Source: Ruminococcus sp. AF46-10NS (GTDB lineage Bacteria > Bacillota > Clostridia > Lachnospirales > Lachnospiraceae). From it: a DNA stretch of 64,000 nt. Shown here in pieces: positions 1-64,000 of the stretch. The notes beneath the pieces were generated by a model. It worked only from the letters and a program-made list of their open reading frames with translations, was not told the origin of the DNA and made no database searches. The stretch lies in NCBI RefSeq assembly GCF_003474435.1, contig NZ_QRNF01000016.1, forward strand, positions 1-64,000. The letters run 5' to 3'. The position numbers and the translations under genes were made by a program. Position 1 is the first letter of the stretch. Every line of letters starts with the position of its first letter.

Positions 1-92
1 AATATATATATATCGTATATTAGTGTAAATGTAAGCTGGCTTATAAAGGAACATTAGATAATGAAGAGAAAATTAAAAAAAATTATAGGAAC

Positions 93-533
93 ATGTTAAT
101 GACTGCTGTTTTAGGTATAATAAGTGTAACTCCAGCTTCTGCAGCAAATATTTTGGAAGAAACAACAACAGAGACCGATTTAGATTATGCTGAAGATACG
201 ACATATAGTGTTTTGCGGGGGAATAATCTGAATTTCGGGACAACATCAATTGAAAAAGTAGCTAGTAATAAAGTAGGCATTTCAGCAATAACTCAGTGTC
301 ATCATACTTGTGATAAAGTATATCTTGAAGTGTATTTAGAGCGTAAAGTTAATGGCACATATTCAACATATAAAAGTTGGAGTTTTACAGCGAATAGTGC
401 AACCAAACTTGTTAAAGATATTACTGTAATCGTACCAAGCGGCTACTATTACCGAGTACGTGGTTATCATGCAGCAAAAGATGGCAGCAAAGAATCAACA
501 ACGACACTGACAAGTGGCGTCTTAATCAAGTAA
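93..533 (+). CDS. Small secreted DUF6147-like protein; signal peptide start in another frame
   Basis: The open frame gives 146 residues: a hydrophobic stretch ending in PASAA (a signal peptidase site), an acidic linker, then a roughly 100-residue beta-rich domain with a conserved-looking CDKVYLEVYLE segment and a GYYYRVRGYH segment near the end. From memory this matches the DUF6147 family of small exported Clostridia proteins; the function is unknown. The frame from 93 lacks the positive N-terminus of a signal peptide. An ATG at 61 with AAAGGA at 45-50 starts MKRKLKK in another frame, and one extra A in the A8 run at 75-82 would join it to this frame, giving a complete signal peptide. I therefore think the gene is 61-533 with a one-base break. 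It is AT-richer than its neighbours. Confidence 0.6.
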   Translation: MLMTAVLGIISVTPASAANILEETTTETDLDYAEDTTYSVLRGNNLNFGTTSIEKVASNKVGISAITQCHHTCDKVYLEVYLERKVNGTYSTYKSWSFTANSATKLVKDITVIVPSGYYYRVRGYHAAKDGSKESTTTLTSGVLIK

Positions 534-550
534 AAGCTCATCACCATCCT

Positions 551-609
551 CCAGCGATGCCTTAACCCCAAAATAAAAAAATCCAGTAAACTTACATTAC
601 CATCGCTGG
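551..609. repeat. Inverted repeat with 41-nt loop downstream of the DUF6147-like gene
   Basis: CCAGCGATG at 551-559 pairs with CATCGCTGG at 601-609. The pairing extends outward by three more pairs, one of them a G-T wobble. The 41-nt loop is A-rich and no T run follows, so it is not a standard terminator. The rest of the 534-833 gap is AT-rich; a TATAAT at 742-747 could serve the next gene, but its -35 is poor. Confidence 0.4.
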
Positions 610-833
610 GGGAATCTTGAAAAAATCTGAAAAAATAACCTTTCTCATTAAATCTCACAATCTCTTTGAATTCTAAAGAAAATCAATATAAAAAATCATA
701 TATATTTCACCAAAAGACTGTTAAAAATCACGAAACTCATGTATAATAAATACAATAAATTAACCGTTAATAAACGAAATGTCTATCATTTGTATTTACT
801 ATTGTAAATAGACGGACAGAAGGGGGCTTGTGC

Positions 834-2450
834 ATGAAGATAACATTTATCGGTGCAACGCATGAAGTGACCGGAAGCTGTTATTATCTGGAAGCAGCAG
901 GGAAAAAATTTCTGGTAGATTATGGTATGGAGCAGGGACCTGATTATTATGAGAATCAAGATCTGCCTATAGCTCCGGGAGATCTTGATTTTGTACTTCT
1001 GACACATGCGCATATGGATCATTCCGGGAATCTTCCGGCATTGTATGCCAAGGGATATCAGGGACCGATCTATGCAACAGAAGCAACATGTAATCTTTGC
1101 GATATTATGCTTCGTGACAGCGCGCATATCCAGATGTTTGAGGCGGAATGGAGAAACCGTAAGGGGCGAAGAGAAGGTAAACCGGAATTTATTCCTGCAT
1201 ATACAATGGAAGATGCCATGGGAGTTCTTCGTAACTTTGTCAGATGTCCTTATGATAAGACTATCAAACCAGCTGAAGGTATTGAGGTACGCTTTGTAGA
1301 TGCCGGACATCTTCTTGGTTCCAGCAGCATTGAGATATGGATGACAGAAGATGATAAGACTGAGAAAATCGTATTTTCCGGAGATATTGGAAATATAAAT
1401 CAGCCACTGATCAAAGATCCGGTTTATATTAAAGATGCAGATTATGTTGTTATGGAATCTACCTATGGTGACAGAAGCCATGGAGAACGTCCGAATTATC
1501 CGGAGACGCTGGCTGAGATCATCCAGAGAACTTTTGACAGGGGCGGAAATCTGGTGATTCCGTCTTTTGCAGTTGGAAGAACCCAGGAGATGCTTTATTT
1601 TATCCGGCAGATCAAGGAACAGGGACTTGTGCACGGGCATGATGGATTTACAGTATATGTGGATAGCCCACTTGCTAATGAGGCTACTACGATTTTCAGT
1701 GAAAATGCGTATACCTGTTATGATGAAGAAGCAATTGATCTTTTAAACAGGGGAATCAATCCGCTATCTTTCCAGGGATTGAAGACATCTGTTACAACTG
1801 ATGATTCCAGAGCCATTAATTTTGATGAAGATTGCAAGGTTATTATTTCCGCAAGTGGTATGTGCGACGCAGGACGTATTAAACATCATCTGAAACATAA
1901 TCTGTGGAATCCTAAAAATACAGTCCTTTTTGTCGGATATCAGGCGATTGGAACACCTGGCCGTGCCCTTCTGGAAGGTGCAACAGAAATGAAACTGTTT
2001 GGCGAGACTGTTCAGGTAGCTGCTGAGATCTGCAGAATGTCGGGAATCAGCGGTCATGCAGATGTGAATGGACTGCTGGACTGGGCCAGAGCCTTTGAGA
2101 AGAAGCCGAAGCATGTGTTTGTTACACATGGTGACGATACAGTGACAGAAGTTTTTGCACAGAGGTTGAAAGAGGATCTGGGATATGATGCTACAGCACC
2201 GTTCAGCGGAACGGAATATGATCTTCTTGAAAATAAATGTATTCATGAAGCTCCTGGAATCCGTATTGTCAAGGCTACAGCATCTCCGAAAGCCAGCCGT
2301 GCTGCCCGCGCATACGAGAAACTCCTTGCGATGGGACGCCGTCTGATGACAGTGATCCGTAAAAATGAAGGCTGTCCGAATAAAGATCTGGACCGTTTTG
2401 CAAGAGATATCCAGTCATTGTGCGATAAATGGGACAGAGATGACATTTGA
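834..2450 (+). CDS. Beta-CASP metallo-beta-lactamase-fold RNA hydrolase (RNase J/CPSF-like)
   Basis: This 538-residue protein has the metallo-beta-lactamase metal site HAHMDH at residues 58-63, a GDIG motif, and the beta-CASP signs ESTYGDRSH, SASGMCDAGRIKHHL and SGHAD. These place it in the MBL-fold exonuclease family (YSH1/CPSF-73-like) common in Firmicutes, which probably processes RNA in the cytoplasm. About 90 extra C-terminal residues follow the catalytic core. The start is ATG 834, seven bases after AGGGGG at 821-826; a TTG six bases earlier is open but badly placed. It stands alone, with a lone tail motif of the dispersed repeat at 2479-2495 just downstream. The substrate is not known. 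Confidence 0.85.
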   Translation: MKITFIGATHEVTGSCYYLEAAGKKFLVDYGMEQGPDYYENQDLPIAPGDLDFVLLTHAHMDHSGNLPALYAKGYQGPIYATEATCNLCDIMLRDSAHIQMFEAEWRNRKGRREGKPEFIPAYTMEDAMGVLRNFVRCPYDKTIKPAEGIEVRFVDAGHLLGSSSIEIWMTEDDKTEKIVFSGDIGNINQPLIKDPVYIKDADYVVMESTYGDRSHGERPNYPETLAEIIQRTFDRGGNLVIPSFAVGRTQEMLYFIRQIKEQGLVHGHDGFTVYVDSPLANEATTIFSENAYTCYDEEAIDLLNRGINPLSFQGLKTSVTTDDSRAINFDEDCKVIISASGMCDAGRIKHHLKHNLWNPKNTVLFVGYQAIGTPGRALLEGATEMKLFGETVQVAAEICRMSGISGHADVNGLLDWARAFEKKPKHVFVTHGDDTVTEVFAQRLKEDLGYDATAPFSGTEYDLLENKCIHEAPGIRIVKATASPKASRAARAYEKLLAMGRRLMTVIRKNEGCPNKDLDRFARDIQSLCDKWDRDDI

Positions 2451-2565
2451 GTATAAATATAATTTAACAAAGTCTACTGCGGATTACGAATATCCCGCTT
2501 GATCTAAATAAATTGCAAAGCATTATTTTGCCTAGGGATAGTAAAGCTGTTTGAGATATCCTCCT

Positions 2566-2612
2566 GATATAATAAAAGAGCACACTGTCAGGATTAACCG
2601 CTGACAGTGTGC
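2566..2612 (-). terminator. Intrinsic terminator of the TSCPD gene
   Basis: A perfect 12-bp stem (2580-2591 with 2601-2612) with a 9-nt loop is followed on the minus strand by TCTTTTATT. It lies about 70 bases past the stop of the minus-strand TSCPD gene. Confidence 0.8.
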
Positions 2613-2682
2613 CCCCAATATACAATTCAGAAATGTTTCTGTCAGTATCAGACAGAAGAACTTTTCTGCGAAGAAACGAAAA

Positions 2683-2931
2683 TTAATTCTTTCCAATTGC
2701 CTCACGAATAGCTTTGGCAAGCTGATCTGGACATGAAGTTGGTTTGAAGCCGCAGCGGATACCTTCCAGACGGCTGATGACTTCATCTGCATCCATGCCT
2801 TCTGCAAGTTTGGCTACACCCTGTGTATTTCCAGAGCAGCCACCTGTGAATTTTACGTTGTGAACTTTCTTATTATCATCGATTTCGAACTCAATTCCCT
2901 GAGCACAGACACCTTTTGTCTTATAAACCAT
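2683..2931 (-). CDS. TSCPD domain protein (TIGR03905-type)
   Basis: An 82-residue protein carrying the literal TSCPD motif near its C-terminus, with GGCSGN earlier and four cysteines in all. The TSCPD domain also occurs at the end of vitamin-B12-dependent ribonucleotide reductases; stand-alone copies of this size are common in Clostridia and uncharacterised. The cysteines suggest metal binding or redox, which is inference. The start is the ATG whose first base is 2931 (MVYKTK), seven bases after GGAGGT; longer in-frame starts lie upstream of that ribosome binding site. It is a single gene with its own terminator, divergent from mtnN. Confidence 0.8.
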   Translation of the reverse strand: MVYKTKGVCAQGIEFEIDDNKKVHNVKFTGGCSGNTQGVAKLAEGMDADEVISRLEGIRCGFKPTSCPDQLAKAIREAIGKN

Positions 2932-3001
2932 TCTGTTTACCTCCATTTTAATACTTATTAATGCTATATATGCCAATGATTATATCATCTCTGAAAAAAA
3001 G

Positions 3002-3030
3002 TTTCCATAAAAAATAAAATTTGTTATAAT
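3002..3030 (+). promoter_or_regulatory. Predicted promoter of mtnN
   Basis: TTTCCA at 3002-3007 and an exact TATAAT at 3025-3030 are 17 bp apart, about 95 bases upstream of the mtnN start. Confidence 0.55.
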
Positions 3031-3124
3031 GAGCATTGTAGAAAAAGAAAATAAGGTGCCAGTGAGAATGTTTTAGTCCATCTGGTACTATGGTATACAG
3101 ACAGAAAGAGAGGATTTGATAGTT

Positions 3125-3826
3125 ATGAAATGTGTTGGAATTATAGGGGCAATGGAGCAGGAAGTTGCCAGACTGAAGGAAGTCATGGAGAATGTAAAGA
3201 TCACAACAAGAGCTGGAATGGATTTTTATGAAGGTGTTCTGGAAGATAGGAAGGTAGTTGTAGTACAGTCCGGAATCGGTAAAGTAAATGCAGGTATGTG
3301 CACACAGATCCTTGCAGATCTTTTTCAGGTTGAGGCCGTGATCAATACAGGTATTGCAGGAAGTCTGAATAATGATATTAACATCGGAGATATCGTACTT
3401 TCCACAGATGTACTTCACCATGATATGGATGCAACAGGTTTTGGTTATCCTAAGGGCCAGATTCCACAGATGAAAGAGTTTTCATTCCAGGCTGATGAGT
3501 GTCTTCGTAAGATCGCTCACGACGTATGCGCGGAGGTGAATCCGGAGATCCAGGTATTTGAAGGCAGAATTGCCTCCGGAGATCAGTTCGTATGTGACCA
3601 GGGAGTGAAAGATAATATTGTAAAAGAGTTCAGTGCATACGCAGTTGAGATGGAAGGTGCAGCTATCGGACAGGCAGCAGCACTGAATGGAATACCGTTT
3701 TTGATCATCCGTGCAATTTCTGATAAAGCTGATAACAGTGCCAATATGGATTATCCGGCTTTTGAGAAGCTTGCTATTGAACACAGTGTCCGTTTAACAC
3801 AGGGGATGTTAAAGCGCATGGCATAA
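3125..3826 (+). CDS. mtnN: 5'-methylthioadenosine/S-adenosylhomocysteine nucleosidase
   Basis: This 233-residue enzyme hydrolyses methylthioadenosine and S-adenosylhomocysteine to adenine plus the thioribose or ribosyl-homocysteine, clearing methylation by-products in the cytoplasm. The N-terminus MKCVGIIGAMEQEV, the NTGIAGSL loop, the VEMEGAA substrate-binding segment and the catalytic Asp in RAISDKAD are family hallmarks, and the length is normal. ATG 3125 is chosen over TTG 3116 because it gives the family N-terminus and sits 10 bases after AGGA at 3111. It has its own promoter, and the unknown gene at 3927 follows on the same strand. Confidence 0.93.
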   Translation: MKCVGIIGAMEQEVARLKEVMENVKITTRAGMDFYEGVLEDRKVVVVQSGIGKVNAGMCTQILADLFQVEAVINTGIAGSLNNDINIGDIVLSTDVLHHDMDATGFGYPKGQIPQMKEFSFQADECLRKIAHDVCAEVNPEIQVFEGRIASGDQFVCDQGVKDNIVKEFSAYAVEMEGAAIGQAAALNGIPFLIIRAISDKADNSANMDYPAFEKLAIEHSVRLTQGMLKRMA

Positions 3827-3926
3827 GTTTTTATGACATGATAATTATGGATAGATAAAAGAAGCACCGTCATATTTCTGCTGCATATACTATAAGAGAT
3901 AACAGTGAGAGGACAGCAGAACAGTT

Positions 3927-4301
3927 ATGCTTTATCGAGATTTTTATCCGTTTTATGCTGCACAGGGAAATTCTGACTTTTATAATGAAGAGAGAGAACA
4001 GGAGAGAGAATTTGACCTGATGAAATCTTATTATCCGGATACAGCCAGAAAGATCCAGGAGAAAGCAGAAGCACAATGCCAGATGCTGGATTATGAAGGC
4101 AGCCGGCTTTATGATGAATATCCGGATCGTTTCATGCTGTATCATATATGCAGTCAGGTGAAAGAAGAAATGTCTTCGGACACCATCGCGCAGGAAATGC
4201 CGGGAGGTTTTCTGGATGATCTGATCGAAGTGCTTGTATATCAGGAGATTTCCAGGAGACGGTGCAGACGGCGCAGATGCAGACAATGCCATATGTTTTG
4301 A
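3927..4301 (+). CDS. Conserved-looking hypothetical protein with Arg/Cys-rich tail
   Basis: I do not recognise this 124-residue protein. It begins MLYRDFYPFY, has a charged, helical middle (EEREQEREFDLMKSYYPD), a segment YDEYPDRFMLYHICSQVKEEM, and ends in a cluster of arginines and cysteines. There is no signal peptide or membrane helix. Weak AGAGGA at 3908-3913 precedes the ATG by 13 bases. Codon use resembles its neighbours. The methyltransferase gene follows 145 bases later, so the two may be co-transcribed. The Arg/Cys tail may be native (nucleic-acid or metal binding) or the product of a frame break, since such breaks are frequent in this window. Confidence 0.55.
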   Translation: MLYRDFYPFYAAQGNSDFYNEEREQEREFDLMKSYYPDTARKIQEKAEAQCQMLDYEGSRLYDEYPDRFMLYHICSQVKEEMSSDTIAQEMPGGFLDDLIEVLVYQEISRRRCRRRRCRQCHMF

Positions 4302-4446
4302 AGATGTTACTGACAGAGCACGGCTCATTTTTATGAGTATGCAGCAGAGACAGATGAGCGGTTGTTTTGTGGGTACTTATATGACAGGTTTTGCTAACAT
4401 CTGTCCATATACAGGAAAACAATAAAATGAATATAATGGGAATATG

Positions 4447-5610
4447 ATGAAAACAATAAGGGAATTTTTAGAAGAACAGATCAATGAACAGCTGATCCAG
4501 GCTGTTTTAAGTGGCCGCAGGACAGGAGAAGGTCCTTCAAAGGTGAAGCTTCGTCCTGTGGAGCTGAAAGGAAAGATTTGCTACCAGGCCTCTATGACGG
4601 AAGGCCCTAAGGTTTATCATAAAAATTATTCGAGAGAAGAAATTATCGATTATCTGGAAAAATCAATGGAAGAGTTCCGGCAGCTCCAGACAACAGGACG
4701 AAGTCAGGATGGAAGTATTCTGATCAGTAAAAAAGGCAAGGCAACCATCAAAACGAAACATCATGAAGCTGCACAGAATATAAAGATTGCTCCTCATAAC
4801 CGGGTGAAACAGTACATTCTGAAAGAAGGAACTGCGGCTCCGTTTCTGGTGGATCTGGGAGTTATGACAAAGGATGGAAAGATCGTGGCTTCCCGGTATG
4901 ATAAATTCCGTCAGATCAATCGATTCCTGGAATTTATCCGTGATATTCTCCCGAAGCTTCCGAAAGACAGAGAGATTACGATTCTGGATTTTGGATGTGG
5001 GAAATCTTATCTTACTTTTGCAATGTACTATTATCTCCGGGAGCTGGAGGGATTTGATGTAAATATCATAGGCCTTGATCTTAAAGACGATGTGATCCGT
5101 CACTGCAGTGAGCTGGCCAGATCCTATGGATATGAGAAACTTCACTTTTACCAGGGTGATATTGCCGGATATGAAGGAGTATCTTCTGTAGATATGGTTG
5201 TTACCCTTCATGCCTGTGATACAGCTACGGACTTTGCTCTGGCGAAAGCAGTAGAATGGGGAGCGCAGGTGATCTTATCCGTTCCGTGCTGCCAGCATGA
5301 ACTGAACAGACAGATTAGAAATGAAATACTGCAGCCTGTTATGCGTTACGGTATCCTGAAAGAAAGAATGGCAGCACTGATCACAGATGGATTCCGTGCA
5401 GAACTTCTTGAGAGCAAAGGCTATGAGACTCAGCTTCTGGAATTTATTGATATGGAACACACACCTAAGAATATTCTGATCCGTGCAGTAAAAACCGGAA
5501 AGAAAAAGAACAGAGACAGTTTTGCAGGGGCCATGAAAGCACTCCATGTAAATCCTACTCTGGATCGGCTTTTTTATCCGGAAGAGTCGATGTCACAGAA
5601 GGGAGAATGA
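4447..5610 (+). CDS. Class I SAM-dependent methyltransferase (Methyltransf_32/METTL25-like)
   Basis: A 387-residue protein. An N-terminal region of about 160 residues without a clear domain leads into a Rossmann methyltransferase with the SAM loop ILDFGCGKSYLTFA and the acidic LDLKDD, then a VPCCQHE motif typical of the Methyltransf_32 family. Related eukaryotic proteins (METTL25/RRNAD1) share that core; the substrate here is unknown, with RNA or protein as possible targets. ATG codons at 4444 and 4447 are both possible; GGGA at 4438-4441 favours 4447. The next gene begins two bases after the stop, so they form one transcript. Confidence 0.75.
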   Translation: MKTIREFLEEQINEQLIQAVLSGRRTGEGPSKVKLRPVELKGKICYQASMTEGPKVYHKNYSREEIIDYLEKSMEEFRQLQTTGRSQDGSILISKKGKATIKTKHHEAAQNIKIAPHNRVKQYILKEGTAAPFLVDLGVMTKDGKIVASRYDKFRQINRFLEFIRDILPKLPKDREITILDFGCGKSYLTFAMYYYLRELEGFDVNIIGLDLKDDVIRHCSELARSYGYEKLHFYQGDIAGYEGVSSVDMVVTLHACDTATDFALAKAVEWGAQVILSVPCCQHELNRQIRNEILQPVMRYGILKERMAALITDGFRAELLESKGYETQLLEFIDMEHTPKNILIRAVKTGKKKNRDSFAGAMKALHVNPTLDRLFYPEESMSQKGE

Positions 5611-5611
5611 C

Positions 5612-8064
5612 ATGAAAAAAATCATACGTAAAGGAGCAGTATTGCTGGTACTTTTCGTAGTGGTTGTAGCTGGCAGTGCCCTTCTTATGAACAGTCAGTC
5701 TACAGATAACCGCTCAGATATGAATGATGCTACACTACCGGAAGTCATGGTAAAGATCGGAAGTACCCAGGCGAATAAGATGTATGGCTATAAACAGGTT
5801 ATGCAGACTGATTTTATGCGAGGCAGCATTACTCCTCTGGATACTACCAAGAAGCTGACTTTTGAGATCAATCCTTATTCAGATTCTGTGACAGGACTTG
5901 CCTATGAAGTACGTACTTCTGACGGCAGCAAGGTCATGGAAAACCGGAAGATCAAAAATCTTACCAAAGAAGAAAATGGTTATTTAAGTGCAGAGATTGA
6001 AATTGGAAGTGACCTGAGAATGAATCAGGAATATTCCATGCAGATCACTCTGGATACCAGTGAAGGTGAAGTTTACTATTATACAAGAGTTGTTTCAAGG
6101 AGTCAGCTCAATACAGAATCTTACTTGCAGTTTGTAAAGGATTTTTCCACAAAATGTCTTGATAAGGAACAGGCTGATACGCTGACCGGATATCTGGAAG
6201 CGGAAGATACTTCCGGTGGAACTAATTTCAATAATATTACTATTAATTCAGGACTTTCCAATATCAGCTGGGGATCACTTTCTCCGAAACTTTATATGGA
6301 AGGTGTGCCGCTGATTGATGATATTAATGAGACAACAGCAAGCATCACTTTGGAGTATCAGATTTCAGCAGAGGATGATGAAGGGAAAACAGAGATTTAT
6401 GATGTTACGGAATTTTACCGTATGCGTTATACAGAGACCAGGATCATGCTGCTGGATTTCAGACGTTCAGCGTCTAAAGTTTTTAATCCGTCACAGACAG
6501 TTGTTTCAGATGCAGGAATTCTTCTTGGAGTTCGCGATAAAAATGTAACTTATTCAACCAATGATGATGGAACTATTGTGGCTTTTGAGCAAGGCGGTGA
6601 TCTGTGGTCTTATGCACCGGCTGGCGGTAAGATCACCCGGATATTCAGTTTCCGTAAAGAAAAGAACAATGATTCCAGATATGTGCGTAAGGAGCATGAT
6701 ATAAAGATCATTCGGGTTTCTGATAATGGAGATGTGGATTTTGTGCTGTATGGATATATGAACAGAGGAATCCACGAAGGCTACAGCGGTGTTTGTGTTT
6801 ATCACTATAACAGTGACAGGAATGTAGTTGAGGAGAAGGTTTTTATTCCTAGTACAGAGTCCTATGAATTTTTGAAAGAAGATCTTGGAACTCTTACCTA
6901 TGTGAACAAGAATAATCAGCTGTTTCTGCTTTTTGCACAGAAACTGTATCAGGTAAATATCGAGGAAGGAACTGCTGATGTACTAGAGGAAGGAATTAAG
7001 CAGAACTGTTTTGTAGTTTCTGATACAAAAGCTCATGCTGCGTGGCTGATCACATCAGGAGACGATAAAGGAAAAATCCGGGAAATAGAGTTTGATTCTT
7101 TGAAAACAAGAGATATTGTACCAGAAAGCGGTCAGACACTCCGGGCACTTGGGTTTATGAATGAAGATTTGATTTATGGAATTATTTCAGATGGTGATAT
7201 ACTTACAGACGAAAACGGACATGAGACAGAGGGAATCAGTACTTTCCGTATTGAGAACTTTAAGGGAAAGGTAAAAAAAGAATATCATCAGGATGGGTTC
7301 TATATTACAAATGTGACTGTCGGTACAACAATGATGGAATTTGAGCTTTCTGCAAAATCCGGAAATACGTATACAGTCCAGAAGAAAGATAATATCATGA
7401 ACAATAGGAAGGCATCTGGAAGCCAGGTAGATGTGGCACTGATCACGACAAACAGGGCAGGAACGCTGATCCGTCTGACAATGGATCAGAAGCCTGAGAC
7501 AGATACACCGCTTCTTGTTTATTCCAAGATCGAGAGTATGAAAGATGCCTCTGTGACATTGGATACAACAGTTCCGCAGGGTGAACTTTATTATGTTTAT
7601 GCTTATGGAGTGTTGGATCGTATTTACACAGATCCGGCGGCAGCTGTGAAACGTGCGGATGATCAGACGGGTGTTGTACTTAACCGTGCACAGCAGTATG
7701 TCTGGGAAAGAGGAAACAAGAAGACAAAGATCCAGTTGAATATAGAGGATGTGCCGGAGATCATACGTACAGCCAACTGGAAGAAACAGGAGATTCAGGA
7801 TGGGCTTGGTGATGCAGGAACAGTGATCGATCTTACAGGATGCAGTCTTGACAGTGTTCTTTATGAGGTAAGTGCACAGCGTCCGGTAATTGCCAAAACA
7901 GGAGATAGTTCAAGCGTTGTGATCGTAGGATATGATGAATACAACACATATCTTTATGACCCGTCAACAGGGCAGACAAGCCTTATGGAATGAATGACAG
8001 CACAGCCTTGTTTGAGAGTGCGGGAAATGTATTTTTAACCTATATAGAGAATGTTACAGAGTAA
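5612..8064 (+). CDS. Membrane-anchored extracytoplasmic protein with C39-like tail; frame break near the end
   Basis: One N-terminal membrane helix (residues about 8-27) is followed by about 780 extracytoplasmic residues with repeated beta-strand segments suggestive of Ig-like and propeller regions. The end (RPVIAK, VVIVGYDEYNTYLYDP) resembles the second half of a C39-like papain-fold domain. The first frame stops at 7993, but the next frame continues with sense PYGMNDSTALFESAGN to a TAA at 8064; one added A in the AA at about 7976-7977 restores a single 817-residue protein. It starts two bases after the methyltransferase stop. I infer a surface or cell-wall role with no catalytic claim, since I cannot place a catalytic Cys. 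Confidence 0.65.
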
Positions 8065-8147
8065 CGGAAAACTCAAAATACAGGTATACCTATGGATAAT
8101 GGGATGCAGCAGGACAGCGAGACGGACAGGTTCCGTTTGGCATAAAT

Positions 8148-8176
8148 GACAGACAGGATACAGATACCTGTCTGTC
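8148..8176 (+). promoter_or_regulatory. Leader hairpin upstream of galT
   Basis: GACAGACAGG (8148-8157) pairs perfectly with CCTGTCTGTC (8167-8176) around a 9-nt loop, ending 16 bases before the AGGAAAGGGG ribosome binding site of galT. No T run follows, so it is not a plain terminator; it may be an RNA leader or an operator. Confidence 0.45.
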
Positions 8177-8210
8177 AAGGCAAAAGTGCGACAGGAAAGG
8201 GGAAAATGCA

Positions 8211-9701
8211 ATGTTAAGTGAAAGTATCAAGAAACTGGTGCAGTATGGAGTAGAAAGTGGGATCACACCGGAATGTGAGAGGATCTATACAACGAATCTT
8301 CTTCTGGATGTTTTTGGTGAAAGCGAGTATACAGAACCGGAAGCAGAATATGCTAAAATCAATTTGGAAGAAGTATTGAATGAACTTCTGGATGAAGCTG
8401 TAAAGAGGGGAATTATTGAAGACAGTATTGTGTACAGAGATCTTTTTGATACAAAACTTATGAACTGTCTTATGCCTCGTCCGGCTCAGGTTCAGAAAGA
8501 ATTCTGGGATGCTTATAAGGAAGACCCGGAGAAGGCTACTGATTATTTTTACAAGCTGAGTCAGGACAGTAACTATATCAGACGCTACCGTGTAAAGAAA
8601 GATCAGAAATGGACTGTGGACAGTGAGTATGGTAAGATTGACATCACCATCAATCTCTCAAAACCGGAGAAAGATCCGAAAGCGATTGCAGCTGCCAAAC
8701 TCGTGAAGTCAAGCAGTTATCCGAAATGTCTGCTTTGCCCGGAGAATGAAGGTTATGCAGGAAGGGTCAATCATCCGGCAAGGGAGAATCACAGAATTAT
8801 TCCGATCACCATCAATGACAGTCCGTGGGGCTTCCAGTATTCACCGTATGTTTACTATAATGAGCATTGCATTGTCTTTAACAGTAAGCATACACCAATG
8901 AAGATCGAGAGAAATACTTTTGTGAAACTGTTTGATTTTGTGAAACTGTTTCCGCATTATTTCCTGGGATCCAATGCAGATCTTCCGATCGTAGGCGGAT
9001 CGATCTTAAGCCATGATCATTTCCAGGGAGGCCATTACACATTTGCAATGGCAAAGGCTGAGATTGAGAAACAAGTGACAATTCCCGGATATGAAGATGT
9101 GGAGGCTGGTATTGTGAAATGGCCGCTTTCTGTTCTGCGTATCCGCAGCAAGGATGAGAAGAGACTGATCGATCTGGCAACACATGTGTTGGCGAACTGG
9201 AGAGGTTATACAGATGAAGCTGCATTTATCTTTGCAGAAACTGATGGGGAGCCGCATAATACGATTACACCGATCGCGCGTAAAGTTGATGATACTTTTG
9301 AACTGGATCTGACATTACGTAATAATATAACAACAGAAGAGAACCCACTGGGTGTTTACCATCCGCATGCATGCTATCATCACATCAAGAAAGAGAATAT
9401 TGGTCTTATTGAAGTTATGGGACTTGCTGTTCTTCCGGCACGTTTGAAAGAAGAGCTGGAACTTCTGGAAGAATATATCTTAAGTGGCAAAGATATCGCT
9501 TCCAACGAAAAGATTGAGAAACATGCAGCATGGGTTGCAGAATTTCTGCCAAAATATGAGAAACTTGACAAAGACAATATTCAGGAAGTTCTCCGTAAAG
9601 AAGTGGGCAATGTATTTGTTCATGTTCTGGAGGATGCCGGTGTTTATAAATGCACACCAGAGGGAAGGGATGCATTTATGAGATTTATCAACACTCTGTA
9701 A
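8211..9701 (+). CDS. galT: UDP-glucose-hexose-1-phosphate uridylyltransferase (Firmicutes type)
   Basis: This 496-residue enzyme exchanges UMP between UDP-glucose and galactose-1-phosphate in the Leloir pathway. Its length and the sequence around PKCLLCPENEGYAGR, HCIVFNSKHTPM and the SHDHFQGGHY active-site histidine segment fit the long Firmicutes GalT class rather than the roughly 350-residue E. coli type. The start has a strong AGGAAAGGGG eight bases upstream. No galK or galE neighbour is seen, so it stands apart from a classical gal operon. A perfect hairpin precedes it. Confidence 0.93.
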   Translation: MLSESIKKLVQYGVESGITPECERIYTTNLLLDVFGESEYTEPEAEYAKINLEEVLNELLDEAVKRGIIEDSIVYRDLFDTKLMNCLMPRPAQVQKEFWDAYKEDPEKATDYFYKLSQDSNYIRRYRVKKDQKWTVDSEYGKIDITINLSKPEKDPKAIAAAKLVKSSSYPKCLLCPENEGYAGRVNHPARENHRIIPITINDSPWGFQYSPYVYYNEHCIVFNSKHTPMKIERNTFVKLFDFVKLFPHYFLGSNADLPIVGGSILSHDHFQGGHYTFAMAKAEIEKQVTIPGYEDVEAGIVKWPLSVLRIRSKDEKRLIDLATHVLANWRGYTDEAAFIFAETDGEPHNTITPIARKVDDTFELDLTLRNNITTEENPLGVYHPHACYHHIKKENIGLIEVMGLAVLPARLKEELELLEEYILSGKDIASNEKIEKHAAWVAEFLPKYEKLDKDNIQEVLRKEVGNVFVHVLEDAGVYKCTPEGRDAFMRFINTL

Positions 9702-9809
9702 ATATTCGGAGGCTGCCGGTAATCTGATACATCAGAGCATGGAAACATTAAATTCAGGAATTTCCTGTGCGGAACTTGAAAGATGTATATTTCAGGAGGA
9801 GTAATTTAT

Positions 9810-11294
9810 ATGAAGAAAACAGAAAGAACCGGAAAAGCCTTTCGAATAAAATGGCTTTTGCTGGCAGTTGTTGCAGCTGCACTGATCTTTATGCCGGCAG
9901 CTTCGCAGAAAGTTTCTGCAGGCAAGCTTGTATATACAGTGAAGTTCAATAATAATTCCGGAACCAGTAAAAGCAAAACATACACAGCACTGACCAGAAA
10001 TGTTAAACTGAACACCACTATTAAACTTCCGGCAGTTCCGAAGGCTATAGGTTATCAGAATCTTGGATGGACTACAATGAAGGGAAGCAGTAAAGTGGTA
10101 TATAAAGCCGGAGCCAACATAAAGGTTAAGAAAGACATGACTCTTTATGCAGTCCGGAGGAAAAGCAAATTTTATACAGTAAGTTTTTATCTGGGAAATG
10201 GAAGAAGTACAGCCGCTTATAGGAAACTTCAGAAAAAAGTTGAAGAAGGTACATATTATACTCTGCCTGCTGTGCCGACCAGATCAGGCTATGTAAATCT
10301 TGGATGGTCTACAGCCATAAATGGAAAAGCATCTACTGCAAAAAAATCCGGAACGAAGATCAGAATTTCCGGAAAAAATATTAAATATTATGCAGTACAG
10401 ATGCAGTCAGTAAGTGTAAAACTCTGTAAAACAAATGGAACAGTATGGAAAATGGTTACACTTGGAAAAGGTGGTTATCTGAAACTTCCATCAGCGTCCA
10501 ATGCTACAGGATATACGTTTATGGGCTGGTCAAAGACCAAGAGGACTGGATCTTCAGCGGCACCGGATTATGAAGCCGGAGAACGGATTAAGGTCAGCAA
10601 GGCAACTACATTGTATGCAACCGTATTCAATCGTACGCTGGAAAAAGATATCAGTTCTGATGATATGGCGCATCCGGCAGTCGGTTTACTGTACAGTAAG
10701 GTGATATTTGTAGGTGATTCCCGCACTGTGGGGATGGAGAAAACATTGAACAGGCAGATGAGCAGTTCTGTGACGAAAGATGTTTCTTTTGTGGCCAGTG
10801 CAGGTCAGGGATTAAGCTGGTTTAAGAGTGAAGGATACGAGCAGCTTTTGAAGGAGATCAGCGAGGCAGAAGGATCTCGTCCTATTGCAGTTATCTTTAA
10901 CCTGGGCGTTAATGATATGGCAAATGCAAGCAATTATGTAAGCTATATGACCAATATTGCACCGACTCTGAAAAAGAAGAACTGCAAACTGTTTTATATG
11001 TCGGTAAACCCGATCAACAGTACAATGATCACCAAAGCAGGAAGAGGTGCCCGTACAGAGGCTCAGGTAAGAGAATTTAACAGTAAGATCCACTCAGGTC
11101 TTTCTGTATATTACAAATTTATTGATACGTATAGTGTACTGATGAAGAAAGGATATGGAACCAACGCTTCTTATGTTGGTGTAGACAGAGATTCCGATGA
11201 CGGACTGCATTATACAACCAAGACCTATAAGAGAATTTATTATTACTGTGTGACATATCTTAACACAGGAAGTATCAATGCGACATATTATTAA
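9810..11294 (+). CDS. Secreted InlB-repeat protein with C-terminal SGNH/GDSL hydrolase domain
   Basis: A 494-residue exported protein. The signal peptide covers residues 1 to about 36 (charged start, LLLAVVAAALIF, then VSAG). Three Listeria-Bacteroides (InlB B-type) repeats follow, each with a GYxxLGW or GYTFMGW core and a closing ADYEAG-like or TLYA-like strand. The C-terminal SGNH hydrolase has FVGDSRTVGM near residue 299 (catalytic Ser), GVNDMANA near 365 (Asn) and DGLHY near 464 (Asp/His). The repeats suggest surface or mucin contact and the enzyme may deacylate glycans; both are inference. ATG 9810 follows AGGAGGA at 9794-9800; ATG 9783 lies upstream of that site. No LPXTG sorting signal is seen. 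Confidence 0.82.
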   Translation: MKKTERTGKAFRIKWLLLAVVAAALIFMPAASQKVSAGKLVYTVKFNNNSGTSKSKTYTALTRNVKLNTTIKLPAVPKAIGYQNLGWTTMKGSSKVVYKAGANIKVKKDMTLYAVRRKSKFYTVSFYLGNGRSTAAYRKLQKKVEEGTYYTLPAVPTRSGYVNLGWSTAINGKASTAKKSGTKIRISGKNIKYYAVQMQSVSVKLCKTNGTVWKMVTLGKGGYLKLPSASNATGYTFMGWSKTKRTGSSAAPDYEAGERIKVSKATTLYATVFNRTLEKDISSDDMAHPAVGLLYSKVIFVGDSRTVGMEKTLNRQMSSSVTKDVSFVASAGQGLSWFKSEGYEQLLKEISEAEGSRPIAVIFNLGVNDMANASNYVSYMTNIAPTLKKKNCKLFYMSVNPINSTMITKAGRGARTEAQVREFNSKIHSGLSVYYKFIDTYSVLMKKGYGTNASYVGVDRDSDDGLHYTTKTYKRIYYYCVTYLNTGSINATYY

Positions 11295-11304
11295 ATATGC
11301 ACAT

Positions 11305-11346
11305 GATCCCGCATGTCGGTACATTTTCCGGCATGCGGGATCTTTT
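11305..11346 (+). terminator. Intrinsic terminator after the SGNH hydrolase gene
   Basis: GATCCCGCATG (11305-11315) pairs perfectly with CATGCGGGATC (11332-11342), followed by TTTT. Confidence 0.85.
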
Positions 11347-11393
11347 ATGTCACAGGAATTATACCAGGGCAGCGAATTCCTTCCAATTACTCC

Positions 11394-11422
11394 TTGCGCG
11401 AACCATAAGAATAGTCTATACT
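11394..11422 (+). promoter_or_regulatory. Predicted promoter of the asnS operon
   Basis: TTGCGC at 11394-11399 and TATACT at 11417-11422 are 17 bp apart. A small hairpin (11433-11439 with 11444-11450) lies in the leader. No T-box motif is present, unlike at many amino-acyl tRNA synthetase genes. Confidence 0.65.
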
Positions 11423-11492
11423 TAATTCGATACGGACATTTATATGTCCGAAGGGACGGGAAATCCTGAATATGAGGAATGAGGTATAGATT

Positions 11493-12884
11493 ATGGAACT
11501 GACAACAGTTAAAGAGATTTACAGAAACCGTGAACAGTATCTTGATAAAGAGATCACAGTAGGCGGCTGGGTGCGCAGCGTCCGTGATTCCAAGGCATTT
11601 GGTTTTATCGTGCTTCATGATGGAAGTTTTTTTGAAACTCTTCAGATCGTTTATCATGATAACATGGAGAATTTCGCGGAGGTTTCCAAATTAAATGTAG
11701 GTGCGGCCATTATCGTTAAGGGAACACTGGTAGCAACACCGCAGGCGAAACAGCCATTTGAGATCCAGGCAACAGAAGTATTCGTAGAGGGAGGTTCTGC
11801 ACCGGATTACCCGCTTCAGAAGAAACGCCATAGTCTTGAATATTTAAGAACTATGACACATTTAAGACCGAGAACAAACACTTTCCAGGCAGTATTCCGC
11901 GTACGCTCTCTCTGTGCATATGCGATTCACAAGTTCTTCCAGGAGAGAGATTTTGTCTATGTGCATACACCACTGATCACAGGAAGTGACTGTGAGGGTG
12001 CAGGAGAAATGTTCCAGGTAACAACACTGGATCCTAAGAACATACCGATGACAGAGGACGGAAAAGTAGATTATTCTCAGGACTTTTTCGGAAAAGAGAC
12101 TAACCTTACAGTAAGCGGACAGCTCAACGGTGAGACATTTGCACAGGCATTCCGCAATATCTACACATTCGGACCGACTTTCCGTGCAGAGAACTCTAAC
12201 ACAACACGTCATGCGGCTGAGTTCTGGATGATCGAGCCGGAGTGTGCATTTGCGGATATTCAGGATGCTATGGAACTTGCAGAAGCTATGCTGAAATATG
12301 TGATCCGTTACGTTCTTGAGAATGCACCGGAGGAGATAAATTTCTTCAATTCCTTCGTAGACAAGGGACTTCTTGACAGACTGAACCATGTGCTGAACTC
12401 CGAGTTTGCACATGTAACATACACAGAGGCTGTTGAGATCCTTGAGAAAAACAACGATAAATTTGATTACAAGGTATTCTGGGGCTGCGATCTTCAGACT
12501 GAGCATGAGCGTTATCTGACAGAGCAGATCTACAAGAGACCTGTATTTGTTACTGATTATCCGAAAGAGATCAAGGCTTTCTATATGAAACTCAACGAAG
12601 ATGGCAAGACTGTAGCCGCTATGGACTGTCTTGTACCGGGAATCGGAGAGATCATCGGAGGAAGCCAGAGAGAGGATGACTACGGTAAACTGAAAGCACG
12701 TATGGACGAGCTTGGACTGAAACCGGAAGATTACGATTTCTATCTTGATCTCCGTAAATACGGTTCTACCCGTCATTCCGGATTCGGACTTGGATTTGAG
12801 AGATGCGTTATGTATCTTACAGGAATGGGCAACATCCGTGACGTGATCCCGTTCCCGAGAACTGTAAAGAACTGTGACCTTTAA
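11493..12884 (+). CDS. asnS: Asparagine-tRNA ligase
   Basis: A 463-residue class II aminoacyl-tRNA synthetase. An N-terminal OB-fold anticodon-binding domain ([25 protein letters not shown], residues about 20-45) precedes the catalytic core with [21 protein letters not shown] (motif 2 region) and [28 protein letters not shown] (motif 3). The last segment is characteristic of AsnRS. It charges tRNA-Asn with asparagine. The start has GAGG eight bases upstream. The YhaO-like gene begins 18 bases after the stop, so the three genes here probably share a transcript. Confidence 0.95.
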
Positions 12885-12902
12885 TTCACAAGGGAGAACA
12901 TT

Positions 12903-13963
12903 ATGAGATTTATCCATCTTGCAGATGTGCACCTGGGAGCTGTTCCTGACAGGGGATGCCCATGGAGCAAAGAGCGGGAGGAAGAAATCTGGAACACTTT
13001 CCGCCGGGTTATTGCGGGCATCCGCGAAGACCCGGTGGATTTGCTATTTATATCCGGAGATCTGTTCCACCGCCAGCCGCTAATGAGAGAACTTAAAGAA
13101 GTCAATTATCTTTTTTCAACCATTCCGGATACCAGGGTGTATCTGATGGCTGGAAACCATGATTTTATCAGCAGGGATTCTTTTTATAATACATTTGAGT
13201 GGAATTCCAATGTTGTGTTCTTTAAGAATAGGGACTTAAGGTTGTGAAAGATCCCAGGCTGGATGTTTATGTATATGGACTCAGCTATTTTGACAGGGAA
13301 ATAAAAGAGGGACTTTATGACAAGGCATTACCGGTCCAGGAAGAGGGAATCCACATTCTTCTTGCACATGGCGGGGATGAAAAGCATATTCCTCTCAGTG
13401 CAGCATCGCTGGCTGCGGCAGGTTTTGACTACATAGCACTTGGCCATATTCACAAGCCACAGATCCTGATCCGGGATCAGGCTGCTTTTGCGGGAGCTCT
13501 GGAACCTATTGACAGGAATGATACAGGTGAACATGGGTACATGGAAGGCAGGACTGTGGAAGGCAGGATCCGTACAGAATTCGTGCCTTTTGCATGCAGA
13601 TCTTATCAGCAGCTGGTACTCAACCTTCATGAGGAGACTACGCAGATCTCACTGGAGGAAGCTGTGAAATCGCAGATTTTTCGAAGAGGCGGAAGGAATA
13701 TTTACCGGATTATCCTGCAGGGCATGCGTTCTCCGGATCTGATGCTGATTCATGAGAAACTGAAGAATCTGGGAAATATTACAGATGTGATCGATGAATC
13801 CTGGCCGGCATATGACCTTCCGGAACTTTATAAACGCTACAGTGGTACGCTGATCGGTGATTATATCGGTTATTTTCTTGCAAAGGGAGCATTGGATACT
13901 GTGGAAAAAAAGGCTCTGTATTACGGTCTGCAGGCACTTCTTGAGACTGGAAGCAGGCGATGA
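12903..13963 (+). CDS. Metallophosphoesterase, SbcD/YhaO-like; split by a one-base break
   Basis: Two overlapping frames (12903-13247 and 13244-13963) together form one protein of about 353 residues. The first carries the calcineurin-like metal motifs DVHLG, SGDLFH and GNHDF; the second carries AHGG and GHIHKPQ plus the C-terminal cap. This is the Mre11/SbcD-type DNA nuclease subunit YhaO. Adding one A to the AA at 13238-13239 fuses the frames in sense. The partner ATPase follows at 14025, matching the known YhaO-YhaN pairing. The break may be a sequencing error; if real, the gene is disabled in the middle of its nuclease domain. Confidence 0.8.
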
Positions 13964-14024
13964 GACAACGATACTGTAGAGTTCGGGATAATAATTGTGT
14001 TTGTTCACAGGAGGATAACTGAAA

Positions 14025-15578
14025 ATGGTCATCAGACGTTTGAAAATTAAAAATTTCGGTAAGATCCGGGACAAGGACATGGAGCTTTCTCCGGGTCTCA
14101 ATGTGCTTTACGGCGAGAATGAAAGCGGAAAGACAACAACACATACATTTATCCGTTCCATGCTCTTTGGGATTCGCAGACTCCGTGGAAAAGCAGCGCA
14201 GAACGATACCTATACGAAATATGAACCATGGGAGAATCCGGCAGAATACGGCGGTATCATGTGGTTCTCATCCGGTGGAAAGAATTACCGTCTTACCAGG
14301 AATTTTTATAAAGAAAAGAAATTCGGGGAGCTTCTCTGTGAGGATGATGGAAGCCTTGTGGATGCAGAACAGGGAGCTCTGGAATCCGTTCTTGGAAATG
14401 TAAGTGAAGCTGTTTACGACAATACAGTTTCTGTGGCGCAGTTAAAAAGCGTGACAGGACGGGATCTTGTTCGGGAGCTTCAGAATTATATGGCAAGCTA
14501 CCAGGGAACAGGAGACAGTTCCATTGATATGGGAAGAGCCATGCAGATGCTTAAAATGTCCAGAAAAGGATATCTTACAGCGGCTGCGCGCCGGAAAAAA
14601 GAGCTGGAAAAAGAGGGAGAGAAGATCGCTTCGAATATAGAATATATCCAGAAGGAGATCAAAGATCTGGATGAAAAACGTGATAAAGTTACACAGCAGA
14701 AAGACGGTATGAATGTAGGAACCCGGGACAGAAATACAGAGGATCTTCTGGATCTTCGTGTTGAGCGTGTAAAGAAGAGGCGAGAAATGACAGATGCTGT
14801 GCTGGGTATCGTACTGGTGGGAGGAATTGCAGGCACCGGCTGTCTGGCTGCTTTTTCCAGCCATGTGATCTTAAGCCTTCTGGCGGGAGTTGCCACAGCA
14901 GCAGTCAGTGTAGCAGCCTGGTTTTTCCGCACACGCCTCAGCAGGGAGCTGAACAAGCGTGAGCGTCAGAGAGAACGCTGGCTTGCCAGACACGATGAGC
15001 TTACATGGAGCCAGAATAATCTGGATCAGGATTATGAGGAGAAGTACACGGCACTTTCTAATCTTCAGGCAGAGCTTGCGGAATGTGAGGATAATACAGA
15101 TGTGATGACTCCGGAGGAGACGGAGATCCAGGCATTGAACATGGCTATGGATACCATAGAGGCACTTTCCGGAAATATTACGGATCAGATCGGAGACAGG
15201 CTGAAGCATAGAACTTCCCAGATATTAAGTGAGATCACAGGTGGTAAATATAAAGAAGTGATCATGGACGAGGAGCTTCATATTTTTGTCAATACAGGAG
15301 AACGGATAGTTCCGGCAGGAAGGCTGAGCAGGGGAACTCTGGAGCAGATTTATTTTGCTCTGAGAATGGCTGCAGGAGAGCTTTTCTGCAGAGAGGAAAC
15401 TTACCCTGTGATCCTGGATGATGTGTTCGGTATGTATGATGAAGATCGTCTGGCATCTGTGCTTTGCTGGCTTCATAAAGAAAACAGACAGGTGATCATA
15501 AGCACCTGCCATAAAAGAGAGATGGAGATCCTGGACAAAGAGGGAATTCCATATCAGAAAATATTCCTGCAGGTATGA
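14025..15578 (+). CDS. AAA ATPase, YhaN/SbcC/Rad50-like with internal membrane hairpin
   Basis: This 517-residue protein has a Walker A GENESGKTT at residues 30-38 and, near the C-terminus, a signature-like LSRGTLEQIYFALRM followed by a Walker B VILDDVFGMYD, which together make an SbcC-type ATPase head. Between them lie coiled coils (about residues 190-235 and 300-350) interrupted by two hydrophobic segments (about 250-300), suggesting membrane attachment as reported for YhaN-type proteins. It probably works with the upstream SbcD-like nuclease in DNA end processing or repair. The start follows AGGAGG with good spacing, 61 bases after the nuclease stop. Confidence 0.82.
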   Translation: MVIRRLKIKNFGKIRDKDMELSPGLNVLYGENESGKTTTHTFIRSMLFGIRRLRGKAAQNDTYTKYEPWENPAEYGGIMWFSSGGKNYRLTRNFYKEKKFGELLCEDDGSLVDAEQGALESVLGNVSEAVYDNTVSVAQLKSVTGRDLVRELQNYMASYQGTGDSSIDMGRAMQMLKMSRKGYLTAAARRKKELEKEGEKIASNIEYIQKEIKDLDEKRDKVTQQKDGMNVGTRDRNTEDLLDLRVERVKKRREMTDAVLGIVLVGGIAGTGCLAAFSSHVILSLLAGVATAAVSVAAWFFRTRLSRELNKRERQRERWLARHDELTWSQNNLDQDYEEKYTALSNLQAELAECEDNTDVMTPEETEIQALNMAMDTIEALSGNITDQIGDRLKHRTSQILSEITGGKYKEVIMDEELHIFVNTGERIVPAGRLSRGTLEQIYFALRMAAGELFCREETYPVILDDVFGMYDEDRLASVLCWLHKENRQVIISTCHKREMEILDKEGIPYQKIFLQV

Positions 15579-15605
15579 TAAGTGTATAATAGTTTGCATA
15601 AAATG

Positions 15606-15668
15606 CCCCGGTTTTCAGCGAAGGCGGATTACGAATATCCGTCCGAACAGAGAACCGGGGTATTTTTG
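15606..15668. terminator. Terminator between yhaN-like gene and prs, with embedded repeat-tail motif
   Basis: CCCCGGTT (15606-15613) pairs with AACCGGGG (15653-15660), followed by TATTTTTG on the + strand; on the minus strand the stem is followed by ATTTTA. The loop contains the 17-mer GCGGATTACGAATATCC (15624-15640), which matches the tail of the dispersed element seen at 24049 and 61106. It serves convergent genes. Confidence 0.75.
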
Positions 15669-15697
15669 TTATAGTTTATTGTATTTCAGGTGGAAAA

Positions 15698-16881
15698 TTA
15701 CTTCTCATACTGGCTCATGTAGTTGTTTACACAGCGTTTGATTCTGTCTACCGGGTTGAGAAGATGGCTGACAGATGTATCGTGATTCAGTGTATCAATG
15801 ATCAGTGCGATATACTTGCTCATGTCACAGCTGATGTAATACGGTTTCTCAAGAAGCTCCGGTGACTGGTAAACCAGGTTGGTTGTGAGGAGCTTGTCAA
15901 AGTAACCTTTCTTATGAGCTTCATCGAATTTCTCAAGTCCGTCTGTGAAGAATCCGAAAGTGGAGCAGATGTAAACTTTGCCGGCACCTTTCTCTTTAAG
16001 GAGAGAAGCAATCTTAATGATGGTATCGCCGGAAGAGATCATATCGTCGATGAGGATCATATCTTTGCCCTCAAGCTTCGGTCCAAGGAACTCATATGCA
16101 GCGATCGGATGGCGGCCGTTTACATATCTTGAGTAGTCAAGACGCTTGTAGTACATACCCATATCAACACCAAGTACGTTGGCAAGATAGATGGCACGGC
16201 TCATGCTTCCCTCATCCGGGCTGATGGTCATGAAATGATCTTTGTCAATATGAAGCCCCTCTTCGTTGTTAAGAAGAGCTTTGATAAACTGATAGGATGG
16301 CTGTACAGTTTCGAATCCGTGGAGCGGAGTAGCGTTCTGTACACGGGAATCATGTGCATCGAAAGTGATGATGTTCTCAACTCCCATATCGATCAGCTCA
16401 TGAAGTGCATTGGCACAGTCAAGAGACTCTCTTCCGACACGTTTGTCCTGGCGGCTCTCATAAAGATATGGCATGATTACGTTAACTCTGCGGGCTTTTC
16501 CGCCGATGGCAGCAATGACACGCTTCATATCCTGGAAATGATCATCTGGAGACATGAGGTTTGTGTAAGGTCGATCGGATAGGACAGGCTGTAGTTGGTC
16601 ACATCTACCATAACATAGATATCATCACCGCGGACAGATTCGTTGATGGTACACTTGGCTTCACCGGAACCGAAACGCGGATTCTTGGCTTCAATAATGT
16701 AAGAATCACGTTTGTATCCCTCGAATGCGAAAGAATCCATTCCCGGATACTGTCTCTCGGCACGCCATTTAACCAGCCAGTCATTCACCTTACTGCCTAA
16801 TGTGCTGCAGCTCTGAAGGGGAATCAGTCCAAGTCTTCCTACCGGAAGTGTGGAAAAATCTTTTGTAGTTACCAGTGCCAT
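15698..16881 (-). CDS. prs: Ribose-phosphate pyrophosphokinase; split by a one-base break
   Basis: Two minus-strand frames (16525-16881 N-terminal, 15698-16555 C-terminal) form one protein of about 394 residues that makes PRPP from ribose-5-phosphate and ATP. The N-terminal part includes RFGSGEAKCTINESVRGDDIY; the C-terminal part includes MSPDDHFQDMKRVIAA, the YKRLDYSRY segment and the PRPP loop LIDDMISSGDT. One extra A in the AAA near 16562-16566 joins them in sense as DLTQNLMSPDDH. Because prs is normally essential, I read the break as sequence error. The start has GGAGG in the tail of dnaC, three bases away, so the two are translationally linked. Confidence 0.88.
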
Positions 16882-16883
16882 TT

Positions 16884-17870
16884 TTAATTTCCTCCTAAAA
16901 ATATTTTCTGTATACGGATGTCTTTCCCGATCAGCGAGATCATCTGATAATTGCTTGCGATTCGGGAAAAAGTTCTCTCGGAATAGGTATCCGAGAAATT
17001 CCTGAGCGTCAGATTCGTGGAAATGATCGTAGATTTCCTGCGCATGATCCGCTCATTGAGACAGAGAAAAAGCTGCGAGGACACAAAGCTGTTGGTAAGC
17101 TCCGTTCCGAGGTCATCAATGATAAGAAGGTCGCAGTCATAGATCAGTTCCTCATCCGTGCCTGTATCTTTTCTGGAAAAAGAATTCGCAGCCATCATAT
17201 CAAAGAGATCATAGGCCGAAAAATACAGGACGCAGTGGGTGGATCTGAGAAGCTCCCGCGCGATGCAGTGTGAGAGAAAAGTTTTTCCCACGCCGGTATC
17301 GCCATACAAAAACAGATTTTCGAATTTGCGGTCGAAGTCCTGCACAAAACGCTGTGCAGTATCATAGGCCCGTCTGGCTGTATCCAGGGCAGACAGTCCC
17401 GTGGCTTCGTTTTTTATTGTAGCAGAATAATAGTCAAATGAAAAGCTGTCAAAATTTTCTTTTTCAAGAATTTCATTAAGATTGGACTGTGCATAAAGCA
17501 GTTCGATCTCAGCTTTCCTGAAACAGGTGCATTTTTTGCTGCCAATATAGCCGGTGTCCTGGCAGAGCGGGCAGGTGTAGGGCATCTCCAGATAATCCCC
17601 GGGAAAACCGTTGGCAACGAGAAGAGTGATCCGCTCATCAGAAAGCTCCTGGATGGTAGCCTTCAGATCTGAAGTTCCCTTTTCCCTGCCGCTTAAAAGC
17701 CGCCGTACTTTGTCAGCACTTAAAGTGGCAACCTCGTCGTCAATCTCCTTAAGACGGGGGATCTTAGCATAAGCCAGGGCAGTGTGTTCCTCCAGGATAC
17801 GGTGGTTCTGGGCCTGACGGCGGCTGTATTCTCTCATTATAGTATCATACTGAAAATTCTGTAAAGGCAT
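16884..17870 (-). CDS. dnaC: Replicative helicase loader, DnaC/DnaI family
   Basis: A 328-residue AAA+ ATPase that loads the replicative helicase at origins or restarts. The N-terminal region (about 1-110) is helical and is followed by a zinc-binding CPLCQDTGYIGSKKCTCF segment, as in DnaI. The ATPase domain has Walker A GDTGVGKT, Walker B LLIIDDLGTE, and the sensor STNLTLRNF. It is encoded after dnaD with a 23-base gap and before prs with two bases, one transcript on the minus strand. GGAGC lies five bases before the ATG. The gene name follows the common Clostridia label; functionally it is the DnaI type. Confidence 0.88.
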   Translation of the reverse strand: MPLQNFQYDTIMREYSRRQAQNHRILEEHTALAYAKIPRLKEIDDEVATLSADKVRRLLSGREKGTSDLKATIQELSDERITLLVANGFPGDYLEMPYTCPLCQDTGYIGSKKCTCFRKAEIELLYAQSNLNEILEKENFDSFSFDYYSATIKNEATGLSALDTARRAYDTAQRFVQDFDRKFENLFLYGDTGVGKTFLSHCIARELLRSTHCVLYFSAYDLFDMMAANSFSRKDTGTDEELIYDCDLLIIDDLGTELTNSFVSSQLFLCLNERIMRRKSTIISTNLTLRNFSDTYSERTFSRIASNYQMISLIGKDIRIQKIFLGGN

Positions 17871-17893
17871 AAAAAGCTCCTTATTGATAAAGC

Positions 17894-19021
17894 TTACTGA
17901 TTATTTAAAAGACGTTTCTCATACTCTGCGAAATCATAGTCTCTCTGATGGAAATTATTGAAGCGGTTATTTGTCTGCGGCTGTTTAGCCGGCTGTTTCC
18001 GGTGGGAAACGGATTTCTCAAGTTGACGCTTCTTATGCTCTGCATCCAGCAGCCGGATATCTTCCAGAGTATGTACATTTTTCTTTTTCCAACCGGACAG
18101 GATCTTATCTGCGTATTGGAAACTTGGTTGTCCTGTTGTGAGGACTGTCCGGCTGCAGGCTTCCTGGATCAGCTCCAGATCAAAGCCGTAAGTCTTGCGC
18201 CAGGTATCAATGTAAGAAATCTCGTTCTCCACAGGATTCCGTCCGCTGATGCCCATTGCTTTCAGGATCGTGTAATAATCCCTGGAAAAACGGGAGCTTG
18301 CCTCGCGTGCCATTTCCACAGTTGTGACTCCGTCCCTGAACCAGGCAAGGGCAACCGTTTCAATGTATCGTATACTCTTGCGTCCTCTGGAGACACAGTA
18401 CTCTACAAGATATTCGATAAGATCTGCTGACATTTTAAGTTCATCATAGAAATAAAGGATCTTCTGTATTTCCGTAGGTGTCAGCGTCTTGCTGAGATAT
18501 TGCTCAGTGATATAGAGAAGCTGACTGATCTCCTCGTTCTGTTTGAGCTCTTTTACCCGGTCAGGAGTGAGACGGCTGGTTGTATTCGCATTTGTCTGTG
18601 CGGATGCCGCAGAACCGGAGGCAACGGAAACAGAATCTGTGCCAACAGCAGAAGCAAATGCAGAAGCTGTTCCGCCGGAAAATGCTCCCTCACTGGAAAC
18701 ACTGCTCTCAAGCTGCCCGGCATCATCAGGTTCCAGAAGGGTGATGCCGGACAGCTGCTGGTCTGCTGTGTAAGTCAGGGAGATCAGCTTCTCAGCTTCC
18801 CAGTATTTCAGGGCACGGGAAATGTCTCTGTCCGTACAAAGAAGACGATCTGCCATATCCTCCAGATTAAAAGAAGAAGGAGCTGCAGATACCACCCGGA
18901 GAAGATAGATATATACCTTTACAAACTCTCCGTTGGCACGAGGCATGAAGTTGTCAATAAAACGGTTGGAAAGAACCGTGACCTCCGTTTCGGAGGAATT
19001 TTTAAGAGAAATCAGACTCAT
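17894..19021 (-). CDS. DnaD-domain primosome protein
   Basis: A 375-residue protein with an N-terminal winged-helix region (about 20-90), a low-complexity Ser/Ala/Thr linker (about 105-150), then two tandem DnaD-type helical domains (about 155-235 and 245-320). The second contains the diagnostic pattern FQYADKILSGWKKKNVHTLEDI. DnaD/DnaB proteins bring the helicase loader to DNA opened by DnaA or PriA. The adjacent loader gene supports this role. The upstream gap carries a cluster of DnaA boxes, which suggests direct control of this operon by DnaA (inference). The start follows GGTGAG by about 10 bases. Confidence 0.85.
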   Translation of the reverse strand: MSLISLKNSSETEVTVLSNRFIDNFMPRANGEFVKVYIYLLRVVSAAPSSFNLEDMADRLLCTDRDISRALKYWEAEKLISLTYTADQQLSGITLLEPDDAGQLESSVSSEGAFSGGTASAFASAVGTDSVSVASGSAASAQTNANTTSRLTPDRVKELKQNEEISQLLYITEQYLSKTLTPTEIQKILYFYDELKMSADLIEYLVEYCVSRGRKSIRYIETVALAWFRDGVTTVEMAREASSRFSRDYYTILKAMGISGRNPVENEISYIDTWRKTYGFDLELIQEACSRTVLTTGQPSFQYADKILSGWKKKNVHTLEDIRLLDAEHKKRQLEKSVSHRKQPAKQPQTNNRFNNFHQRDYDFAEYEKRLLNNQ

Positions 19022-19079
19022 GATCTGCGCTCACCTTTCTTTTTAATATTGACAGCGTTTTGAAATCTATAGCACTCCC

Positions 19080-19120
19080 GACAGCTGTCACGTAAATTAC
19101 AGCGGACATAAAAAGTCCGC
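19080..19120. repeat. Palindrome and hairpin in the dnaD upstream region
   Basis: GACAGCTGTC at 19080-19089 is a perfect 10-bp palindrome, and GCGGAC (19102-19107) pairs with GTCCGC (19115-19120). No T run is present. They lie between the DnaA-box cluster and the dnaD start, so an operator role is possible. Confidence 0.4.
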
Positions 19121-19181
19121 CATGCTAATGAGGATTATAGCACAACCACTTTTAAATGAGAATAGTTTATTTTCACAGGAG

Positions 19182-19391
19182 CTATCCACCAATCCGCATG
19201 TGGAAAATGTGGATAGTGTGGAAAACTTTGAGGATAACATTATTAGAAACTTGAATAAACCACGATTTTATAAGAAAATTGCGGTATTTGCAGAAATATG
19301 TTGTCGAGTTATGTCAAGTGGGTTATGCACAAAAAAATCCACATGCCAGGCACCTCTGGAATGTGCATAAGCATGTGGATAATGTGGATAA
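19182..19391. promoter_or_regulatory. Cluster of DnaA boxes between murC and dnaD
   Basis: Four exact matches to TTATNCACA (either strand) lie at 19323-19331, 19362-19370, 19374-19382 and 19383-19391; the last two are directly abutting. One-mismatch copies lie at 19199-19207, 19208-19216, 19217-19225 and 19229-19237, and two-mismatch copies at 19182-19190 and 19335-19343. The boxes flank an AT-rich stretch at about 19226-19300. This density is far above chance in 210 bp. It precedes the dnaD-dnaC-prs operon and abuts the murC stop. It may be a DnaA-responsive promoter region, a DnaA titration site, or an unwinding region. Confidence 0.7.
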
Positions 19392-20771
19392 CTATTTTCC
19401 GAGGATGTGTTCTCCAATATTTACAACGTCTCCCGCGCCCATAGTTATCAACAAATCACCATGTGCACAACTTTTTAAAAGAAAGCTCTCGATCTCATCG
19501 AAAGTCGGGAAATATTCACAAGGGGTTCCCAGTTCCTGGATCTGTTTCTGGAGATCCTGGGAGGAAATGCCAAGGTCATCCGTCTCACGTGCTGCGTAGA
19601 TATCAGCAAGAACTACGTGGTCAGCAAGAGTCAGGGCTTTGGCAAATTCAGGAAGCAGAGCCTTGGTACGTGTGTAAGTATGTGGCTGAAATACGCACCA
19701 TACTTTCTGATGAGGATAATTCTTTGCTGCGTGAAGAGTTGCCTCGATCTCTGTTGGATGATGTGCGTAGTCATCAATAATGGTAACGCCTCCGATTTCG
19801 CCCTTATACTGGAAACGGCGGTCTGTACCTGTAAAGCTTCCAAGTCCTTTAACGATCACCTCATCCGGAAGGTTGAGAAGACGTCCTACGGCGATGGATG
19901 CAAGTGCATTGGATACATTGTGGATACCCGGTACACGGAGATAGTAGTTGCCGATTTTTTTGCCCTGGAAAAGGACGGAGAAAGAAGGATGTCCATATTT
20001 ATCCCAGGTGATATCTGTGGCTATGTAATCAGCATCGTTCTCAAGGCCATAGGTAAGTACCTGACATGGGAGGTCACGGGTGATCGTTTCATATTCCGGG
20101 GTGTCCGCGTTGATGATCAGCGTTCCGTCAGCCGGCAGAAGCTCTGCAAACCTGCGGAAGGAGTGGCGGATATCATCAATGTCCTTGAAGAAATCAAGAT
20201 GATCTGCATCCATGTTCAGGATCACGCTGATTTTCGGGAAAAAGCTGAGAAAGCTGTTGGTGTACTCACATGCTTCTGTGACAAAAGTCTCAGAATTTCC
20301 AACACGGATATTGCCGTGGATGGCAGGAAGGATACCGCCAACACTGATGGTAGGATCGCAGTCACCCTCAAGAAGGATGTGGGAAACCATGGAAGTTGTG
20401 GTTGTTTTGCCATGGGTACCGGAAATCGCAATCGGTGTGTCGTAGTTGCGCATGATCTGTCCAAGAAGCTCTGCACGTGTGAGCATTGGAAGACCTTTCT
20501 CTCTGGCGCAGGCGAATTCAGGGTTGTCCGGATGGATGGCTGCTGTGTATACAACAACATCTACATCATCCTTGATATTGGAAGCGCGCTGTCCATAGTA
20601 AATCACTGCACCGCGCTCCTCCAGTGTGCGGGTAAGCGGGCTGGCTTTTGCATCGGAGCCGGAGATCCTGAAATTCTCTTCAAGAAGAATCTCTGCAAGG
20701 CCGCTCATGCTGATGCCGCCGATTCCGATAAAATGAATGTGAAGCGGTTTATGAAAGTCTATCTGATACAT
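19392..20771 (-). CDS. murC: UDP-N-acetylmuramate-L-alanine ligase
   Basis: This 459-residue cytoplasmic Mur ligase adds L-alanine to UDP-MurNAc, the first step of the peptidoglycan stem. It shows the N-terminal HFIGIGGISMSGLAE nucleotide fold, the ATP loop GTHGKTTTTSM, the DADHLDFF region, and DDYAHHPTEI near the substrate site; the length is typical. The ATG is preceded by AGGAGATTATT. It is the first gene of the minus-strand block, with its own promoter at 20823-20851. The TAG stop abuts the last DnaA box. Confidence 0.95.
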   Translation of the reverse strand: MYQIDFHKPLHIHFIGIGGISMSGLAEILLEENFRISGSDAKASPLTRTLEERGAVIYYGQRASNIKDDVDVVVYTAAIHPDNPEFACAREKGLPMLTRAELLGQIMRNYDTPIAISGTHGKTTTTSMVSHILLEGDCDPTISVGGILPAIHGNIRVGNSETFVTEACEYTNSFLSFFPKISVILNMDADHLDFFKDIDDIRHSFRRFAELLPADGTLIINADTPEYETITRDLPCQVLTYGLENDADYIATDITWDKYGHPSFSVLFQGKKIGNYYLRVPGIHNVSNALASIAVGRLLNLPDEVIVKGLGSFTGTDRRFQYKGEIGGVTIIDDYAHHPTEIEATLHAAKNYPHQKVWCVFQPHTYTRTKALLPEFAKALTLADHVVLADIYAARETDDLGISSQDLQKQIQELGTPCEYFPTFDEIESFLLKSCAHGDLLITMGAGDVVNIGEHILGK

Positions 20772-20822
20772 AATAATCTCCTTATATATGTGTGTTGTTT
20801 TCGGGATTCTCTGATCTGTTTT

Positions 20823-20851
20823 ATTATACCGCGTCCGGAATCAATTGAAAA
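20823..20851 (-). promoter_or_regulatory. Predicted promoter of murC
   Basis: On the minus strand TTTTCA (20846-20851) and an exact TATAAT (20823-20828) are 17 bp apart, about 50 bases before the murC start. Confidence 0.6.
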
Positions 20852-21026
20852 GTGGTACTTTCGGAGAAAAAAGTGGTTTTGCGCGGATTATAAAAGTAGC
20901 CAGAAAATATCGTCGAAAAATGTTGAAATTTACCAGAAGAACAGAAAAAATGATTAGTCAGACCAATTTATAGTATACAATAGCGATAAAAAAAATAAAA
21001 TGTAGACAAAATAATTGTAAAAAATG

Positions 21027-21055
21027 TTCACTAATACGGTGAAGTATGCTATAAT
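21027..21055 (+). promoter_or_regulatory. Predicted promoter of glgC-glgD
   Basis: TTCACT at 21027-21032 and an exact TATAAT at 21050-21055 are 17 bp apart; the glgC start is 31 bases downstream. The 20772-21086 gap otherwise holds the divergent murC promoter and AT-rich sequence. Confidence 0.65.
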
Positions 21056-21086
21056 TAAATAATCATAACATACAAGAGGTGATCGC

Positions 21087-22364
21087 ATGATTAAGAAAGA
21101 GATGATTGCCATGCTCTTGGCCGGTGGGCAAGGCAGCAGGTTAGGAGTTTTGACAGAAAAAGTTGCAAAGCCGGCAGTCGCTTTTGGGGGTAAATATCGT
21201 ATCATCGATTTTCCACTGAGCAATTGTATTAACTCAGGAATTGACACAGTGGGTGTGCTGACACAGTACCAGCCGCTACGTCTGAATACACATATCGGCA
21301 TCGGTATTCCGTGGGATCTGGACCGCAATGAGGGCGGTGTCACAGTCCTGCCGCCGTACGAGAAGAGCACAAGCAGTGAATGGTACACAGGAACTGCCAA
21401 TGCAATTTATCAGAACCTGGCGTATATGGAGCAGTATAATCCGGATTATGTACTGATTCTTTCCGGAGACCATATCTATAAGATGGATTACGAAGTAATG
21501 CTGGATTTCCACAAGGCGAACAAGGCAGATATCACGATTGCATGTATGCCGGTTCCTATTGAGGAAGCCAGCCGTTTTGGTATTATGGTAACTGATGAGA
21601 GCAACCGTATTACCGAGTTCGAGGAGAAGCCGGAGCATCCAAGCAGCAACCTGGCATCCATGGGTATTTATATTTTCTCATGGCCGGTTCTGAAAGAAGC
21701 ACTGCTCGCACTGAAAGATCAGAATGGATGCGATTTCGGTAAACATATCCTTCCGTATTGCAAGGAAAAAGGCCAGCGTCTTTTTGCCTATGAATACAAT
21801 GGCTACTGGAAAGATGTCGGAACTCTTGGTTCTTACTGGGAAGCTAATATGGAGCTGATCGATATCATTCCGGAATTTAATCTTTACGAGGAATTCTGGA
21901 GGATCTATACCAAGGGAGATGTAGTTCCGCCGCAGTACATTGCTGCAGAGGCAGTTGTGGACAAGTGTATCATAGGCGAGGGAACTGAGATTTATGGTGA
22001 AGTACATAATTCTGTTATCGGTCCTAATGTAACCATCGGCAAGGGAAGTGTGATCCGTGATTCCATTATCATGAAGAACACTGCAGTTGGAGAGAATGTT
22101 GTTATGGATAAAGCGATTGTAGCTGAGGATGTATCCATCGGAAACAACGTTGTGATCGGCTGCGGTGAGGAAGCACCGAATGTTCTGAAGCCGGCAGTAT
22201 ATTCCTTTGGCCTTGCTGCTATCGGAGAGAACAGTGTGATCCCGGATAATGTGAAGATCGGTAAGAATACCGCTATCTCAGGCGTTACAACAAAAGATGA
22301 CTACCCTGACGGAGAACTGGCAGGTGGCCAGGTAATTGCAGCAAAGGACGGTGGGAAAGAATGA
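21087..22364 (+). CDS. glgC: Glucose-1-phosphate adenylyltransferase, catalytic subunit
   Basis: A 425-residue enzyme that makes ADP-glucose for glycogen. It has the nucleotidyltransferase start [21 protein letters not shown] (residues about 11-31), [11 protein letters not shown], the sugar-binding [10 protein letters not shown] and [11 protein letters not shown] segments, and a C-terminal left-handed beta-helix with hexapeptide repeats (about 290-400). AGAGGTGATC precedes the ATG. The glgD start overlaps its stop, as expected for subunits of a hetero-oligomer. Confidence 0.94.
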
Positions 22365-23482
22365 GAGCGATAGGTATTATTTTGGCAGGCGGTAACAATA
22401 ACCGCATGAGAGAATTATCAAACAAGAGAGCGATAGCAGCTATGCCTATTGCAGGAAGCTATCGCGCAATTGACTTTGCTTTAAGCAACATGGCGAATTC
22501 ACACATTCAGAAGGTTGCTGTTCTGACACAGTATAATGCCCGTTCCCTGAATGAACATTTAAGCTCTTCCAAATGGTGGGATTTCGGAAGAAAGCAGGGA
22601 GGTCTCTATGTTTTCACTCCGACTATCACCAAGGACAACAGCTTATGGTATCAGGGAACTGCAGATGCGATCTATCAGAATCTTACATTCCTGAAGAACA
22701 GTCATGAACCGTATGTTGTGATCGCTTCCGGTGATGGAATCTACAAACTGGATTACAATAAAGTTCTGGAATACCATATTGCGAAACGGGCAGATGTTAC
22801 AGTTGTATGCACCACCTGTCAGGATCAGAGCCAGGTTGAGAGATTTGGCGTGCTTCGCATGAATGAAGACTGCAGGATTGAAGAATTTGAGGAGAAACCA
22901 ATCGTTTCTTCTTATAATACTGTATCTACAGGTATTTATGTTATCCGAAGAAGACAGCTGATCGAGCTGATCGAGCGTGCTGCTCAGGAAGGAAGACATG
23001 ATTTTGTAAATGATATTCTCATCAGATATAAGAATCTCAAGAGAATTTATGGCTATAAGATCGATACTTACTGGAACAATATTTCCACAGCAGAGGCTTA
23101 TTATCAGACAAATATGGATTTCCTGAAACCGGAGATCCGCAATTATTTCTTTAAACAGGAGCCAGGGATCAAGACAAAGATCGCAGATGTGCCGCCGGCT
23201 AAATATAATCCGGGTGCAGATGTGAAGAATAGTCTGGTCTCCAGCGGATGTATCATTAATGGTACAGTAGAAAATTCTGTCCTGTTCCGTGATGTATTTG
23301 TAGGCAATAACTGTGTTATTAAAAACTCTGTGATTCTTAATGACGTATACCTTGGAGATAATACGCATATCGAGAACTGCATTGTTGAGAGCCGGGATAC
23401 TATCCGGGCGAATTCATATTACTGCGGCGAAGAAGGAGAAGTGAAGATCGTCGTGGAGAAAAACGAACGCTACGTATTATAA
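22361..23482 (+). CDS. glgD: Glucose-1-phosphate adenylyltransferase regulatory subunit GlgD
   Basis: This 373-residue GlgC paralogue starts in an ATGA overlap with glgC. The nucleotidyltransferase loop is altered ([21 protein letters not shown]), lacking the GxGxRL pattern of GlgC, as known for the non-catalytic GlgD subunit of Firmicutes. The C-terminus retains hexapeptide repeats ([24 protein letters not shown] region). It is thought to raise GlgC activity in the GlgC-GlgD complex. spoVG follows 59 bases downstream. Confidence 0.92.
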
Positions 23483-23541
23483 ATTGCAGAAATTCAGAAA
23501 TTCCCGCAGATACGTTAGGCGAAATGAAAGGGGCAAGTAGC

Positions 23542-23835
23542 ATGAATATTACAGATGTACGTGTGAGGAAGGTAGCAAAAGAAGGGAAGATGAAGGCCGT
23601 TGTGTCTGTCACAATAGATGACGAGTTTGTAGTACATGACATTAAGGTTATCGAAGGTGAGAAAGGCCTGTTTATCGCAATGCCAAGCCGTAAGGCCAGT
23701 GACGGGGAATACCGTGACATTGCACATCCGATCAACTCTGCTACCAGAGAGCGGATCCAGACTATCATCCTGGACAAGTATCAGGAAGTGATGGCTGAGG
23801 AAGCAGAAGGAGAGGTTCTGGAGGCCGCAGAATAA
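23542..23835 (+). CDS. spoVG: Septation/sporulation regulator SpoVG
   Basis: A 97-residue protein beginning [11 protein letters not shown] and containing the family block [28 protein letters not shown] and DIAHPINS, followed by an acidic tail. SpoVG binds nucleic acid and influences septation, capsule and sporulation in Firmicutes. ATG 23542 follows AAAGGGG at 23527-23533; the in-frame ATG at 23524 lies before that site. The cloverleaf repeat element follows 75 bases after the stop; a small hairpin (23855-23859 with 23866-23870) lies between them. Confidence 0.94.
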
Positions 23836-23910
23836 AACGGCTATGGGTTTGACAGCGGAGAAAGATCCGCCTGACTGACGATGTGGGAATTGAACTGCGT
23901 AGGATTATTT

Positions 23911-24072
23911 TAACCGAATCAAGTAAGTCCCCTGCTTCAATTGCGAGGAGCAATAAGCAGTGGGTGGGACTTACTTGTATCAGGAGGGGTACAAGGCCCC
24001 TCCTGATAAACTGCGGAGCAGTTATTCGGTTATGAGCAAGTAGCGAAAGCGGATTGCGAATATCCGATTGAC
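23911..24072. repeat. 162-bp structured dispersed element, copy A (cloverleaf plus tail)
   Basis: An outer stem TAACCGAAT (23911-23919) with ATTCGGTTA (24024-24032) encloses three hairpins with almost no linkers: a 12-bp stem 23920-23931 with 23966-23977 capped by CTGCTT/AAGCAG and ATTGC/GCAAT pairs; a 12-bp stem 23978-23989 with 23997-24008; and AACTGC/GCAGTT (24009-24014 with 24018-24023). A 40-nt tail follows, with CGGAT/ATCCG around TGCGAAT. Copy B at 60968-61129 has the same length and about 97% identity, and its changes keep the pairing. It lies between spoVG and cbiK, whose genes converge on it. Confidence 0.85.
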
Positions 24073-24086
24073 TATCAATTACAAAA

Positions 24087-24884
24087 TTAAACCGATGCGT
24101 TCATGGCATCCTGTACATGATCAACAAGGATCTGTCTGATCTCCGGGTATTCTCCAAGCCCCTTTAATACTGGTGTAACCTCATATCCACCGGAAGAAAG
24201 AAGATTCATCCAGGAATCCGGATCATCCCCTGCAAGGTCGTTCTGTGCGTGATCTCCGGCTACGATCATAAACGGAGCAAGCATGATCTTCTTTGGCTTA
24301 AAAGTATCAGCAGCACGGAGAAGAGAGTCCAGTGCAGGATAAGCTTCCACAGTGCCAAGGAAAATATTCTTGTGTCCCATATCCTGGAAGCGATAAGCCA
24401 GTGCTGCATAGACAGTGTTGGAATAATGTTCTGTTCCATGTCCCATAAGAACAAGGGCTGTCATTGAATCCATATCCTGAAATTCATCTGCTACAGCTTT
24501 CACAACAGCCTGGTTGTCATTCTCTGTGGTAAGAAGCGGGTTTCCAAAAACAATGCTTGCAAACTGATCTTTAAAAGAAAGGGCATCTGCCTTCATCTGA
24601 TCATTCTCAATACCGTTGATCACATGGGTGGGCTGTACTACAACATCTGTGATCCCATCGCGGAGCATCTGCTCCATGGCTTCTTTTACAGTATTTATAA
24701 TGATCCCGTCGCGTTTTTTGAGCTTGGAAATGATCATCTTGCTTGTCCACGCACGGTAGGTTGGACAGGCCGGGAATGCATCGGCAATATCGCGCTCAAT
24801 AGCATCAATGGTAACTTTACGCGTATTCTCGTAGCTTGTGCCGAAGCTGACTACAAGGATCGCTTTTTTTGAAGCTGAATTCAT
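24087..24884 (-). CDS. cbiK: Sirohydrochlorin cobaltochelatase CbiK
   Basis: A 265-residue class II chelatase that inserts cobalt into sirohydrochlorin in the anaerobic B12 route. Features are VVSFGTSYENTR at the N-terminus, QPTHVINGIE, VLMGHGTEHYSN (a metal-binding His) and APFMIVAGDHAQNDL (a second His), all as in CbiK. The start is the ATG at 24884 (MNSASKK), preceded by GGAGG; a longer open frame upstream passes that site. It is divergent from the tetrapyrrole operon, which supplies its substrate, and has an exact consensus promoter. No signal peptide is present, so it is the cytoplasmic form. Confidence 0.92.
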   Translation of the reverse strand: MNSASKKAILVVSFGTSYENTRKVTIDAIERDIADAFPACPTYRAWTSKMIISKLKKRDGIIINTVKEAMEQMLRDGITDVVVQPTHVINGIENDQMKADALSFKDQFASIVFGNPLLTTENDNQAVVKAVADEFQDMDSMTALVLMGHGTEHYSNTVYAALAYRFQDMGHKNIFLGTVEAYPALDSLLRAADTFKPKKIMLAPFMIVAGDHAQNDLAGDDPDSWMNLLSSGGYEVTPVLKGLGEYPEIRQILVDHVQDAMNASV

Positions 24885-24973
24885 ACTGGGATTTCCTCCA
24901 TCCTGGAAAATATTGATTTTTATATTTTTCCGCAAAAATATAAAAGAATTATGCAGATTTCTACCTGATGAAC

Positions 24974-25002
24974 ATTATAAAAGGCAGGCACAGGATTGTC
25001 AA
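24974..25002 (-). promoter_or_regulatory. Consensus promoter of cbiK
   Basis: On the minus strand an exact TTGACA (24997-25002) and exact TATAAT (24974-24979) are 17 bp apart, 90 bases upstream of cbiK. No cobalamin riboswitch is recognisable in the 276-bp gap. For hemA in the other direction I see only a weak AAGACA-18-TATTAT at 25107-25136. Confidence 0.8.
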
Positions 25003-25160
25003 TCATAGTTGACTTTCCAGCCGGAAATGTTTATCATTATATAAGACTGCGAAAATATGCGAAATGTACAGGAATATACGTGTGAGAGAACGGAATTTCG
25101 GCAGAAAAGACATAAATTTTGCTGGATTTATATTATAGAAACAAAGGAGAAACATAAGAC

Positions 25161-26396
25161 ATGAGTATATTCATGCTTGGAATTGACCATAATATGGCAC
25201 CTGTGGATATCAGAGCTCTTTTTGCCTTTACCCGGAAGAATACCGGGGAGGCACTGCAGCAGCTCCATAAAGAGCCGGGGATCTGCGGGTGTATTATTCT
25301 GTCAACCTGCAACCGTCTGGAGTTGTGGGTAAGCACAGATGATGATGATGATGAAAAGCCGGAACTGTATCAGTGGCTTTGTTCATTGAAGGGAGTGCAG
25401 GGAGAAGAATACCGGAAATATTTCATCAGCAGAGAGAATGAAGAGGCAGTGGAGCATCTTTTTTACCTGACCAGCGGTCTGAAATCACAGATTCTGGGAG
25501 AAGATCAGATTCTTACCCAGGTAAAAGAAGCCTTAAGCTTTGCAAGGGATGAATTTACCACAGACAGTGTTCTGGAGGTGCTTTTCCGTATGGCTGTCAC
25601 AGTTGGAAAGAAGATCAAGACAGAGGTTCCTTTTTCCCATGGAAATCCATCTGTGATCCATCAGGCCATCCGATTTCTGGAAGAGGGCGGATATCACATA
25701 CGTAATAAGGTCTGTATGGTGATCGGAAACGGCGAGATGGGTAAGATGGCGGCACAGACATTAAGAGAAGCAGGAGCTGATGTAACGGTCACCATTCGTC
25801 AGTACAGAAGCGGCGTGGTAAATATCCCGGTTGGATGCAGCAGGATCAATTATGGTGAGAGAATGGATTATCTGCCGGAATGTGATCTGGTCGTCAGTGC
25901 AACGGCAAGTCCGAACTATACACTGACAGAAGAGCTGTTTGAGGATGTGAGACTGGAGCGGCCTATGATACTGATTGATCTGGCAGTGCCAAGAGATATT
26001 GACCCGGAGATCGGAAAGAAAGAAAATCTGACGCTTTATGATATGGACAGTTTCCGTGTCAGTGAGACACCGAAGGAGCTTGCAGATAATCTGGAGGCAG
26101 CCGGTGCGATCGTAAAAGCACAGATGGATGAGTTTTTTCAGTGGCTGGACGGACGGGATATTATTCCGCGTATCCAGGAGATCAGAGCTGATGCAGTGGA
26201 GGATCTGAATTTAAGGATCGACAAGATTTTCCGTAAGACTCCGATGGAAGACTCAGACAGAGAAAAATTAAAAAAAGCAGTGGATACTGCGGCCGGAAAA
26301 GTTGTGAACAAGCTGATCTTCGGACTCAGGGACAGCCTGAACCAGGATGCTTTTCTGGAATGTGTGGAAGGACTGGAGAAACTTTATGAAGAATAA
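25161..26396 (+). CDS. hemA: Glutamyl-tRNA reductase
   Basis: This 411-residue NADPH enzyme reduces glutamyl-tRNA to glutamate-1-semialdehyde, the first step of C5 tetrapyrrole synthesis. The catalytic Cys50 sits in STCNRLEL; the GEDQIL segment, the NADPH fold VIGNGEMGKMA and the C-terminal dimerisation helices are present. An aspartate run (DDDDDE, residues 59-64) is a local oddity. The start follows AAAGGAG. It opens the hemA-sirC-hemC-cobA/hemD-hemB-hemL operon, in which all junctions overlap or nearly touch. Confidence 0.95.
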   Translation: MSIFMLGIDHNMAPVDIRALFAFTRKNTGEALQQLHKEPGICGCIILSTCNRLELWVSTDDDDDEKPELYQWLCSLKGVQGEEYRKYFISRENEEAVEHLFYLTSGLKSQILGEDQILTQVKEALSFARDEFTTDSVLEVLFRMAVTVGKKIKTEVPFSHGNPSVIHQAIRFLEEGGYHIRNKVCMVIGNGEMGKMAAQTLREAGADVTVTIRQYRSGVVNIPVGCSRINYGERMDYLPECDLVVSATASPNYTLTEELFEDVRLERPMILIDLAVPRDIDPEIGKKENLTLYDMDSFRVSETPKELADNLEAAGAIVKAQMDEFFQWLDGRDIIPRIQEIRADAVEDLNLRIDKIFRKTPMEDSDREKLKKAVDTAAGKVVNKLIFGLRDSLNQDAFLECVEGLEKLYEE

Positions 26397-26874
26397 ACCT
26401 TATTTCCCCATGTTTATAGATTTGTCAGATAAGAACATCGTTGTGGCAGGAGGCGGCAAGATCGCCACAAGAAGAGTGTGTACACTTCTGAAATTTACAA
26501 GAAATATTACTGTGGTGGCACCGAAAGTTACACAGGAACTGATGGATCTTGGAAAGGCAGGAACAATAACCTTACATAACCGGCCTGTGAAACGTTCTGA
26601 TTTTGCAGCCGCATATATGGTGATCGCAGCCACCAATGACTGGAAATTAAACGATGAGATCCACCGTGTCTGTCGTGAAGAGGGTATTTATGTGAATGTA
26701 GCTTCCGACAGAGAAGCCTGTGATTTTTATTTTCCGGGTGTTTATATGCGGGATGAGATGGTTGTAGGTGTTACAGCCAGTGGCCTTGACCATAAGAAAG
26801 CGAAGCGCATACGGGAAGAGATCCAGAAAGCACTGGAAAAAGTATTAGAGGAGCAGGACGATGAAGAAGAATAA
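26386..26874 (+). CDS. Precorrin-2 dehydrogenase (SirC/Met8-like, short form)
   Basis: A 162-residue protein with a GGGKIATRRV NAD-binding loop, the CDFYFPG segment and the VGVTASGLDHKKAKRIREEI dimerisation segment of the CysG-N/SirC family. It oxidises precorrin-2 to sirohydrochlorin. It lacks the extra C-terminal part of the bifunctional Met8p, so ferrochelatase activity is doubtful. The start ATG 26386 lies inside hemA, overlapping it by 11 bases, with GGAG seven bases upstream. Its product is the substrate of CbiK, whose gene is divergently placed. Confidence 0.88.
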   Translation: MKNKPYFPMFIDLSDKNIVVAGGGKIATRRVCTLLKFTRNITVVAPKVTQELMDLGKAGTITLHNRPVKRSDFAAAYMVIAATNDWKLNDEIHRVCREEGIYVNVASDREACDFYFPGVYMRDEMVVGVTASGLDHKKAKRIREEIQKALEKVLEEQDDEEE

Positions 26875-27757
26875 GATCGTGATCGGAAGCAGAGAGAGCA
26901 AGCTTGCAGTGCTCCAGAGCGAAATGGTCCGCGACTATATAAAGAAACAGGATCCGGAACTTGAGGTGGAAATACTTACCATGAAGACCACCGGAGATAT
27001 CATCCTTGACCGCACCCTGGATAAAGTAGGAGGGAAAGGTCTCTTTGTAAAAGAACTGGACAAAGCACTGATGGATGGAAGAAGCATTCTTTCTGTACAC
27101 AGCCTTAAAGATATGCCAATGGAAGTACCGGAAGAGCTGCCGCTTCTGGCATTTTCCAGAAGAGAAGACCCGAGAGATGTGCTGGTACTTCCGGAGGGCG
27201 TTACAGAACTGGACAAGAATAAACCTCTTGGATGTTCCAGTTTAAGACGAACTCTGCAGCTGAAAAAAATATATCCGGATATGGAAGTGAAGAGTATCCG
27301 CGGAAATCTCCAGACAAGACTTCGTAAGCTGGATGAAGGCCAGTACAGTGGCCTGATCCTGGCAGCGGCAGGACTTAAGCGACTGGGACTTGAGGCACGT
27401 ATCAACCGGTATTTTACAGCAGATGAGATCATTCCGGCGGCAGGCCAGGGAATCCTTGCTGTGCAGGGCCGTAAAGGGGAAGATTACGGATTTCTTGATG
27501 GTTATTGTGATGCAGATGCCTGGGCAGCAGGAAGTGCGGAAAGAGCTTTTGTGAAACTTCTGGATGGTGGATGTTCTTCACCTGTGGCAGCTCATGCGGA
27601 AGTTTATGCGGAAGAGATTTATCTCCGCGGTCTTTACTACAATGAAAAAGACGGTTCCTATGTAACAGGAACTCTGCGTGGACAGAGAAAAGATGCAGAG
27701 AAACTTGGCAGAGAGCTTGCAGAAACTCTTCGGGAAAAAGGAGAAAATAAAGAATGA
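26861..27757 (+). CDS. hemC: Hydroxymethylbilane synthase (porphobilinogen deaminase)
   Basis: This 298-residue enzyme links four porphobilinogens into hydroxymethylbilane. It shows IGSRESKLAVLQSE, the SVHSLKDMPME catalytic Asp segment, the RRTLQLKKIYPD and IRGNLQTRLRKLDEGQYSGLILAAAGL blocks, and GGCSSPVAAHAE with the Cys that holds the dipyrromethane cofactor. It overlaps the end of the sirC-like gene by 14 bases, with GGAG upstream. Confidence 0.95.
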   Translation: MKKNKIVIGSRESKLAVLQSEMVRDYIKKQDPELEVEILTMKTTGDIILDRTLDKVGGKGLFVKELDKALMDGRSILSVHSLKDMPMEVPEELPLLAFSRREDPRDVLVLPEGVTELDKNKPLGCSSLRRTLQLKKIYPDMEVKSIRGNLQTRLRKLDEGQYSGLILAAAGLKRLGLEARINRYFTADEIIPAAGQGILAVQGRKGEDYGFLDGYCDADAWAAGSAERAFVKLLDGGCSSPVAAHAEVYAEEIYLRGLYYNEKDGSYVTGTLRGQRKDAEKLGRELAETLREKGENKE

Positions 27758-29259
27758 AAACAGGAAAAGTTTGGCTTGTAGGCGCAGGCCCTGGCGATAT
27801 CGGTCTTTTTACATTAAAAGGTCTTAAAGTTCTGGAGCAGGCAGATGTGGTTGTTTACGACAGCCTTGTGGGACAGGGCGTACTGTCACGGATCCCGGCA
27901 GAGGCGAAGCTGATCAACGTGGGAAAACGTGCCAGCCATCACATCATGCGCCAGGAGGATATCAATCAGGTGCTTCTTGAGGAGGCGCAGAAAGGACATC
28001 GCGTAGTACGACTGAAAGGCGGAGACCCTTTTCTTTTCGGAAGAGGTGGCGAGGAGCTGGAACTTCTTGAGGAGAACGGAATCGCTTATGAGGTGGTTCC
28101 GGGAGTTACCTCTTCCATCGCAGTTCCTGCATACAATGGAGTTCCGGTGACACACAGAGATTTCTGTTCTTCTGTGCACATTATTACGGGACATAAGCGT
28201 GCAGAAAAGGAGTACGACATTGATTTCCACGCTCTTGTTGACACAAAAGGTACTCTGGTATTTCTTATGGGTGTGTCCGCACTTCCGGATATCTGTACAG
28301 GACTTATGAATGCAGGAATGGATAAAAATATGCCGGCAGCGATCCTCCAGAAGGGAACCACAGCAGGACAGAAACGCATCGTGGCTACAGTTTCCACTCT
28401 GGAAGAAGAAGTGAAGCGTCAGGGAATCGAGACGCCGGCTATTATTGTTGTGGGCAAAGTCTGTACACTGGCTGAGAAATTCGGCTGGTATGAGGAACTG
28501 CCTCTTGCAGGCTGGAAGGTTCTTGTTACAAGACCGAAGGAACTGATTTCCAGAACAGCAGACAAACTTCGTGAAAAAGGCGCGGAGGTACTGGAACTTC
28601 CGGCTATCCGTACTGTGCCAATGGAGGATCAGAACCTCCTCCATGAAGCTTTTTCGAAGCTTGAAACATATCAGTGGCTGGTATTTACAAGTCCTACGGG
28701 AGTAAGAGTATTCTTTGAGGAGCTGATCCGTTACGGAAAAGATATCCGTGCTATGGGAAATATCCGTCTGGCAGTGATCGGAGAGGGAACAAAAAAAGCT
28801 CTGAAGGAGCGTGGCCTTCTTGCAGATTTCGTGCCGTCTGAATATGATGGCGACACCCTTGGAAAAGAGCTTGCAGAGATCCTTTCCGGAGACGAGAAGA
28901 TCCTGATCCCCCGTGCTGAAAAAGGAAATGAGAAGCTTACTGCATTTCTTACAGAGGCAGGCGCGTCTGTTTCTGATATTCCGACTTATCAGACCGTTTA
29001 TGAGGCGAGTCAGCTTATTGACGAGAAGAAGGAATTTGAGAACGGCGAGATCAGCTGTGCAGTATTTACAAGTGCTTCCACAGTGAAAGGCTTTGCGGAA
29101 GGAACAAAAGGACTGGATTATTCAAAAGTCAAGGCAGCCTGCATCGGAAAACAGACCAAAGCAGCAGCGGAGAGTTTTGGAATGAAAGCATATATGGCAG
29201 AAAAAGCCACCATTGACAGTCTTGTCAAACTGGTGGAGGATATGAAAAGGAGCGAATGA
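27754..29259 (+). CDS. cobA-hemD: Uroporphyrinogen-III C-methyltransferase / uroporphyrinogen-III synthase fusion
   Basis: A 501-residue two-domain protein. Residues 1 to about 245 are a SUMT domain ([49 protein letters not shown]) that methylates uroporphyrinogen III twice to precorrin-2. Residues about 250-500 are a HemD domain ([31 protein letters not shown]) that closes hydroxymethylbilane to uroporphyrinogen III. The fusion order is common in Clostridia and pushes flux toward siroheme and B12. ATGA overlap with hemC. Confidence 0.94.
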
Positions 29260-29261
29260 TC

Positions 29262-30245
29262 ATGGAACTGACAAAAAGACCAAGAAGATTAAGAAACGGA
29301 GAGTATCTTCGCAAGATGGTGCGTGAGACAAGAATGGATAAATCTTCTCTTATGTATCCGATGTTCGTAATGGAAGGCGAGAATAAGGAAGAAGAAATTC
29401 CGTCCATGACAGGACAGTACCGCTACAGTCTGGACCGTCTCCCATATAAGCTGGAGCAGCTTGCAAAAGCAGGTGTCGGAAGTGTTATGCTTTTCGGTAT
29501 CCCGGATCATAAGGATGAAACAGGAAGCGGCGCATACGATCCGGAAGGAATCGTACAGAGAGCACTTCGCGTTGCAAAAGAGAAATTCCCGGAGCTTTAT
29601 TATGTAACAGATGTGTGCATGTGTGAGTATACTTCCCACGGCCACTGCGGCGTTCTCTGCGGACATGATGTAGATAACGACAAGACTCTGGACCTTCTTG
29701 CAAAAACAGCTCTTTCCCATGTAGAGGCAGGTGCTGATATGGTAGCTCCTTCTGACATGATGGATGGCCGTGTTGCAGCGATCAGAGAATGCCTGGATAA
29801 AGCAGGACATTACACAACACCGATCATGTCCTATGCTGTAAAATATGCTTCTGCGTTTTACGGCCCGTTCCGTGAAGCAGCAGATTCAGCTCCGGCCTTT
29901 GGCGACAGAAAGAGTTACCAGATGGATCCACACAACAGCAGAGAGGGACTGAAAGAGGCCCTCGCAGATGTGGAAGAGGGTGCTGATATTATTATGGTAA
30001 AACCGGCTCTTGCATACCAGGATATGATCTGGCAGGTAAAAGAGGCAACAAACGTACCGGTTGCAGCATACAGCGTCAGCGGTGAGTACGCAATGGTAAA
30101 AGCCGCAGCAGCAAATGGCTGGATCGATGAGGAGAGGATCGTAGGCGAGATGGCTACCGGAGCATTCCGTTCAGGAGCACAGGTTTATCTTACTTATTAT
30201 GCAGAACTTCTTGCAAGACTTATGGATGAAGGGAGAATCGGTTGA
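29262..30245 (+). CDS. hemB: Delta-aminolevulinic acid dehydratase (porphobilinogen synthase)
   Basis: This 327-residue enzyme condenses two 5-aminolevulinates to porphobilinogen. It has the zinc-type cysteines in VCMCEYTSHGHCGVLC, the Schiff-base lysines in SYAVKYASAFYGPFREA and MVKPALAYQD, and the APSDMMDGR motif. ATG 29262 is preferred over ATG 29256, because AAGGAG at 29248-29252 is nine bases from the former and only three from the latter. It is the fifth gene of the operon. Confidence 0.95.
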   Translation: MELTKRPRRLRNGEYLRKMVRETRMDKSSLMYPMFVMEGENKEEEIPSMTGQYRYSLDRLPYKLEQLAKAGVGSVMLFGIPDHKDETGSGAYDPEGIVQRALRVAKEKFPELYYVTDVCMCEYTSHGHCGVLCGHDVDNDKTLDLLAKTALSHVEAGADMVAPSDMMDGRVAAIRECLDKAGHYTTPIMSYAVKYASAFYGPFREAADSAPAFGDRKSYQMDPHNSREGLKEALADVEEGADIIMVKPALAYQDMIWQVKEATNVPVAAYSVSGEYAMVKAAAANGWIDEERIVGEMATGAFRSGAQVYLTYYAELLARLMDEGRIG

Positions 30246-31525
30246 TGACAAGATCAGAACAGTTATTTGAGCGTGCAGTAAAAAGAATCCCGGGCGGCGT
30301 AAACAGTCCGGTAAGATCTTACGGAGCTATTGGCGAGGCACCTCGTTTTATTGAAAAAGCAGATAAATGCTATATTTATGATGTAGATGGCAACCGTTAT
30401 GTAGATTATATTGATTCTTGGGGACCGATGATCCTGGGACATAATTTCCCGGAGATCCGCGAGAGCGTGATCAAGGCCTGTGAGAATGGCTTAAGTTTCG
30501 GATGCGCTACAGGTATTGAGGTGGAGATCGCAGAGTTCATCTGTGAGCACATTCCTCATGTAGATATGATCCGTATGGTAAACTCAGGAACAGAGGCTGT
30601 TATGAGTGCCATCCGTGCTGCAAGAGGATACACAGGAAAAGATAAGATCATTAAATTCGCAGGATGCTATCACGGACACAGCGACTGCCTTCTGGTAAGT
30701 GCCGGTTCCGGTGTGATGGCAAGCGGTATTCCGGACAGTGCAGGTGTTCCGAAAGGATGTACACAGGATACCATGACAGCAACCTATAATGATGCAGCCA
30801 GTGTGGAAGCACTTCTCAAACAGGAAGAAGGAAATGTGGCAGCAGTGATCGTGGAAGCTGTAGGAGCCAACATGGGCGTTGTTCCTCCAAAACCGGGATT
30901 CCTTAAGAGACTTCGTGAACTCTGCGATGAGCATAATTGTCTGCTGATCTTTGATGAGGTTATCACAGGATTCCGTCTTGCTTTTGGCGGTGCAGCAGAG
31001 TATTTTGGCATTCGTCCGGATCTTGTAACTTACGGAAAGATCATCGGAGCAGGTATGCCGGTTGGTGCATACGGCGGACGTAAGGAGATCATGGATCTTA
31101 TTTCTCCATGCGGTCCTGTATATCAGGCAGGTACATTAAGCGGAAATCCTGTTGCCATGGCAGCAGGATTCACACAGTTGAAATACCTCTATGAGCATCA
31201 GGAAGTTTATAAAGAGCTGAAAACAAAAGGAGAGAAGCTTTACGGTGGATTAAAGAAGATCGTTGAGGAAAAAGGCCTTCCATATCAGGTGAATTATGAT
31301 TCTTCCCTGGCAAGTATTTTCTTCACGGATCAGGAAGTAAAAGACTATGTTTCTGCAAAAACTTCTGATCTTGATCTTTTTGCAAAATACTTCAAGGGAA
31401 TGTTGAAACGTGGTATTCATCTTGCACCATCACAGTTTGAGGCAATGTTCCTTTCCACAGCACATACAGACGAAGTTATTGATGAGACTCTGGAGGCAAT
31501 GCGTGGTGCGCTGGGAGATCTGTAA
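30245..31525 (+). CDS. hemL: Glutamate-1-semialdehyde 2,1-aminomutase
   Basis: A 426-residue PLP enzyme that converts glutamate-1-semialdehyde into 5-aminolevulinate, the step after HemA. It has VKRIPGGVNSPVRSY at the start, the MVNSGTEAVMSAIRAARGYTG cofactor segment, FDEVITGFR, and the PLP lysine in TYGKIIGAGMPVGAYGG. The ATG at 30245 overlaps the hemB stop (TGATG). It is the last operon gene; no terminator is visible before the lactonase promoter. Confidence 0.95.
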   Translation: MTRSEQLFERAVKRIPGGVNSPVRSYGAIGEAPRFIEKADKCYIYDVDGNRYVDYIDSWGPMILGHNFPEIRESVIKACENGLSFGCATGIEVEIAEFICEHIPHVDMIRMVNSGTEAVMSAIRAARGYTGKDKIIKFAGCYHGHSDCLLVSAGSGVMASGIPDSAGVPKGCTQDTMTATYNDAASVEALLKQEEGNVAAVIVEAVGANMGVVPPKPGFLKRLRELCDEHNCLLIFDEVITGFRLAFGGAAEYFGIRPDLVTYGKIIGAGMPVGAYGGRKEIMDLISPCGPVYQAGTLSGNPVAMAAGFTQLKYLYEHQEVYKELKTKGEKLYGGLKKIVEEKGLPYQVNYDSSLASIFFTDQEVKDYVSAKTSDLDLFAKYFKGMLKRGIHLAPSQFEAMFLSTAHTDEVIDETLEAMRGALGDL

Positions 31526-31576
31526 AAAACAGCAGCTTTGCATAAGAAATTACACAAAAGATAACAGGATGATAAC

Positions 31577-31605
31577 TTGTCCTTGCAGGAACTTTGTGAT
31601 AAAAT
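31577..31605 (+). promoter_or_regulatory. Predicted promoter of the lactonase gene
   Basis: TTGTCC at 31577-31582 and TAAAAT at 31600-31605 are 17 bp apart in the 126-bp gap after hemL. Confidence 0.5.
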
Positions 31606-31651
31606 AAACACAAAAATACGCAACGAATGTGAAAGCAGGAGGCCAGAACTT

Positions 31652-32749
31652 ATGGGAAAAAAAAGGTACGTGGCTTACGTGGGAACTTATACCCATGGAA
31701 CCAGTAAAGGAATTCAGGTATATGATGTAGATGTAGAGAACGGAAAACTTACAGAGCGCAGCGAGGTGGAAGTAAGTAATGCTTCTCATCTGGCAGTATC
31801 CAAGAACGGTAAATATCTGTACTCCATTGAGGATGAAGGTGTAGCCGTATTCCGCAGAGATAAGAATGGTGATCTTTCCCGTATTAACAGTGTAGACATC
31901 AATGGTATGAGGGGATGCTATCTTGCAACAGACGTGGATGGAAGATATCTTTATGTGGCTGGTTATCATGACGGCAAGGTAACAGTTGTACATACACATA
32001 AAGACGGACGACTGGGAAGTGTTATGGACGGCGTTTTTCACAAAGGACTTGGAAGTGTGGCAGAGCGTAACTTCCGTCCGCATGTAAACTGTGTCCGCCC
32101 CACACCGGATAATAAATATCTCTGCGCGGTAGATAACGGAATCGATCAGGTGAAGATTTATCGCATCAACAAGAAGAAGGATAAGCTGGAACTTGTTGAT
32201 ATCCTCCGTTGCCCGAGAGAGAGCGGTCCGCGTATCATCCGTTTCAGTGATGACGGAAGATTTGCATATCTTCTTTTCGAGCTGAGCAACGAAGTAAAGG
32301 TATACAGCTATGACGGAAGTGGCAAGAACCCGGAATTCGAGCTGCTTCAGAGCATCACTACTCTTGGAAAAGAAGATGCAAATGATGCGATCCATAATGC
32401 CGCCTCTGGTATATCCATGTCTGCAGACGGTAAATATCTTTTCTGTACAACAGCAGGTGAAAATACGGTTACGATGTACGCAGTAGACCAGAAGACAGGC
32501 CTTCTGACAAAGAAATTCACACTTCCGATCAGCGGTGATTATCCGAAAGACCTGATGATCTTCCCGGATAATAAGCACATTGCCATTGCTAATCATGGAA
32601 GCAACAGCATTACAGTATTCACTGTTGATTATGAGAAGAATATTATTATGATGAACGAGAAACCAAGAAAGATTGAGACACCGAACTGTATCCATATCTG
32701 GCCTGTACCGGATGAGTGGGAAGACCAGGCAGATTCAGCTGAAAATTAA
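31652..32749 (+). CDS. Lactonase-family seven-bladed beta-propeller (6-phosphogluconolactonase-like)
   Basis: This 365-residue protein starts YVAYVGTYTHGTSKGI and shows repeated propeller blades with SKNGKYLYSIED, TDVDGRYLYVAGYHDGKV, TPDNKYLCAVDNGIDQVKIY and SADGKYLFCTTAGENTV. This is the Lactonase (PF10282) family, related to YkgB/Pgl, which hydrolyses 6-phosphogluconolactone; the exact substrate here is unproven. ATG 31652 follows GGAGG by nine bases; the longer open frame from 31577 would begin inside the promoter. No signal peptide is present. Confidence 0.85.
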   Translation: MGKKRYVAYVGTYTHGTSKGIQVYDVDVENGKLTERSEVEVSNASHLAVSKNGKYLYSIEDEGVAVFRRDKNGDLSRINSVDINGMRGCYLATDVDGRYLYVAGYHDGKVTVVHTHKDGRLGSVMDGVFHKGLGSVAERNFRPHVNCVRPTPDNKYLCAVDNGIDQVKIYRINKKKDKLELVDILRCPRESGPRIIRFSDDGRFAYLLFELSNEVKVYSYDGSGKNPEFELLQSITTLGKEDANDAIHNAASGISMSADGKYLFCTTAGENTVTMYAVDQKTGLLTKKFTLPISGDYPKDLMIFPDNKHIAIANHGSNSITVFTVDYEKNIIMMNEKPRKIETPNCIHIWPVPDEWEDQADSAEN

Positions 32750-32760
32750 AAGATATAACA

Positions 32761-32808
32761 AAAAACAGACTCAGGGACGAGCAATAGCATAGCCCTGAGT
32801 CTGTTTTT
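32761..32808. terminator. Bidirectional terminator between lactonase gene and aroC
   Basis: A perfect 16-bp stem (32761-32776 with 32793-32808) with A5 on one side and T5 on the other works for the convergent genes in both directions. Confidence 0.9.
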
Positions 32809-32855
32809 GTGTAGCACCAGATATCGGTTTGAGGATCATTTATCCAAACAGACAT

Positions 32856-33950
32856 TTATCTGTGATAAAATTCATGGATGCGGTCCATACGTGCACTCAT
32901 GTTATTAAAAAGCGCATCTGTGATCGTAAGTGCTGCCATAGCTTCCACTACAACAACTGCACGGGGTACGATTACTGGATCATGGCGTCCTTTGATCTCA
33001 AGCTCCAGATTCTCCCCCTTGTTGGTGACAGTGGACTGTGGCTGGCTGATAGAGGGGGTAGGCTTGATGTGGGCGCGAAGGATAATATCGCTTCCGTCGC
33101 TCATGCCGCCCATAATACCGCCTGCATGGTTGGAAGTCTTGGTAATGACGCCGTCTTTCTGTGAAAAACCATCGTTGTCAGCGGAACCGGTAAGCTTTGT
33201 CACCTGAATTCCGTCACCAATTTCTACTGCTTTCACAGCACCGATGGACATGATCGCATGGGCAAGAGTTGCATCCAGTTTGTCAAAAACAGTGTCCCCA
33301 AGGCCGGCAGGAACATTTTTGATCCGGCATTCGATCACTCCACCTGCGCTGTCCTGATTTTTAAGGCATTCTTCCAGATAAGCAGAAGCCTTCTCTGCTG
33401 CGTCTGCATCTGGCATGCAAAGTGCGTTGTTGCGGATCTCATCTTCTGAAAAGGATCGTATCTCCACAGGTCCGATAGATTTCGCATAAGTAGTAAATGT
33501 GATGCCAAGTTCGTTAAGCAGCTTGATGGCAATTGCGCCGGCTGCCACCCGTCCGGCAGTTTCTCTTCCTGAAGAACGTCCGCCGCCCCGGTAATCACGG
33601 AACCCGTATTTCTGGTCAAAAGTATAATCTGCATGTCCCGGACGGTAGGAATATGCGATATTTCCATAATCTCTGGAACGCTGGTCTGTGTTTCGGATCA
33701 GAAGGGAGATCGGAGTTCCGGTAGTTTTTCCATCGAAGACACCGGAAAGGATCTCTACCAGGTCACCTTCCTTACGTGCTGTTGTATAGCGGCTCTGTCC
33801 CGGTTTTCTGCGGTCAAGGAACACCTGGATATCTTCCTCGCAGAGAGAAAGACCTGCCGGGCAGCCGTCAAGAACTGCACCGATGGCCTTACCGTGGGAC
33901 TCGCCCCAGGTGGTAACCACGAATTTTTTTCCGAATGATGACTGACTCAT
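32856..33950 (-). CDS. aroC: Chorismate synthase
   Basis: A 364-residue FMN-dependent enzyme that makes chorismate from EPSP, ending the shikimate pathway. Family marks are GESHGKAIGAVLDGCPAG, the RRKPGQSRYTTARKE segment, and RGGGRSSGRETAGRVAAG; the length is normal. The start is ATG 33950 (MSQSSFG), with AAAGGAAG upstream, rather than the longer open frame from 33986. It is a lone gene, divergent from corA. Confidence 0.95.
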   Translation of the reverse strand: MSQSSFGKKFVVTTWGESHGKAIGAVLDGCPAGLSLCEEDIQVFLDRRKPGQSRYTTARKEGDLVEILSGVFDGKTTGTPISLLIRNTDQRSRDYGNIAYSYRPGHADYTFDQKYGFRDYRGGGRSSGRETAGRVAAGAIAIKLLNELGITFTTYAKSIGPVEIRSFSEDEIRNNALCMPDADAAEKASAYLEECLKNQDSAGGVIECRIKNVPAGLGDTVFDKLDATLAHAIMSIGAVKAVEIGDGIQVTKLTGSADNDGFSQKDGVITKTSNHAGGIMGGMSDGSDIILRAHIKPTPSISQPQSTVTNKGENLELEIKGRHDPVIVPRAVVVVEAMAALTITDALFNNMSARMDRIHEFYHR

Positions 33951-34084
33951 TTGTATAACTTCCTTTCGTTGGAATTCTGGAATCATTATATAGGAAGCCG
34001 GAAAAAATGTAAAGAAGGGGCAAATGCTTATGTAAAGATTCTGTGAAATTATAAAAAAGCTTTTTTAAAATGAAAATGTATGAA

Positions 34085-34113
34085 TTGACAAAGCTATTTT
34101 GACTATTTATAAT
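34085..34113 (+). promoter_or_regulatory. Consensus promoter of the corA-like gene
   Basis: Exact TTGACA at 34085-34090 and exact TATAAT at 34108-34113 are 17 bp apart. The 14-bp palindrome AAAAAAGCTTTTTT lies at 34053-34066 just upstream. Confidence 0.85.
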
Positions 34114-34166
34114 AAAAAAGAATTTTGCTTAGGCAAAAGTAAAGCAAAAGAAGGGAAGTGGGAATC

Positions 34167-35108
34167 GTGGTAAGGATTTATAAGACAATAGACGGGGCCA
34201 TCCACCAGATACAGGAACCGGAGGAAGGCTGCTGGATTGCGCTGACGAATCCGACGGCAACAGAGATTTTTGAATTTTCCGAGAAGTTTGATATAGAGGT
34301 TGACGATCTGCGGTCCCCTTTGGATGAGGAAGAACGGTCACGTATCGAAGTTGAGGATAATTATACACTGATCTTGGTAGATGTTCCTATGATCGAGGAA
34401 CGTAATGATAAGGACTGGTATGGAACCATTCCTCTTGGTATCATTGTTACCGGTTCCATGATCATTACCATCTGTCTGGAGGACACGCCGGTTCTGACCA
34501 GATTTATGGAGGGAAGGGTCCGCAGCTTTTTTACCTATATGAAGACACGTTTTATCTTTCAGATCCTTTACAGAAATGCAAGTATGTACCTGCGTTATCT
34601 GCGTATCATCGACAAGAAGAGTGAGCAGGTGGAAGAAAAACTGCATCTTTCCACAAGAAATGAGGAGCTGATCGAACTTCTGGAGCTGCAGAAATCCCTG
34701 ACCTATTTTATCACATCCCTCCGGTCCAATGAGGTTGTGCTGGAGAAGCTTCTGAAGATAGACAGCATCAAGAAGTATCCGGAGGACACAGATCTTCTGG
34801 AGGATGTCATTACTGAAAACAAGCAGGCGATCGAAATGGCTAATGTATACAGTGGAATCCTGAACGGAACCATGGATGCTTTTGCATCGATCATTTCCAA
34901 TAATATGAATATCGTCATGAAAGTGCTGGCGATCATTACCATTGTTATGAGTATTCCGACTATCGTTTTCAGTGCCTACGGAATGAACGTGGCAGGTTCC
35001 GGTATGCCGTTGTCTCACAGTCCCTGGGGCTTTTTGCTCATCATAATTTTTTCTGTGGCGATCAGTGTTGTTGCGGCTATTATTCTTTCCAAGAAGCGTT
35101 TTTTCTGA
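34167..35108 (+). CDS. CorA-family magnesium/divalent cation transporter
   Basis: A 313-residue protein with a large cytoplasmic N-terminal funnel domain, a long helix, and two C-terminal membrane helices. The first helix ends in YGMN (GMN at about 272-274), the ion-selectivity motif of CorA channels, and the second is LLIIIFSVAISVVAAIIL before a KKR tail. It probably moves Mg2+ inward. I choose GTG 34167 (MVRIYKTIDG) because AGGGAAG lies about 10 bases upstream; GTG 34158 would overlap that site. A rhomboid-like gene follows 31 bases later, probably on the same transcript. Confidence 0.87.
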   Translation: MVRIYKTIDGAIHQIQEPEEGCWIALTNPTATEIFEFSEKFDIEVDDLRSPLDEEERSRIEVEDNYTLILVDVPMIEERNDKDWYGTIPLGIIVTGSMIITICLEDTPVLTRFMEGRVRSFFTYMKTRFIFQILYRNASMYLRYLRIIDKKSEQVEEKLHLSTRNEELIELLELQKSLTYFITSLRSNEVVLEKLLKIDSIKKYPEDTDLLEDVITENKQAIEMANVYSGILNGTMDAFASIISNNMNIVMKVLAIITIVMSIPTIVFSAYGMNVAGSGMPLSHSPWGFLLIIIFSVAISVVAAIILSKKRFF

Positions 35109-35139
35109 TTTTTCGAAAGTTTTTTGAAAGGAGATTTTA

Positions 35140-36030
35140 ATGAAATTTATCGACAAACTGGAACGTAAGTTTGGAAGATTGGGTATTCCCAATCTGACAG
35201 TTTATATTATCGGATGTTATGTGCTGGGATATTTTCTGGCTATGTTTGCCCCTGGAGTGCTGGATATGCTGAGTCTTGATATGTCCATGGTAATGAGAGG
35301 ACAGATCTGGAGACTTGTGACATGGGTTATTTATCCGCCTTCCAGCGTGGGAGGAACCGGTAATCTTGTGATGTTTCTTCTTGCAATCTTTTTCTTTTAT
35401 TATCCGATCGGTACCTCACTGGAGCGTACCTGGGGAACATTTCGGTATACTTTATATATTTTTTCAGGACTTTTGTTCACTGTGATCGCGGCAGTTCTTC
35501 TGCATGTATTTACTGGCGGCTATGTGACAATGAATGGAATCATGTATTCTCTTGGTGGCAGTATTTTTACCACCTATTATATCAGTCTTTCCATTTTTCT
35601 GGCTTATGCAGTCACATATCCGGATCTGGAGCTTTTGCTTATGTTTGTCATCCCTATCAAGATGAAATGGATGGCATTTATATACGGACTTTTTATTGCA
35701 TGGGATATTGTATCCTATCTTAGGGCTGGACTTTGGGTTGGCGTTGTGCCAATCGTGGCATCGCTTTTGAATTTTGTGATCTTTTATTTCAGCACAAGGG
35801 ACATGAACCGCTACAATCCGAAAGAGATTCGCAGGAAGCAGCAGTTTAAGAAGGCTATGGCTCCGTCCAGAACGGGTTATGGACCGGATGGAATCGCAAA
35901 GCATAAATGTGCAATCTGTGGCCGTACTGAGAAGGATGATCCGAATCTGGAGTTCCGCTTCTGCTCAAAGTGCAAAGGAAATTATGAATATTGCCAGGAT
36001 CATTTATTTACGCACAAACACGTACAGTAA
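35140..36030 (+). CDS. Rhomboid-like membrane protein with C-terminal zinc ribbon
   Basis: A 296-residue protein with about six membrane helices (residues 18-230), including the WRLVTWVIYPP and LERTWGTFRYTLYIFSGLL segments seen in rhomboid/derlin-fold proteins. I do not find the catalytic GxSG serine motif, so it is probably a non-proteolytic relative. A basic linker leads to a C-terminal zinc-binding tail (about 254-292) with CAICG, FCSKC, YCQDH and a final THKH. The start follows AAAGGAG. It sits between corA and pyk. The function is unknown; membrane protein quality control is a guess from the derlin resemblance. Confidence 0.65.
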   Translation: MKFIDKLERKFGRLGIPNLTVYIIGCYVLGYFLAMFAPGVLDMLSLDMSMVMRGQIWRLVTWVIYPPSSVGGTGNLVMFLLAIFFFYYPIGTSLERTWGTFRYTLYIFSGLLFTVIAAVLLHVFTGGYVTMNGIMYSLGGSIFTTYYISLSIFLAYAVTYPDLELLLMFVIPIKMKWMAFIYGLFIAWDIVSYLRAGLWVGVVPIVASLLNFVIFYFSTRDMNRYNPKEIRRKQQFKKAMAPSRTGYGPDGIAKHKCAICGRTEKDDPNLEFRFCSKCKGNYEYCQDHLFTHKHVQ

Positions 36031-36057
36031 AACGTAAAAAAGGGAGGATATTCAATT

Positions 36058-37493
36058 ATGAAAAGAACAAAGATCATCTGTACACTTGGACCTTCCAGCA
36101 ACAACAGGGAGACTCTGAAAGCTCTTATGGAGAATGGAATGGATATTGCCAGATTCAACTTTTCCCATGGAGATCATGAGGAGCAGAAGGGCCGTGTGGA
36201 CATGATCAAAGAGCTTCGTGAGGAGCTTGATATACCTATAGCCATGCTTCTTGATACAAAAGGACCTGAGATCCGTACCAGACTTTTAAAGGACGGACAG
36301 AAGGTAAAACTGGAAGCAGGAAAACAGTTTGTACTTGGAATTGGTGATTTTGAAGGTGACGACAAGAAAGTTGCCATCACATATGAGACACTTTACAAAG
36401 ATGTAAAACCAGGAAACAGAATTCTTATTGATGATGGTCTGATCGAGCTGGAAGTTAAAAAAATCAAGGGAACAGATATCATCTGCAGCATCTTAAACGG
36501 TGGAGAGCTGGGAGAGAAGAAGGGTGTAAATGTTCCTTATGTAAAGGTTAATCTTCCGGGAATCACAGAGCAGGATAAAAAGGATATCCTTTTTGGTATC
36601 GAACAGAAATTTGATTTTATCGCAGCATCTTTCGTCCGTTCCGCTGAGGTGATCCGTGAGATCCGTAAGCTTCTGAATGATAACGGTGGACAGGATATCG
36701 GCATTATCGCAAAGATCGAGAATGCAGAAGGTGTAGAGAACATTGATTCTATCATCGAGCTTCTGACGGAATCATGGTTGCCCGTGGAGATCTTGGAGTT
36801 GAGATTCCGGCAAGCCAGGTACCGCATATCCAGAAAGAGATTATCCGTAAATGCAATGATCATTATACACCGGTTATCACAGCAACACAGATGCTGGATT
36901 CCATGATCCGTAATCCTCGTCCGACACGTGCTGAGGTAGCTGATGTTGCCAATGCGATCTATGACGGAACAGATGCGATCATGCTTTCCGGAGAGACAGC
37001 AGCCGGTAAATATCCTATTGATGCGCTCCACATGATGGCAGAGATCGCAGAGATGACAGAGCCGCATCTGGATTACAAAGTGTTTATTGAGCATCGTTCC
37101 ATGGATGGAAGAGAGAAGATTTCCAGTGCAGTAGCACTTGCGGCAGTACGTACTGCAAAGAACCTGAAGGCCAATGCCATTGTAACACCGACTATGAGTG
37201 GAAATACAGCAAGACTGATTTCTAATTTCCGTCCGAAGGTTCCAATCTATGCGATCACGCCGAACTCAACCATCCAGCATAAGCTTCAGCTGATCTGGGG
37301 CGTAACACCTCTGAAGGGATATCAGAGAGATACCACGGACCATATCATGTCTCAGGCTATGAATGTTGTCCGCAGCCGTCATCTGATCCATAAAGGCGAC
37401 CTTGTTGTATTCACAGCGGGAGACCCTGCAACAAACATGACAAACGGTCATGGTGCAGTCACAAATATGATGCACGTGATCGAGGCAGAATAA
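36058..37493 (+). CDS. pyk: Pyruvate kinase; split by a one-base break
   Basis: This glycolytic enzyme makes pyruvate and ATP from PEP. The first frame (36058-36906) carries TKIICTLGPSS, DIARFNFSHGDHEE and LLDTKGPEIRT; the second (36774-37493) carries VARGDLGVEIP, VITATQMLDSMI, RAEVADVANAIYDGTDAIMLSGETAAGKYP and the C-terminal domain. Adding one G between 36759 and 36760 restores DSIIEASDGIMVARGDLG and a 478-residue protein without the extra PEP-utiliser domain found in some Firmicutes. The break is most likely sequence error in an essential gene. GGAGG precedes the start. Confidence 0.92.
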
Positions 37494-37549
37494 TGTTACT
37501 GTTCTGCAATTGCAGACAGTGAGCAAACGAAACAGGAGATGCAGTTATT

Positions 37550-38839
37550 ATGAAAAAAGTACCATTTGTGACACTTGAGAAACTGAATGAGATTACTGAG
37601 AAATATCCGACACCTTTTCATCTCTATGACGAGAAGGGAATTCGCGAGAATGCAAAAGCTCTTAAAGAAGCTTTCGCCTGGAACAAAGGATTCAAGGAGT
37701 TTTTTGCAGTAAAGGCAACACCGAACCCGTATCTTATCAATATTCTTCAGGAGTATGGCTGTGGCTGTGACTGCTCCTCTGCAACAGAGCTTATGATGGC
37801 CAAAGCTGTAGGGTGTAAAAAAGGTGACATCATGTTCTCCTCCAACGATACACCGGAGAAAGAGTTCAAATATGCAGATGAGATCGGCGGTATCATCAAC
37901 CTTGATGATATTACACATATTGAGAGTGTAGAGCGCGCTCTTGGAAAAATCCCGGAAGTGATCAGCTGCCGTTATAATCCGGGTGGAGTATTCAAGATCA
38001 GCAATGGTATCATGGATAATCCAGGAGATGCCAAGTATGGTATGACTACAGAGCAGATTTTTGACGCTTTCCGTATCCTGAAATCAAAGGGAGCGAAAGA
38101 ATTCGGTATCCATGCATTCCTTGCCAGCAATACGGTAACTAATGATTACTATCCGATGCTTGCTAAAGTGATGTTCGAGCTTGCTGTAAAACTTCAGAAA
38201 GAAACAGGTGCACATATTAAGTTCATCAACCTTTCCGGTGGAATCGGAATTCCTTATAAACCGGATCAGGAGCCAAATGATATCCGTGTGATCGGCGAAG
38301 GTGTCCGCAAGGTTTATGAAGAGGTACTTGTTCCGGAAGGAATGGGCGATGTGGCAATCTATACAGAACTTGGACGTTTCATGATGGGACCGTATGGCTG
38401 CCTTGTTACAGAAGCAATCCATGAGAAACACACACATAAAGAATACATAGGTGTAGACGCCTGCGCAGTAAACCTGATGCGTCCGGCTATGTACGGAGCT
38501 TATCATCATATTACAGTTATGGGCAAGGAGAACGAGCCATGTGACCATAAATATGATGTAACAGGATCTCTCTGCGAGAACAATGATAAATTCGCCATTG
38601 ACCGTATGCTTCCGAAGATTGATATGGGAGATCTCCTTGTGATCCATGATACAGGTGCTCATGGTTTTGCAATGGGATATAACTACAATGGTAAACTGAA
38701 GTCTGCTGAAATTCTTCTTCATGAGGATGGAAGCTTCGAGATGATCCGCCGCGCTGAGACACCGAGAGATTATTTTGCAACATTTGACTGCTTCCCTGTT
38801 TTTGAAAAACTTCTCCAGGACGAAGATGAGCTGAAATAA
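37550..38839 (+). CDS. lysA: Diaminopimelate decarboxylase
   Basis: A 429-residue PLP-dependent fold-III decarboxylase. It has the PLP lysine in FFAVKATPNPYL, the DCSSATELMMA and SNDTPEKEF blocks, the LSGGIGIPY phosphate loop, ELGRFMMGPYG, and the VDACAVNLMRPAMYGAYHHI segment. It makes lysine from meso-diaminopimelate. It follows pyk by 56 bases with AGGAGATG before the ATG and ends in a strong terminator. No lysine riboswitch is seen upstream. Confidence 0.9.
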   Translation: MKKVPFVTLEKLNEITEKYPTPFHLYDEKGIRENAKALKEAFAWNKGFKEFFAVKATPNPYLINILQEYGCGCDCSSATELMMAKAVGCKKGDIMFSSNDTPEKEFKYADEIGGIINLDDITHIESVERALGKIPEVISCRYNPGGVFKISNGIMDNPGDAKYGMTTEQIFDAFRILKSKGAKEFGIHAFLASNTVTNDYYPMLAKVMFELAVKLQKETGAHIKFINLSGGIGIPYKPDQEPNDIRVIGEGVRKVYEEVLVPEGMGDVAIYTELGRFMMGPYGCLVTEAIHEKHTHKEYIGVDACAVNLMRPAMYGAYHHITVMGKENEPCDHKYDVTGSLCENNDKFAIDRMLPKIDMGDLLVIHDTGAHGFAMGYNYNGKLKSAEILLHEDGSFEMIRRAETPRDYFATFDCFPVFEKLLQDEDELK

Positions 38840-38866
38840 TATATAATTATACGATACGAAAGTATG

Positions 38867-38914
38867 AAAAAGACCGTCTGTGCATATGGTTAATTATGCG
38901 TGGACGGTCTTTTT
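38867..38914. terminator. Bidirectional terminator between lysA and MATE gene
   Basis: AAAAAGACCGTC (38867-38878) pairs with GACGGTCTTTTT (38903-38914), extended by an inner TGCATA/TATGCG helix. T and A runs on the two flanks allow use by both convergent genes. Confidence 0.85.
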
Positions 38915-38932
38915 TGCTGCATGGAAAAATAT

Positions 38933-40309
38933 TTATGAGTTCTGGCTGCCTGACATTTCGGCCAGTGCTTTCCGGAATTCGAAGAAGAACAGGATTGCAG
39001 TAAATGCAACTGCCAGGATATCTGCCACCGGTTCTGCCATATAAACGGCATTTGTCTGATTGCCACGGAAAATATGGGGCAGAATATAGATCAGCGGGAT
39101 GACCAGCACAAATTTACGGACAATGGCCACGATAATGGAATCTTTGGCTCTGCCAAGAGAGATGAAGGTCATCTGGCACGCAATCTGGACTCCGAATATA
39201 AATACTACAGCCATGTAGATACGGAGAGATGTTTTTGTAAAGGCAAGCAGTGTACTGTCTGAAGTGAACATTCCGGCGAAAATCTGAGGGAAGATCATGA
39301 TGATCATCCAAAGGATTACAGAATAGATGACGCTTGTTTTCAGCAGGAGCTTAAAAGTGGAACGTACACGTTTCTCATTGCGGGCGCCGTAATTATAGCT
39401 GATGATGGGCTGTGCGCCCTGTCCCAGTCCCTGAAGGGGAAGCATGGCAAACTGCATAACACTGGTAAGGATCGTCATAGCACCGACTGCAACATCTCCA
39501 CCGTATTTCAGAAGAGAAGAGTTGTAGCAGACAGAGATAACACTTTCACTGAGCTGCATGACGAAAAGAGAAGAACCCAGAGCCATACATGGCAAAAGGA
39601 TCTCTGGTTTCAGTTTCATGGTACTTCTTCGAAGACGCAGAAATGTCTTTTTTCCAAAAAGGAAAGAAAGTACCCAGATGCAGGAAAGTGCCTGGGAGAT
39701 TACAGTCGCAAAAGCCGCACCACGGACACCCATATGGAAACCGAAGATGAATACAGGATCCAGGATGATGTTGGTGACTGCGCCGATGAGCACAGAGAGC
39801 ATTCCTGTTTTTGCGAAGCCCTGGGCAGTAATGAAATTGTTCATGCCAAGCGTCAGCTGTACAAAAATAGTTCCGAGCGCATAAATGTTCATATATCCTA
39901 CTGCGTAATCAATCGTATTGGTACTTGCGCCGAAAGCCAGAAGAAAGCTGCGGTTTCCAAGAAGCAGGATCATGGTCAGCATTACGGAGATGATGATCTG
40001 CATGGTGAAGCAGTTTCCCAGGGTACGTTCAGCTTTATCGGTATCATTTTTTCCCATAAATATGCTGGCTCGAGGGGCACCGCCGTTTCCGACAAGAGCA
40101 GCAAAGGCAGACACTACCATGATCAGCGGCATGCAGACACCGACACCAGTGAGTGCCAGTGCGCCATCACCGGGAATGTGTCCTATGTAGATGCGGTCAA
40201 CAATGTTATAAAGCATGTTGATCAGCTGTGCAGCTACGGTAGGAAGTGCCAGGCGCAGAAGCAGGCGGCCAATGGGTTCAGTACCTAAAAAACTTTTGTC
40301 TTTTTCCAT
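38933..40309 (-). CDS. MATE-family efflux transporter
   Basis: A 458-residue protein with about 12 membrane helices in two MatE repeats: LRLALPTVAAQLINMLYNIVDRIYIGH opens the first, and MQLSESVISVCYNSSLL and PLQGLGQGAQPIISYNYGARN occur in the second. It probably exports drugs or metabolites using Na+ or H+ gradients; the substrate is unknown. The ATG at 40309 is preceded by AAAGGA at about 11 bases. It is transcribed away from the tRNA-Leu terminator. A second MATE gene at 59588 is a distant paralogue. Confidence 0.88.
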   Translation of the reverse strand: MEKDKSFLGTEPIGRLLLRLALPTVAAQLINMLYNIVDRIYIGHIPGDGALALTGVGVCMPLIMVVSAFAALVGNGGAPRASIFMGKNDTDKAERTLGNCFTMQIIISVMLTMILLLGNRSFLLAFGASTNTIDYAVGYMNIYALGTIFVQLTLGMNNFITAQGFAKTGMLSVLIGAVTNIILDPVFIFGFHMGVRGAAFATVISQALSCIWVLSFLFGKKTFLRLRRSTMKLKPEILLPCMALGSSLFVMQLSESVISVCYNSSLLKYGGDVAVGAMTILTSVMQFAMLPLQGLGQGAQPIISYNYGARNEKRVRSTFKLLLKTSVIYSVILWMIIMIFPQIFAGMFTSDSTLLAFTKTSLRIYMAVVFIFGVQIACQMTFISLGRAKDSIIVAIVRKFVLVIPLIYILPHIFRGNQTNAVYMAEPVADILAVAFTAILFFFEFRKALAEMSGSQNS

Positions 40310-40356
40310 TCATTTCAGTCCTTTCGTGAAATTGCTACAGTTAACTTTTATATAAC

Positions 40357-40387
40357 AAAAACCTGACAGATCACTCCGTCAGGTTTT
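40357..40387 (-). terminator. Terminator of tRNA-Leu
   Basis: AAAACCTGAC (40358-40367) pairs with GTCAGGTTTT (40378-40387); on the minus strand the stem runs into TTTTTGTTATA, directly after the tRNA 3' end. Confidence 0.85.
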
Positions 40388-40395
40388 CCTGATAA

Positions 40396-40477
40396 TGCCG
40401 CTGGCCGGACTCGAACCGGCACGGATTGCTCCGCTTGATTTTGAGTCAAGTGCGTCTGCCAATTCCGCCACAGCGGC
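40396..40477 (-). tRNA. tRNA-Leu (anticodon CAA)
   Basis: On the minus strand the acceptor stem is GCCGCTG with CAGCGGC and discriminator A. The D arm GCG/CGC, the anticodon stem CTTGA/TCAAG with loop CTCAAAA (anticodon CAA, reads UUG), a variable arm CGGA/TCCG and a T arm GCCGG TTCGAGT CCGGC all pair. CCA is not encoded. Confidence 0.95.
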
Positions 40478-40490
40478 ATAACCATTTATT

Positions 40491-40519
40491 ATAATATCAT
40501 AGAAACAATGGGAATGCAA
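40491..40519 (-). promoter_or_regulatory. Predicted promoter of tRNA-Leu
   Basis: On the minus strand TTGCAT (40514-40519) and TATTAT (40491-40496) are 17 bp apart, with the -10 ending 13 bases before the tRNA 5' end. Confidence 0.7.
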
Positions 40520-40612
40520 GGGATTTTTTTGAAATTGCGATAATATATGCAAAAATTTCAAATTCTAAAAAGTTTATGAAATCGAAGCGTTCTCCTTGAA
40601 ATAGACTGAAAA

Positions 40613-40669
40613 AAGTGGTACAGTGTCTTACAAAGCTGTACCACTTGATATAGCACTGTGGATATAGCA
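40613..40669 (+). promoter_or_regulatory. Inverted and direct repeats upstream of ftsH
   Basis: AAGTGGTACAG (40613-40623) and CTGTACCACTT (40636-40646) form a perfect 11-bp inverted repeat with a 12-nt spacer. GATATAGCA occurs twice just after it (40647-40655 and 40661-40669), leading into TATACTATAAG. These are probably operator or promoter elements for ftsH; they do not match CIRCE or CtsR boxes. Confidence 0.5.
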
Positions 40670-40698
40670 ATATACTATAAGATAACGGAGGAGACTAC

Positions 40699-42572
40699 AT
40701 GAATCTGAATTCCAAAAAACCAGAGAAGCGGCCTTTGTATGTATATTACATCATTGCGGTTGTGATCATTATTCTGCTCAATGTTTTTGCTCTTCCTGCC
40801 ATTTCAGAGAGAAGTGTGAAGCAAACGGATTACACTACCTTTCTGAAAGCTGTAGACAGAGGAAAAGTATATGAAGCAACCATTAATTCCGATTACATTT
40901 ACTATACTATGAAGGTAGATGGAAATGATGTTTACTGTAAGACGGTATCCGTAGATGATAAGGATCTTGTTTCACATCTTTATGATGCTGGTGTAAGCAT
41001 TGAGGGAACAGCGCCGCAGAGACAATCACTGCTTTTGTCACTGATCGCAGGTTATATTCTCCCGATTGCTGTTTTATTCTTCTTGGACGCTGGCTCAGCA
41101 AGAAGATGATGAGTTCCATGGGTAACGGTGGTCCGGGAGGCATGATGTCTTTTGGAAAGAGCAATGCCAAAGTCTATGTGAAGTCCTCCACAGGAATTAA
41201 ATTTTCCGATGTGGCAGGAGAAGACGAGGCTAAGGAGCTTCTTTCAGAGATCGTAGATTTCCTGCACAATCCGCAGAAATACAGAGAGATCGGTGCATCC
41301 ATGCCAAAAGGAGCACTTCTTGTAGGCCCTCCGGGAACTGGTAAAACACTTCTTGCCAAGGCTGTTGCCGGTGAGGCGGAGGTTCCGTTTTTCTCCATCT
41401 CAGGTTCTGAGTTTGTGGAGATGTTTGTTGGTATGGGTGCTGCCAAGGTCCGTGACCTCTTTAAACAGGCTAATGAGAAAGCTCCCTGTATTGTGTTTAT
41501 CGATGAGATCGATACGATTGGTAAGAAACGTGACGGCGCGGGAATGGGCGGTGGAAATGATGAGCGTGAGCAGACACTGAACCAGCTGCTTACAGAGATG
41601 GATGGTTTTGACGGTTCCAAGGGTGTTGTGATCCTGGCTGCTACCAACAGACCGGATTCCCTTGATCCTGCACTTCTCCGTCCGGGACGCTTTGACAGAA
41701 GAATTCCGGTTGAACTTCCGGATCTTCAGGGTCGTGAAGAGATCCTGAAGGTTCATGCCAAGAAGATCAAGATAGCAGACAGTGTCCGTTTTGATGAGAT
41801 CGCCAAGGCAGCAGTTGGTGCTTCTGGTGCCGAGCTTGCCAATATTGTCAACGAGGCCGCACTTCGTGCAGTCCGTGATGGACGTAAATTTGCCACACAG
41901 GCAGATTTTGAGGAGAGTATTGAGGTCGTTATCGCAGGATATCAGAAGAAGAACCGTGTACTTTCCAATAAGGAGAAACTGATCGTATCTTATCATGAGG
42001 TTGGTCATGCCCTGGTTGCTGCCAAGCAGACGGATTCTGCGCCTGTCCATAAGATCACTATTATTCCTCGTACTTCCGGTGCACTTGGATATACCATGCA
42101 GGTGGATGAGCAGGAGCACTTCCTGATGACCAAGGAAGAACTGGAGAATAAGATCGCTACGTTTACTGGTGGACGTGCTGCAGAGGAGCTGATCTTCCAT
42201 TCTATTACAACAGGAGCATCCAATGATATTGAGCAGGCGACCAAGCTTGCGAGAGCGATGATCAGCCGTTATGGTATGAGTGACGAGTTTGATATGGTTG
42301 CTATGGAGAATGTAAGCAATCAGTATCTGGGCGGTGATGCAAGCCTGACCTGTTCTTTTGAGACACAGACACTTCTGGATAAAAAGGTTGTGGATGTTGT
42401 TCGGAAGCAACATGAGAAGGCTACGAAGATCCTTACGGATAATATTGGTAAACTTCATGAGATCGCCAAGTATCTTTATGAGCATGAGACGATCACAGGA
42501 GAGGAGTTTATGAAGATCCTTGAGGATAAACCGATGGAGATCGAAACTCCACAGGAGAATACAGAAGCATAA
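40699..42572 (+). CDS. ftsH: ATP-dependent zinc metalloprotease FtsH; split by a one-base break
   Basis: A 624-residue membrane AAA+ protease. The first frame (40699-41109) gives the N-terminal helix (about 13-32), a short extracytoplasmic domain and the second helix; the second (41106-42572) has Walker A GPPGTGKT, Walker [12 protein letters not shown], the SRH arginines in [11 protein letters not shown], and the zinc site HEVGH near residue 432. Adding one G to the GG at 41085-41086 restores [14 protein letters not shown] across the junction. FtsH degrades membrane and short-lived proteins. GGAGGAG precedes the ATG. The zinc motif has Val where Ala is usual. Confidence 0.92.
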
Positions 42573-42600
42573 TTATCAGTTACAGAAAAAAACAGCAATA

Positions 42601-42658
42601 AAAAAAGTTCGGAGCCGGATGGCAGAAAAGAAGTGCCATCCGTATACCGGACTTTTTT
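42601..42658. terminator. Bidirectional terminator between ftsH and degV
   Basis: CGGATGGCA (42616-42624) pairs with TGCCATCCG (42634-42642), and an outer helix A6GTTCGG with CCGGACT6 closes it, ending in a seven-T run. It serves two convergent genes. Confidence 0.85.
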
Positions 42659-42692
42659 TATTATAATATATATCTGTCTGCAAATTTATAAT

Positions 42693-43562
42693 TTACCAGA
42701 TTTCAGGATGTACCTTAGAGCAGGTGAGCGCCAGGGAACCTGGTCCGATGTGGCAGGAGACGCTTAAGGAAAGAGGAAAGATATTGATTTCACCGATATT
42801 CGGAAAATTGGCAAGAGTTTCTTTTCTGAATTCCTCGGCAGCGGCAAGGTTGTGAGAGTGGATCACGTCCAGGTTGATCTTTTCACCGAAACGGTTGGCA
42901 ATATCGTCTCTGATAGCTTTGGTCATGGTGTTTTTGGCCTGGATCATGGTGCGGGCTTTGGAGAAGGCATCCAGCTTTTCCCCCTGGATCTGAAGTACTG
43001 GTTTCAGACGGAGCATAGTTCCGATTGCTGCGGCAGCAGGGGTGATACGACCGCCCTGTTTGAGAAATTTCAGAGTTGCTACTGTGATGTAGATACTGGA
43101 ATCAAAGCGGGTTTCTTCCAGCCAGTCACCGATCTCGGATGCTGAGAGGCCGTTCTTCGCCTGCTGGATGGCTTCGATGGCAGAGTAGCGTAAAGTTCCG
43201 GAAATTCGCTGATTGTTTACCACACGTACACGTCCGTCATAATCTTCAGAGAGCATCTTTGCTGTCTGCATGGAGCTGGAAAGTCCGCTTGACATGGGGA
43301 TATGTACGATCTCATCATAATCTTTCAGAAGTTTATCCCAGAAATTTGTGACAGATTCCGGAGTCGGCTGTGAGGTGGAAACACGGCATCCCGGATTCTG
43401 CTCCAGGTACTGGAAAAAATCTGCCTGATTCATATCAATATCTTCCAGATATTCTTTATCATCTATAAAAAATGGCATGGGAAGCATGTGAACTCCAAGT
43501 TCACGGGCCTGTGCCGGTGACATACCGCAGTTGCTGTCTGTAACAATGGCAATGGATCTCAT
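42693..43562 (-). CDS. DegV-family fatty-acid-binding protein
   Basis: A 289-residue protein with the DegV opening AIVTDSNCGMSPAQARELGV, the STSQPTPESV loop that binds the lipid carboxylate, HIPMSSGLSSS, and the LKFLKQGGRI block. DegV (FakB-type) proteins carry fatty acids for phosphorylation by FakA; no fakA is in the window. The start is ATG 43562, after GGAGGATTACG; the longer frame to 43667 runs through the promoter. The C-terminus (HIGPGSLAL) is typical. Confidence 0.9.
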   Translation of the reverse strand: MRSIAIVTDSNCGMSPAQARELGVHMLPMPFFIDDKEYLEDIDMNQADFFQYLEQNPGCRVSTSQPTPESVTNFWDKLLKDYDEIVHIPMSSGLSSSMQTAKMLSEDYDGRVRVVNNQRISGTLRYSAIEAIQQAKNGLSASEIGDWLEETRFDSSIYITVATLKFLKQGGRITPAAAAIGTMLRLKPVLQIQGEKLDAFSKARTMIQAKNTMTKAIRDDIANRFGEKINLDVIHSHNLAAAEEFRKETLANFPNIGEINIFPLSLSVSCHIGPGSLALTCSKVHPEIW

Positions 43563-43638
43563 AATCGTAATCCTCCTTGTTGAAATGTTTTGTGATATGG
43601 ACAGATGACAGAAGCGATTTCTGTCCGTTTGCTGTTTA

Positions 43639-43667
43639 AGTATACCACAGGAAACCACCCTTGTCAT
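43639..43667 (-). promoter_or_regulatory. Predicted promoter of degV
   Basis: On the minus strand ATGACA (43662-43667) and TATACT (43639-43644) are 17 bp apart. Its -35 overlaps the -35 of the divergent + strand promoter. Confidence 0.6.
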
Positions 43668-43689
43668 TCGCAGTTTAATTCGCTATAAT
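43661..43689 (+). promoter_or_regulatory. Predicted promoter of the anti-sigma-polA operon
   Basis: TTGTCA at 43661-43666 and exact TATAAT at 43684-43689 are 17 bp apart, 74 bases before the 43764 start. Confidence 0.7.
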
Positions 43690-43763
43690 GATAAACAATG
43701 TTACCGGTCACGAAGTGAACAGCAACGAATCAATTACAAGAAGTAATAAAGAGAGGAAAACAA

Positions 43764-44110
43764 ATGAACTGTCGTATTGCAGAGGGAATGGTGAACAAAT
43801 ATATCAATCATACGCTGTCTGTCAATGATCTGGAGGAGTTTCTGGAACATATTGAGAACTGTTCCTCCTGCTATGATGAACTTGCTACGTATTTCATTGT
43901 GCACAAAGCTATGGAGCAGCTGGATGAGAAGCAGGAAGATTCGGTACTGGATTTCAGGGAACTTCTGGAGGAAGACATCCGGAAATCCAGAAGATACATC
44001 CGCAAAAAGAAATTCACAGGGCAGTCGCAGCAGTTGCGGTCTGTGCCCTGATCGCTGTGCTTGTGGTTTTTCTCTTTTTCGTGATCCTGGAAATTAAGGA
44101 GGGAATTTAA
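43764..44110 (+). CDS. Zinc-finger anti-sigma-like membrane protein; one-base break hides its membrane helix
   Basis: The first frame gives a zf-HC2-type domain (MNCRIAEGMVNKYINHTL, then HIENCSSCYDELA) and stops at 44051. In the next frame, starting near IHRAVAAVAVCAL, lies a clear membrane helix ending EIKEGI with a TAA at 44108-44110. Adding one A to the AAA near 44010-44012 fuses both into a 115-residue protein of zinc finger, linker and C-terminal helix, the usual layout of ECF anti-sigma factors. No sigma factor gene is adjacent. polA starts three bases after the restored stop, with the polA ribosome site inside this gene. Confidence 0.65.
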
Positions 44111-44112
44111 CT

Positions 44113-46752
44113 TTGAGTAAAAAGATATTACTGATCGACGGACACAGCATTCTGAACCGCGCGTTCTACGGACTGCCGGATCTTACCAATGCTGAAGGCC
44201 GTCATACAGGAGCTGTGTACGGATTTCTGAACATTATGTTCAGGATCATGGAAGAAGAAAATCCGGAATACCTGACAGTTGCTTTTGATTTAAGCGTACC
44301 AACATTCCGCCATAAGAGATATGAAGCTTACAAGGGGACACGTAAGCCTATGCCGGAAGAACTCAGGGAGCAGGTTCCTCTGATCAAAGAAATGCTTACT
44401 GCAATGGGCATCAATATCATGTCATTGGAAGGATACGAGGCAGATGATCTTCTTGGAACTGTTGCCAGAAGAAGTGAGGCGGAAGGAATGGATGTCACCA
44501 TCCTTTCCGGAGATAGAGACCTTCTCCAGCTTGCTACAGATAAAGTCCTGATCCGCCTTCCGAAAACAGTCCGCGGCAAGACAACCATCGAGAATTACCA
44601 CGCAGCAGAAGTTCTGGAGAAATATCAGGTAACGCCGCCGCAGATCATTGAACTGAAAGCTCTTATGGGCGACAGTTCTGACAATATTCCTGGAATTCCG
44701 GGAGTTGGTGAAAAAACTGCCACCAAGATGATCGTCCAGTTTGGATGCATTGAGAATGCACATGAACATCTGGAAGAGGTGAAGCCGAATAAGGCGAAAG
44801 AATCCTTAAGAGAGCATTATGATATGGCACAGCTTTCCAAAGAACTTGCAACTATTAATACGGACAGTCCTCTTGAGTTTTCCTACGAGAAGGCAAAAGT
44901 GGAGAATCCGTATACAACAGAAGCTTATGAGCTGTGTAAGAGACTGGAATTCAAGAATATGCTGAACCGTTTTGACCCGGCCACAGCAGCAGATTCTTCC
45001 ATGGAACTGGAATTTTTTACCTGCAATGACCTCTCAGGTATGGAAACTCTGTTTGAAAAAGCAGCGAATAAGAAACAGGTGGGAATTTCCGTCCTTGCAG
45101 ACACAGATCAGGTATACACAGTGGGACTTGTCCTTGATGAAAAAGAGATTTATCAGATTCCGGTGGGAGGTCTTCTCACAGGCGATTATCTCTGCGGGAA
45201 AATTGCTGCTCTGGGTGAGCATACAGTGATCTGTGCCATGGATATCAAGACAGTGCTGAAACATGTGGCACTTACTGAACCGACAAAGGTTTTTGATACA
45301 GGAGTTGCAGCATATCTTCTGAATCCACTGAAGTCTTCCTATACCTACGATGATATTGCCAGAGAATATCTGGATGGAATAATGCTTCCTGCAAAAGAAG
45401 ATCTTCTCGGAAAAATACCCCTCAAGAAAGCCTGGGAGGATGAGATGGAAGGTCTGGGTAATTTGGCCTGTTATCAGGCTTTTGTGCCGTATATGGTACG
45501 AAAAATCCTTCTTAAGAAGCTGGATGAAACAGGTATGCGAAAGGTTTATGACGAGATCGAGCTTCCGCTGGTATTTACATTGGATTCCATGGAAAAATGG
45601 GGGATTTTTGTCAGGGGAGAGGAACTGAAAAGTTACGGTGAGAAGCTGAGTGTTCGTATTCAGGAGCTTGAGAAGCTGATCTGGCAGGAAGCGGGAGAGG
45701 AGTTTAACATTAATTCCCCCAAACAGCTTGGAGTGATCCTTTTTGAAAAAATGGGACTTCCAGGTGGAAAGAAGACCAAGACAGGCTACTCCACAGCAGC
45801 AGATATCCTGGATAAACTGGCACCGGATCATAAGATCGTGAAAGATATCCTGGAATACCGCCAGCTTACCAAACTGAAATCTACTTATGCAGACGGGCTT
45901 GGAAATGTGATCGGAAAAGACGGACGAATCCACTCCACTTTTAACCAGACGATCACTGCTACCGGCCGTATCAGCAGCACAGAGCCGAATCTTCAGAATA
46001 TTCCGGTACGTATGGAACTTGGAAGACTGATCCGCAAAGTTTTTGTGCCGGAGGATGGATATGTGTTCCTGGATGCCGATTATTCCCAGATCGAGCTTCG
46101 TGTGCTGGCTCACATGTCCGGAGATGAGAAACTGATCCAGGCATACAGAGAGGCAGAGGATATCCACCGCCTTACAGCATCCCAGGTGTTCCATGTGCCT
46201 CTTGATGAGGTTACACCGCTGCAGAGACGAAATGCCAAAGCTGTAAACTTCGGAATCGTATATGGAATCAGTTCTTTCGGACTGAGCCAGGATTTGAGTA
46301 TCACCAGAAAAGAGGCAGCAGCCTATATCGAAAAATATTTCGAGACCTATCCGAAGATCAAGGGATTTCTGGATGGCCTTGTAAAAGATGGCAAAGAGCA
46401 TGGTTATGTAACGACTATGTTTGGCAGAAGAAGACCTGTGCCGGAACTGAAATCCAGCAATTTCATGCAGCGTTCTTTTGGTGAACGTGTAGCTATGAAT
46501 TCCCCGATCCAGGGAACAGCGGCAGATATCATCAAGATCGCCATGAACCATGTTTATGAGCGGATGAAAAAAGAAGGACTGCAGTCAAGACTGGTACTCC
46601 AGGTTCATGATGAACTTCTGATCGAGACAAAAAAAGAAGAGATTGAGACAGTTTCCCGCATCCTGGAAGAGGAGATGAAAGGGGCAGTCCATCTTGCAGT
46701 GGAACTTGACGTGGATATGCACCAGGGTGACAGCTGGTATGAGGCGAAATAG
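44113..46752 (+). CDS. polA: DNA polymerase I
   Basis: This 879-residue repair and Okazaki-fragment polymerase has a 5'-3' exonuclease domain (1 to about 290: LIDGHSILNRAFYG, YEADDLLGT, DNIPGIPGVGEKTA), a degenerate 3'-5' exonuclease-like region lacking the DxE motif, and the polymerase core with DADYSQIELRVLAH (motif A), RRNAKAVNFGIVYG (motif B) and LQVHDEL (motif C). The start is a TTG at 44113, nine bases after AAGGAGGG; no ATG in frame is well placed. coaE follows directly after its TAG stop. Length and order are typical of Clostridia. Confidence 0.95.
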   Translation: MSKKILLIDGHSILNRAFYGLPDLTNAEGRHTGAVYGFLNIMFRIMEEENPEYLTVAFDLSVPTFRHKRYEAYKGTRKPMPEELREQVPLIKEMLTAMGINIMSLEGYEADDLLGTVARRSEAEGMDVTILSGDRDLLQLATDKVLIRLPKTVRGKTTIENYHAAEVLEKYQVTPPQIIELKALMGDSSDNIPGIPGVGEKTATKMIVQFGCIENAHEHLEEVKPNKAKESLREHYDMAQLSKELATINTDSPLEFSYEKAKVENPYTTEAYELCKRLEFKNMLNRFDPATAADSSMELEFFTCNDLSGMETLFEKAANKKQVGISVLADTDQVYTVGLVLDEKEIYQIPVGGLLTGDYLCGKIAALGEHTVICAMDIKTVLKHVALTEPTKVFDTGVAAYLLNPLKSSYTYDDIAREYLDGIMLPAKEDLLGKIPLKKAWEDEMEGLGNLACYQAFVPYMVRKILLKKLDETGMRKVYDEIELPLVFTLDSMEKWGIFVRGEELKSYGEKLSVRIQELEKLIWQEAGEEFNINSPKQLGVILFEKMGLPGGKKTKTGYSTAADILDKLAPDHKIVKDILEYRQLTKLKSTYADGLGNVIGKDGRIHSTFNQTITATGRISSTEPNLQNIPVRMELGRLIRKVFVPEDGYVFLDADYSQIELRVLAHMSGDEKLIQAYREAEDIHRLTASQVFHVPLDEVTPLQRRNAKAVNFGIVYGISSFGLSQDLSITRKEAAAYIEKYFETYPKIKGFLDGLVKDGKEHGYVTTMFGRRRPVPELKSSNFMQRSFGERVAMNSPIQGTAADIIKIAMNHVYERMKKEGLQSRLVLQVHDELLIETKKEEIETVSRILEEEMKGAVHLAVELDVDMHQGDSWYEAK

Positions 46753-47352
46753 ATGAGAGTGATCGGAGTAACCGGCGGAGTAGGTGCCGGAAAAAGTACA
46801 GTGCTTGGAATCCTGGAAAAAGAATTTGATGCCTATGTGATCCAGGCAGATCTTTTGGGACATGTTCTGATGGAACCAGGTGAAGAATGTTACGATGCAG
46901 TGATCGCATTGTTTGGAAAAGAAATTATAAAAAAAGATAAAACTATTGACCGGAGACGGATTTCTGATGTAGTATTCACAGATAAGGATATGCTTTTGAA
47001 ATTAAACGGGATTATTCATCCGGCTGTTAAACAGAGGATTTTGCGTCTCATCAGCGAACAGAGAGAAGCAGGAAGAAAGCTCTGTGTTGTGGAAGCTGCT
47101 CTTTTTCTGGAAGAAAGATATCAGGAGTTCTGTGATGAAGTCTGGTATGTATACACGGAGGAGGAGATCCGGATACAGCGGCTGATGGAAAGCCGAGGCT
47201 ATTCCAGGGATAAATCTCTTGGCATTATCCGAAACCAGGTATCCGATCAGGTATTCAGGGAGAATACGGATTATGTGATCGAAAATAACGGAGATCTGGA
47301 GGATACCCGGAGACAGATCAGAGAAGGGATAGAGAAAAATGAGACTTTGTAG
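46753..47352 (+). CDS. coaE: Dephospho-CoA kinase
   Basis: A 199-residue kinase for the last step of coenzyme A synthesis. It has the P-loop GVTGGVGAGKST (residues 5-16), the DLLGHVLMEPG segment, the IIHPAVKQRI block and the ESRGYSRD lid. Its ATG immediately follows the polA TAG. The adjacent polA-coaE order is widespread in Firmicutes. It overlaps the next gene by 14 bases. Confidence 0.94.
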   Translation: MRVIGVTGGVGAGKSTVLGILEKEFDAYVIQADLLGHVLMEPGEECYDAVIALFGKEIIKKDKTIDRRRISDVVFTDKDMLLKLNGIIHPAVKQRILRLISEQREAGRKLCVVEAALFLEERYQEFCDEVWYVYTEEEIRIQRLMESRGYSRDKSLGIIRNQVSDQVFRENTDYVIENNGDLEDTRRQIREGIEKNETL

Positions 47353-48136
47353 TATTGCCAGCGGAAGCAGCGGCAATTGTATCTATGTGGGGTCGGAGGA
47401 AGCACACGTACTGGTGGATGTGGGAATCAGCGGAAAGAGTATTGAGAAAGGTCTGAATTCTCTGGATCTTACAGGGAAAGATGTGGACGGAATCCTGATC
47501 ACTCACGAACATTCCGACCATATCAAGGGGCTTGGAGTGATCTCCAGAAAATACGGAATTCCCATCTACACCACAGGTGGAACAGCAGATGCCATGCTTC
47601 GTATGAAATCCCTTGGAAAAATGCCGGAGGGGCTGATCCATGAGATCCGGGAAGACGAACCTTTTGAGATCAAGGATCTGACAGTAAATCCTTTTACTAT
47701 TCCACATGATGCGGCACAGCCTGTAGGCTATCGCCTGGAGTGCGGAGATCATTCGGTAGGGATTGCCACAGACCTTGGAAAATATAATGATTACATTGTT
47801 AAGAATCTGGAGAATCTGGATGCGGTGCTTCTGGAAGCAAATCACGACATCCGCATGCTCCAGGTTGGTAAATACCCATATTATCTGAAACAGAGAATCC
47901 TGGGAGATAGAGGCCATCTCTCCAATGAGAATGCAGGAAGGCTTCTCTGCCGGATCCTCCACGATAATCTGAAAGCTGTTTTTCTCGGCCATTTAAGCCG
48001 TGAGAACAACTATGAGGAACTTGCCTACGAGACAGTCTGCTCGGAGGTGACACTTGGTGACAACCCGTACAGATCCAGAGATTTCAAGATCCAAGTAGCG
48101 AAGCGGGATCACATATCAGAAATAATCACAGTGTAG
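47339..48136 (+). CDS. MBL-fold metallo-hydrolase, WalJ/YycJ-like
   Basis: A 265-residue metallo-beta-lactamase-fold protein beginning CSIASGSSGNCIYV, with the metal motif THEHSDH near residues 58-64, the FTIPHDA segment, GIATDLG and the C-terminal GHLSRENN. These match the YycJ/WalJ family, often a 5' exonuclease linked to DNA replication coordination. There is no WalKR neighbour here; instead it sits downstream of polA and coaE, which still fits a DNA role. The ATG overlaps the coaE end. Confidence 0.85.
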   Translation: MRLCSIASGSSGNCIYVGSEEAHVLVDVGISGKSIEKGLNSLDLTGKDVDGILITHEHSDHIKGLGVISRKYGIPIYTTGGTADAMLRMKSLGKMPEGLIHEIREDEPFEIKDLTVNPFTIPHDAAQPVGYRLECGDHSVGIATDLGKYNDYIVKNLENLDAVLLEANHDIRMLQVGKYPYYLKQRILGDRGHLSNENAGRLLCRILHDNLKAVFLGHLSRENNYEELAYETVCSEVTLGDNPYRSRDFKIQVAKRDHISEIITV

Positions 48137-48149
48137 AAAGGAAAAAACG

Positions 48150-48422
48150 ATGAAGAAGACAATTATCACAGTAGTAGGAAATGACACAGTAGGAATTATC
48201 GCAAAGGTTTGTACATATCTTGCAGAGAATCAGGTTAATATTCTGGATATTTCTCAGACCATCGTTCAGGGGTACTTCAACATGATGATGATCGCAGATA
48301 CAGCGAAGTGTGAGAAAGACGGCGGCACACTTGCCGGAGAGCTTGAGAATCTGGGTAAAGAGATCGGTGTAGTGATCCACTGTCAGCATGAAGATATTTT
48401 TAACATGATGCACAGAGTATAA
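48150..48422 (+). CDS. ACT domain protein, UPF0237 family
   Basis: A 90-residue single ACT domain (ITVVGNDTVGIIAKVCTYLAENQVNILDISQTIV). Stand-alone UPF0237 proteins are next to UPF0210 genes in many Firmicutes, as here, suggesting a regulatory small-molecule sensor for its neighbour. AGAAAGGAAAA precedes the ATG. The 110-bp gap downstream holds a degenerate copy of the dispersed repeat tail. Confidence 0.88.
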   Translation: MKKTIITVVGNDTVGIIAKVCTYLAENQVNILDISQTIVQGYFNMMMIADTAKCEKDGGTLAGELENLGKEIGVVIHCQHEDIFNMMHRV

Positions 48423-48485
48423 TAAAATAACAGTATACCGTTATTTTGTTATGAGCAATTAATGAAGCGAATTGCGAATGCAGAT
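48421..48485 (+). repeat. Degenerate short copy of the dispersed element tail
   Basis: AAAATAAC/GTTATTTT forms a short hairpin (48424-48431 with 48440-48447) followed by GTTATGAGCAA and GCGAATTGCGAATGC, which align with GTTATGAGCAAGTAGCG and GCGGATTGCGAATATCC of the 162-bp element at 24028 and 61085. The three inner hairpins are missing. Confidence 0.5.
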
Positions 48486-48532
48486 TTTATAAATCAGGCA
48501 TATTACATCATTCATCAGGGAGAAAATAAAAA

Positions 48533-49896
48533 ATGATCAATATTTTTGAGGTAAACGAGACAAATAAAATGATCGAACAGGAAAACCTGGATGTGCGTAC
48601 CATCACTATGGGTATCAGCCTTCTGGACTGCATCGATCCTGACCTGGATGCACTGAATCAGAAAATATATGAAAAGATCACCACAAAAGCCAGAAATCTT
48701 GTGGCAACAGGTGATGAGATTGCTACCGAGTACGGAATCCCGGTTGTAAACAAGAGAATCTCAGTAACTCCTATCGCATTGGTTGGCGGAGCTGCATGTA
48801 AAAAAACAGAAGATTTTGTAACTATCGCAAAAACACTGGATAAATGTGCAAAGGAAGTTGGAGTTAACTTTATTGGAGGATATTCTGCACTGGTGAGCAA
48901 AGGAATGACTCCTGCAGAGGAGCTTCTGATCCGTTCTATTCCGCAGGCTATGGCAGAGACAGAACGTGTCTGCAGTTCTGTAAATGTTGGTTCCACAAAG
49001 ACTGGTATCAACATGGACGCTGTAAAACTGATGGGAGAGATCGTTCTTGCAACAGCAGAGGCAACCAGGGATCAGGATTCCCTTGGATGTGCAAAACTTG
49101 TAGTATTCTGCAATGCACCGGATGACAACCCATTCATGGCAGGTGCTTTCCATGGTGTTACAGAGGCTGACTGCATTATCAATGTAGGTGTCAGCGGTCC
49201 TGGAGTTGTTAAGAAGGCACTGGAACAGGTCCGTGGAGAGGACTTCGGAACACTTTGCGAGATGATCAAGCGTACAGCATTTAAGGTAACACGTGTTGGA
49301 CAGCTTGTTGCACGTGAGGCATCCAGCGTCTTAACGTGCCGTTTGGTATAGTGGATCTTTCCCTTGCACCGACACCGGCAATCGGTGATTCTGTAGCAGA
49401 GATACTGGAGGAGATCGGTCTTGAGAGAGTCGGTGCACCAGGAACAACAGCAGCACTTGCACTTCTGAACGATCAGGTTAAAAAAGGCGGCGTTATGGCA
49501 GCAGCGGCTGTAGGTGGATTAAGTGGTGCATTTATCCCGGTCAGCGAGGATCAGGGAATGATCGATGCTGTAAACGAGGGTGCACTTACTCTGGAAAAAC
49601 TGGAAGCCATGACTTGTGTATGCTCTGTAGGTCTTGATATGATCGCAGTTCCGGGAGATACCAAGGCTACAACACTGGCAGGTATCATTGCAGATGAGTC
49701 TGCCATCGGTATGGTAAACCAGAAGACAACAGCAGTGCGTCTTATCCCGGTTATCGGTAAAGGAGTAGGTGAGACTGTTGAGTTTGGCGGCCTTCTTGGT
49801 TATGCACCGATCATGCCTGTAAATTCATTCTCCTGCGATGCATTTGTGCAGAGAGGTGGAAGAATTCCGGCACCGATCCACAGCTTCAAGAATTAA
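48533..49896 (+). CDS. UPF0210/DUF711 protein (PFL-like fold); split by a one-base break
   Basis: Two frames (48533-49351 and 49336-49896) make one protein of about 454 residues. The first holds the NEVNET-like start, [14 protein letters not shown], and the [16 protein letters not shown] block; the second continues [30 protein letters not shown]. One extra base between 49326 and 49327 joins REAS to the conserved [16 protein letters not shown]0210 proteins resemble glycyl-radical enzymes in fold but their reaction is unknown. It pairs with the upstream ACT protein. The break is probably sequence error. Confidence 0.88.
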
Positions 49897-49920
49897 TCCT
49901 GAAATAATTTCATTTCGGGG

Positions 49921-49949
49921 TTGACAGAGTTACGTTGATGTGCTAAAGT
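49921..49949 (+). promoter_or_regulatory. Predicted promoter of the trpXYZ T-box transcript
   Basis: Exact TTGACA at 49921-49926 and TAAAGT at 49944-49949 are 17 bp apart, upstream of the T-box leader. Confidence 0.7.
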
Positions 49950-49954
49950 AAACA

Positions 49955-50241
49955 CAACTTAAGAAACAAACCGATGAGAAAGAGAAGTAGATATTCAGGG
50001 AACTTCACAGAGAGCAGGGATGGTGGAAACCTGCAGGGAACCGGATGTTGAATGGACTTTCGAGGGCGGCCCGAACTATTTATCTGTACAGTAGGAGCCG
50101 ACGGGATATCCGAACCCGTTATCAATGAGGAGTGTATGTTAGTACACCGGAGAGTGGGCGATTCGTCAATTTGAGTGGTACCGCGATAATAAAGAACTTT
50201 TATTACCGTCTCAAGCATAATATAAGCTTGAGACGGTTTTT
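49955..50241 (+). promoter_or_regulatory. T-box riboswitch, tryptophan specifier
   Basis: The leader contains Stem I landmarks (AGAGAGCAGGGATGGTGGAA near 50008-50027), the specifier region GTTGAATGGAC with codon TGG (Trp) at 50053-50055, a GGAGCCGACGGG linker and stem, the universally conserved TGGTACCGCG at 50176-50185, and an intrinsic terminator (50206-50216 with 50226-50236, then T5). Uncharged tRNA-Trp would pair with the T-box and allow readthrough into the transporter. The rest of the gap to 50382 is unstructured. Confidence 0.92.
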
Positions 50242-50382
50242 GTGTTACAGGGAAAGGCTTCTGTTTCATAAAAAGTTGTTCCGGTCAGAATGTTGATCTC
50301 GAAAGAAAACAGTGTTCTGGATAAGCAGACCGCAGGTGTACAAGAGTTTAGTAAAGCGGATTTAAGAAGGGAGAACAAAACT

Positions 50383-51411
50383 ATGAAAAAAAGAATGTTA
50401 GTAATCGCAGCAGCAGTAGCAGCAATAACTATGATGATGACCAGCCCGGTTATGGCAGAGGATTTTAAAGTGGGTATCTGCAATTATGTAGACGATGCTT
50501 CTCTGAATCAGATCGTAGATAATATCCAGTCCCGTCTGAAAGAAATCGGCGAAGAAAAAGGTATCACATTTGATGTCTCCTATGATAACTGTAATGCAGA
50601 TGCAAGTGTTATGGAACAGATCATTTCCGATTTTCAGGCTGATAATGTTGACTTGATGGTAGGCGTGGCTACACCGGTAGCAATGCGTATGCAGTCTGCT
50701 ACAGAAGGAAGTGATACACCGGTTGTTTTCTCCGCAGTCTCTGATCCGGTGGGTTCCGGTCTTGTAGATTCTCTGGATGCTCCTGGTGCAAACATTACAG
50801 GAACCAGTGATTACCTGGATACTTCTTCTATCATGAAACTGATCCAGGCACAGAATCCGGATGTAAAGAAGATTGGTCTTCTTTATGATGTAGGACAGGA
50901 TTCCTCCACAACAGCTATCCAGGAAGCAAAAGATTATCTGGATAAAGAGGGAATCGAATATGTAGAGCGTACCGGAACGACTACAGACGAAGTTCAGCTT
51001 GCAGCAGATGCACTGATTGCTGACGGTGTGGATGCCGTATTTACACCTACAGACAACACCATCATGACAGCAGAGCTTTCTATTTATGAAAAATTCATCG
51101 ATGCAGGAATCCCGCACTACACAGGAGCTGACTCCTTTGCATTAAACGGTGCTTTTGTAGGATATGGTGTTGATTATGCAAATCTCGGACAGAAAACAGC
51201 CGATATGATCGCAGATATCCTGGTAGATAACGCTGATCCGTCCAAAACAGCTGTTGAAACATTTGATAATGGTACTGCAACAGTTAATACAGAAACCTGT
51301 AAAGCACTTGGCCTTGATTTCGAAACAGTAAAGAAGGCATTTGAGCCTCTCTGCACACAGGTAAATGAAATCACAACTGCAGAAAGCTTTGAGGAAGTAG
51401 AAACAAAATAA
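50383..51411 (+). CDS. trpX: ABC transporter substrate-binding protein (TrpX-like)
   Basis: A 342-residue exported solute-binding protein of the ABC_sub_bind (PF04392) family, with a signal peptide (MKKRMLVIAAAVAAI to about residue 25, SPVMA cleavage) and no lipobox cysteine. Landmarks are VGVATPVAMRMQSAT, FSAVSDPVGSGLV and FTPTDNTIM. The upstream T-box reads Trp, so tryptophan or a precursor is the likely ligand. ATG 50383 follows AAGAAGGGAG; the longer frame from 50290 has no such site. Without a lipid anchor, it may be held by the permease. Confidence 0.87.
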   Translation: MKKRMLVIAAAVAAITMMMTSPVMAEDFKVGICNYVDDASLNQIVDNIQSRLKEIGEEKGITFDVSYDNCNADASVMEQIISDFQADNVDLMVGVATPVAMRMQSATEGSDTPVVFSAVSDPVGSGLVDSLDAPGANITGTSDYLDTSSIMKLIQAQNPDVKKIGLLYDVGQDSSTTAIQEAKDYLDKEGIEYVERTGTTTDEVQLAADALIADGVDAVFTPTDNTIMTAELSIYEKFIDAGIPHYTGADSFALNGAFVGYGVDYANLGQKTADMIADILVDNADPSKTAVETFDNGTATVNTETCKALGLDFETVKKAFEPLCTQVNEITTAESFEEVETK

Positions 51412-51468
51412 AGAAGCTGCTTAATTTTGTGAGCAGTTATGAAATAAATCCAATTGGAGGAAATCACT

Positions 51469-52395
51469 GTGACGATTGCAACTATGCTCTCCCTCGGGGA
51501 GACTGCCCTGAAGCTTGGACTGATCTGTTCACTGACAGTTCTTGCTCTGTTCCTTAGTTATTCCATGCTGAATGTCTGCGACCTTTCTACAGATGGCTGC
51601 TTTACCTTCGGAGCTGCTGTAGGAGCCGTAGTAGCTGTAAGCGGACATCCGTTTCTGTCCATTGCGGCAGCTATGGCAGCAGGTATTGCATCAGGATTTG
51701 TAACTGCGATCCTGCAGACAAAGCTGGGAGTAGACAGCCTGCTTGCAGGTATCATTGTAAATACAGCATTGTATTCCGTTAATATTGCGGTCATGGGAGG
51801 TTCGTCCCTGATCAATATGAACCGGACAACCACAGTATTTACCATGATGAAAGATGCACTTGCAGGTACACCTTTAAAAGGCAGGGAAGATATTTTTATA
51901 GCAGCCATCGCAGTGATCCTTGTGATCGTATTTCTGGTATTTTTCCTGAAAACAAGGCTTGGTCTTGCAATCAGGGCAACAGGAAATAATTCTGACATGG
52001 TAAAATCTTCCTCCATTAATCCGGTATTTACAACTGTGATCGGTCTTTGCGTGGCAAATGCATTTACAGCACTTTCTGGATGTCTTTTGTCTCAGTCACA
52101 GAAATCGGTAGATATCAATATCGGGCAGGGAATGGTTACCATCGCGCTGGCCTCTCTGCTGATCGGAGGCACACTCCTTGGTCGTGGAGGAATTTTTGTG
52201 AGAGCGGTAGGAATGGTGCTTGGTTCCTTTATTTTCCGTCTTGTATACACCATTGCACTTCGTTTCAACATGCCGGCATTTATGCTGAAACTGGTATCTT
52301 CTGTGATCGTTATTCTTGCAATTTCCGGCCCGTATCTTAAGAAGCAGTGGCCTCAGATACGAAGAAGAATGACTCATGCAAAAGGAGGCAGATGA
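51469..52395 (+). CDS. trpY: ABC transporter permease (TrpY-like)
   Basis: A 308-residue membrane protein with about eight to nine helices of the branched-chain/sugar permease family (PF02653). Hydrophobic runs include LALFLSYSMLNVC, AAVGAVVAVSGHP and ILVIVFLVFFLKTRLGLAIRATG. The GTG at 51469 follows GGAGG by eight bases. It sits between the binding protein and ATPase genes, completing the tryptophan importer predicted by the T-box. Confidence 0.87.
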   Translation: MTIATMLSLGETALKLGLICSLTVLALFLSYSMLNVCDLSTDGCFTFGAAVGAVVAVSGHPFLSIAAAMAAGIASGFVTAILQTKLGVDSLLAGIIVNTALYSVNIAVMGGSSLINMNRTTTVFTMMKDALAGTPLKGREDIFIAAIAVILVIVFLVFFLKTRLGLAIRATGNNSDMVKSSSINPVFTTVIGLCVANAFTALSGCLLSQSQKSVDINIGQGMVTIALASLLIGGTLLGRGGIFVRAVGMVLGSFIFRLVYTIALRFNMPAFMLKLVSSVIVILAISGPYLKKQWPQIRRRMTHAKGGR

Positions 52396-52398
52396 TCT

Positions 52399-53187
52399 AT
52401 GTTAAAAATCAGCCATATTTCAAAAACATTTAATCCGGGAACTGTAAACGAAAAAAAAGCAATAGAAGATCTTTCCCTGGAACTGAAAAAAGGCGACTTT
52501 GCTACGATCATTGGTTCCAATGGAGCAGGAAAATCAACACTTTTTAATGCAATCTGCGGTGATTTTCTTACAGATGCAGGATCGATCGAACTGGACGGCA
52601 GGGATATCACATTTATGCCGCAGCATGCACGCGCAAAAGAAATCGGCCGTCTTTATCAGGATCCCATGCGCGGAACTGCACCGGGCATGACGATTGAAGA
52701 AAATCTTGCACTTGCAGCTGGCAAGGGCGGATGGCTTTCTCATACGACCCGGCAGGAAAAAGAACGTTTCCGTGAGGAACTGAAGAAACTGGATATCGGG
52801 CTGGAAGAGCGGATGAGCCATCCGGTAGGTCTTCTTTCCGGTGGACAGAGACAGGCACTGACACTTCTGATGGCGACAATGAACCCTCCAAAACTGCTTC
52901 TTCTGGACGAGCATACTGCAGCACTTGACCCGGGAACTGCTGAGAAAGTTTTGAATCTTACCAGAAGGATCGTGGAAGAACATCAGCTGACCTGCCTGAT
53001 GATCACACACAATATGCAGTCTGCGATCGATCTTGGAAACCGTATCCTGATGATGGACTCCGGTAATATCGTGCTGGACATCGGAGGAGAGGAAAAGAAA
53101 AACATGACTGTGGACGGTCTTCTTGAGAAATTTAAGACAGGAGCCGGCAAAGCCCTGGATAATGACCGTATTCTATTAGCTGAATAA
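52399..53187 (+). CDS. trpZ: ABC transporter ATP-binding protein (TrpZ-like)
   Basis: A 262-residue ATPase with Walker A GSNGAGKST, the Q-loop in RLYQDPMRG, signature LSGGQRQAL, and Walker B LLLLDEHTAALDP. The DEHTAALD box, with His for the usual Pro, is characteristic of this transporter branch. The start, three bases after the permease stop, follows AAAGGAGG. It ends the operon before the terminator at 53202-53270. Confidence 0.9.
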   Translation: MLKISHISKTFNPGTVNEKKAIEDLSLELKKGDFATIIGSNGAGKSTLFNAICGDFLTDAGSIELDGRDITFMPQHARAKEIGRLYQDPMRGTAPGMTIEENLALAAGKGGWLSHTTRQEKERFREELKKLDIGLEERMSHPVGLLSGGQRQALTLLMATMNPPKLLLLDEHTAALDPGTAEKVLNLTRRIVEEHQLTCLMITHNMQSAIDLGNRILMMDSGNIVLDIGGEEKKNMTVDGLLEKFKTGAGKALDNDRILLAE

Positions 53188-53201
53188 ACTGAAAAATAAT
53201 G

Positions 53202-53270
53202 AAGAACCATTACCGATTGCGTGCAGAGTGGAAAATGAACAGCTGTTTTGCACAGGTGATGGTTCTTTTT
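53202..53270 (+). terminator. Terminator of the trpXYZ operon
   Basis: AAGAACCATTACC (53202-53214) pairs with GGTGATGGTTCTT (53255-53267) with one G-T pair, plus an inner GTGC/GCAC, then a T run. Confidence 0.8.
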
Positions 53271-53283
53271 TTACTGAAAATTC

Positions 53284-53312
53284 TTGAGTATGCCACGTTA
53301 CCGTGGTAAAAT
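53284..53312 (+). promoter_or_regulatory. Predicted promoter of the aminotransferase, with a palindrome in the spacer
   Basis: TTGAGT at 53284-53289 and TAAAAT at 53307-53312 are 17 bp apart. The spacer contains the dyad CCACG (53293-53297), TTAC, CGTGG (53302-53306), a plausible repressor or activator site between the two promoter boxes. Confidence 0.5.
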
Positions 53313-53340
53313 AAATGAAATCGCTTTGCGATTTCGTTTA
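53313..53340 (+). repeat. Leader hairpin downstream of the aminotransferase promoter
   Basis: AAATGAAATCGC (53313-53324) pairs with GCGATTTCGTTT (53328-53339) around a TTT loop, with one T-G pair. It starts right after the -10 element, so it could be transcribed as part of the 5' leader or be a second DNA site. Confidence 0.5.
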
Positions 53341-53412
53341 TAAACATGCAGCAGAGCAGAATGCTTACAGGCTTAGACGATTATAATTTATTATGGAAGA
53401 GGGACGAATGAT

Positions 53413-54570
53413 ATGCAGTTTTCAAAAAGACTGGACAGATTTGGAGATGAAATTTTTGCAGCTCTGAACAACCGGCGCATGGAGCTGGAAACACAGGGCA
53501 TGAAGATCTATAACATGAGTGTGGGAACTCCGGATTTCAAGACACCGGAATATATTAAAAAGGCCGTAGCGGAAGCGGCCATGGATGACGACAACTGGAA
53601 GTACAGCCTACGTGATCTGCCGGAGCTTCTGGACTCTGTCTGTACTTATTATAAGAAACGCTTTGATGTGGAACTGACACCGGACATGGTGATGACTGTT
53701 TATGGAAGCCAGGAAGGAATGGGACATCTTGGCATGGCGCTATGCGATGAGGGAGATACAGTACTTCTCCCGGATCCGTGCTATCCCGTATTTGCAGCAG
53801 GCAGCCTGATGGCAGGGGCAGTTCCTTATTATTACCCGCTTGTTGCAGAACATGATTTTCTCCCTTATGTGAAGGGCATTCCGGAAGAAGTGGCGAAGAA
53901 GGCCAAATATATGGTAGTGTCCCTGCCGTCCAACCCGGTAGGAAGCATTGCTACCCCGGGACTTTACGAAGAAATCGTGGAATTTGCGAAAAAATATGAT
54001 ATTCTGATCATTCATGACAATGCTTACAGCGATATCATCTTTGACGGAGCTTTCGGCGGAAGCTTCCTGGCAACTCCGGGAGCGAAAGATATTGGCGTGG
54101 AGTTTTTCAGTCTTTCCAAATCATTTAATGTCACAGGTGCGAGACTCAGTTTTCTGGTAGGCCGTCCGGATGTGATCGCAGCACTTCGTAAACTGAGAAG
54201 CCAGATTGACTTCGGTATGTTTCTGCCGCTCCAGAAAGCTGCCATCGCCGCACTGAATGGCCCGCTGGAAAGTGTAAAAGAACAGTGCCAGATGTACCAG
54301 GAGAGAAGAGATGCACTCTGTCAGGGACTTCGTGATATTGGCTGGGAACTTCCTAATGGAAAAGGCACCATGTTCGTCTGGGCGAAGATCCCGGGCGGCC
54401 GCACAGACAGTATGGCTTTCTGTATGGAACTGATGGAAAAAGCCGGTGTCATTGTAACCCCGGGAGCAAGCTTCGGTCCACACGGGGAAGGATATGTACG
54501 CTTCGCTCTTGTCCTTCCACCAGAGAAGATCCAGGAAGCAGTGGAAGCGATCCGGAAGAGCGAGTTATAG
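53413..54570 (+). CDS. PLP-dependent class I/II aminotransferase (LL-DAP aminotransferase-like)
   Basis: A 385-residue fold-I aminotransferase with MSVGTPDFKTPEYI, VYGSQEGMGHLGMAL, LPSNPVGSIATPGLYEE, HDNAYSDIIFDG and the PLP lysine in SLSKSFNVTGARLSF. It resembles LL-diaminopimelate or aspartate/aromatic aminotransferases of Clostridia; the substrate is not fixed by sequence alone. It has its own promoter and dyad, so it need not be co-regulated with trpXYZ. It is convergent with tmcAL, 43 bases apart, with no clear terminator. Confidence 0.83.
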   Translation: MQFSKRLDRFGDEIFAALNNRRMELETQGMKIYNMSVGTPDFKTPEYIKKAVAEAAMDDDNWKYSLRDLPELLDSVCTYYKKRFDVELTPDMVMTVYGSQEGMGHLGMALCDEGDTVLLPDPCYPVFAAGSLMAGAVPYYYPLVAEHDFLPYVKGIPEEVAKKAKYMVVSLPSNPVGSIATPGLYEEIVEFAKKYDILIIHDNAYSDIIFDGAFGGSFLATPGAKDIGVEFFSLSKSFNVTGARLSFLVGRPDVIAALRKLRSQIDFGMFLPLQKAAIAALNGPLESVKEQCQMYQERRDALCQGLRDIGWELPNGKGTMFVWAKIPGGRTDSMAFCMELMEKAGVIVTPGASFGPHGEGYVRFALVLPPEKIQEAVEAIRKSEL

Positions 54571-54613
54571 TCAAGTGGAGATTCGCAACTTCGCAGGGGA
54601 CTTCCTTGATTGG

Positions 54614-55888
54614 TTAAATGATCCGAAGTGGCTTTTTCATCTCATGGATAAAAGGCAGGCCTGTCTTGTGGCAGAGAAGCATTTCGTAAAGATTGGAAGC
54701 CTCACAGGTTTCATGAAAAAGCTGAAGTGCATTTTCATCAAGGATTGAAGAGGCATCCGCTGCCTTGGTAATTAATGGGATTGAGGAATTCTTCTTGATC
54801 TGGCTGAGAAGCGGAGCACTGTTTTTTCGAAAACCAAAGTACCCGGGCATAGGGAATATGTCCGGGTGCTTTTGTTTTTTGATTAAGAAAGATTCGGACA
54901 AGGCTGCGGCAAATAGCAGAACGGGTAATATCCCGTGTTTTCAGAAGATCCGCAAACTGGGAAAAACCTTCATATTGATTACGGGATTTCAGTATACGTC
55001 GGATCAGTGCATCCGAAAGATCCGGATACATTTGTAAAGTTTCTTCGGATTCCAGAAGAAGTTTGTAATGCAGAGGAAGATCCAGTGCTGAGTCAGAAAG
55101 CCATGCTCCTTTTTCGAGAGAATCCAGAAATCCGGAAATAGAAGCAGAAGGAATCAATCGGGAAAAATCAGCAGACTGCCCGGCTTTTTCGGACTTTTTC
55201 ATAAGGTTCCGGATGCCGGAAGCAGAGGGAAACTTTTCATCAGAAAGAAGAGAAAAATCCGTATCATGATAACCACTTCCTTTTCTTAAAAGTGCATGAG
55301 GAATGATCCGGCTGTTAATACGGAGAAGTGCCTTGCAGTATTCGATTCCCAGGATATTGTTAGGAGAAGAAAGGACGAGCTCAATATGTTCTGACGAAGT
55401 ACCCAATGTATTTAGCCCGGAAGCGATTTTTTCCTGAATGTAACCGATCAGTGCACTGCTTCTTGCAGCAGGAAAACTCATTCCGGCACGAAGATTCTGC
55501 TGAAGGAGATTACGATATTCAGACGGTTCTTTCACCAGGATCTCTGCAACATCCATAAGAATCTCTGTATCTCCGCATTCACTTCCGAAACATAATTCAT
55601 CTGCAACACCAAGCCCGTCAAGAAGACTTACCCCACCTGCGGCAAACCCTTCTGCACTGGCCGTTGCTGTCTGCACCGGCATTTCCAGAACCAGGTCAGC
55701 ACCACCAAGAAGAGCCATCTCAGTCCGGACATGTTTTCCATAAGGGCAGGAGCACCTCTCTGTACAAAATCTCCGCTCATGGCGATTACAACATAATCAG
55801 CACCAATAGTTTCTTTTGCACAGCGGATCTGATATTCATGCCCCCTGTGAAATGGGTTATATTCTGCAACAATTCCAACAACTTTCAT
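54614..55888 (-). CDS. tmcAL: tRNA(Met) cytidine acetate ligase; two one-base breaks
   Basis: Three minus-strand frames make one protein of about 424 residues: 55628-55888 (VAEYNPFHRGHEYQI, nucleotidyltransferase HxGH), 54738-55718 (MALLGGADLVLEMPVQTATASAEGF, SSEHIELVLSSPNNILGIEY) and 54614-54901 (GFRKNSAPLLSQIKKN to the end). One extra A near 55738 restores MEKHVRTEMALLGG, and removal of one T near 54827 restores ARVLGFRKNS. TmcAL activates acetate to acetylate C34 of elongator tRNA-Met. It lies next to pta, as in many Firmicutes. The breaks are probably sequence error. Confidence 0.87.
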
Positions 55889-55982
55889 ATAAAAAATACC
55901 TGCCGTTTCTGAAAATTCAAATCTTGAAATAAGCTTTTATAATATAATAATGGTGCTATTTTAACATAAGCAATGTAAAAAG

Positions 55983-56129
55983 TTAAGCGGCATTCGAAAT
56001 CTGTTTTGCTGCCATAAAACCGAATGCTGCTGTACGCTCTGTACCCGGCAACACCCTTTGTAAGATACAGAAATCACGCAATTCATGATCGTGAACCGAA
56101 ATCCTCGGGCCATCTGTGACCTTTACCAT
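55983..56129 (-). CDS. Possible 48-residue small protein
   Basis: A short frame starting MVKVTDGPRISV and ending GFMAAKQISNAA has a good ribosome site, GAGGTG seven bases before the ATG, on the minus strand between tmcAL and pta. A weak promoter (TTGTCA-18-TATTTT) lies upstream in the same strand. I do not recognise the protein, and it has no signal peptide or membrane helix. It may be a real small gene or a remnant. Confidence 0.35.
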   Translation of the reverse strand: MVKVTDGPRISVHDHELRDFCILQRVLPGTERTAAFGFMAAKQISNAA

Positions 56130-56219
56130 AAAAAAACACCTCGCAGAACATTGCCGGTGAATAGTAACCATTGCACTTCAAAAAATACGCAGTATAGCCA
56201 TTTTCTGACAATGAAACGC

Positions 56220-56248
56220 TTGAAAAGAAAAGGGTAAGGGGGTATAAT
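56220..56248 (+). promoter_or_regulatory. Predicted promoter of pta-ackA
   Basis: TTGAAA at 56220-56225 and exact TATAAT at 56243-56248 are 17 bp apart. Confidence 0.75.
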
Positions 56249-56249
56249 A

Positions 56250-56286
56250 AACGCAGTGTAGTGCCCGAACAGACACTAGCGTTTTT
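56250..56286 (+). terminator. Terminator-like hairpin in the pta leader (candidate attenuator)
   Basis: AACGC-AGTGT (56250-56259) pairs with ACACT-A-GCGTT (56273-56283, one bulged A) around a 13-nt loop and runs into T5 at 56282-56286. It starts about at the transcription start and ends 28 bases before the pta ATG, so it would stop or modulate transcription into pta-ackA. Confidence 0.55.
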
Positions 56287-56314
56287 GTTACATCAAGAAA
56301 GGAGCCATTTAATC

Positions 56315-57322
56315 ATGGGATTTGTTGAACTGCTTAAGAAAAGAGCAAAAGAAAGCGTAAAAACAATTGTACTGCCAGAGACAGAGGATATGAGAACTCT
56401 TGAGGCAACTGACAAGATTCTGAAAGAGGGAGTTGCCAAGATCATCCTTATCGGTAAAGAGGAAGAGATCAACAAGAAAGCAGCAGAGGGCGGCTTTGAT
56501 ATTTCCGGCGCACAGATCGTAGATCCTGAGACATCTGACAGAACTCAGGCATACATTGATAAATTCGTAGAGCTGAGAGCTAAGAAAGGTATGACACCTG
56601 AGAAAGCGAAAGAGATCCTTCACACTCAGTACCCATACTATGGCGTAATGATGGTTAAGATGGGCGATGCAGACGGTATGGTATCCGGTGCCTGCCACTC
56701 TACAGCAGACACACTCCGTCCGTGCCTTCAGATCCTGAAGACTAAACCAGGAACAAAACTTGTATCTGCATTCTTCCTGATCGTAGTTCCGGACTGCGAG
56801 TACGGCGCAAACGGTGCATTCGTATTTGCTGATTCCGGTCTGAACCAGAACCCGACTCCGGAGGAACTTTCCGCAATCGCAGCATCTTCCGCAGAGTCCT
56901 TTGAACTTCTTGTTCAGGAGGAGCCGATCGTAGCTATGCTTTCTCACTCCACCAAGGGAAGTGCAAAACATCCTGACGTAGATAAAGTAGTAGAGGCTAC
57001 AAGAATCGCAAAAGAGGAGCATCCGGAGCTTAAGCTTGACGGAGAGTTCCAGCTTGATGCAGCTATCGTTCCAAGCGTAGGCGCATCCAAAGCACCAGGA
57101 AGCGAAGTAGCTGGTAAAGCTAACGTACTGGTATTCCCTGACCTTGATGCAGGTAACATCGGATACAAACTTGCTCAGCGTCTTGGTAAAGCAGAAGCAT
57201 ACGGACCTGTTACACAGGGTATCGCAAAACCTGTAAACGACCTGTCCCGCGGATGCTCTGCAGATGATATCGTAGGTGTTGTAGCTATCACAGCAGTACA
57301 GTGCCAGGCAGAGGATAAATAA
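56315..57322 (+). CDS. pta: Phosphate acetyltransferase
   Basis: A 335-residue enzyme that exchanges acetyl-CoA and acetyl phosphate. It starts [21 protein letters not shown] and carries the [19 protein letters not shown] block, [13 protein letters not shown], and the C-terminal [19 protein letters not shown] motif; the length matches the short single-domain Pta. ATG 56315 follows GGAGCC by 10 bases; GTG at 56261 falls in the leader hairpin. ackA follows by 26 bases, forming the acetate-producing and ATP-yielding pathway. Confidence 0.95.
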
Positions 57323-57348
57323 TTATTGAAAATCAGGAGAGTAAAATC

Positions 57349-58539
57349 ATGAACGTATTAGTTATCAACTGTGGAAGTTCTTCATTAAAATATCAGTTAA
57401 TCGATTCTGAGACAGAGAATGTACTTGCAAAAGGTCTCTGCGAGAGAATCGGTATCGACGGAAGACTGGTATATCAGAAAGCCGGCTGTGACAAAGAGAT
57501 CACAGAGGCAGCTATGCCAACACATAAAGAAGCGATCCAGATGGTACTGGATGCTCTTACAAACGATAAGACAGGTGCTATCGGAAGCCTGAAAGAGGTT
57601 AACGCTATCGGACATCGTGTCGTACACGGCGGCGAGAAATTCGCTTCTTCCGCAGTGATCACAGACGAGATGATCAAAGCAGTAGAAGAGTGCAATGACC
57701 TTGCACCGCTTCACAACCCGGCTAACCTTATCGGTATCCGTGTATGTGCAGAACTTATGCCAGGTGTACCGCAGGTAGGCGTATTTGATACAGCTTTCCA
57801 TCAGACAATGCCGGCTAAAGCATATCTCTATGGACTTCCGCTTGACTTCTACAAGAAATATAAAGTAAGAAGATATGGCTTCCACGGAACATCCCACAGC
57901 TTCGTATCCAAGAGAGCTGTTGAGTTCCTTGGCCTTGACAAAGATAACTCCAAAGTTATTGTCTGCCACCTTGGAAACGGATCTTCCATCAGTGCAGTTG
58001 TAAACGGCAAATGCGTAGATACAACAATGGGTCTTACACCACTTGAAGGTGTTGTTATGGGAACACGTTCCGGTAACATCGATCCGGCTATCATGGAGTT
58101 TATTGCCAAGAAAGAGAATCTGGACATCGAGGGCGTTATGAACGTACTCAACAAGAAATCCGGTCTTCTTGGACTTTCCGGCGGACTTTCCAGCGATTTC
58201 CGTGACCTCAACGAGGCAGCTGAAGGCGGAAACGAAGATGCAGCTAACGCAATCGATGTTCTTTGCTACGGCATCGCTAAATTCGTAGGCGGATATGTCG
58301 CAGCAATGAATGGTGTTGACGCTATCGTATTCACAGCAGGTATCGGCGAGAACGCTATTCCGGTACGTGAGAAAGTTGTAAGCTATCTTGGATACCTTGG
58401 CGTAACACTTGACAAAGATGCTAACGGACATCGCGGCGAGGAGATCGTGATCTCCACACCGGATTCCAGAGTTAAGGTTGCTGTTATCCCGACTAACGAG
58501 GAGCTTGCAATCTGCCGTGAGACTGTAGCACTGGTATAA
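57349..58539 (+). CDS. ackA: Acetate kinase
   Basis: A 396-residue ASKHA-fold kinase that makes ATP and acetate from acetyl phosphate. It has VINCGSSSLKYQL at the start, GHRVVHGGEKF, FDTAFHQTMP, RRYGFHGTSHSFVS, VCHLGNGSSISAV and the VFTAGIGEN nucleotide site. AGGAGAG precedes the ATG. It is the second gene of the pta operon; codon bias looks strong, consistent with high expression. Confidence 0.96.
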   Translation: MNVLVINCGSSSLKYQLIDSETENVLAKGLCERIGIDGRLVYQKAGCDKEITEAAMPTHKEAIQMVLDALTNDKTGAIGSLKEVNAIGHRVVHGGEKFASSAVITDEMIKAVEECNDLAPLHNPANLIGIRVCAELMPGVPQVGVFDTAFHQTMPAKAYLYGLPLDFYKKYKVRRYGFHGTSHSFVSKRAVEFLGLDKDNSKVIVCHLGNGSSISAVVNGKCVDTTMGLTPLEGVVMGTRSGNIDPAIMEFIAKKENLDIEGVMNVLNKKSGLLGLSGGLSSDFRDLNEAAEGGNEDAANAIDVLCYGIAKFVGGYVAAMNGVDAIVFTAGIGENAIPVREKVVSYLGYLGVTLDKDANGHRGEEIVISTPDSRVKVAVIPTNEELAICRETVALV

Positions 58540-58609
58540 TCAGAGTTACCTGACATTATCAGGCACGCCACAGTTCGGGCACATGACCGGAGATTTATAT
58601 TGGAATTAT

Positions 58610-58640
58610 CGGGGGCTGACTATCAGAAGTTCAGCCCCCG
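58610..58640 (+). terminator. Hairpin after ackA, probable terminator
   Basis: CGGGGGCTGA (58610-58619) pairs perfectly with TCAGCCCCCG (58631-58640) around an 11-nt loop. Only a weak T-rich stretch (TAGTTTCCTC) follows. A smaller CCTGA/TCAGG hairpin lies upstream near 58550. Confidence 0.6.
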
Positions 58641-58692
58641 TAGTTTCCTCATCAAAAATTTAAAAAAATGTAATATTTTCCCGAAAATAACG

Positions 58693-58721
58693 TTGACAAA
58701 TCACAAGAGCATATGTATAAT
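58693..58721 (+). promoter_or_regulatory. Consensus promoter of yceD-rpmF
   Basis: Exact TTGACA at 58693-58698 and exact TATAAT at 58716-58721 are 17 bp apart, 26 bases before the yceD start. Confidence 0.88.
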
Positions 58722-58747
58722 AAATCGAGTGTGGATAGGAGAGACTT

Positions 58748-59275
58748 ATGCAGATTCAATTATTAGACATTTCTTCCTCTGATGGTAAGACAATCCAGGA
58801 GTCGGTAATTCCGGAACTGGAGAAGATTGATTTTCAGATGGGAAGTTTTCCGGTACTTGTGAAAGAACCAGTGGAACTTACGATCACCAACACAGGTGAT
58901 AAGGTTCTTGAACTTACAGGAACCGGTAAGATTACAGTAGGGATTCCCTGTGACCGCTGTCTTGAGACAGTTTCAGTAGAGATACCGCTGGAATTCAAGA
59001 AGAAGCTTGATATGAAGCTTTCTGATGAAGAGCGTGTCAACGATCTGGATGAGAGCAGCTATCTCACAGGTATGAACCTGGATGTGGACCGGTTGGTCTA
59101 TCTTGAGGTATTGATAAGCTGGCCTTTGAAGGTCTTATGTAAAGAAGATTGCAAAGGTATCTGCAGCCGCTGCGGGAAGAACCTGAACGAAGGTCCCTGC
59201 GGATGCAAGGAGGAGCCGAAGGATCCCCGCATGGCAGCTATCAGTGATATATTCAGTAAATTTAAGGAGGTGTAA
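58748..59275 (+). CDS. yceD: DUF177 (YceD) 23S rRNA accumulation protein
   Basis: A 175-residue protein with the central block GKITVGIPCDRCLETVSVEIPLEF and a C-terminal four-cysteine site, LCKEDCKGICSRCGKNLNEGPCGC, typical of DUF177. Family members precede rpmF in most bacteria and support 23S rRNA accumulation. AGGAGA precedes the ATG, and rpmF begins three bases after the stop, so they are translated together. Confidence 0.93.
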   Translation: MQIQLLDISSSDGKTIQESVIPELEKIDFQMGSFPVLVKEPVELTITNTGDKVLELTGTGKITVGIPCDRCLETVSVEIPLEFKKKLDMKLSDEERVNDLDESSYLTGMNLDVDRLVYLEVLISWPLKVLCKEDCKGICSRCGKNLNEGPCGCKEEPKDPRMAAISDIFSKFKEV

Positions 59276-59278
59276 CCT

Positions 59279-59461
59279 ATGTCCATTTGTCCTAAGAACA
59301 AATCTTCCAAAGCTAGACGTGACAAGAGAAGAGCGAACTGGAAAATGAGCGCTATGAACCTTGTTAAATGCAGCAAATGTGGAGCTCTTATGATGCCGCA
59401 CAGAGTATGCAAAGCTTGCGGAAGCTACAATAAGAAGGAAATCATCAAAGTTGAGGACTAA
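59279..59461 (+). CDS. rpmF: 50S ribosomal protein L32
   Basis: A 60-residue basic ribosomal protein with PKNKSSKARRDKRRANWKM and the zinc-ribbon cysteines CSKCG and CKACG, the C+ form of L32. It follows yceD with AAGGAGGTG before the ATG. In many Firmicutes plsX comes next; here a MATE gene, a repeat and an ABC-F gene lie between. Confidence 0.96.
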   Translation: MSICPKNKSSKARRDKRRANWKMSAMNLVKCSKCGALMMPHRVCKACGSYNKKEIIKVED

Positions 59462-59489
59462 TCCTTCCAACTTATGCGATGCAGAAAAG

Positions 59490-59527
59490 AGTCTGGTATG
59501 CTTAATGAAGTATACCGGCTTTTTTTT
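59490..59527 (+). terminator. Terminator of yceD-rpmF
   Basis: A stem of about 13 bp (59490-59503 with 59508-59520, one bulge and two G-T pairs) with an AATG loop runs into an eight-T stretch. Confidence 0.8.
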
Positions 59528-59587
59528 ATACTAAAAAAAATGAATCGTGAAAACTATATAACGAGGGGAAAAGGAAATAAAAATTAT

Positions 59588-60970
59588 ATGAAAACAAATT
59601 TACAGAAAGAAAATACCGCCAAAGTAAATCAGATCACAGAAGGCGTGATCTGGAAGCAGCTTCTGCTGTTTTTCTTTCCGATCCTGTTCGGAACATTATT
59701 CCAGCAGGTTTATAATACCGCCGATACTGTAGTAGTAGGGCGGTTTGTGGGAAAAGAAGCACTGGCAGCAGTAGGTGGATCTTCCAGCATGATCGTGAAT
59801 CTGATCGTTGGATTCTTCGTGGGTCTGTGTTCCGGAGCAGCTGTAGTGATCTCTCAGTATTATGGGGCAAAAGACAGCAAAAATCTAAAAAAGGCACTTC
59901 ACACTTCCATGATCTTCTGTCTGGCAGCCAGTGTGGTCGTAGGCATGGCAGGTTTTATCCTGGCAGAGCCGATCCTGCACCTTATGAAAACACCGGCAGA
60001 AGTAATCCCGGATTCTGTGCTGTATCTCCACATCTATTTTGCAGGAACTTTTTTTAACCTGGTATACAATATGGTATCCAGTATCTTACGTTCAGTAGGA
60101 GACTCAAAAAGACCCCTGTATGTGCTGATCATCACCTGCCTTCTTAATATTCTTCTGGATGTAATCTTTGTGGTGAGCTTCCATATGGGTGTTTTGGGTG
60201 TTGCACTTGCAACAGTAAGCTGCCAGGCAGTCAGTGCCATTCTTGTTACCTGGTTTCTGATGCGGGCGAACGATATTTACCGCCTAAAGTTCCATGAGAT
60301 CCGGTTTGATGCACATTCCCTGGCAGCAGTTCTCCGCATCGGACTTCCGGCAGGACTGGAATCTGTAATGTACAACATTGCCAATCTGACCATTCAGATA
60401 TTTGTCAATGAGCTTGGAACAGATACCGTGGCAGCCTGGGGAACCCTGGGAAAAATTGATGCTGTATTCTGGATGGTGTGCAATGCTTTTGCCATCTCAA
60501 TTACCACCTTTGTGGGCCAGAATTACGGTGCCGGAAAATACCGCCGTATGCAAAAAAGCGTCCGTGTCTGTATGATAATGGCTTACATTACCGCCTTTAT
60601 TGTAAGCGGAGGTATTTTTCTGTTTGCAGAGCCTATTTACCGTCTGTTTACCACAGATCAGGGAGTTGTGGACATCGGTGTTCATATGATCCGTTTCCTG
60701 ATTCCGTCCTACGCCCTTTATGTAGTGATCGGTATTCTCTCCGGTGCACTCAGGGGAGCAGGAAAAGTGCTGATACCCATGATCCTGACCTGCGGAGGAG
60801 TGTGCCTGATCCGTATTATCTGGCTGTTTGTTTTTGTTACCAGGCATCCGGGAATCAATAATATCATGCTCAGTTATCCGGTATCCTGGGTGATCACGGC
60901 AGTTCTGTTTGTGATCTACTATTTCAGCCATTTTCCGGGAATACGTAAAGAAAAACAAAAAATTATTTAA
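59588..60970 (+). CDS. MATE-family efflux transporter
   Basis: A 460-residue, 12-helix MATE protein starting VIWKQLLLFFFPILFGTLFQQVYNTADTVVVGRFVGKEALAAVGG, a pattern of the DinF/NorM-like Clostridia clade. The second half has LRIGLPAGLESVMYNIANLTIQ and FVGQNYGAGKYRRMQKSV. ATG 59588 (MKTNLQKENT) is preferred to upstream starts at 59474 and 59540, which fall in or next to the rpmF terminator; AAAAGGA lies 12 bases before it. Its TAA stop is the first three bases of repeat copy B. Confidence 0.88.
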   Translation: MKTNLQKENTAKVNQITEGVIWKQLLLFFFPILFGTLFQQVYNTADTVVVGRFVGKEALAAVGGSSSMIVNLIVGFFVGLCSGAAVVISQYYGAKDSKNLKKALHTSMIFCLAASVVVGMAGFILAEPILHLMKTPAEVIPDSVLYLHIYFAGTFFNLVYNMVSSILRSVGDSKRPLYVLIITCLLNILLDVIFVVSFHMGVLGVALATVSCQAVSAILVTWFLMRANDIYRLKFHEIRFDAHSLAAVLRIGLPAGLESVMYNIANLTIQIFVNELGTDTVAAWGTLGKIDAVFWMVCNAFAISITTFVGQNYGAGKYRRMQKSVRVCMIMAYITAFIVSGGIFLFAEPIYRLFTTDQGVVDIGVHMIRFLIPSYALYVVIGILSGALRGAGKVLIPMILTCGGVCLIRIIWLFVFVTRHPGINNIMLSYPVSWVITAVLFVIYYFSHFPGIRKEKQKII

Positions 60971-61129
60971 CCGAATCAAGTAAGTCCCCTGCTTCAATTG
61001 CGAGGAACAATAAGCAGTGGGTGGGACTTACTTGTATCAGGAGGGGTATAAGCCCCTCCCTGATAAACTGCGGAGCAGTTATTCGGTTATGAGCAAGTAG
61101 CGAAAGCGGATTGCGAATATCCGATTGAC
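60968..61129. repeat. 162-bp structured dispersed element, copy B (cloverleaf plus tail)
   Basis: It is the same length as copy A at 23911-24072, with about five substitutions. The outer TAACCGAAT/ATTCGGTTA stem, the CAAGTAAGTCCC/GGGACTTACTTG hairpin, the AACTGC/GCAGTT hairpin and the CGGAT/ATCCG tail are unchanged. In the middle hairpin TATCAGGAGGGG faces CCCCTCCCTGATA, with one bulged C balanced by a loop one base shorter. The element begins exactly at the MATE stop codon and ends 117 bases before the ABC-F start. Confidence 0.85.
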
Positions 61130-61246
61130 CGAAATCCGGACAAAAAACAAAGAAGATAGCGGAAAGCAAGGCAGTTCTTGACGGGAATAGAAAAATTCGC
61201 TATCCTATCATGGAAATGATTTTTTCATGAACGGAGAAGATAAAGC

Positions 61247-63076
61247 ATGAATATTTTGAACATAGAACACATTAATAAGATTTTTGGTGACAAAGTGATC
61301 TTTGATGATATTTCCTGCGGTATTGACCAGGGCGAGAAGATCGGGATCATCGGTGTGAACGGGACAGGAAAGACCACTCTGCTCCGCGTGATCGCAGGAG
61401 AAGAAGAACCAGATGAGGGACAGGTGATCACCCAGAACGGGATCCGTATCAGCTGGCTTCCCCAGACACCGGAATTTCCTCAGCATATGACCATTCTGGA
61501 CTATGTGGCAGAGGGAAAATGGCAGAAAGACTGGAGTACAGAGAGCGAGGCACGCCGTATGCTGAATACTCTGGGGATCACAGACCAGAATATCAATATG
61601 GATAATCTTTCCGGCGGAGAGAAAAAACGAGTGGCTCTGGCCAGAATGCTTCTAAACCCTGCAGATATTCTGATTTTGGACGAGCCTACCAACCACCTGG
61701 ACGGAGAGATGGTAACGTGGCTGGAGGATTTTCTCCGGGGATTTCGGGGAACTGTGATCATGGTAACGCATGACCGTTATTTCCTGGACCGCGTAGCCAA
61801 CCGTATCCTGGAAATCAGCCATGGCAAACTGTATTCTTATGCTGGCGATTATTCCAAATTTCTGGAATTGAAGGCTCAGAGAGAAGAGATGGAGCTTGCC
61901 AGTGACCGGAAACGCCGCAGCGTTCTCCGTATGGAACTGGAATGGGCTGCAAGAGGATGCCGTGCCAGAAGCACCAAGCAGAGAGCAAGGCTGGACCGCC
62001 TGGAAGCCCTGAAAGCAGGCAAAACTCCTGTAAAAGATTCCAGCGTGGAGATGGATTCCATTGAAACCCGCATGGGCAAAAAAACTGTGGAATTTCACCA
62101 TGTAAGTAAAGCAATCGAGGGCCGTACGCTGATCAGTGATTTTGATTATATTGTGCTTCGAAATCAGCGCCTTGGGATTATCGGCCCTAATGGCTGCGGT
62201 AAATCCACACTCCTTAAGATGGTAGAAGGAATGGTAGCCCCGGATTCCGGTGAGATCCAGATCGGTGAGACCATCCGTATCGGGTATCTTGCCCAGAATG
62301 TTCCGGATATGGACGGGAGACAGCGAGTGATCGACTACATACGCGAGGTGGCAGAATATGTTCCGACGAAAGAGGGAAGGATCACTGCTTCCCAGATGCT
62401 TGAGAGATTTCTTTTTGACCCGGCTATGCAGTATACTCCGGTTGAGAAGCTTTCCGGAGGGGAGAAACGAAGACTGTATCTTCTGAAAGTCCTGATGGAA
62501 GCTCCCAATGTGCTTCTTCTGGATGAGCCTGGAAATGACCTGGATATCCCGACCATGACCATTCTCGAGGACTATCTGGATTCATTTTCAGGCATTGTGA
62601 TCACAGTATCTCATGACCGCTATTTCCTGGATAATGTTGTAAACCGGATCATGGCTTTTGAGGGAGAGGGCAGACTGGTACAGTACGAAGGGGGATATAC
62701 TGATTACCTGGAGGCGAAAGCCCGGAAAGGCCAGATTCTTGAGACCCGTGCTGATATGCCTGGCAGTACTCAGGCAGAGAACGAACCCCAGGAAAAAAAG
62801 AAATCTTCAGCAGATACCTGGAAGCAGAACAGGAAACAAAAGCTGAAATTTACCTATAAAGAACAGAAAGAATTCGAGACCATCGACGAGACGATAGCAG
62901 CACTGGAGGAACGTCTGGAACAGCTGGATAAAGAGATGGCTGCCAATGCCACCAACGCAGGGAAGCTCCGGGAGCTTTCTGATGAGCAGCAGGAGACTCA
63001 GCAGAAGCTGGATGAAAAGATGGACCGATGGGTATATTTAAATGATCTTGCAGAAAAGATCGCAGAACAGGAATAG
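61247..63076 (+). CDS. ABC-F family ATPase (Uup/EttA-like ribosome-associated)
   Basis: A 609-residue protein with two ABC domains: Walker A GVNGTGKTT (36-44) and GPNGCGKST, signatures LSGGEKKR and LSGGEKRR, and Walker B LILDEPTNHLD and LLLDEPGNDLD. There are no membrane helices. A charged linker of about 70 residues between domains (ERAR-, RKR-rich) and a C-terminal coiled coil (about 545-609) follow the Uup pattern. ABC-F proteins act on ribosomes, relieving stalls or giving antibiotic resistance; which applies here is unknown. The start follows CGGAGAAG. Confidence 0.9.
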   Translation: MNILNIEHINKIFGDKVIFDDISCGIDQGEKIGIIGVNGTGKTTLLRVIAGEEEPDEGQVITQNGIRISWLPQTPEFPQHMTILDYVAEGKWQKDWSTESEARRMLNTLGITDQNINMDNLSGGEKKRVALARMLLNPADILILDEPTNHLDGEMVTWLEDFLRGFRGTVIMVTHDRYFLDRVANRILEISHGKLYSYAGDYSKFLELKAQREEMELASDRKRRSVLRMELEWAARGCRARSTKQRARLDRLEALKAGKTPVKDSSVEMDSIETRMGKKTVEFHHVSKAIEGRTLISDFDYIVLRNQRLGIIGPNGCGKSTLLKMVEGMVAPDSGEIQIGETIRIGYLAQNVPDMDGRQRVIDYIREVAEYVPTKEGRITASQMLERFLFDPAMQYTPVEKLSGGEKRRLYLLKVLMEAPNVLLLDEPGNDLDIPTMTILEDYLDSFSGIVITVSHDRYFLDNVVNRIMAFEGEGRLVQYEGGYTDYLEAKARKGQILETRADMPGSTQAENEPQEKKKSSADTWKQNRKQKLKFTYKEQKEFETIDETIAALEERLEQLDKEMAANATNAGKLRELSDEQQETQQKLDEKMDRWVYLNDLAEKIAEQE

Positions 63077-63151
63077 AAATATAGAATATCTGTGGATCTG
63101 TCAGAAGAGATGTCAAATGCTCAATAGAACAGAATATTAATCTGATCATAT

Positions 63152-63178
63152 AAATGGAGGGCTCCGGCTCTCCATTTT
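63152..63178 (+). terminator. Terminator of the ABC-F gene
   Basis: AAATGGAGGGC (63152-63162) pairs with GCTCTCCATTT (63167-63177), one G-T pair, TCCG loop, followed by T4. Confidence 0.75.
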
Positions 63179-63223
63179 GCTCTTCATCTGATAGTGAATT
63201 CGCTGTGAAATACAGGAAAGATA

Positions 63224-63253
63224 TTGACTTCCCGGGCAAAATTCTAGTATCAT
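63224..63253 (+). promoter_or_regulatory. Predicted promoter of plsX
   Basis: TTGACT at 63224-63229 and TATCAT at 63248-63253 are 18 bp apart; the transcript would start near 63260, where the leader structure begins. Confidence 0.55.
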
Positions 63254-63260
63254 AGAAAAT

Positions 63261-63359
63261 GGTACGTAAAAACAGGTGCTCTGCAGTGAAAATCCTTGTA
63301 CTGCGAAGTCTGAGGATTTTCACTACAGTGTACCGCGAAACGTCCGAAATGGTTTTCGG
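63261..63359 (+). promoter_or_regulatory. Structured leader RNA upstream of plsX
   Basis: GGTAC (63261-63265) pairs with GTACC (63330-63334) and encloses a perfect 12-bp stem AGTGAAAATCCT/AGGATTTTCACT (63285-63296 with 63313-63324), extended by CTG/CAG. A second hairpin CCGAAA/TTTCGG (63344-63349 with 63354-63359) follows, 18 bases before the plsX start. I do not recognise a known riboswitch class. Confidence 0.55.
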
Positions 63360-63377
63360 GCAGAGAAAGGGAAAAAC

Positions 63378-64000
63378 ATGGCAGAAATGGTAAAAGTCGT
63401 AGTAGACGCAATGGGCGGTGACAATGCCCCTGTGGAGCCGGTAAAGGCAGCAGTAGAAGCTGTAAAAGAAAAACAGAACATCCAGGTTATCCTCACAGGA
63501 CAGGAAGACGTGATCAGGGCAGAACTTAAGAAATATTCAGATTATCCCAGTGACAGGATACGCGTGGTACATGCATCACAGGTTATTGAGACGGCAGAAC
63601 CGCCGGTAATGGCAATCCAGAAAAAGAAAGATTCTTCGATTGTAGTAGGATTAAACCTTGTAAAGAAACAGGAAGCAGACGCATTTGTTTCCTCCGGGAG
63701 TACAGGTGCAGTCCTGGTAGGCGGCCAGGTGATCGTGGGCAGGATCAAAGGAATCCAGAGACCACCCCTTGCTCCGCTGATCCCCACAGCCAAAGGAGTT
63801 TCCCTTCTTATCGACTGTGGTGCCAACGTAGATGCCAGACCGAACCATCTGGTGCAGTTCGCGCAGATGGGTTCCATTTATATGGAGAACGTAGTAGGAA
63901 TCAGGAAACCAAGAGTAGCGATCGTCAACAACGGTGCAGAGGAAGAAAAAGGCAACGCCCTTGTGAAAGCAACGTTTCCTCTGTTAAAAGAATGCAGGGA
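63378..64000 (+). CDS. plsX: Phosphate acyltransferase PlsX (partial, runs off the window)
   Basis: The first 207 residues of the enzyme that makes acyl phosphate from acyl-ACP for phospholipid synthesis. The start MAEMVKVVVDAMGGDNAPVEPVKAAVEA, the SSGSTGAVLVGG loop and DCGANVDARPNHLVQFAQMG are PlsX signatures. GAGAAAGGG precedes ATG 63378. In most Firmicutes plsX directly follows rpmF; here it has its own promoter and structured leader. The 3' end lies outside the window. Confidence 0.95.
   Translation, partial: MAEMVKVVVDAMGGDNAPVEPVKAAVEAVKEKQNIQVILTGQEDVIRAELKKYSDYPSDRIRVVHASQVIETAEPPVMAIQKKKDSSIVVGLNLVKKQEADAFVSSGSTGAVLVGGQVIVGRIKGIQRPPLAPLIPTAKGVSLLIDCGANVDARPNHLVQFAQMGSIYMENVVGIRKPRVAIVNNGAEEEKGNALVKATFPLLKECR

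Follow-up and report, generated by a model that had tools for sequence, protein, structure and literature searches.

The two copies of a structured repeat in the window (the whole stretch of 64,000 nucleotides analysed) are members of a large family of mobile DNA elements that carry no genes and occur in Blautia and other Lachnospirales. The element is probably a non-autonomous transposon of the IS200/IS605 type, PATE-like, which moves by single-strand transposition with a Y1 (HUH) transposase supplied in trans. A fixed target, insertion without duplication, potential pairing between the target and an internal triplet, and a bias with respect to the replication fork are marks of IS200/IS605 elements, and the repeat is therefore best called a PATE-like non-autonomous element. 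A preliminary description, made from the letters of the window, had viewed it as a MITE- or REP-like mobile or RNA element that could not be assigned to a known family. Its mobile, non-coding and dispersed nature is borne out by the many copies, the empty sites, and the covariation, but the element need not stay unassigned, because it inserts by the rules of the non-autonomous IS200/IS605-type elements (PATEs), to which REP elements are related in mechanism. In the proposed mechanism, replication would expose the top strand, the lagging-strand template, as a single strand that could fold into the cloverleaf and the tail hairpin. The transposase would make two cuts, one after the target on the 5' side (TTTAA or TTGAA) and one at the 3' end (TTGAC or TTTAC), and would join the released strand to another site, 3' of an identical pentanucleotide, with no duplication of the target. 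Base pairing with a triplet of the element, TTA or TTC, at the base of the tail hairpin would pick the target.

Comparison of the two window copies revealed 5 mismatches over 162 ungapped positions (96.9% identity), and in both the fold proposed earlier was recovered, with three hairpins inside a 9-bp outer stem followed by a 40-nt tail. The 162-bp repeat is real, but the mobile unit is 159 bp, the preceding TTTAA being target DNA. The element proper spans 23914–24072 (copy 1) and 60971–61129 (copy 2), and all features given here lie on the forward strand. Copy 1 runs from CCGAAT to TTGAC, with boundaries taken from the empty sites of sibling copies and from the alignment; junction searches found no exact empty site of copy 1 itself. 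Its target TTTAA (23909–23913) lies outside the element and is single in four clean empty sites of the same lineage. Based on the fold and covariation, copy 1 contains the outer stem 5' strand (23911–23919), whose first three bases, TAA, are target DNA; hairpin 1, the left-end hairpin, with a bulge on its 3' side (23920–23977); hairpin 2 (23978–24008); and hairpin 3 (24009–24023). The outer stem 3' strand ATTCGGTTA (24024–24032), delimited by covariation, carries the TTA that is the presumed guide for the target TAA and is matched by TTC/GAA in a second lineage. The tail, or right end (24033–24072), consists of GAG[4 bp]GUAGC..GCGGA[4 bp]GAA with an alternative hairpin around GCGGAT/ATCCG and the 3' end TTGAC. 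In copy 2, the target TTTAA (60966–60970) is single in an empty site (L091) of G001, the nearest genome, on contig C33, and the stop codon of the ORF at 59474–60970 falls within it. The predicted fold places hairpin 1 at 60977–61034, hairpin 2 with a bulged C at 61035–61065, hairpin 3 at 61066–61080, the outer stem 3' strand at 61081–61089, and the tail at 61090–61129. The earlier statement that the differences between the copies keep pairing holds only in part: in the predicted fold of copy 2 the extra C is bulged out of hairpin 2, and the tip of hairpin 1 loses its closing C-G pair through a G-to-A change. The folding energies are -76.7 kcal/mol for copy 1 and -68.0 kcal/mol for copy 2. The element ends CCGAAT and TTGAC are mutually non-complementary, so the element is without terminal inverted repeats and its hairpins are subterminal; 159 bp leave too little room for a transposase gene. 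The flanks of copy 1 (window 23909–24110) are hybrid, with the left flank corresponding to the occupied site L032 in G001 and the right flank to an empty TTTAA site (L092) elsewhere in the same genome, which suggests recombination between copies or a short-read misjoin.

To assess the fold, 39 of 44 full-length copies were aligned; L013, L034, L042, and the second copy each of L058 and L068 were excluded because of damage, degeneration or near-identity to another copy. In this alignment 95.8% of the cells pair, compared with at most 44.1% when the partner is slid. Two-sided changes were observed in 23 of the 56 pairs, against a mean of 7.8 in shuffled alignments, and none of 500 shuffles reached 23, so that the covariation supports the cloverleaf. 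Stem-breaking changes are present in single copies, including copy 2, but the stems covary across the family. In the 39-copy alignment, two-sided changes are absent from the tail helices and from the alternative terminal hairpin GCGGAT/ATCCGC. Among distant members inspected by eye, the 4-bp stem of the tail reads GCAA/TTGC, GGAA/TTCC, GTGC/GCAC, GTAC/GTAC, GTAT/ATAC, GCTC/GGGC or AACC/GGTT, and these varying stems, together with the members of the Rfam family RF01699, support the tail fold GAG[4 bp]GUAGC-loop-GCGGA[4 bp]GAA.

Comparison of sites with and without the element, one of the checks proposed in the preliminary description, located the boundaries and the target. TTTAA junctions were searched in two sets, 8 junctions in 21 genomes and 13 in 12 genomes, and clean empty sites were found at 4 of the 21: window copy 2 (in G001), L033 (in G005), L058a and L044. 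The first two were each found empty in one genome; L058a is clean in two of four matching stretches (G002 and G059), the two stretches in G023 being unclean; and L044 has a clean empty site in all six genomes, the occupied site itself now reading TTTGA. At all four loci the empty site holds a single TTTAA with the right flank directly after it. The other 17 junctions gave no clean empty site: at L034a, L058b, L053, L049, L055, L052 and L031 the match was imperfect, poorly aligned or occupied by another variant, and for the remainder no spanning match was found among those read. A near-identical copy, L034 (G001:C4), lies inside a reading frame that we take to be Spx/ArsC-like; this is compatible with the TTTAA rule, but the G002 homologue reads TTCCAA at that place. 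In L051, L054 and L055 another, degenerate unit lies directly after the tail, an arrangement that insertion of new copies at the TTTAA of older ones would produce. In the second lineage, whose copies start with CGCAG and have TTGAA on their left, two of six TTGAA junctions (L065 and L066) have clean empty sites, both in G005 and both with a single TTGAA; the other four have none, and L065 gave no clean alignment in G016. At L045 the left side agrees in G005 and G052 (TTAAA in G016), and in these genomes 16 letters are missing on the right side. Insertion 3' of a fixed pentanucleotide without target duplication was thus observed at six clean loci, four with TTTAA and two with TTGAA. These empty sites, together with the non-complementary ends, rule out a terminal-inverted-repeat MITE, and the MITE-like character suggested earlier was dropped. 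A terminator was also considered and rejected: some copies follow T-tracts, as judged by eye, and these are explained by the T-rich target.

Because L045, L065 and L066 are 65-bp forms, insertion most simply needs no full cloverleaf. At the foot of the tail, GGTTAT in the first lineage offers a TTA that can pair with the target TAA, and GTTCAT in the second offers a TTC that can pair with the target GAA. The two lineages seem to have changed the target together with the matching internal triplet. The target is not part of the element, and its match to the triplet therefore suggests that pairing selects the target, the triplet possibly acting as a guide. An automatic tally of targets and guides was noisy, with TTTAA and TTA together in 34 of 102 tails and many of the others misaligned, and was given no weight.

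Analysis of the orientation of the copies indicated a strong strand bias. The origin was set from dnaA in four circular genomes with one main chromosome, the terminus was assumed to lie opposite, and 72 distinct places were listed (the lists are incomplete, and one place on a small G005 contig was left out). The element strand runs with the replication fork at 66 of the 72 listed copies and at 57 of 62 when one copy per 10 kb is counted; two of the six exceptions lie at most 2.1% from the assumed terminus. The direction of the upstream gene is a poorer predictor, judged from simple ORF calls with an upstream gene at 42 of 44 copies: the fork is followed by 23 of 23 copies with a co-directional upstream gene and by 16 of 19 with an opposite one. 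An element strand that runs with the fork is the lagging-strand template, the strand that IS608 and ISDra2 use according to the section of PMC6006769 concerned with them. An IS605 set in Halanaerobium is described in an excerpt of PMC7290912 as having no lagging-strand preference, with 10 of 22 on the leading strand, and such a bias is therefore not a fixed mark of the IS605 family.

Mobility at the RNA level, in which a transcript would be inserted beside TTTAA by reverse splicing or primed reverse transcription in a group II intron-like or SINE-like manner, would likewise give no duplication, a fixed 5' motif and a lagging-strand bias. Such a route also fits the covariation of all cloverleaf stems, the conservation of a non-canonical tail motif common to a family that Rfam types as sRNA, and a constant 3' end with some copies 5'-truncated. 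G·T cells outnumber A·C cells by 90 to 30 when the two pairs richest in G·T are counted, but without these two pairs they come near balance (47 vs 30 cells, 24 vs 21 types), and the G·U excess was rejected as a sign of RNA constraint, being weak and hinging on two pairs. We regard RNA-level mobility as unlikely. Neither copy matches any Rfam family at the gathering score and thus no group II intron model, and a group II intron, with its catalytic core, was rejected for this and for the length of 159 bp. A T-box leader (RF00230, 100 bits) lies elsewhere in the window, at 49965–50216. Copies truncated at the 3' end also exist (most of 17 examined, which were picked for that); one 5'-truncated copy meets a TetR-like frame at an 11-nt stretch beyond which the remainder of that frame was not found, the situation that a deletion would leave; and the 65-bp form has clean insertions. 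The retrotransposon or SINE idea is weakened by the 3'-truncated copies and by this truncation, which resembles a microhomology deletion.

To determine the distribution of the PATE-like element, a search for further copies was carried out, as had been suggested, and gave matches in 26 of 60 genomes of the host genus, so that the absence of further copies, named beforehand as a refuting result, did not arise; the copy numbers are lower bounds, since at most 14 candidates were scored in most genomes. The nearest genome, G001, holds 14 tails of the window type and 5 of other types (up to 3 mismatches). A 20-letter tail pattern was found in at least 120 stretches of named genomes, and the 80 of them checked by title all belong to Lachnospiraceae (Blautia, Eubacterium, Roseburia, Fusicatenibacter and others) or to less precisely named Clostridia or Bacillota. 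Among the 123 tails in 120 stretches, a TTTAAC start lies 10 to 166 letters upstream in 64, and is absent by that pattern in 42; the other 17 tails lie at contig ends. A covariance model built from the 39 copies matched in 35 of 295 genomes of the order, representing 19 of 129 genera. Seven of ten such loci were inspected by eye: six have a TTTAA start and one ATTAA, and all show the three hairpins followed by a similar tail, which at one locus contains an insertion. No match was found in 72,556 plasmid records, and 11 of 50,697 phage records match, all of them unannotated contigs from faecal samples; the exact tail pattern occurs in 1 IMG/VR contig. Among open-licence literature titles we found no description of gene-less elements of this kind in Blautia. 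Three internally deleted forms (L221, L222 and L217), of 40–46 bp without the target, appear to have been joined where the full element carries short direct repeats (CAAGTA, ATTGCGAA).

Minimal forms of 36–45 bp make up 20 of the 64 tails with a TTTAA start, in several genera, and have GTAG or GCAG near an 8-bp hairpin. This is what would favour a REP/RAYT-type origin, in which a domesticated TnpA_REP would have amplified the tail as a REP hairpin guided by GTAG. The portions of PMC6006769 on REP/RAYT describe hairpins outside genes that have a tetranucleotide 5' of their foot, which the element resembles, particularly in its minimal forms, but from which it differs in its fixed 5' target and large body. 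Precise insertion after a fixed far-5' target and a 159-bp multi-hairpin body are not REP-like, and the conserved core is the other tail conformer (GAG..GAA with varying 4-bp stems), inside which lies the GTAG or GCAG that many tails have near the 8-bp hairpin. Furthermore, tblastn with five IS-type TnpA queries, none of them RAYT, gave no match near the tails in 120 loci of named genomes. We therefore give this origin a low probability, slightly below that of RNA-level mobility.

The PATE-like reading calls for an enzyme in trans, and we searched for candidates. A Y1 transposase (E<1e-25) is present in 15 of 16 genomes with at least five element matches, in 3 of 10 with one to four, and in 3 of 34 with none; comparing the first and last groups gives a Fisher value of 5e-9, with kinship ignored throughout. 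Among 32 good assemblies the corresponding counts are 12 of 12, 1 of 5, and 0 of 15. G004 has five element matches and no Y1 match. An IS605-type family of the host genus consists of a TnpA with YHLI[LM]VVKYRR and a TnpB of about 371 aa, and TTTAA stands at the left end in all six pattern-found loci and in L157; the related copies L110, L159 and L160 have other left ends. This family thus shares with the element a TTTAA left target, in seven left ends, and a weak left-end likeness, but its right end is TGTCAC, not TTGAC. The likeness was reached by 1 of 500 shuffles for L016/L108 and by 4 of 500 for L087/L108; the best pairs stand at 1–6 of 500, and 16 of 30 pairs lie above 20 of 500, the sequences being hand-picked. 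In G001, which is rich in near-identical copies, there is one intact TnpA, and its left ends follow other letters (TTAG). The tail served as right end at no TnpA or TnpB locus read (30 of the listed TnpB matches were read), and an autonomous parent IS, sought at these loci and beside the tails in the 120 loci, was not found. In G052, a degenerate element (L138/L106) lies directly downstream of an IS200-like copy, after a T-tract. TnpB-like genes occur in 16 of 20 host genomes, and TTTAA sits, relative to the element, at the position of a TnpB TAM. Both observations would agree with the cloverleaf and tail being an omega RNA of the TnpB/IscB type that moves without the nuclease and uses its 3' flank as guide. 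The stretches downstream of TnpB genes, compared by eye and by blastn, read unlike the element, and neither copy has an Rfam match at the gathering score; we consider such a solo guide RNA very improbable, the least probable of the explanations weighed here.

Among the known systems closest to the element are the haloarchaeal, IS605-type PATEs. As far as the part of PMC3119063 on them goes, they likewise lack terminal inverted repeats, cause no duplication of the target, have palindromes close to their ends, and are too short for a transposase. The element differs in its conserved multi-hairpin cloverleaf, in that its parent IS was not found, and in a target/triplet pair that differs between lineages. 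A passage of PMC2993954 reports that IS605 of Helicobacter pylori inserts beside TTTAA or TTTAAA and mini-IS605 beside matching sites. Mini-IS605, as portrayed there, is short and gene-less with its left end at TTTAA, similar to the element; it consists of end fragments of the known IS605, whereas the right end of the element is common to no IS found here.

The tail side of the element matched RF01699 (Clostridiales-1) at 24.6 bits (E 0.002) in a relaxed search, the gathering score being 48. Membership in RF01699 was rejected, because the score lies below the gathering score and the motif is in the tail, not in hairpin 2. The RF01699 family resembles the element in its length of about 165 nt, its four-way junction of three hairpins, its multicopy nature, and its GAG[4 bp]GUAGC..GCGGA[4 bp]GAA motif, but it carries the motif inside hairpin 2 and has different ends. 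It was matched in 25 of 146 genomes of the order. By eye, 14 copies with flanks in G170 (L225–L238) include seven with a duplicated flank, of 6 letters in six copies (ATTTTA in three, CTTACT, ACTTTA and ATAAGT) and of 11 letters in one, and seven in which it is imperfect or lacking; their ends are imperfect terminal inverted repeats. In G162 (L241–L244) and G204, at most TA is repeated in the flanks, also by eye. RF01699 was given as probably an RNA in the pertinent entry of Weinberg et al. 2010 (PMC2864571). The family itself looks like a mobile element, and no description of it as mobile DNA was found among open-licence literature titles.

One broader proposal, which we offer tentatively as a possibility somewhat doubtful at present, is that a family of cloverleaf single-strand transposons exists in Lachnospirales, distinct from the described IS. 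In these transposons the element's triplet at the base of the tail hairpin would dictate the target by pairing, and lineages would retarget by changing that triplet. The tail motif is common to Clostridiales-1, apparently a duplication-making MITE, and a recognising factor, possibly an undescribed transposase, would hence be shared. With this analysis, a structured repeat of common gut bacteria that had no assignment is placed with the single-strand transposons. Its two states, TTTAA with TTA and TTGAA with TTC, provide a natural test of the guide rule described for IS608. Such repeats can confuse assembly as well as the annotation of terminators or sRNAs, and the comparison with RF01699 is a warning that a family typed as sRNA in Rfam may consist of mobile DNA.
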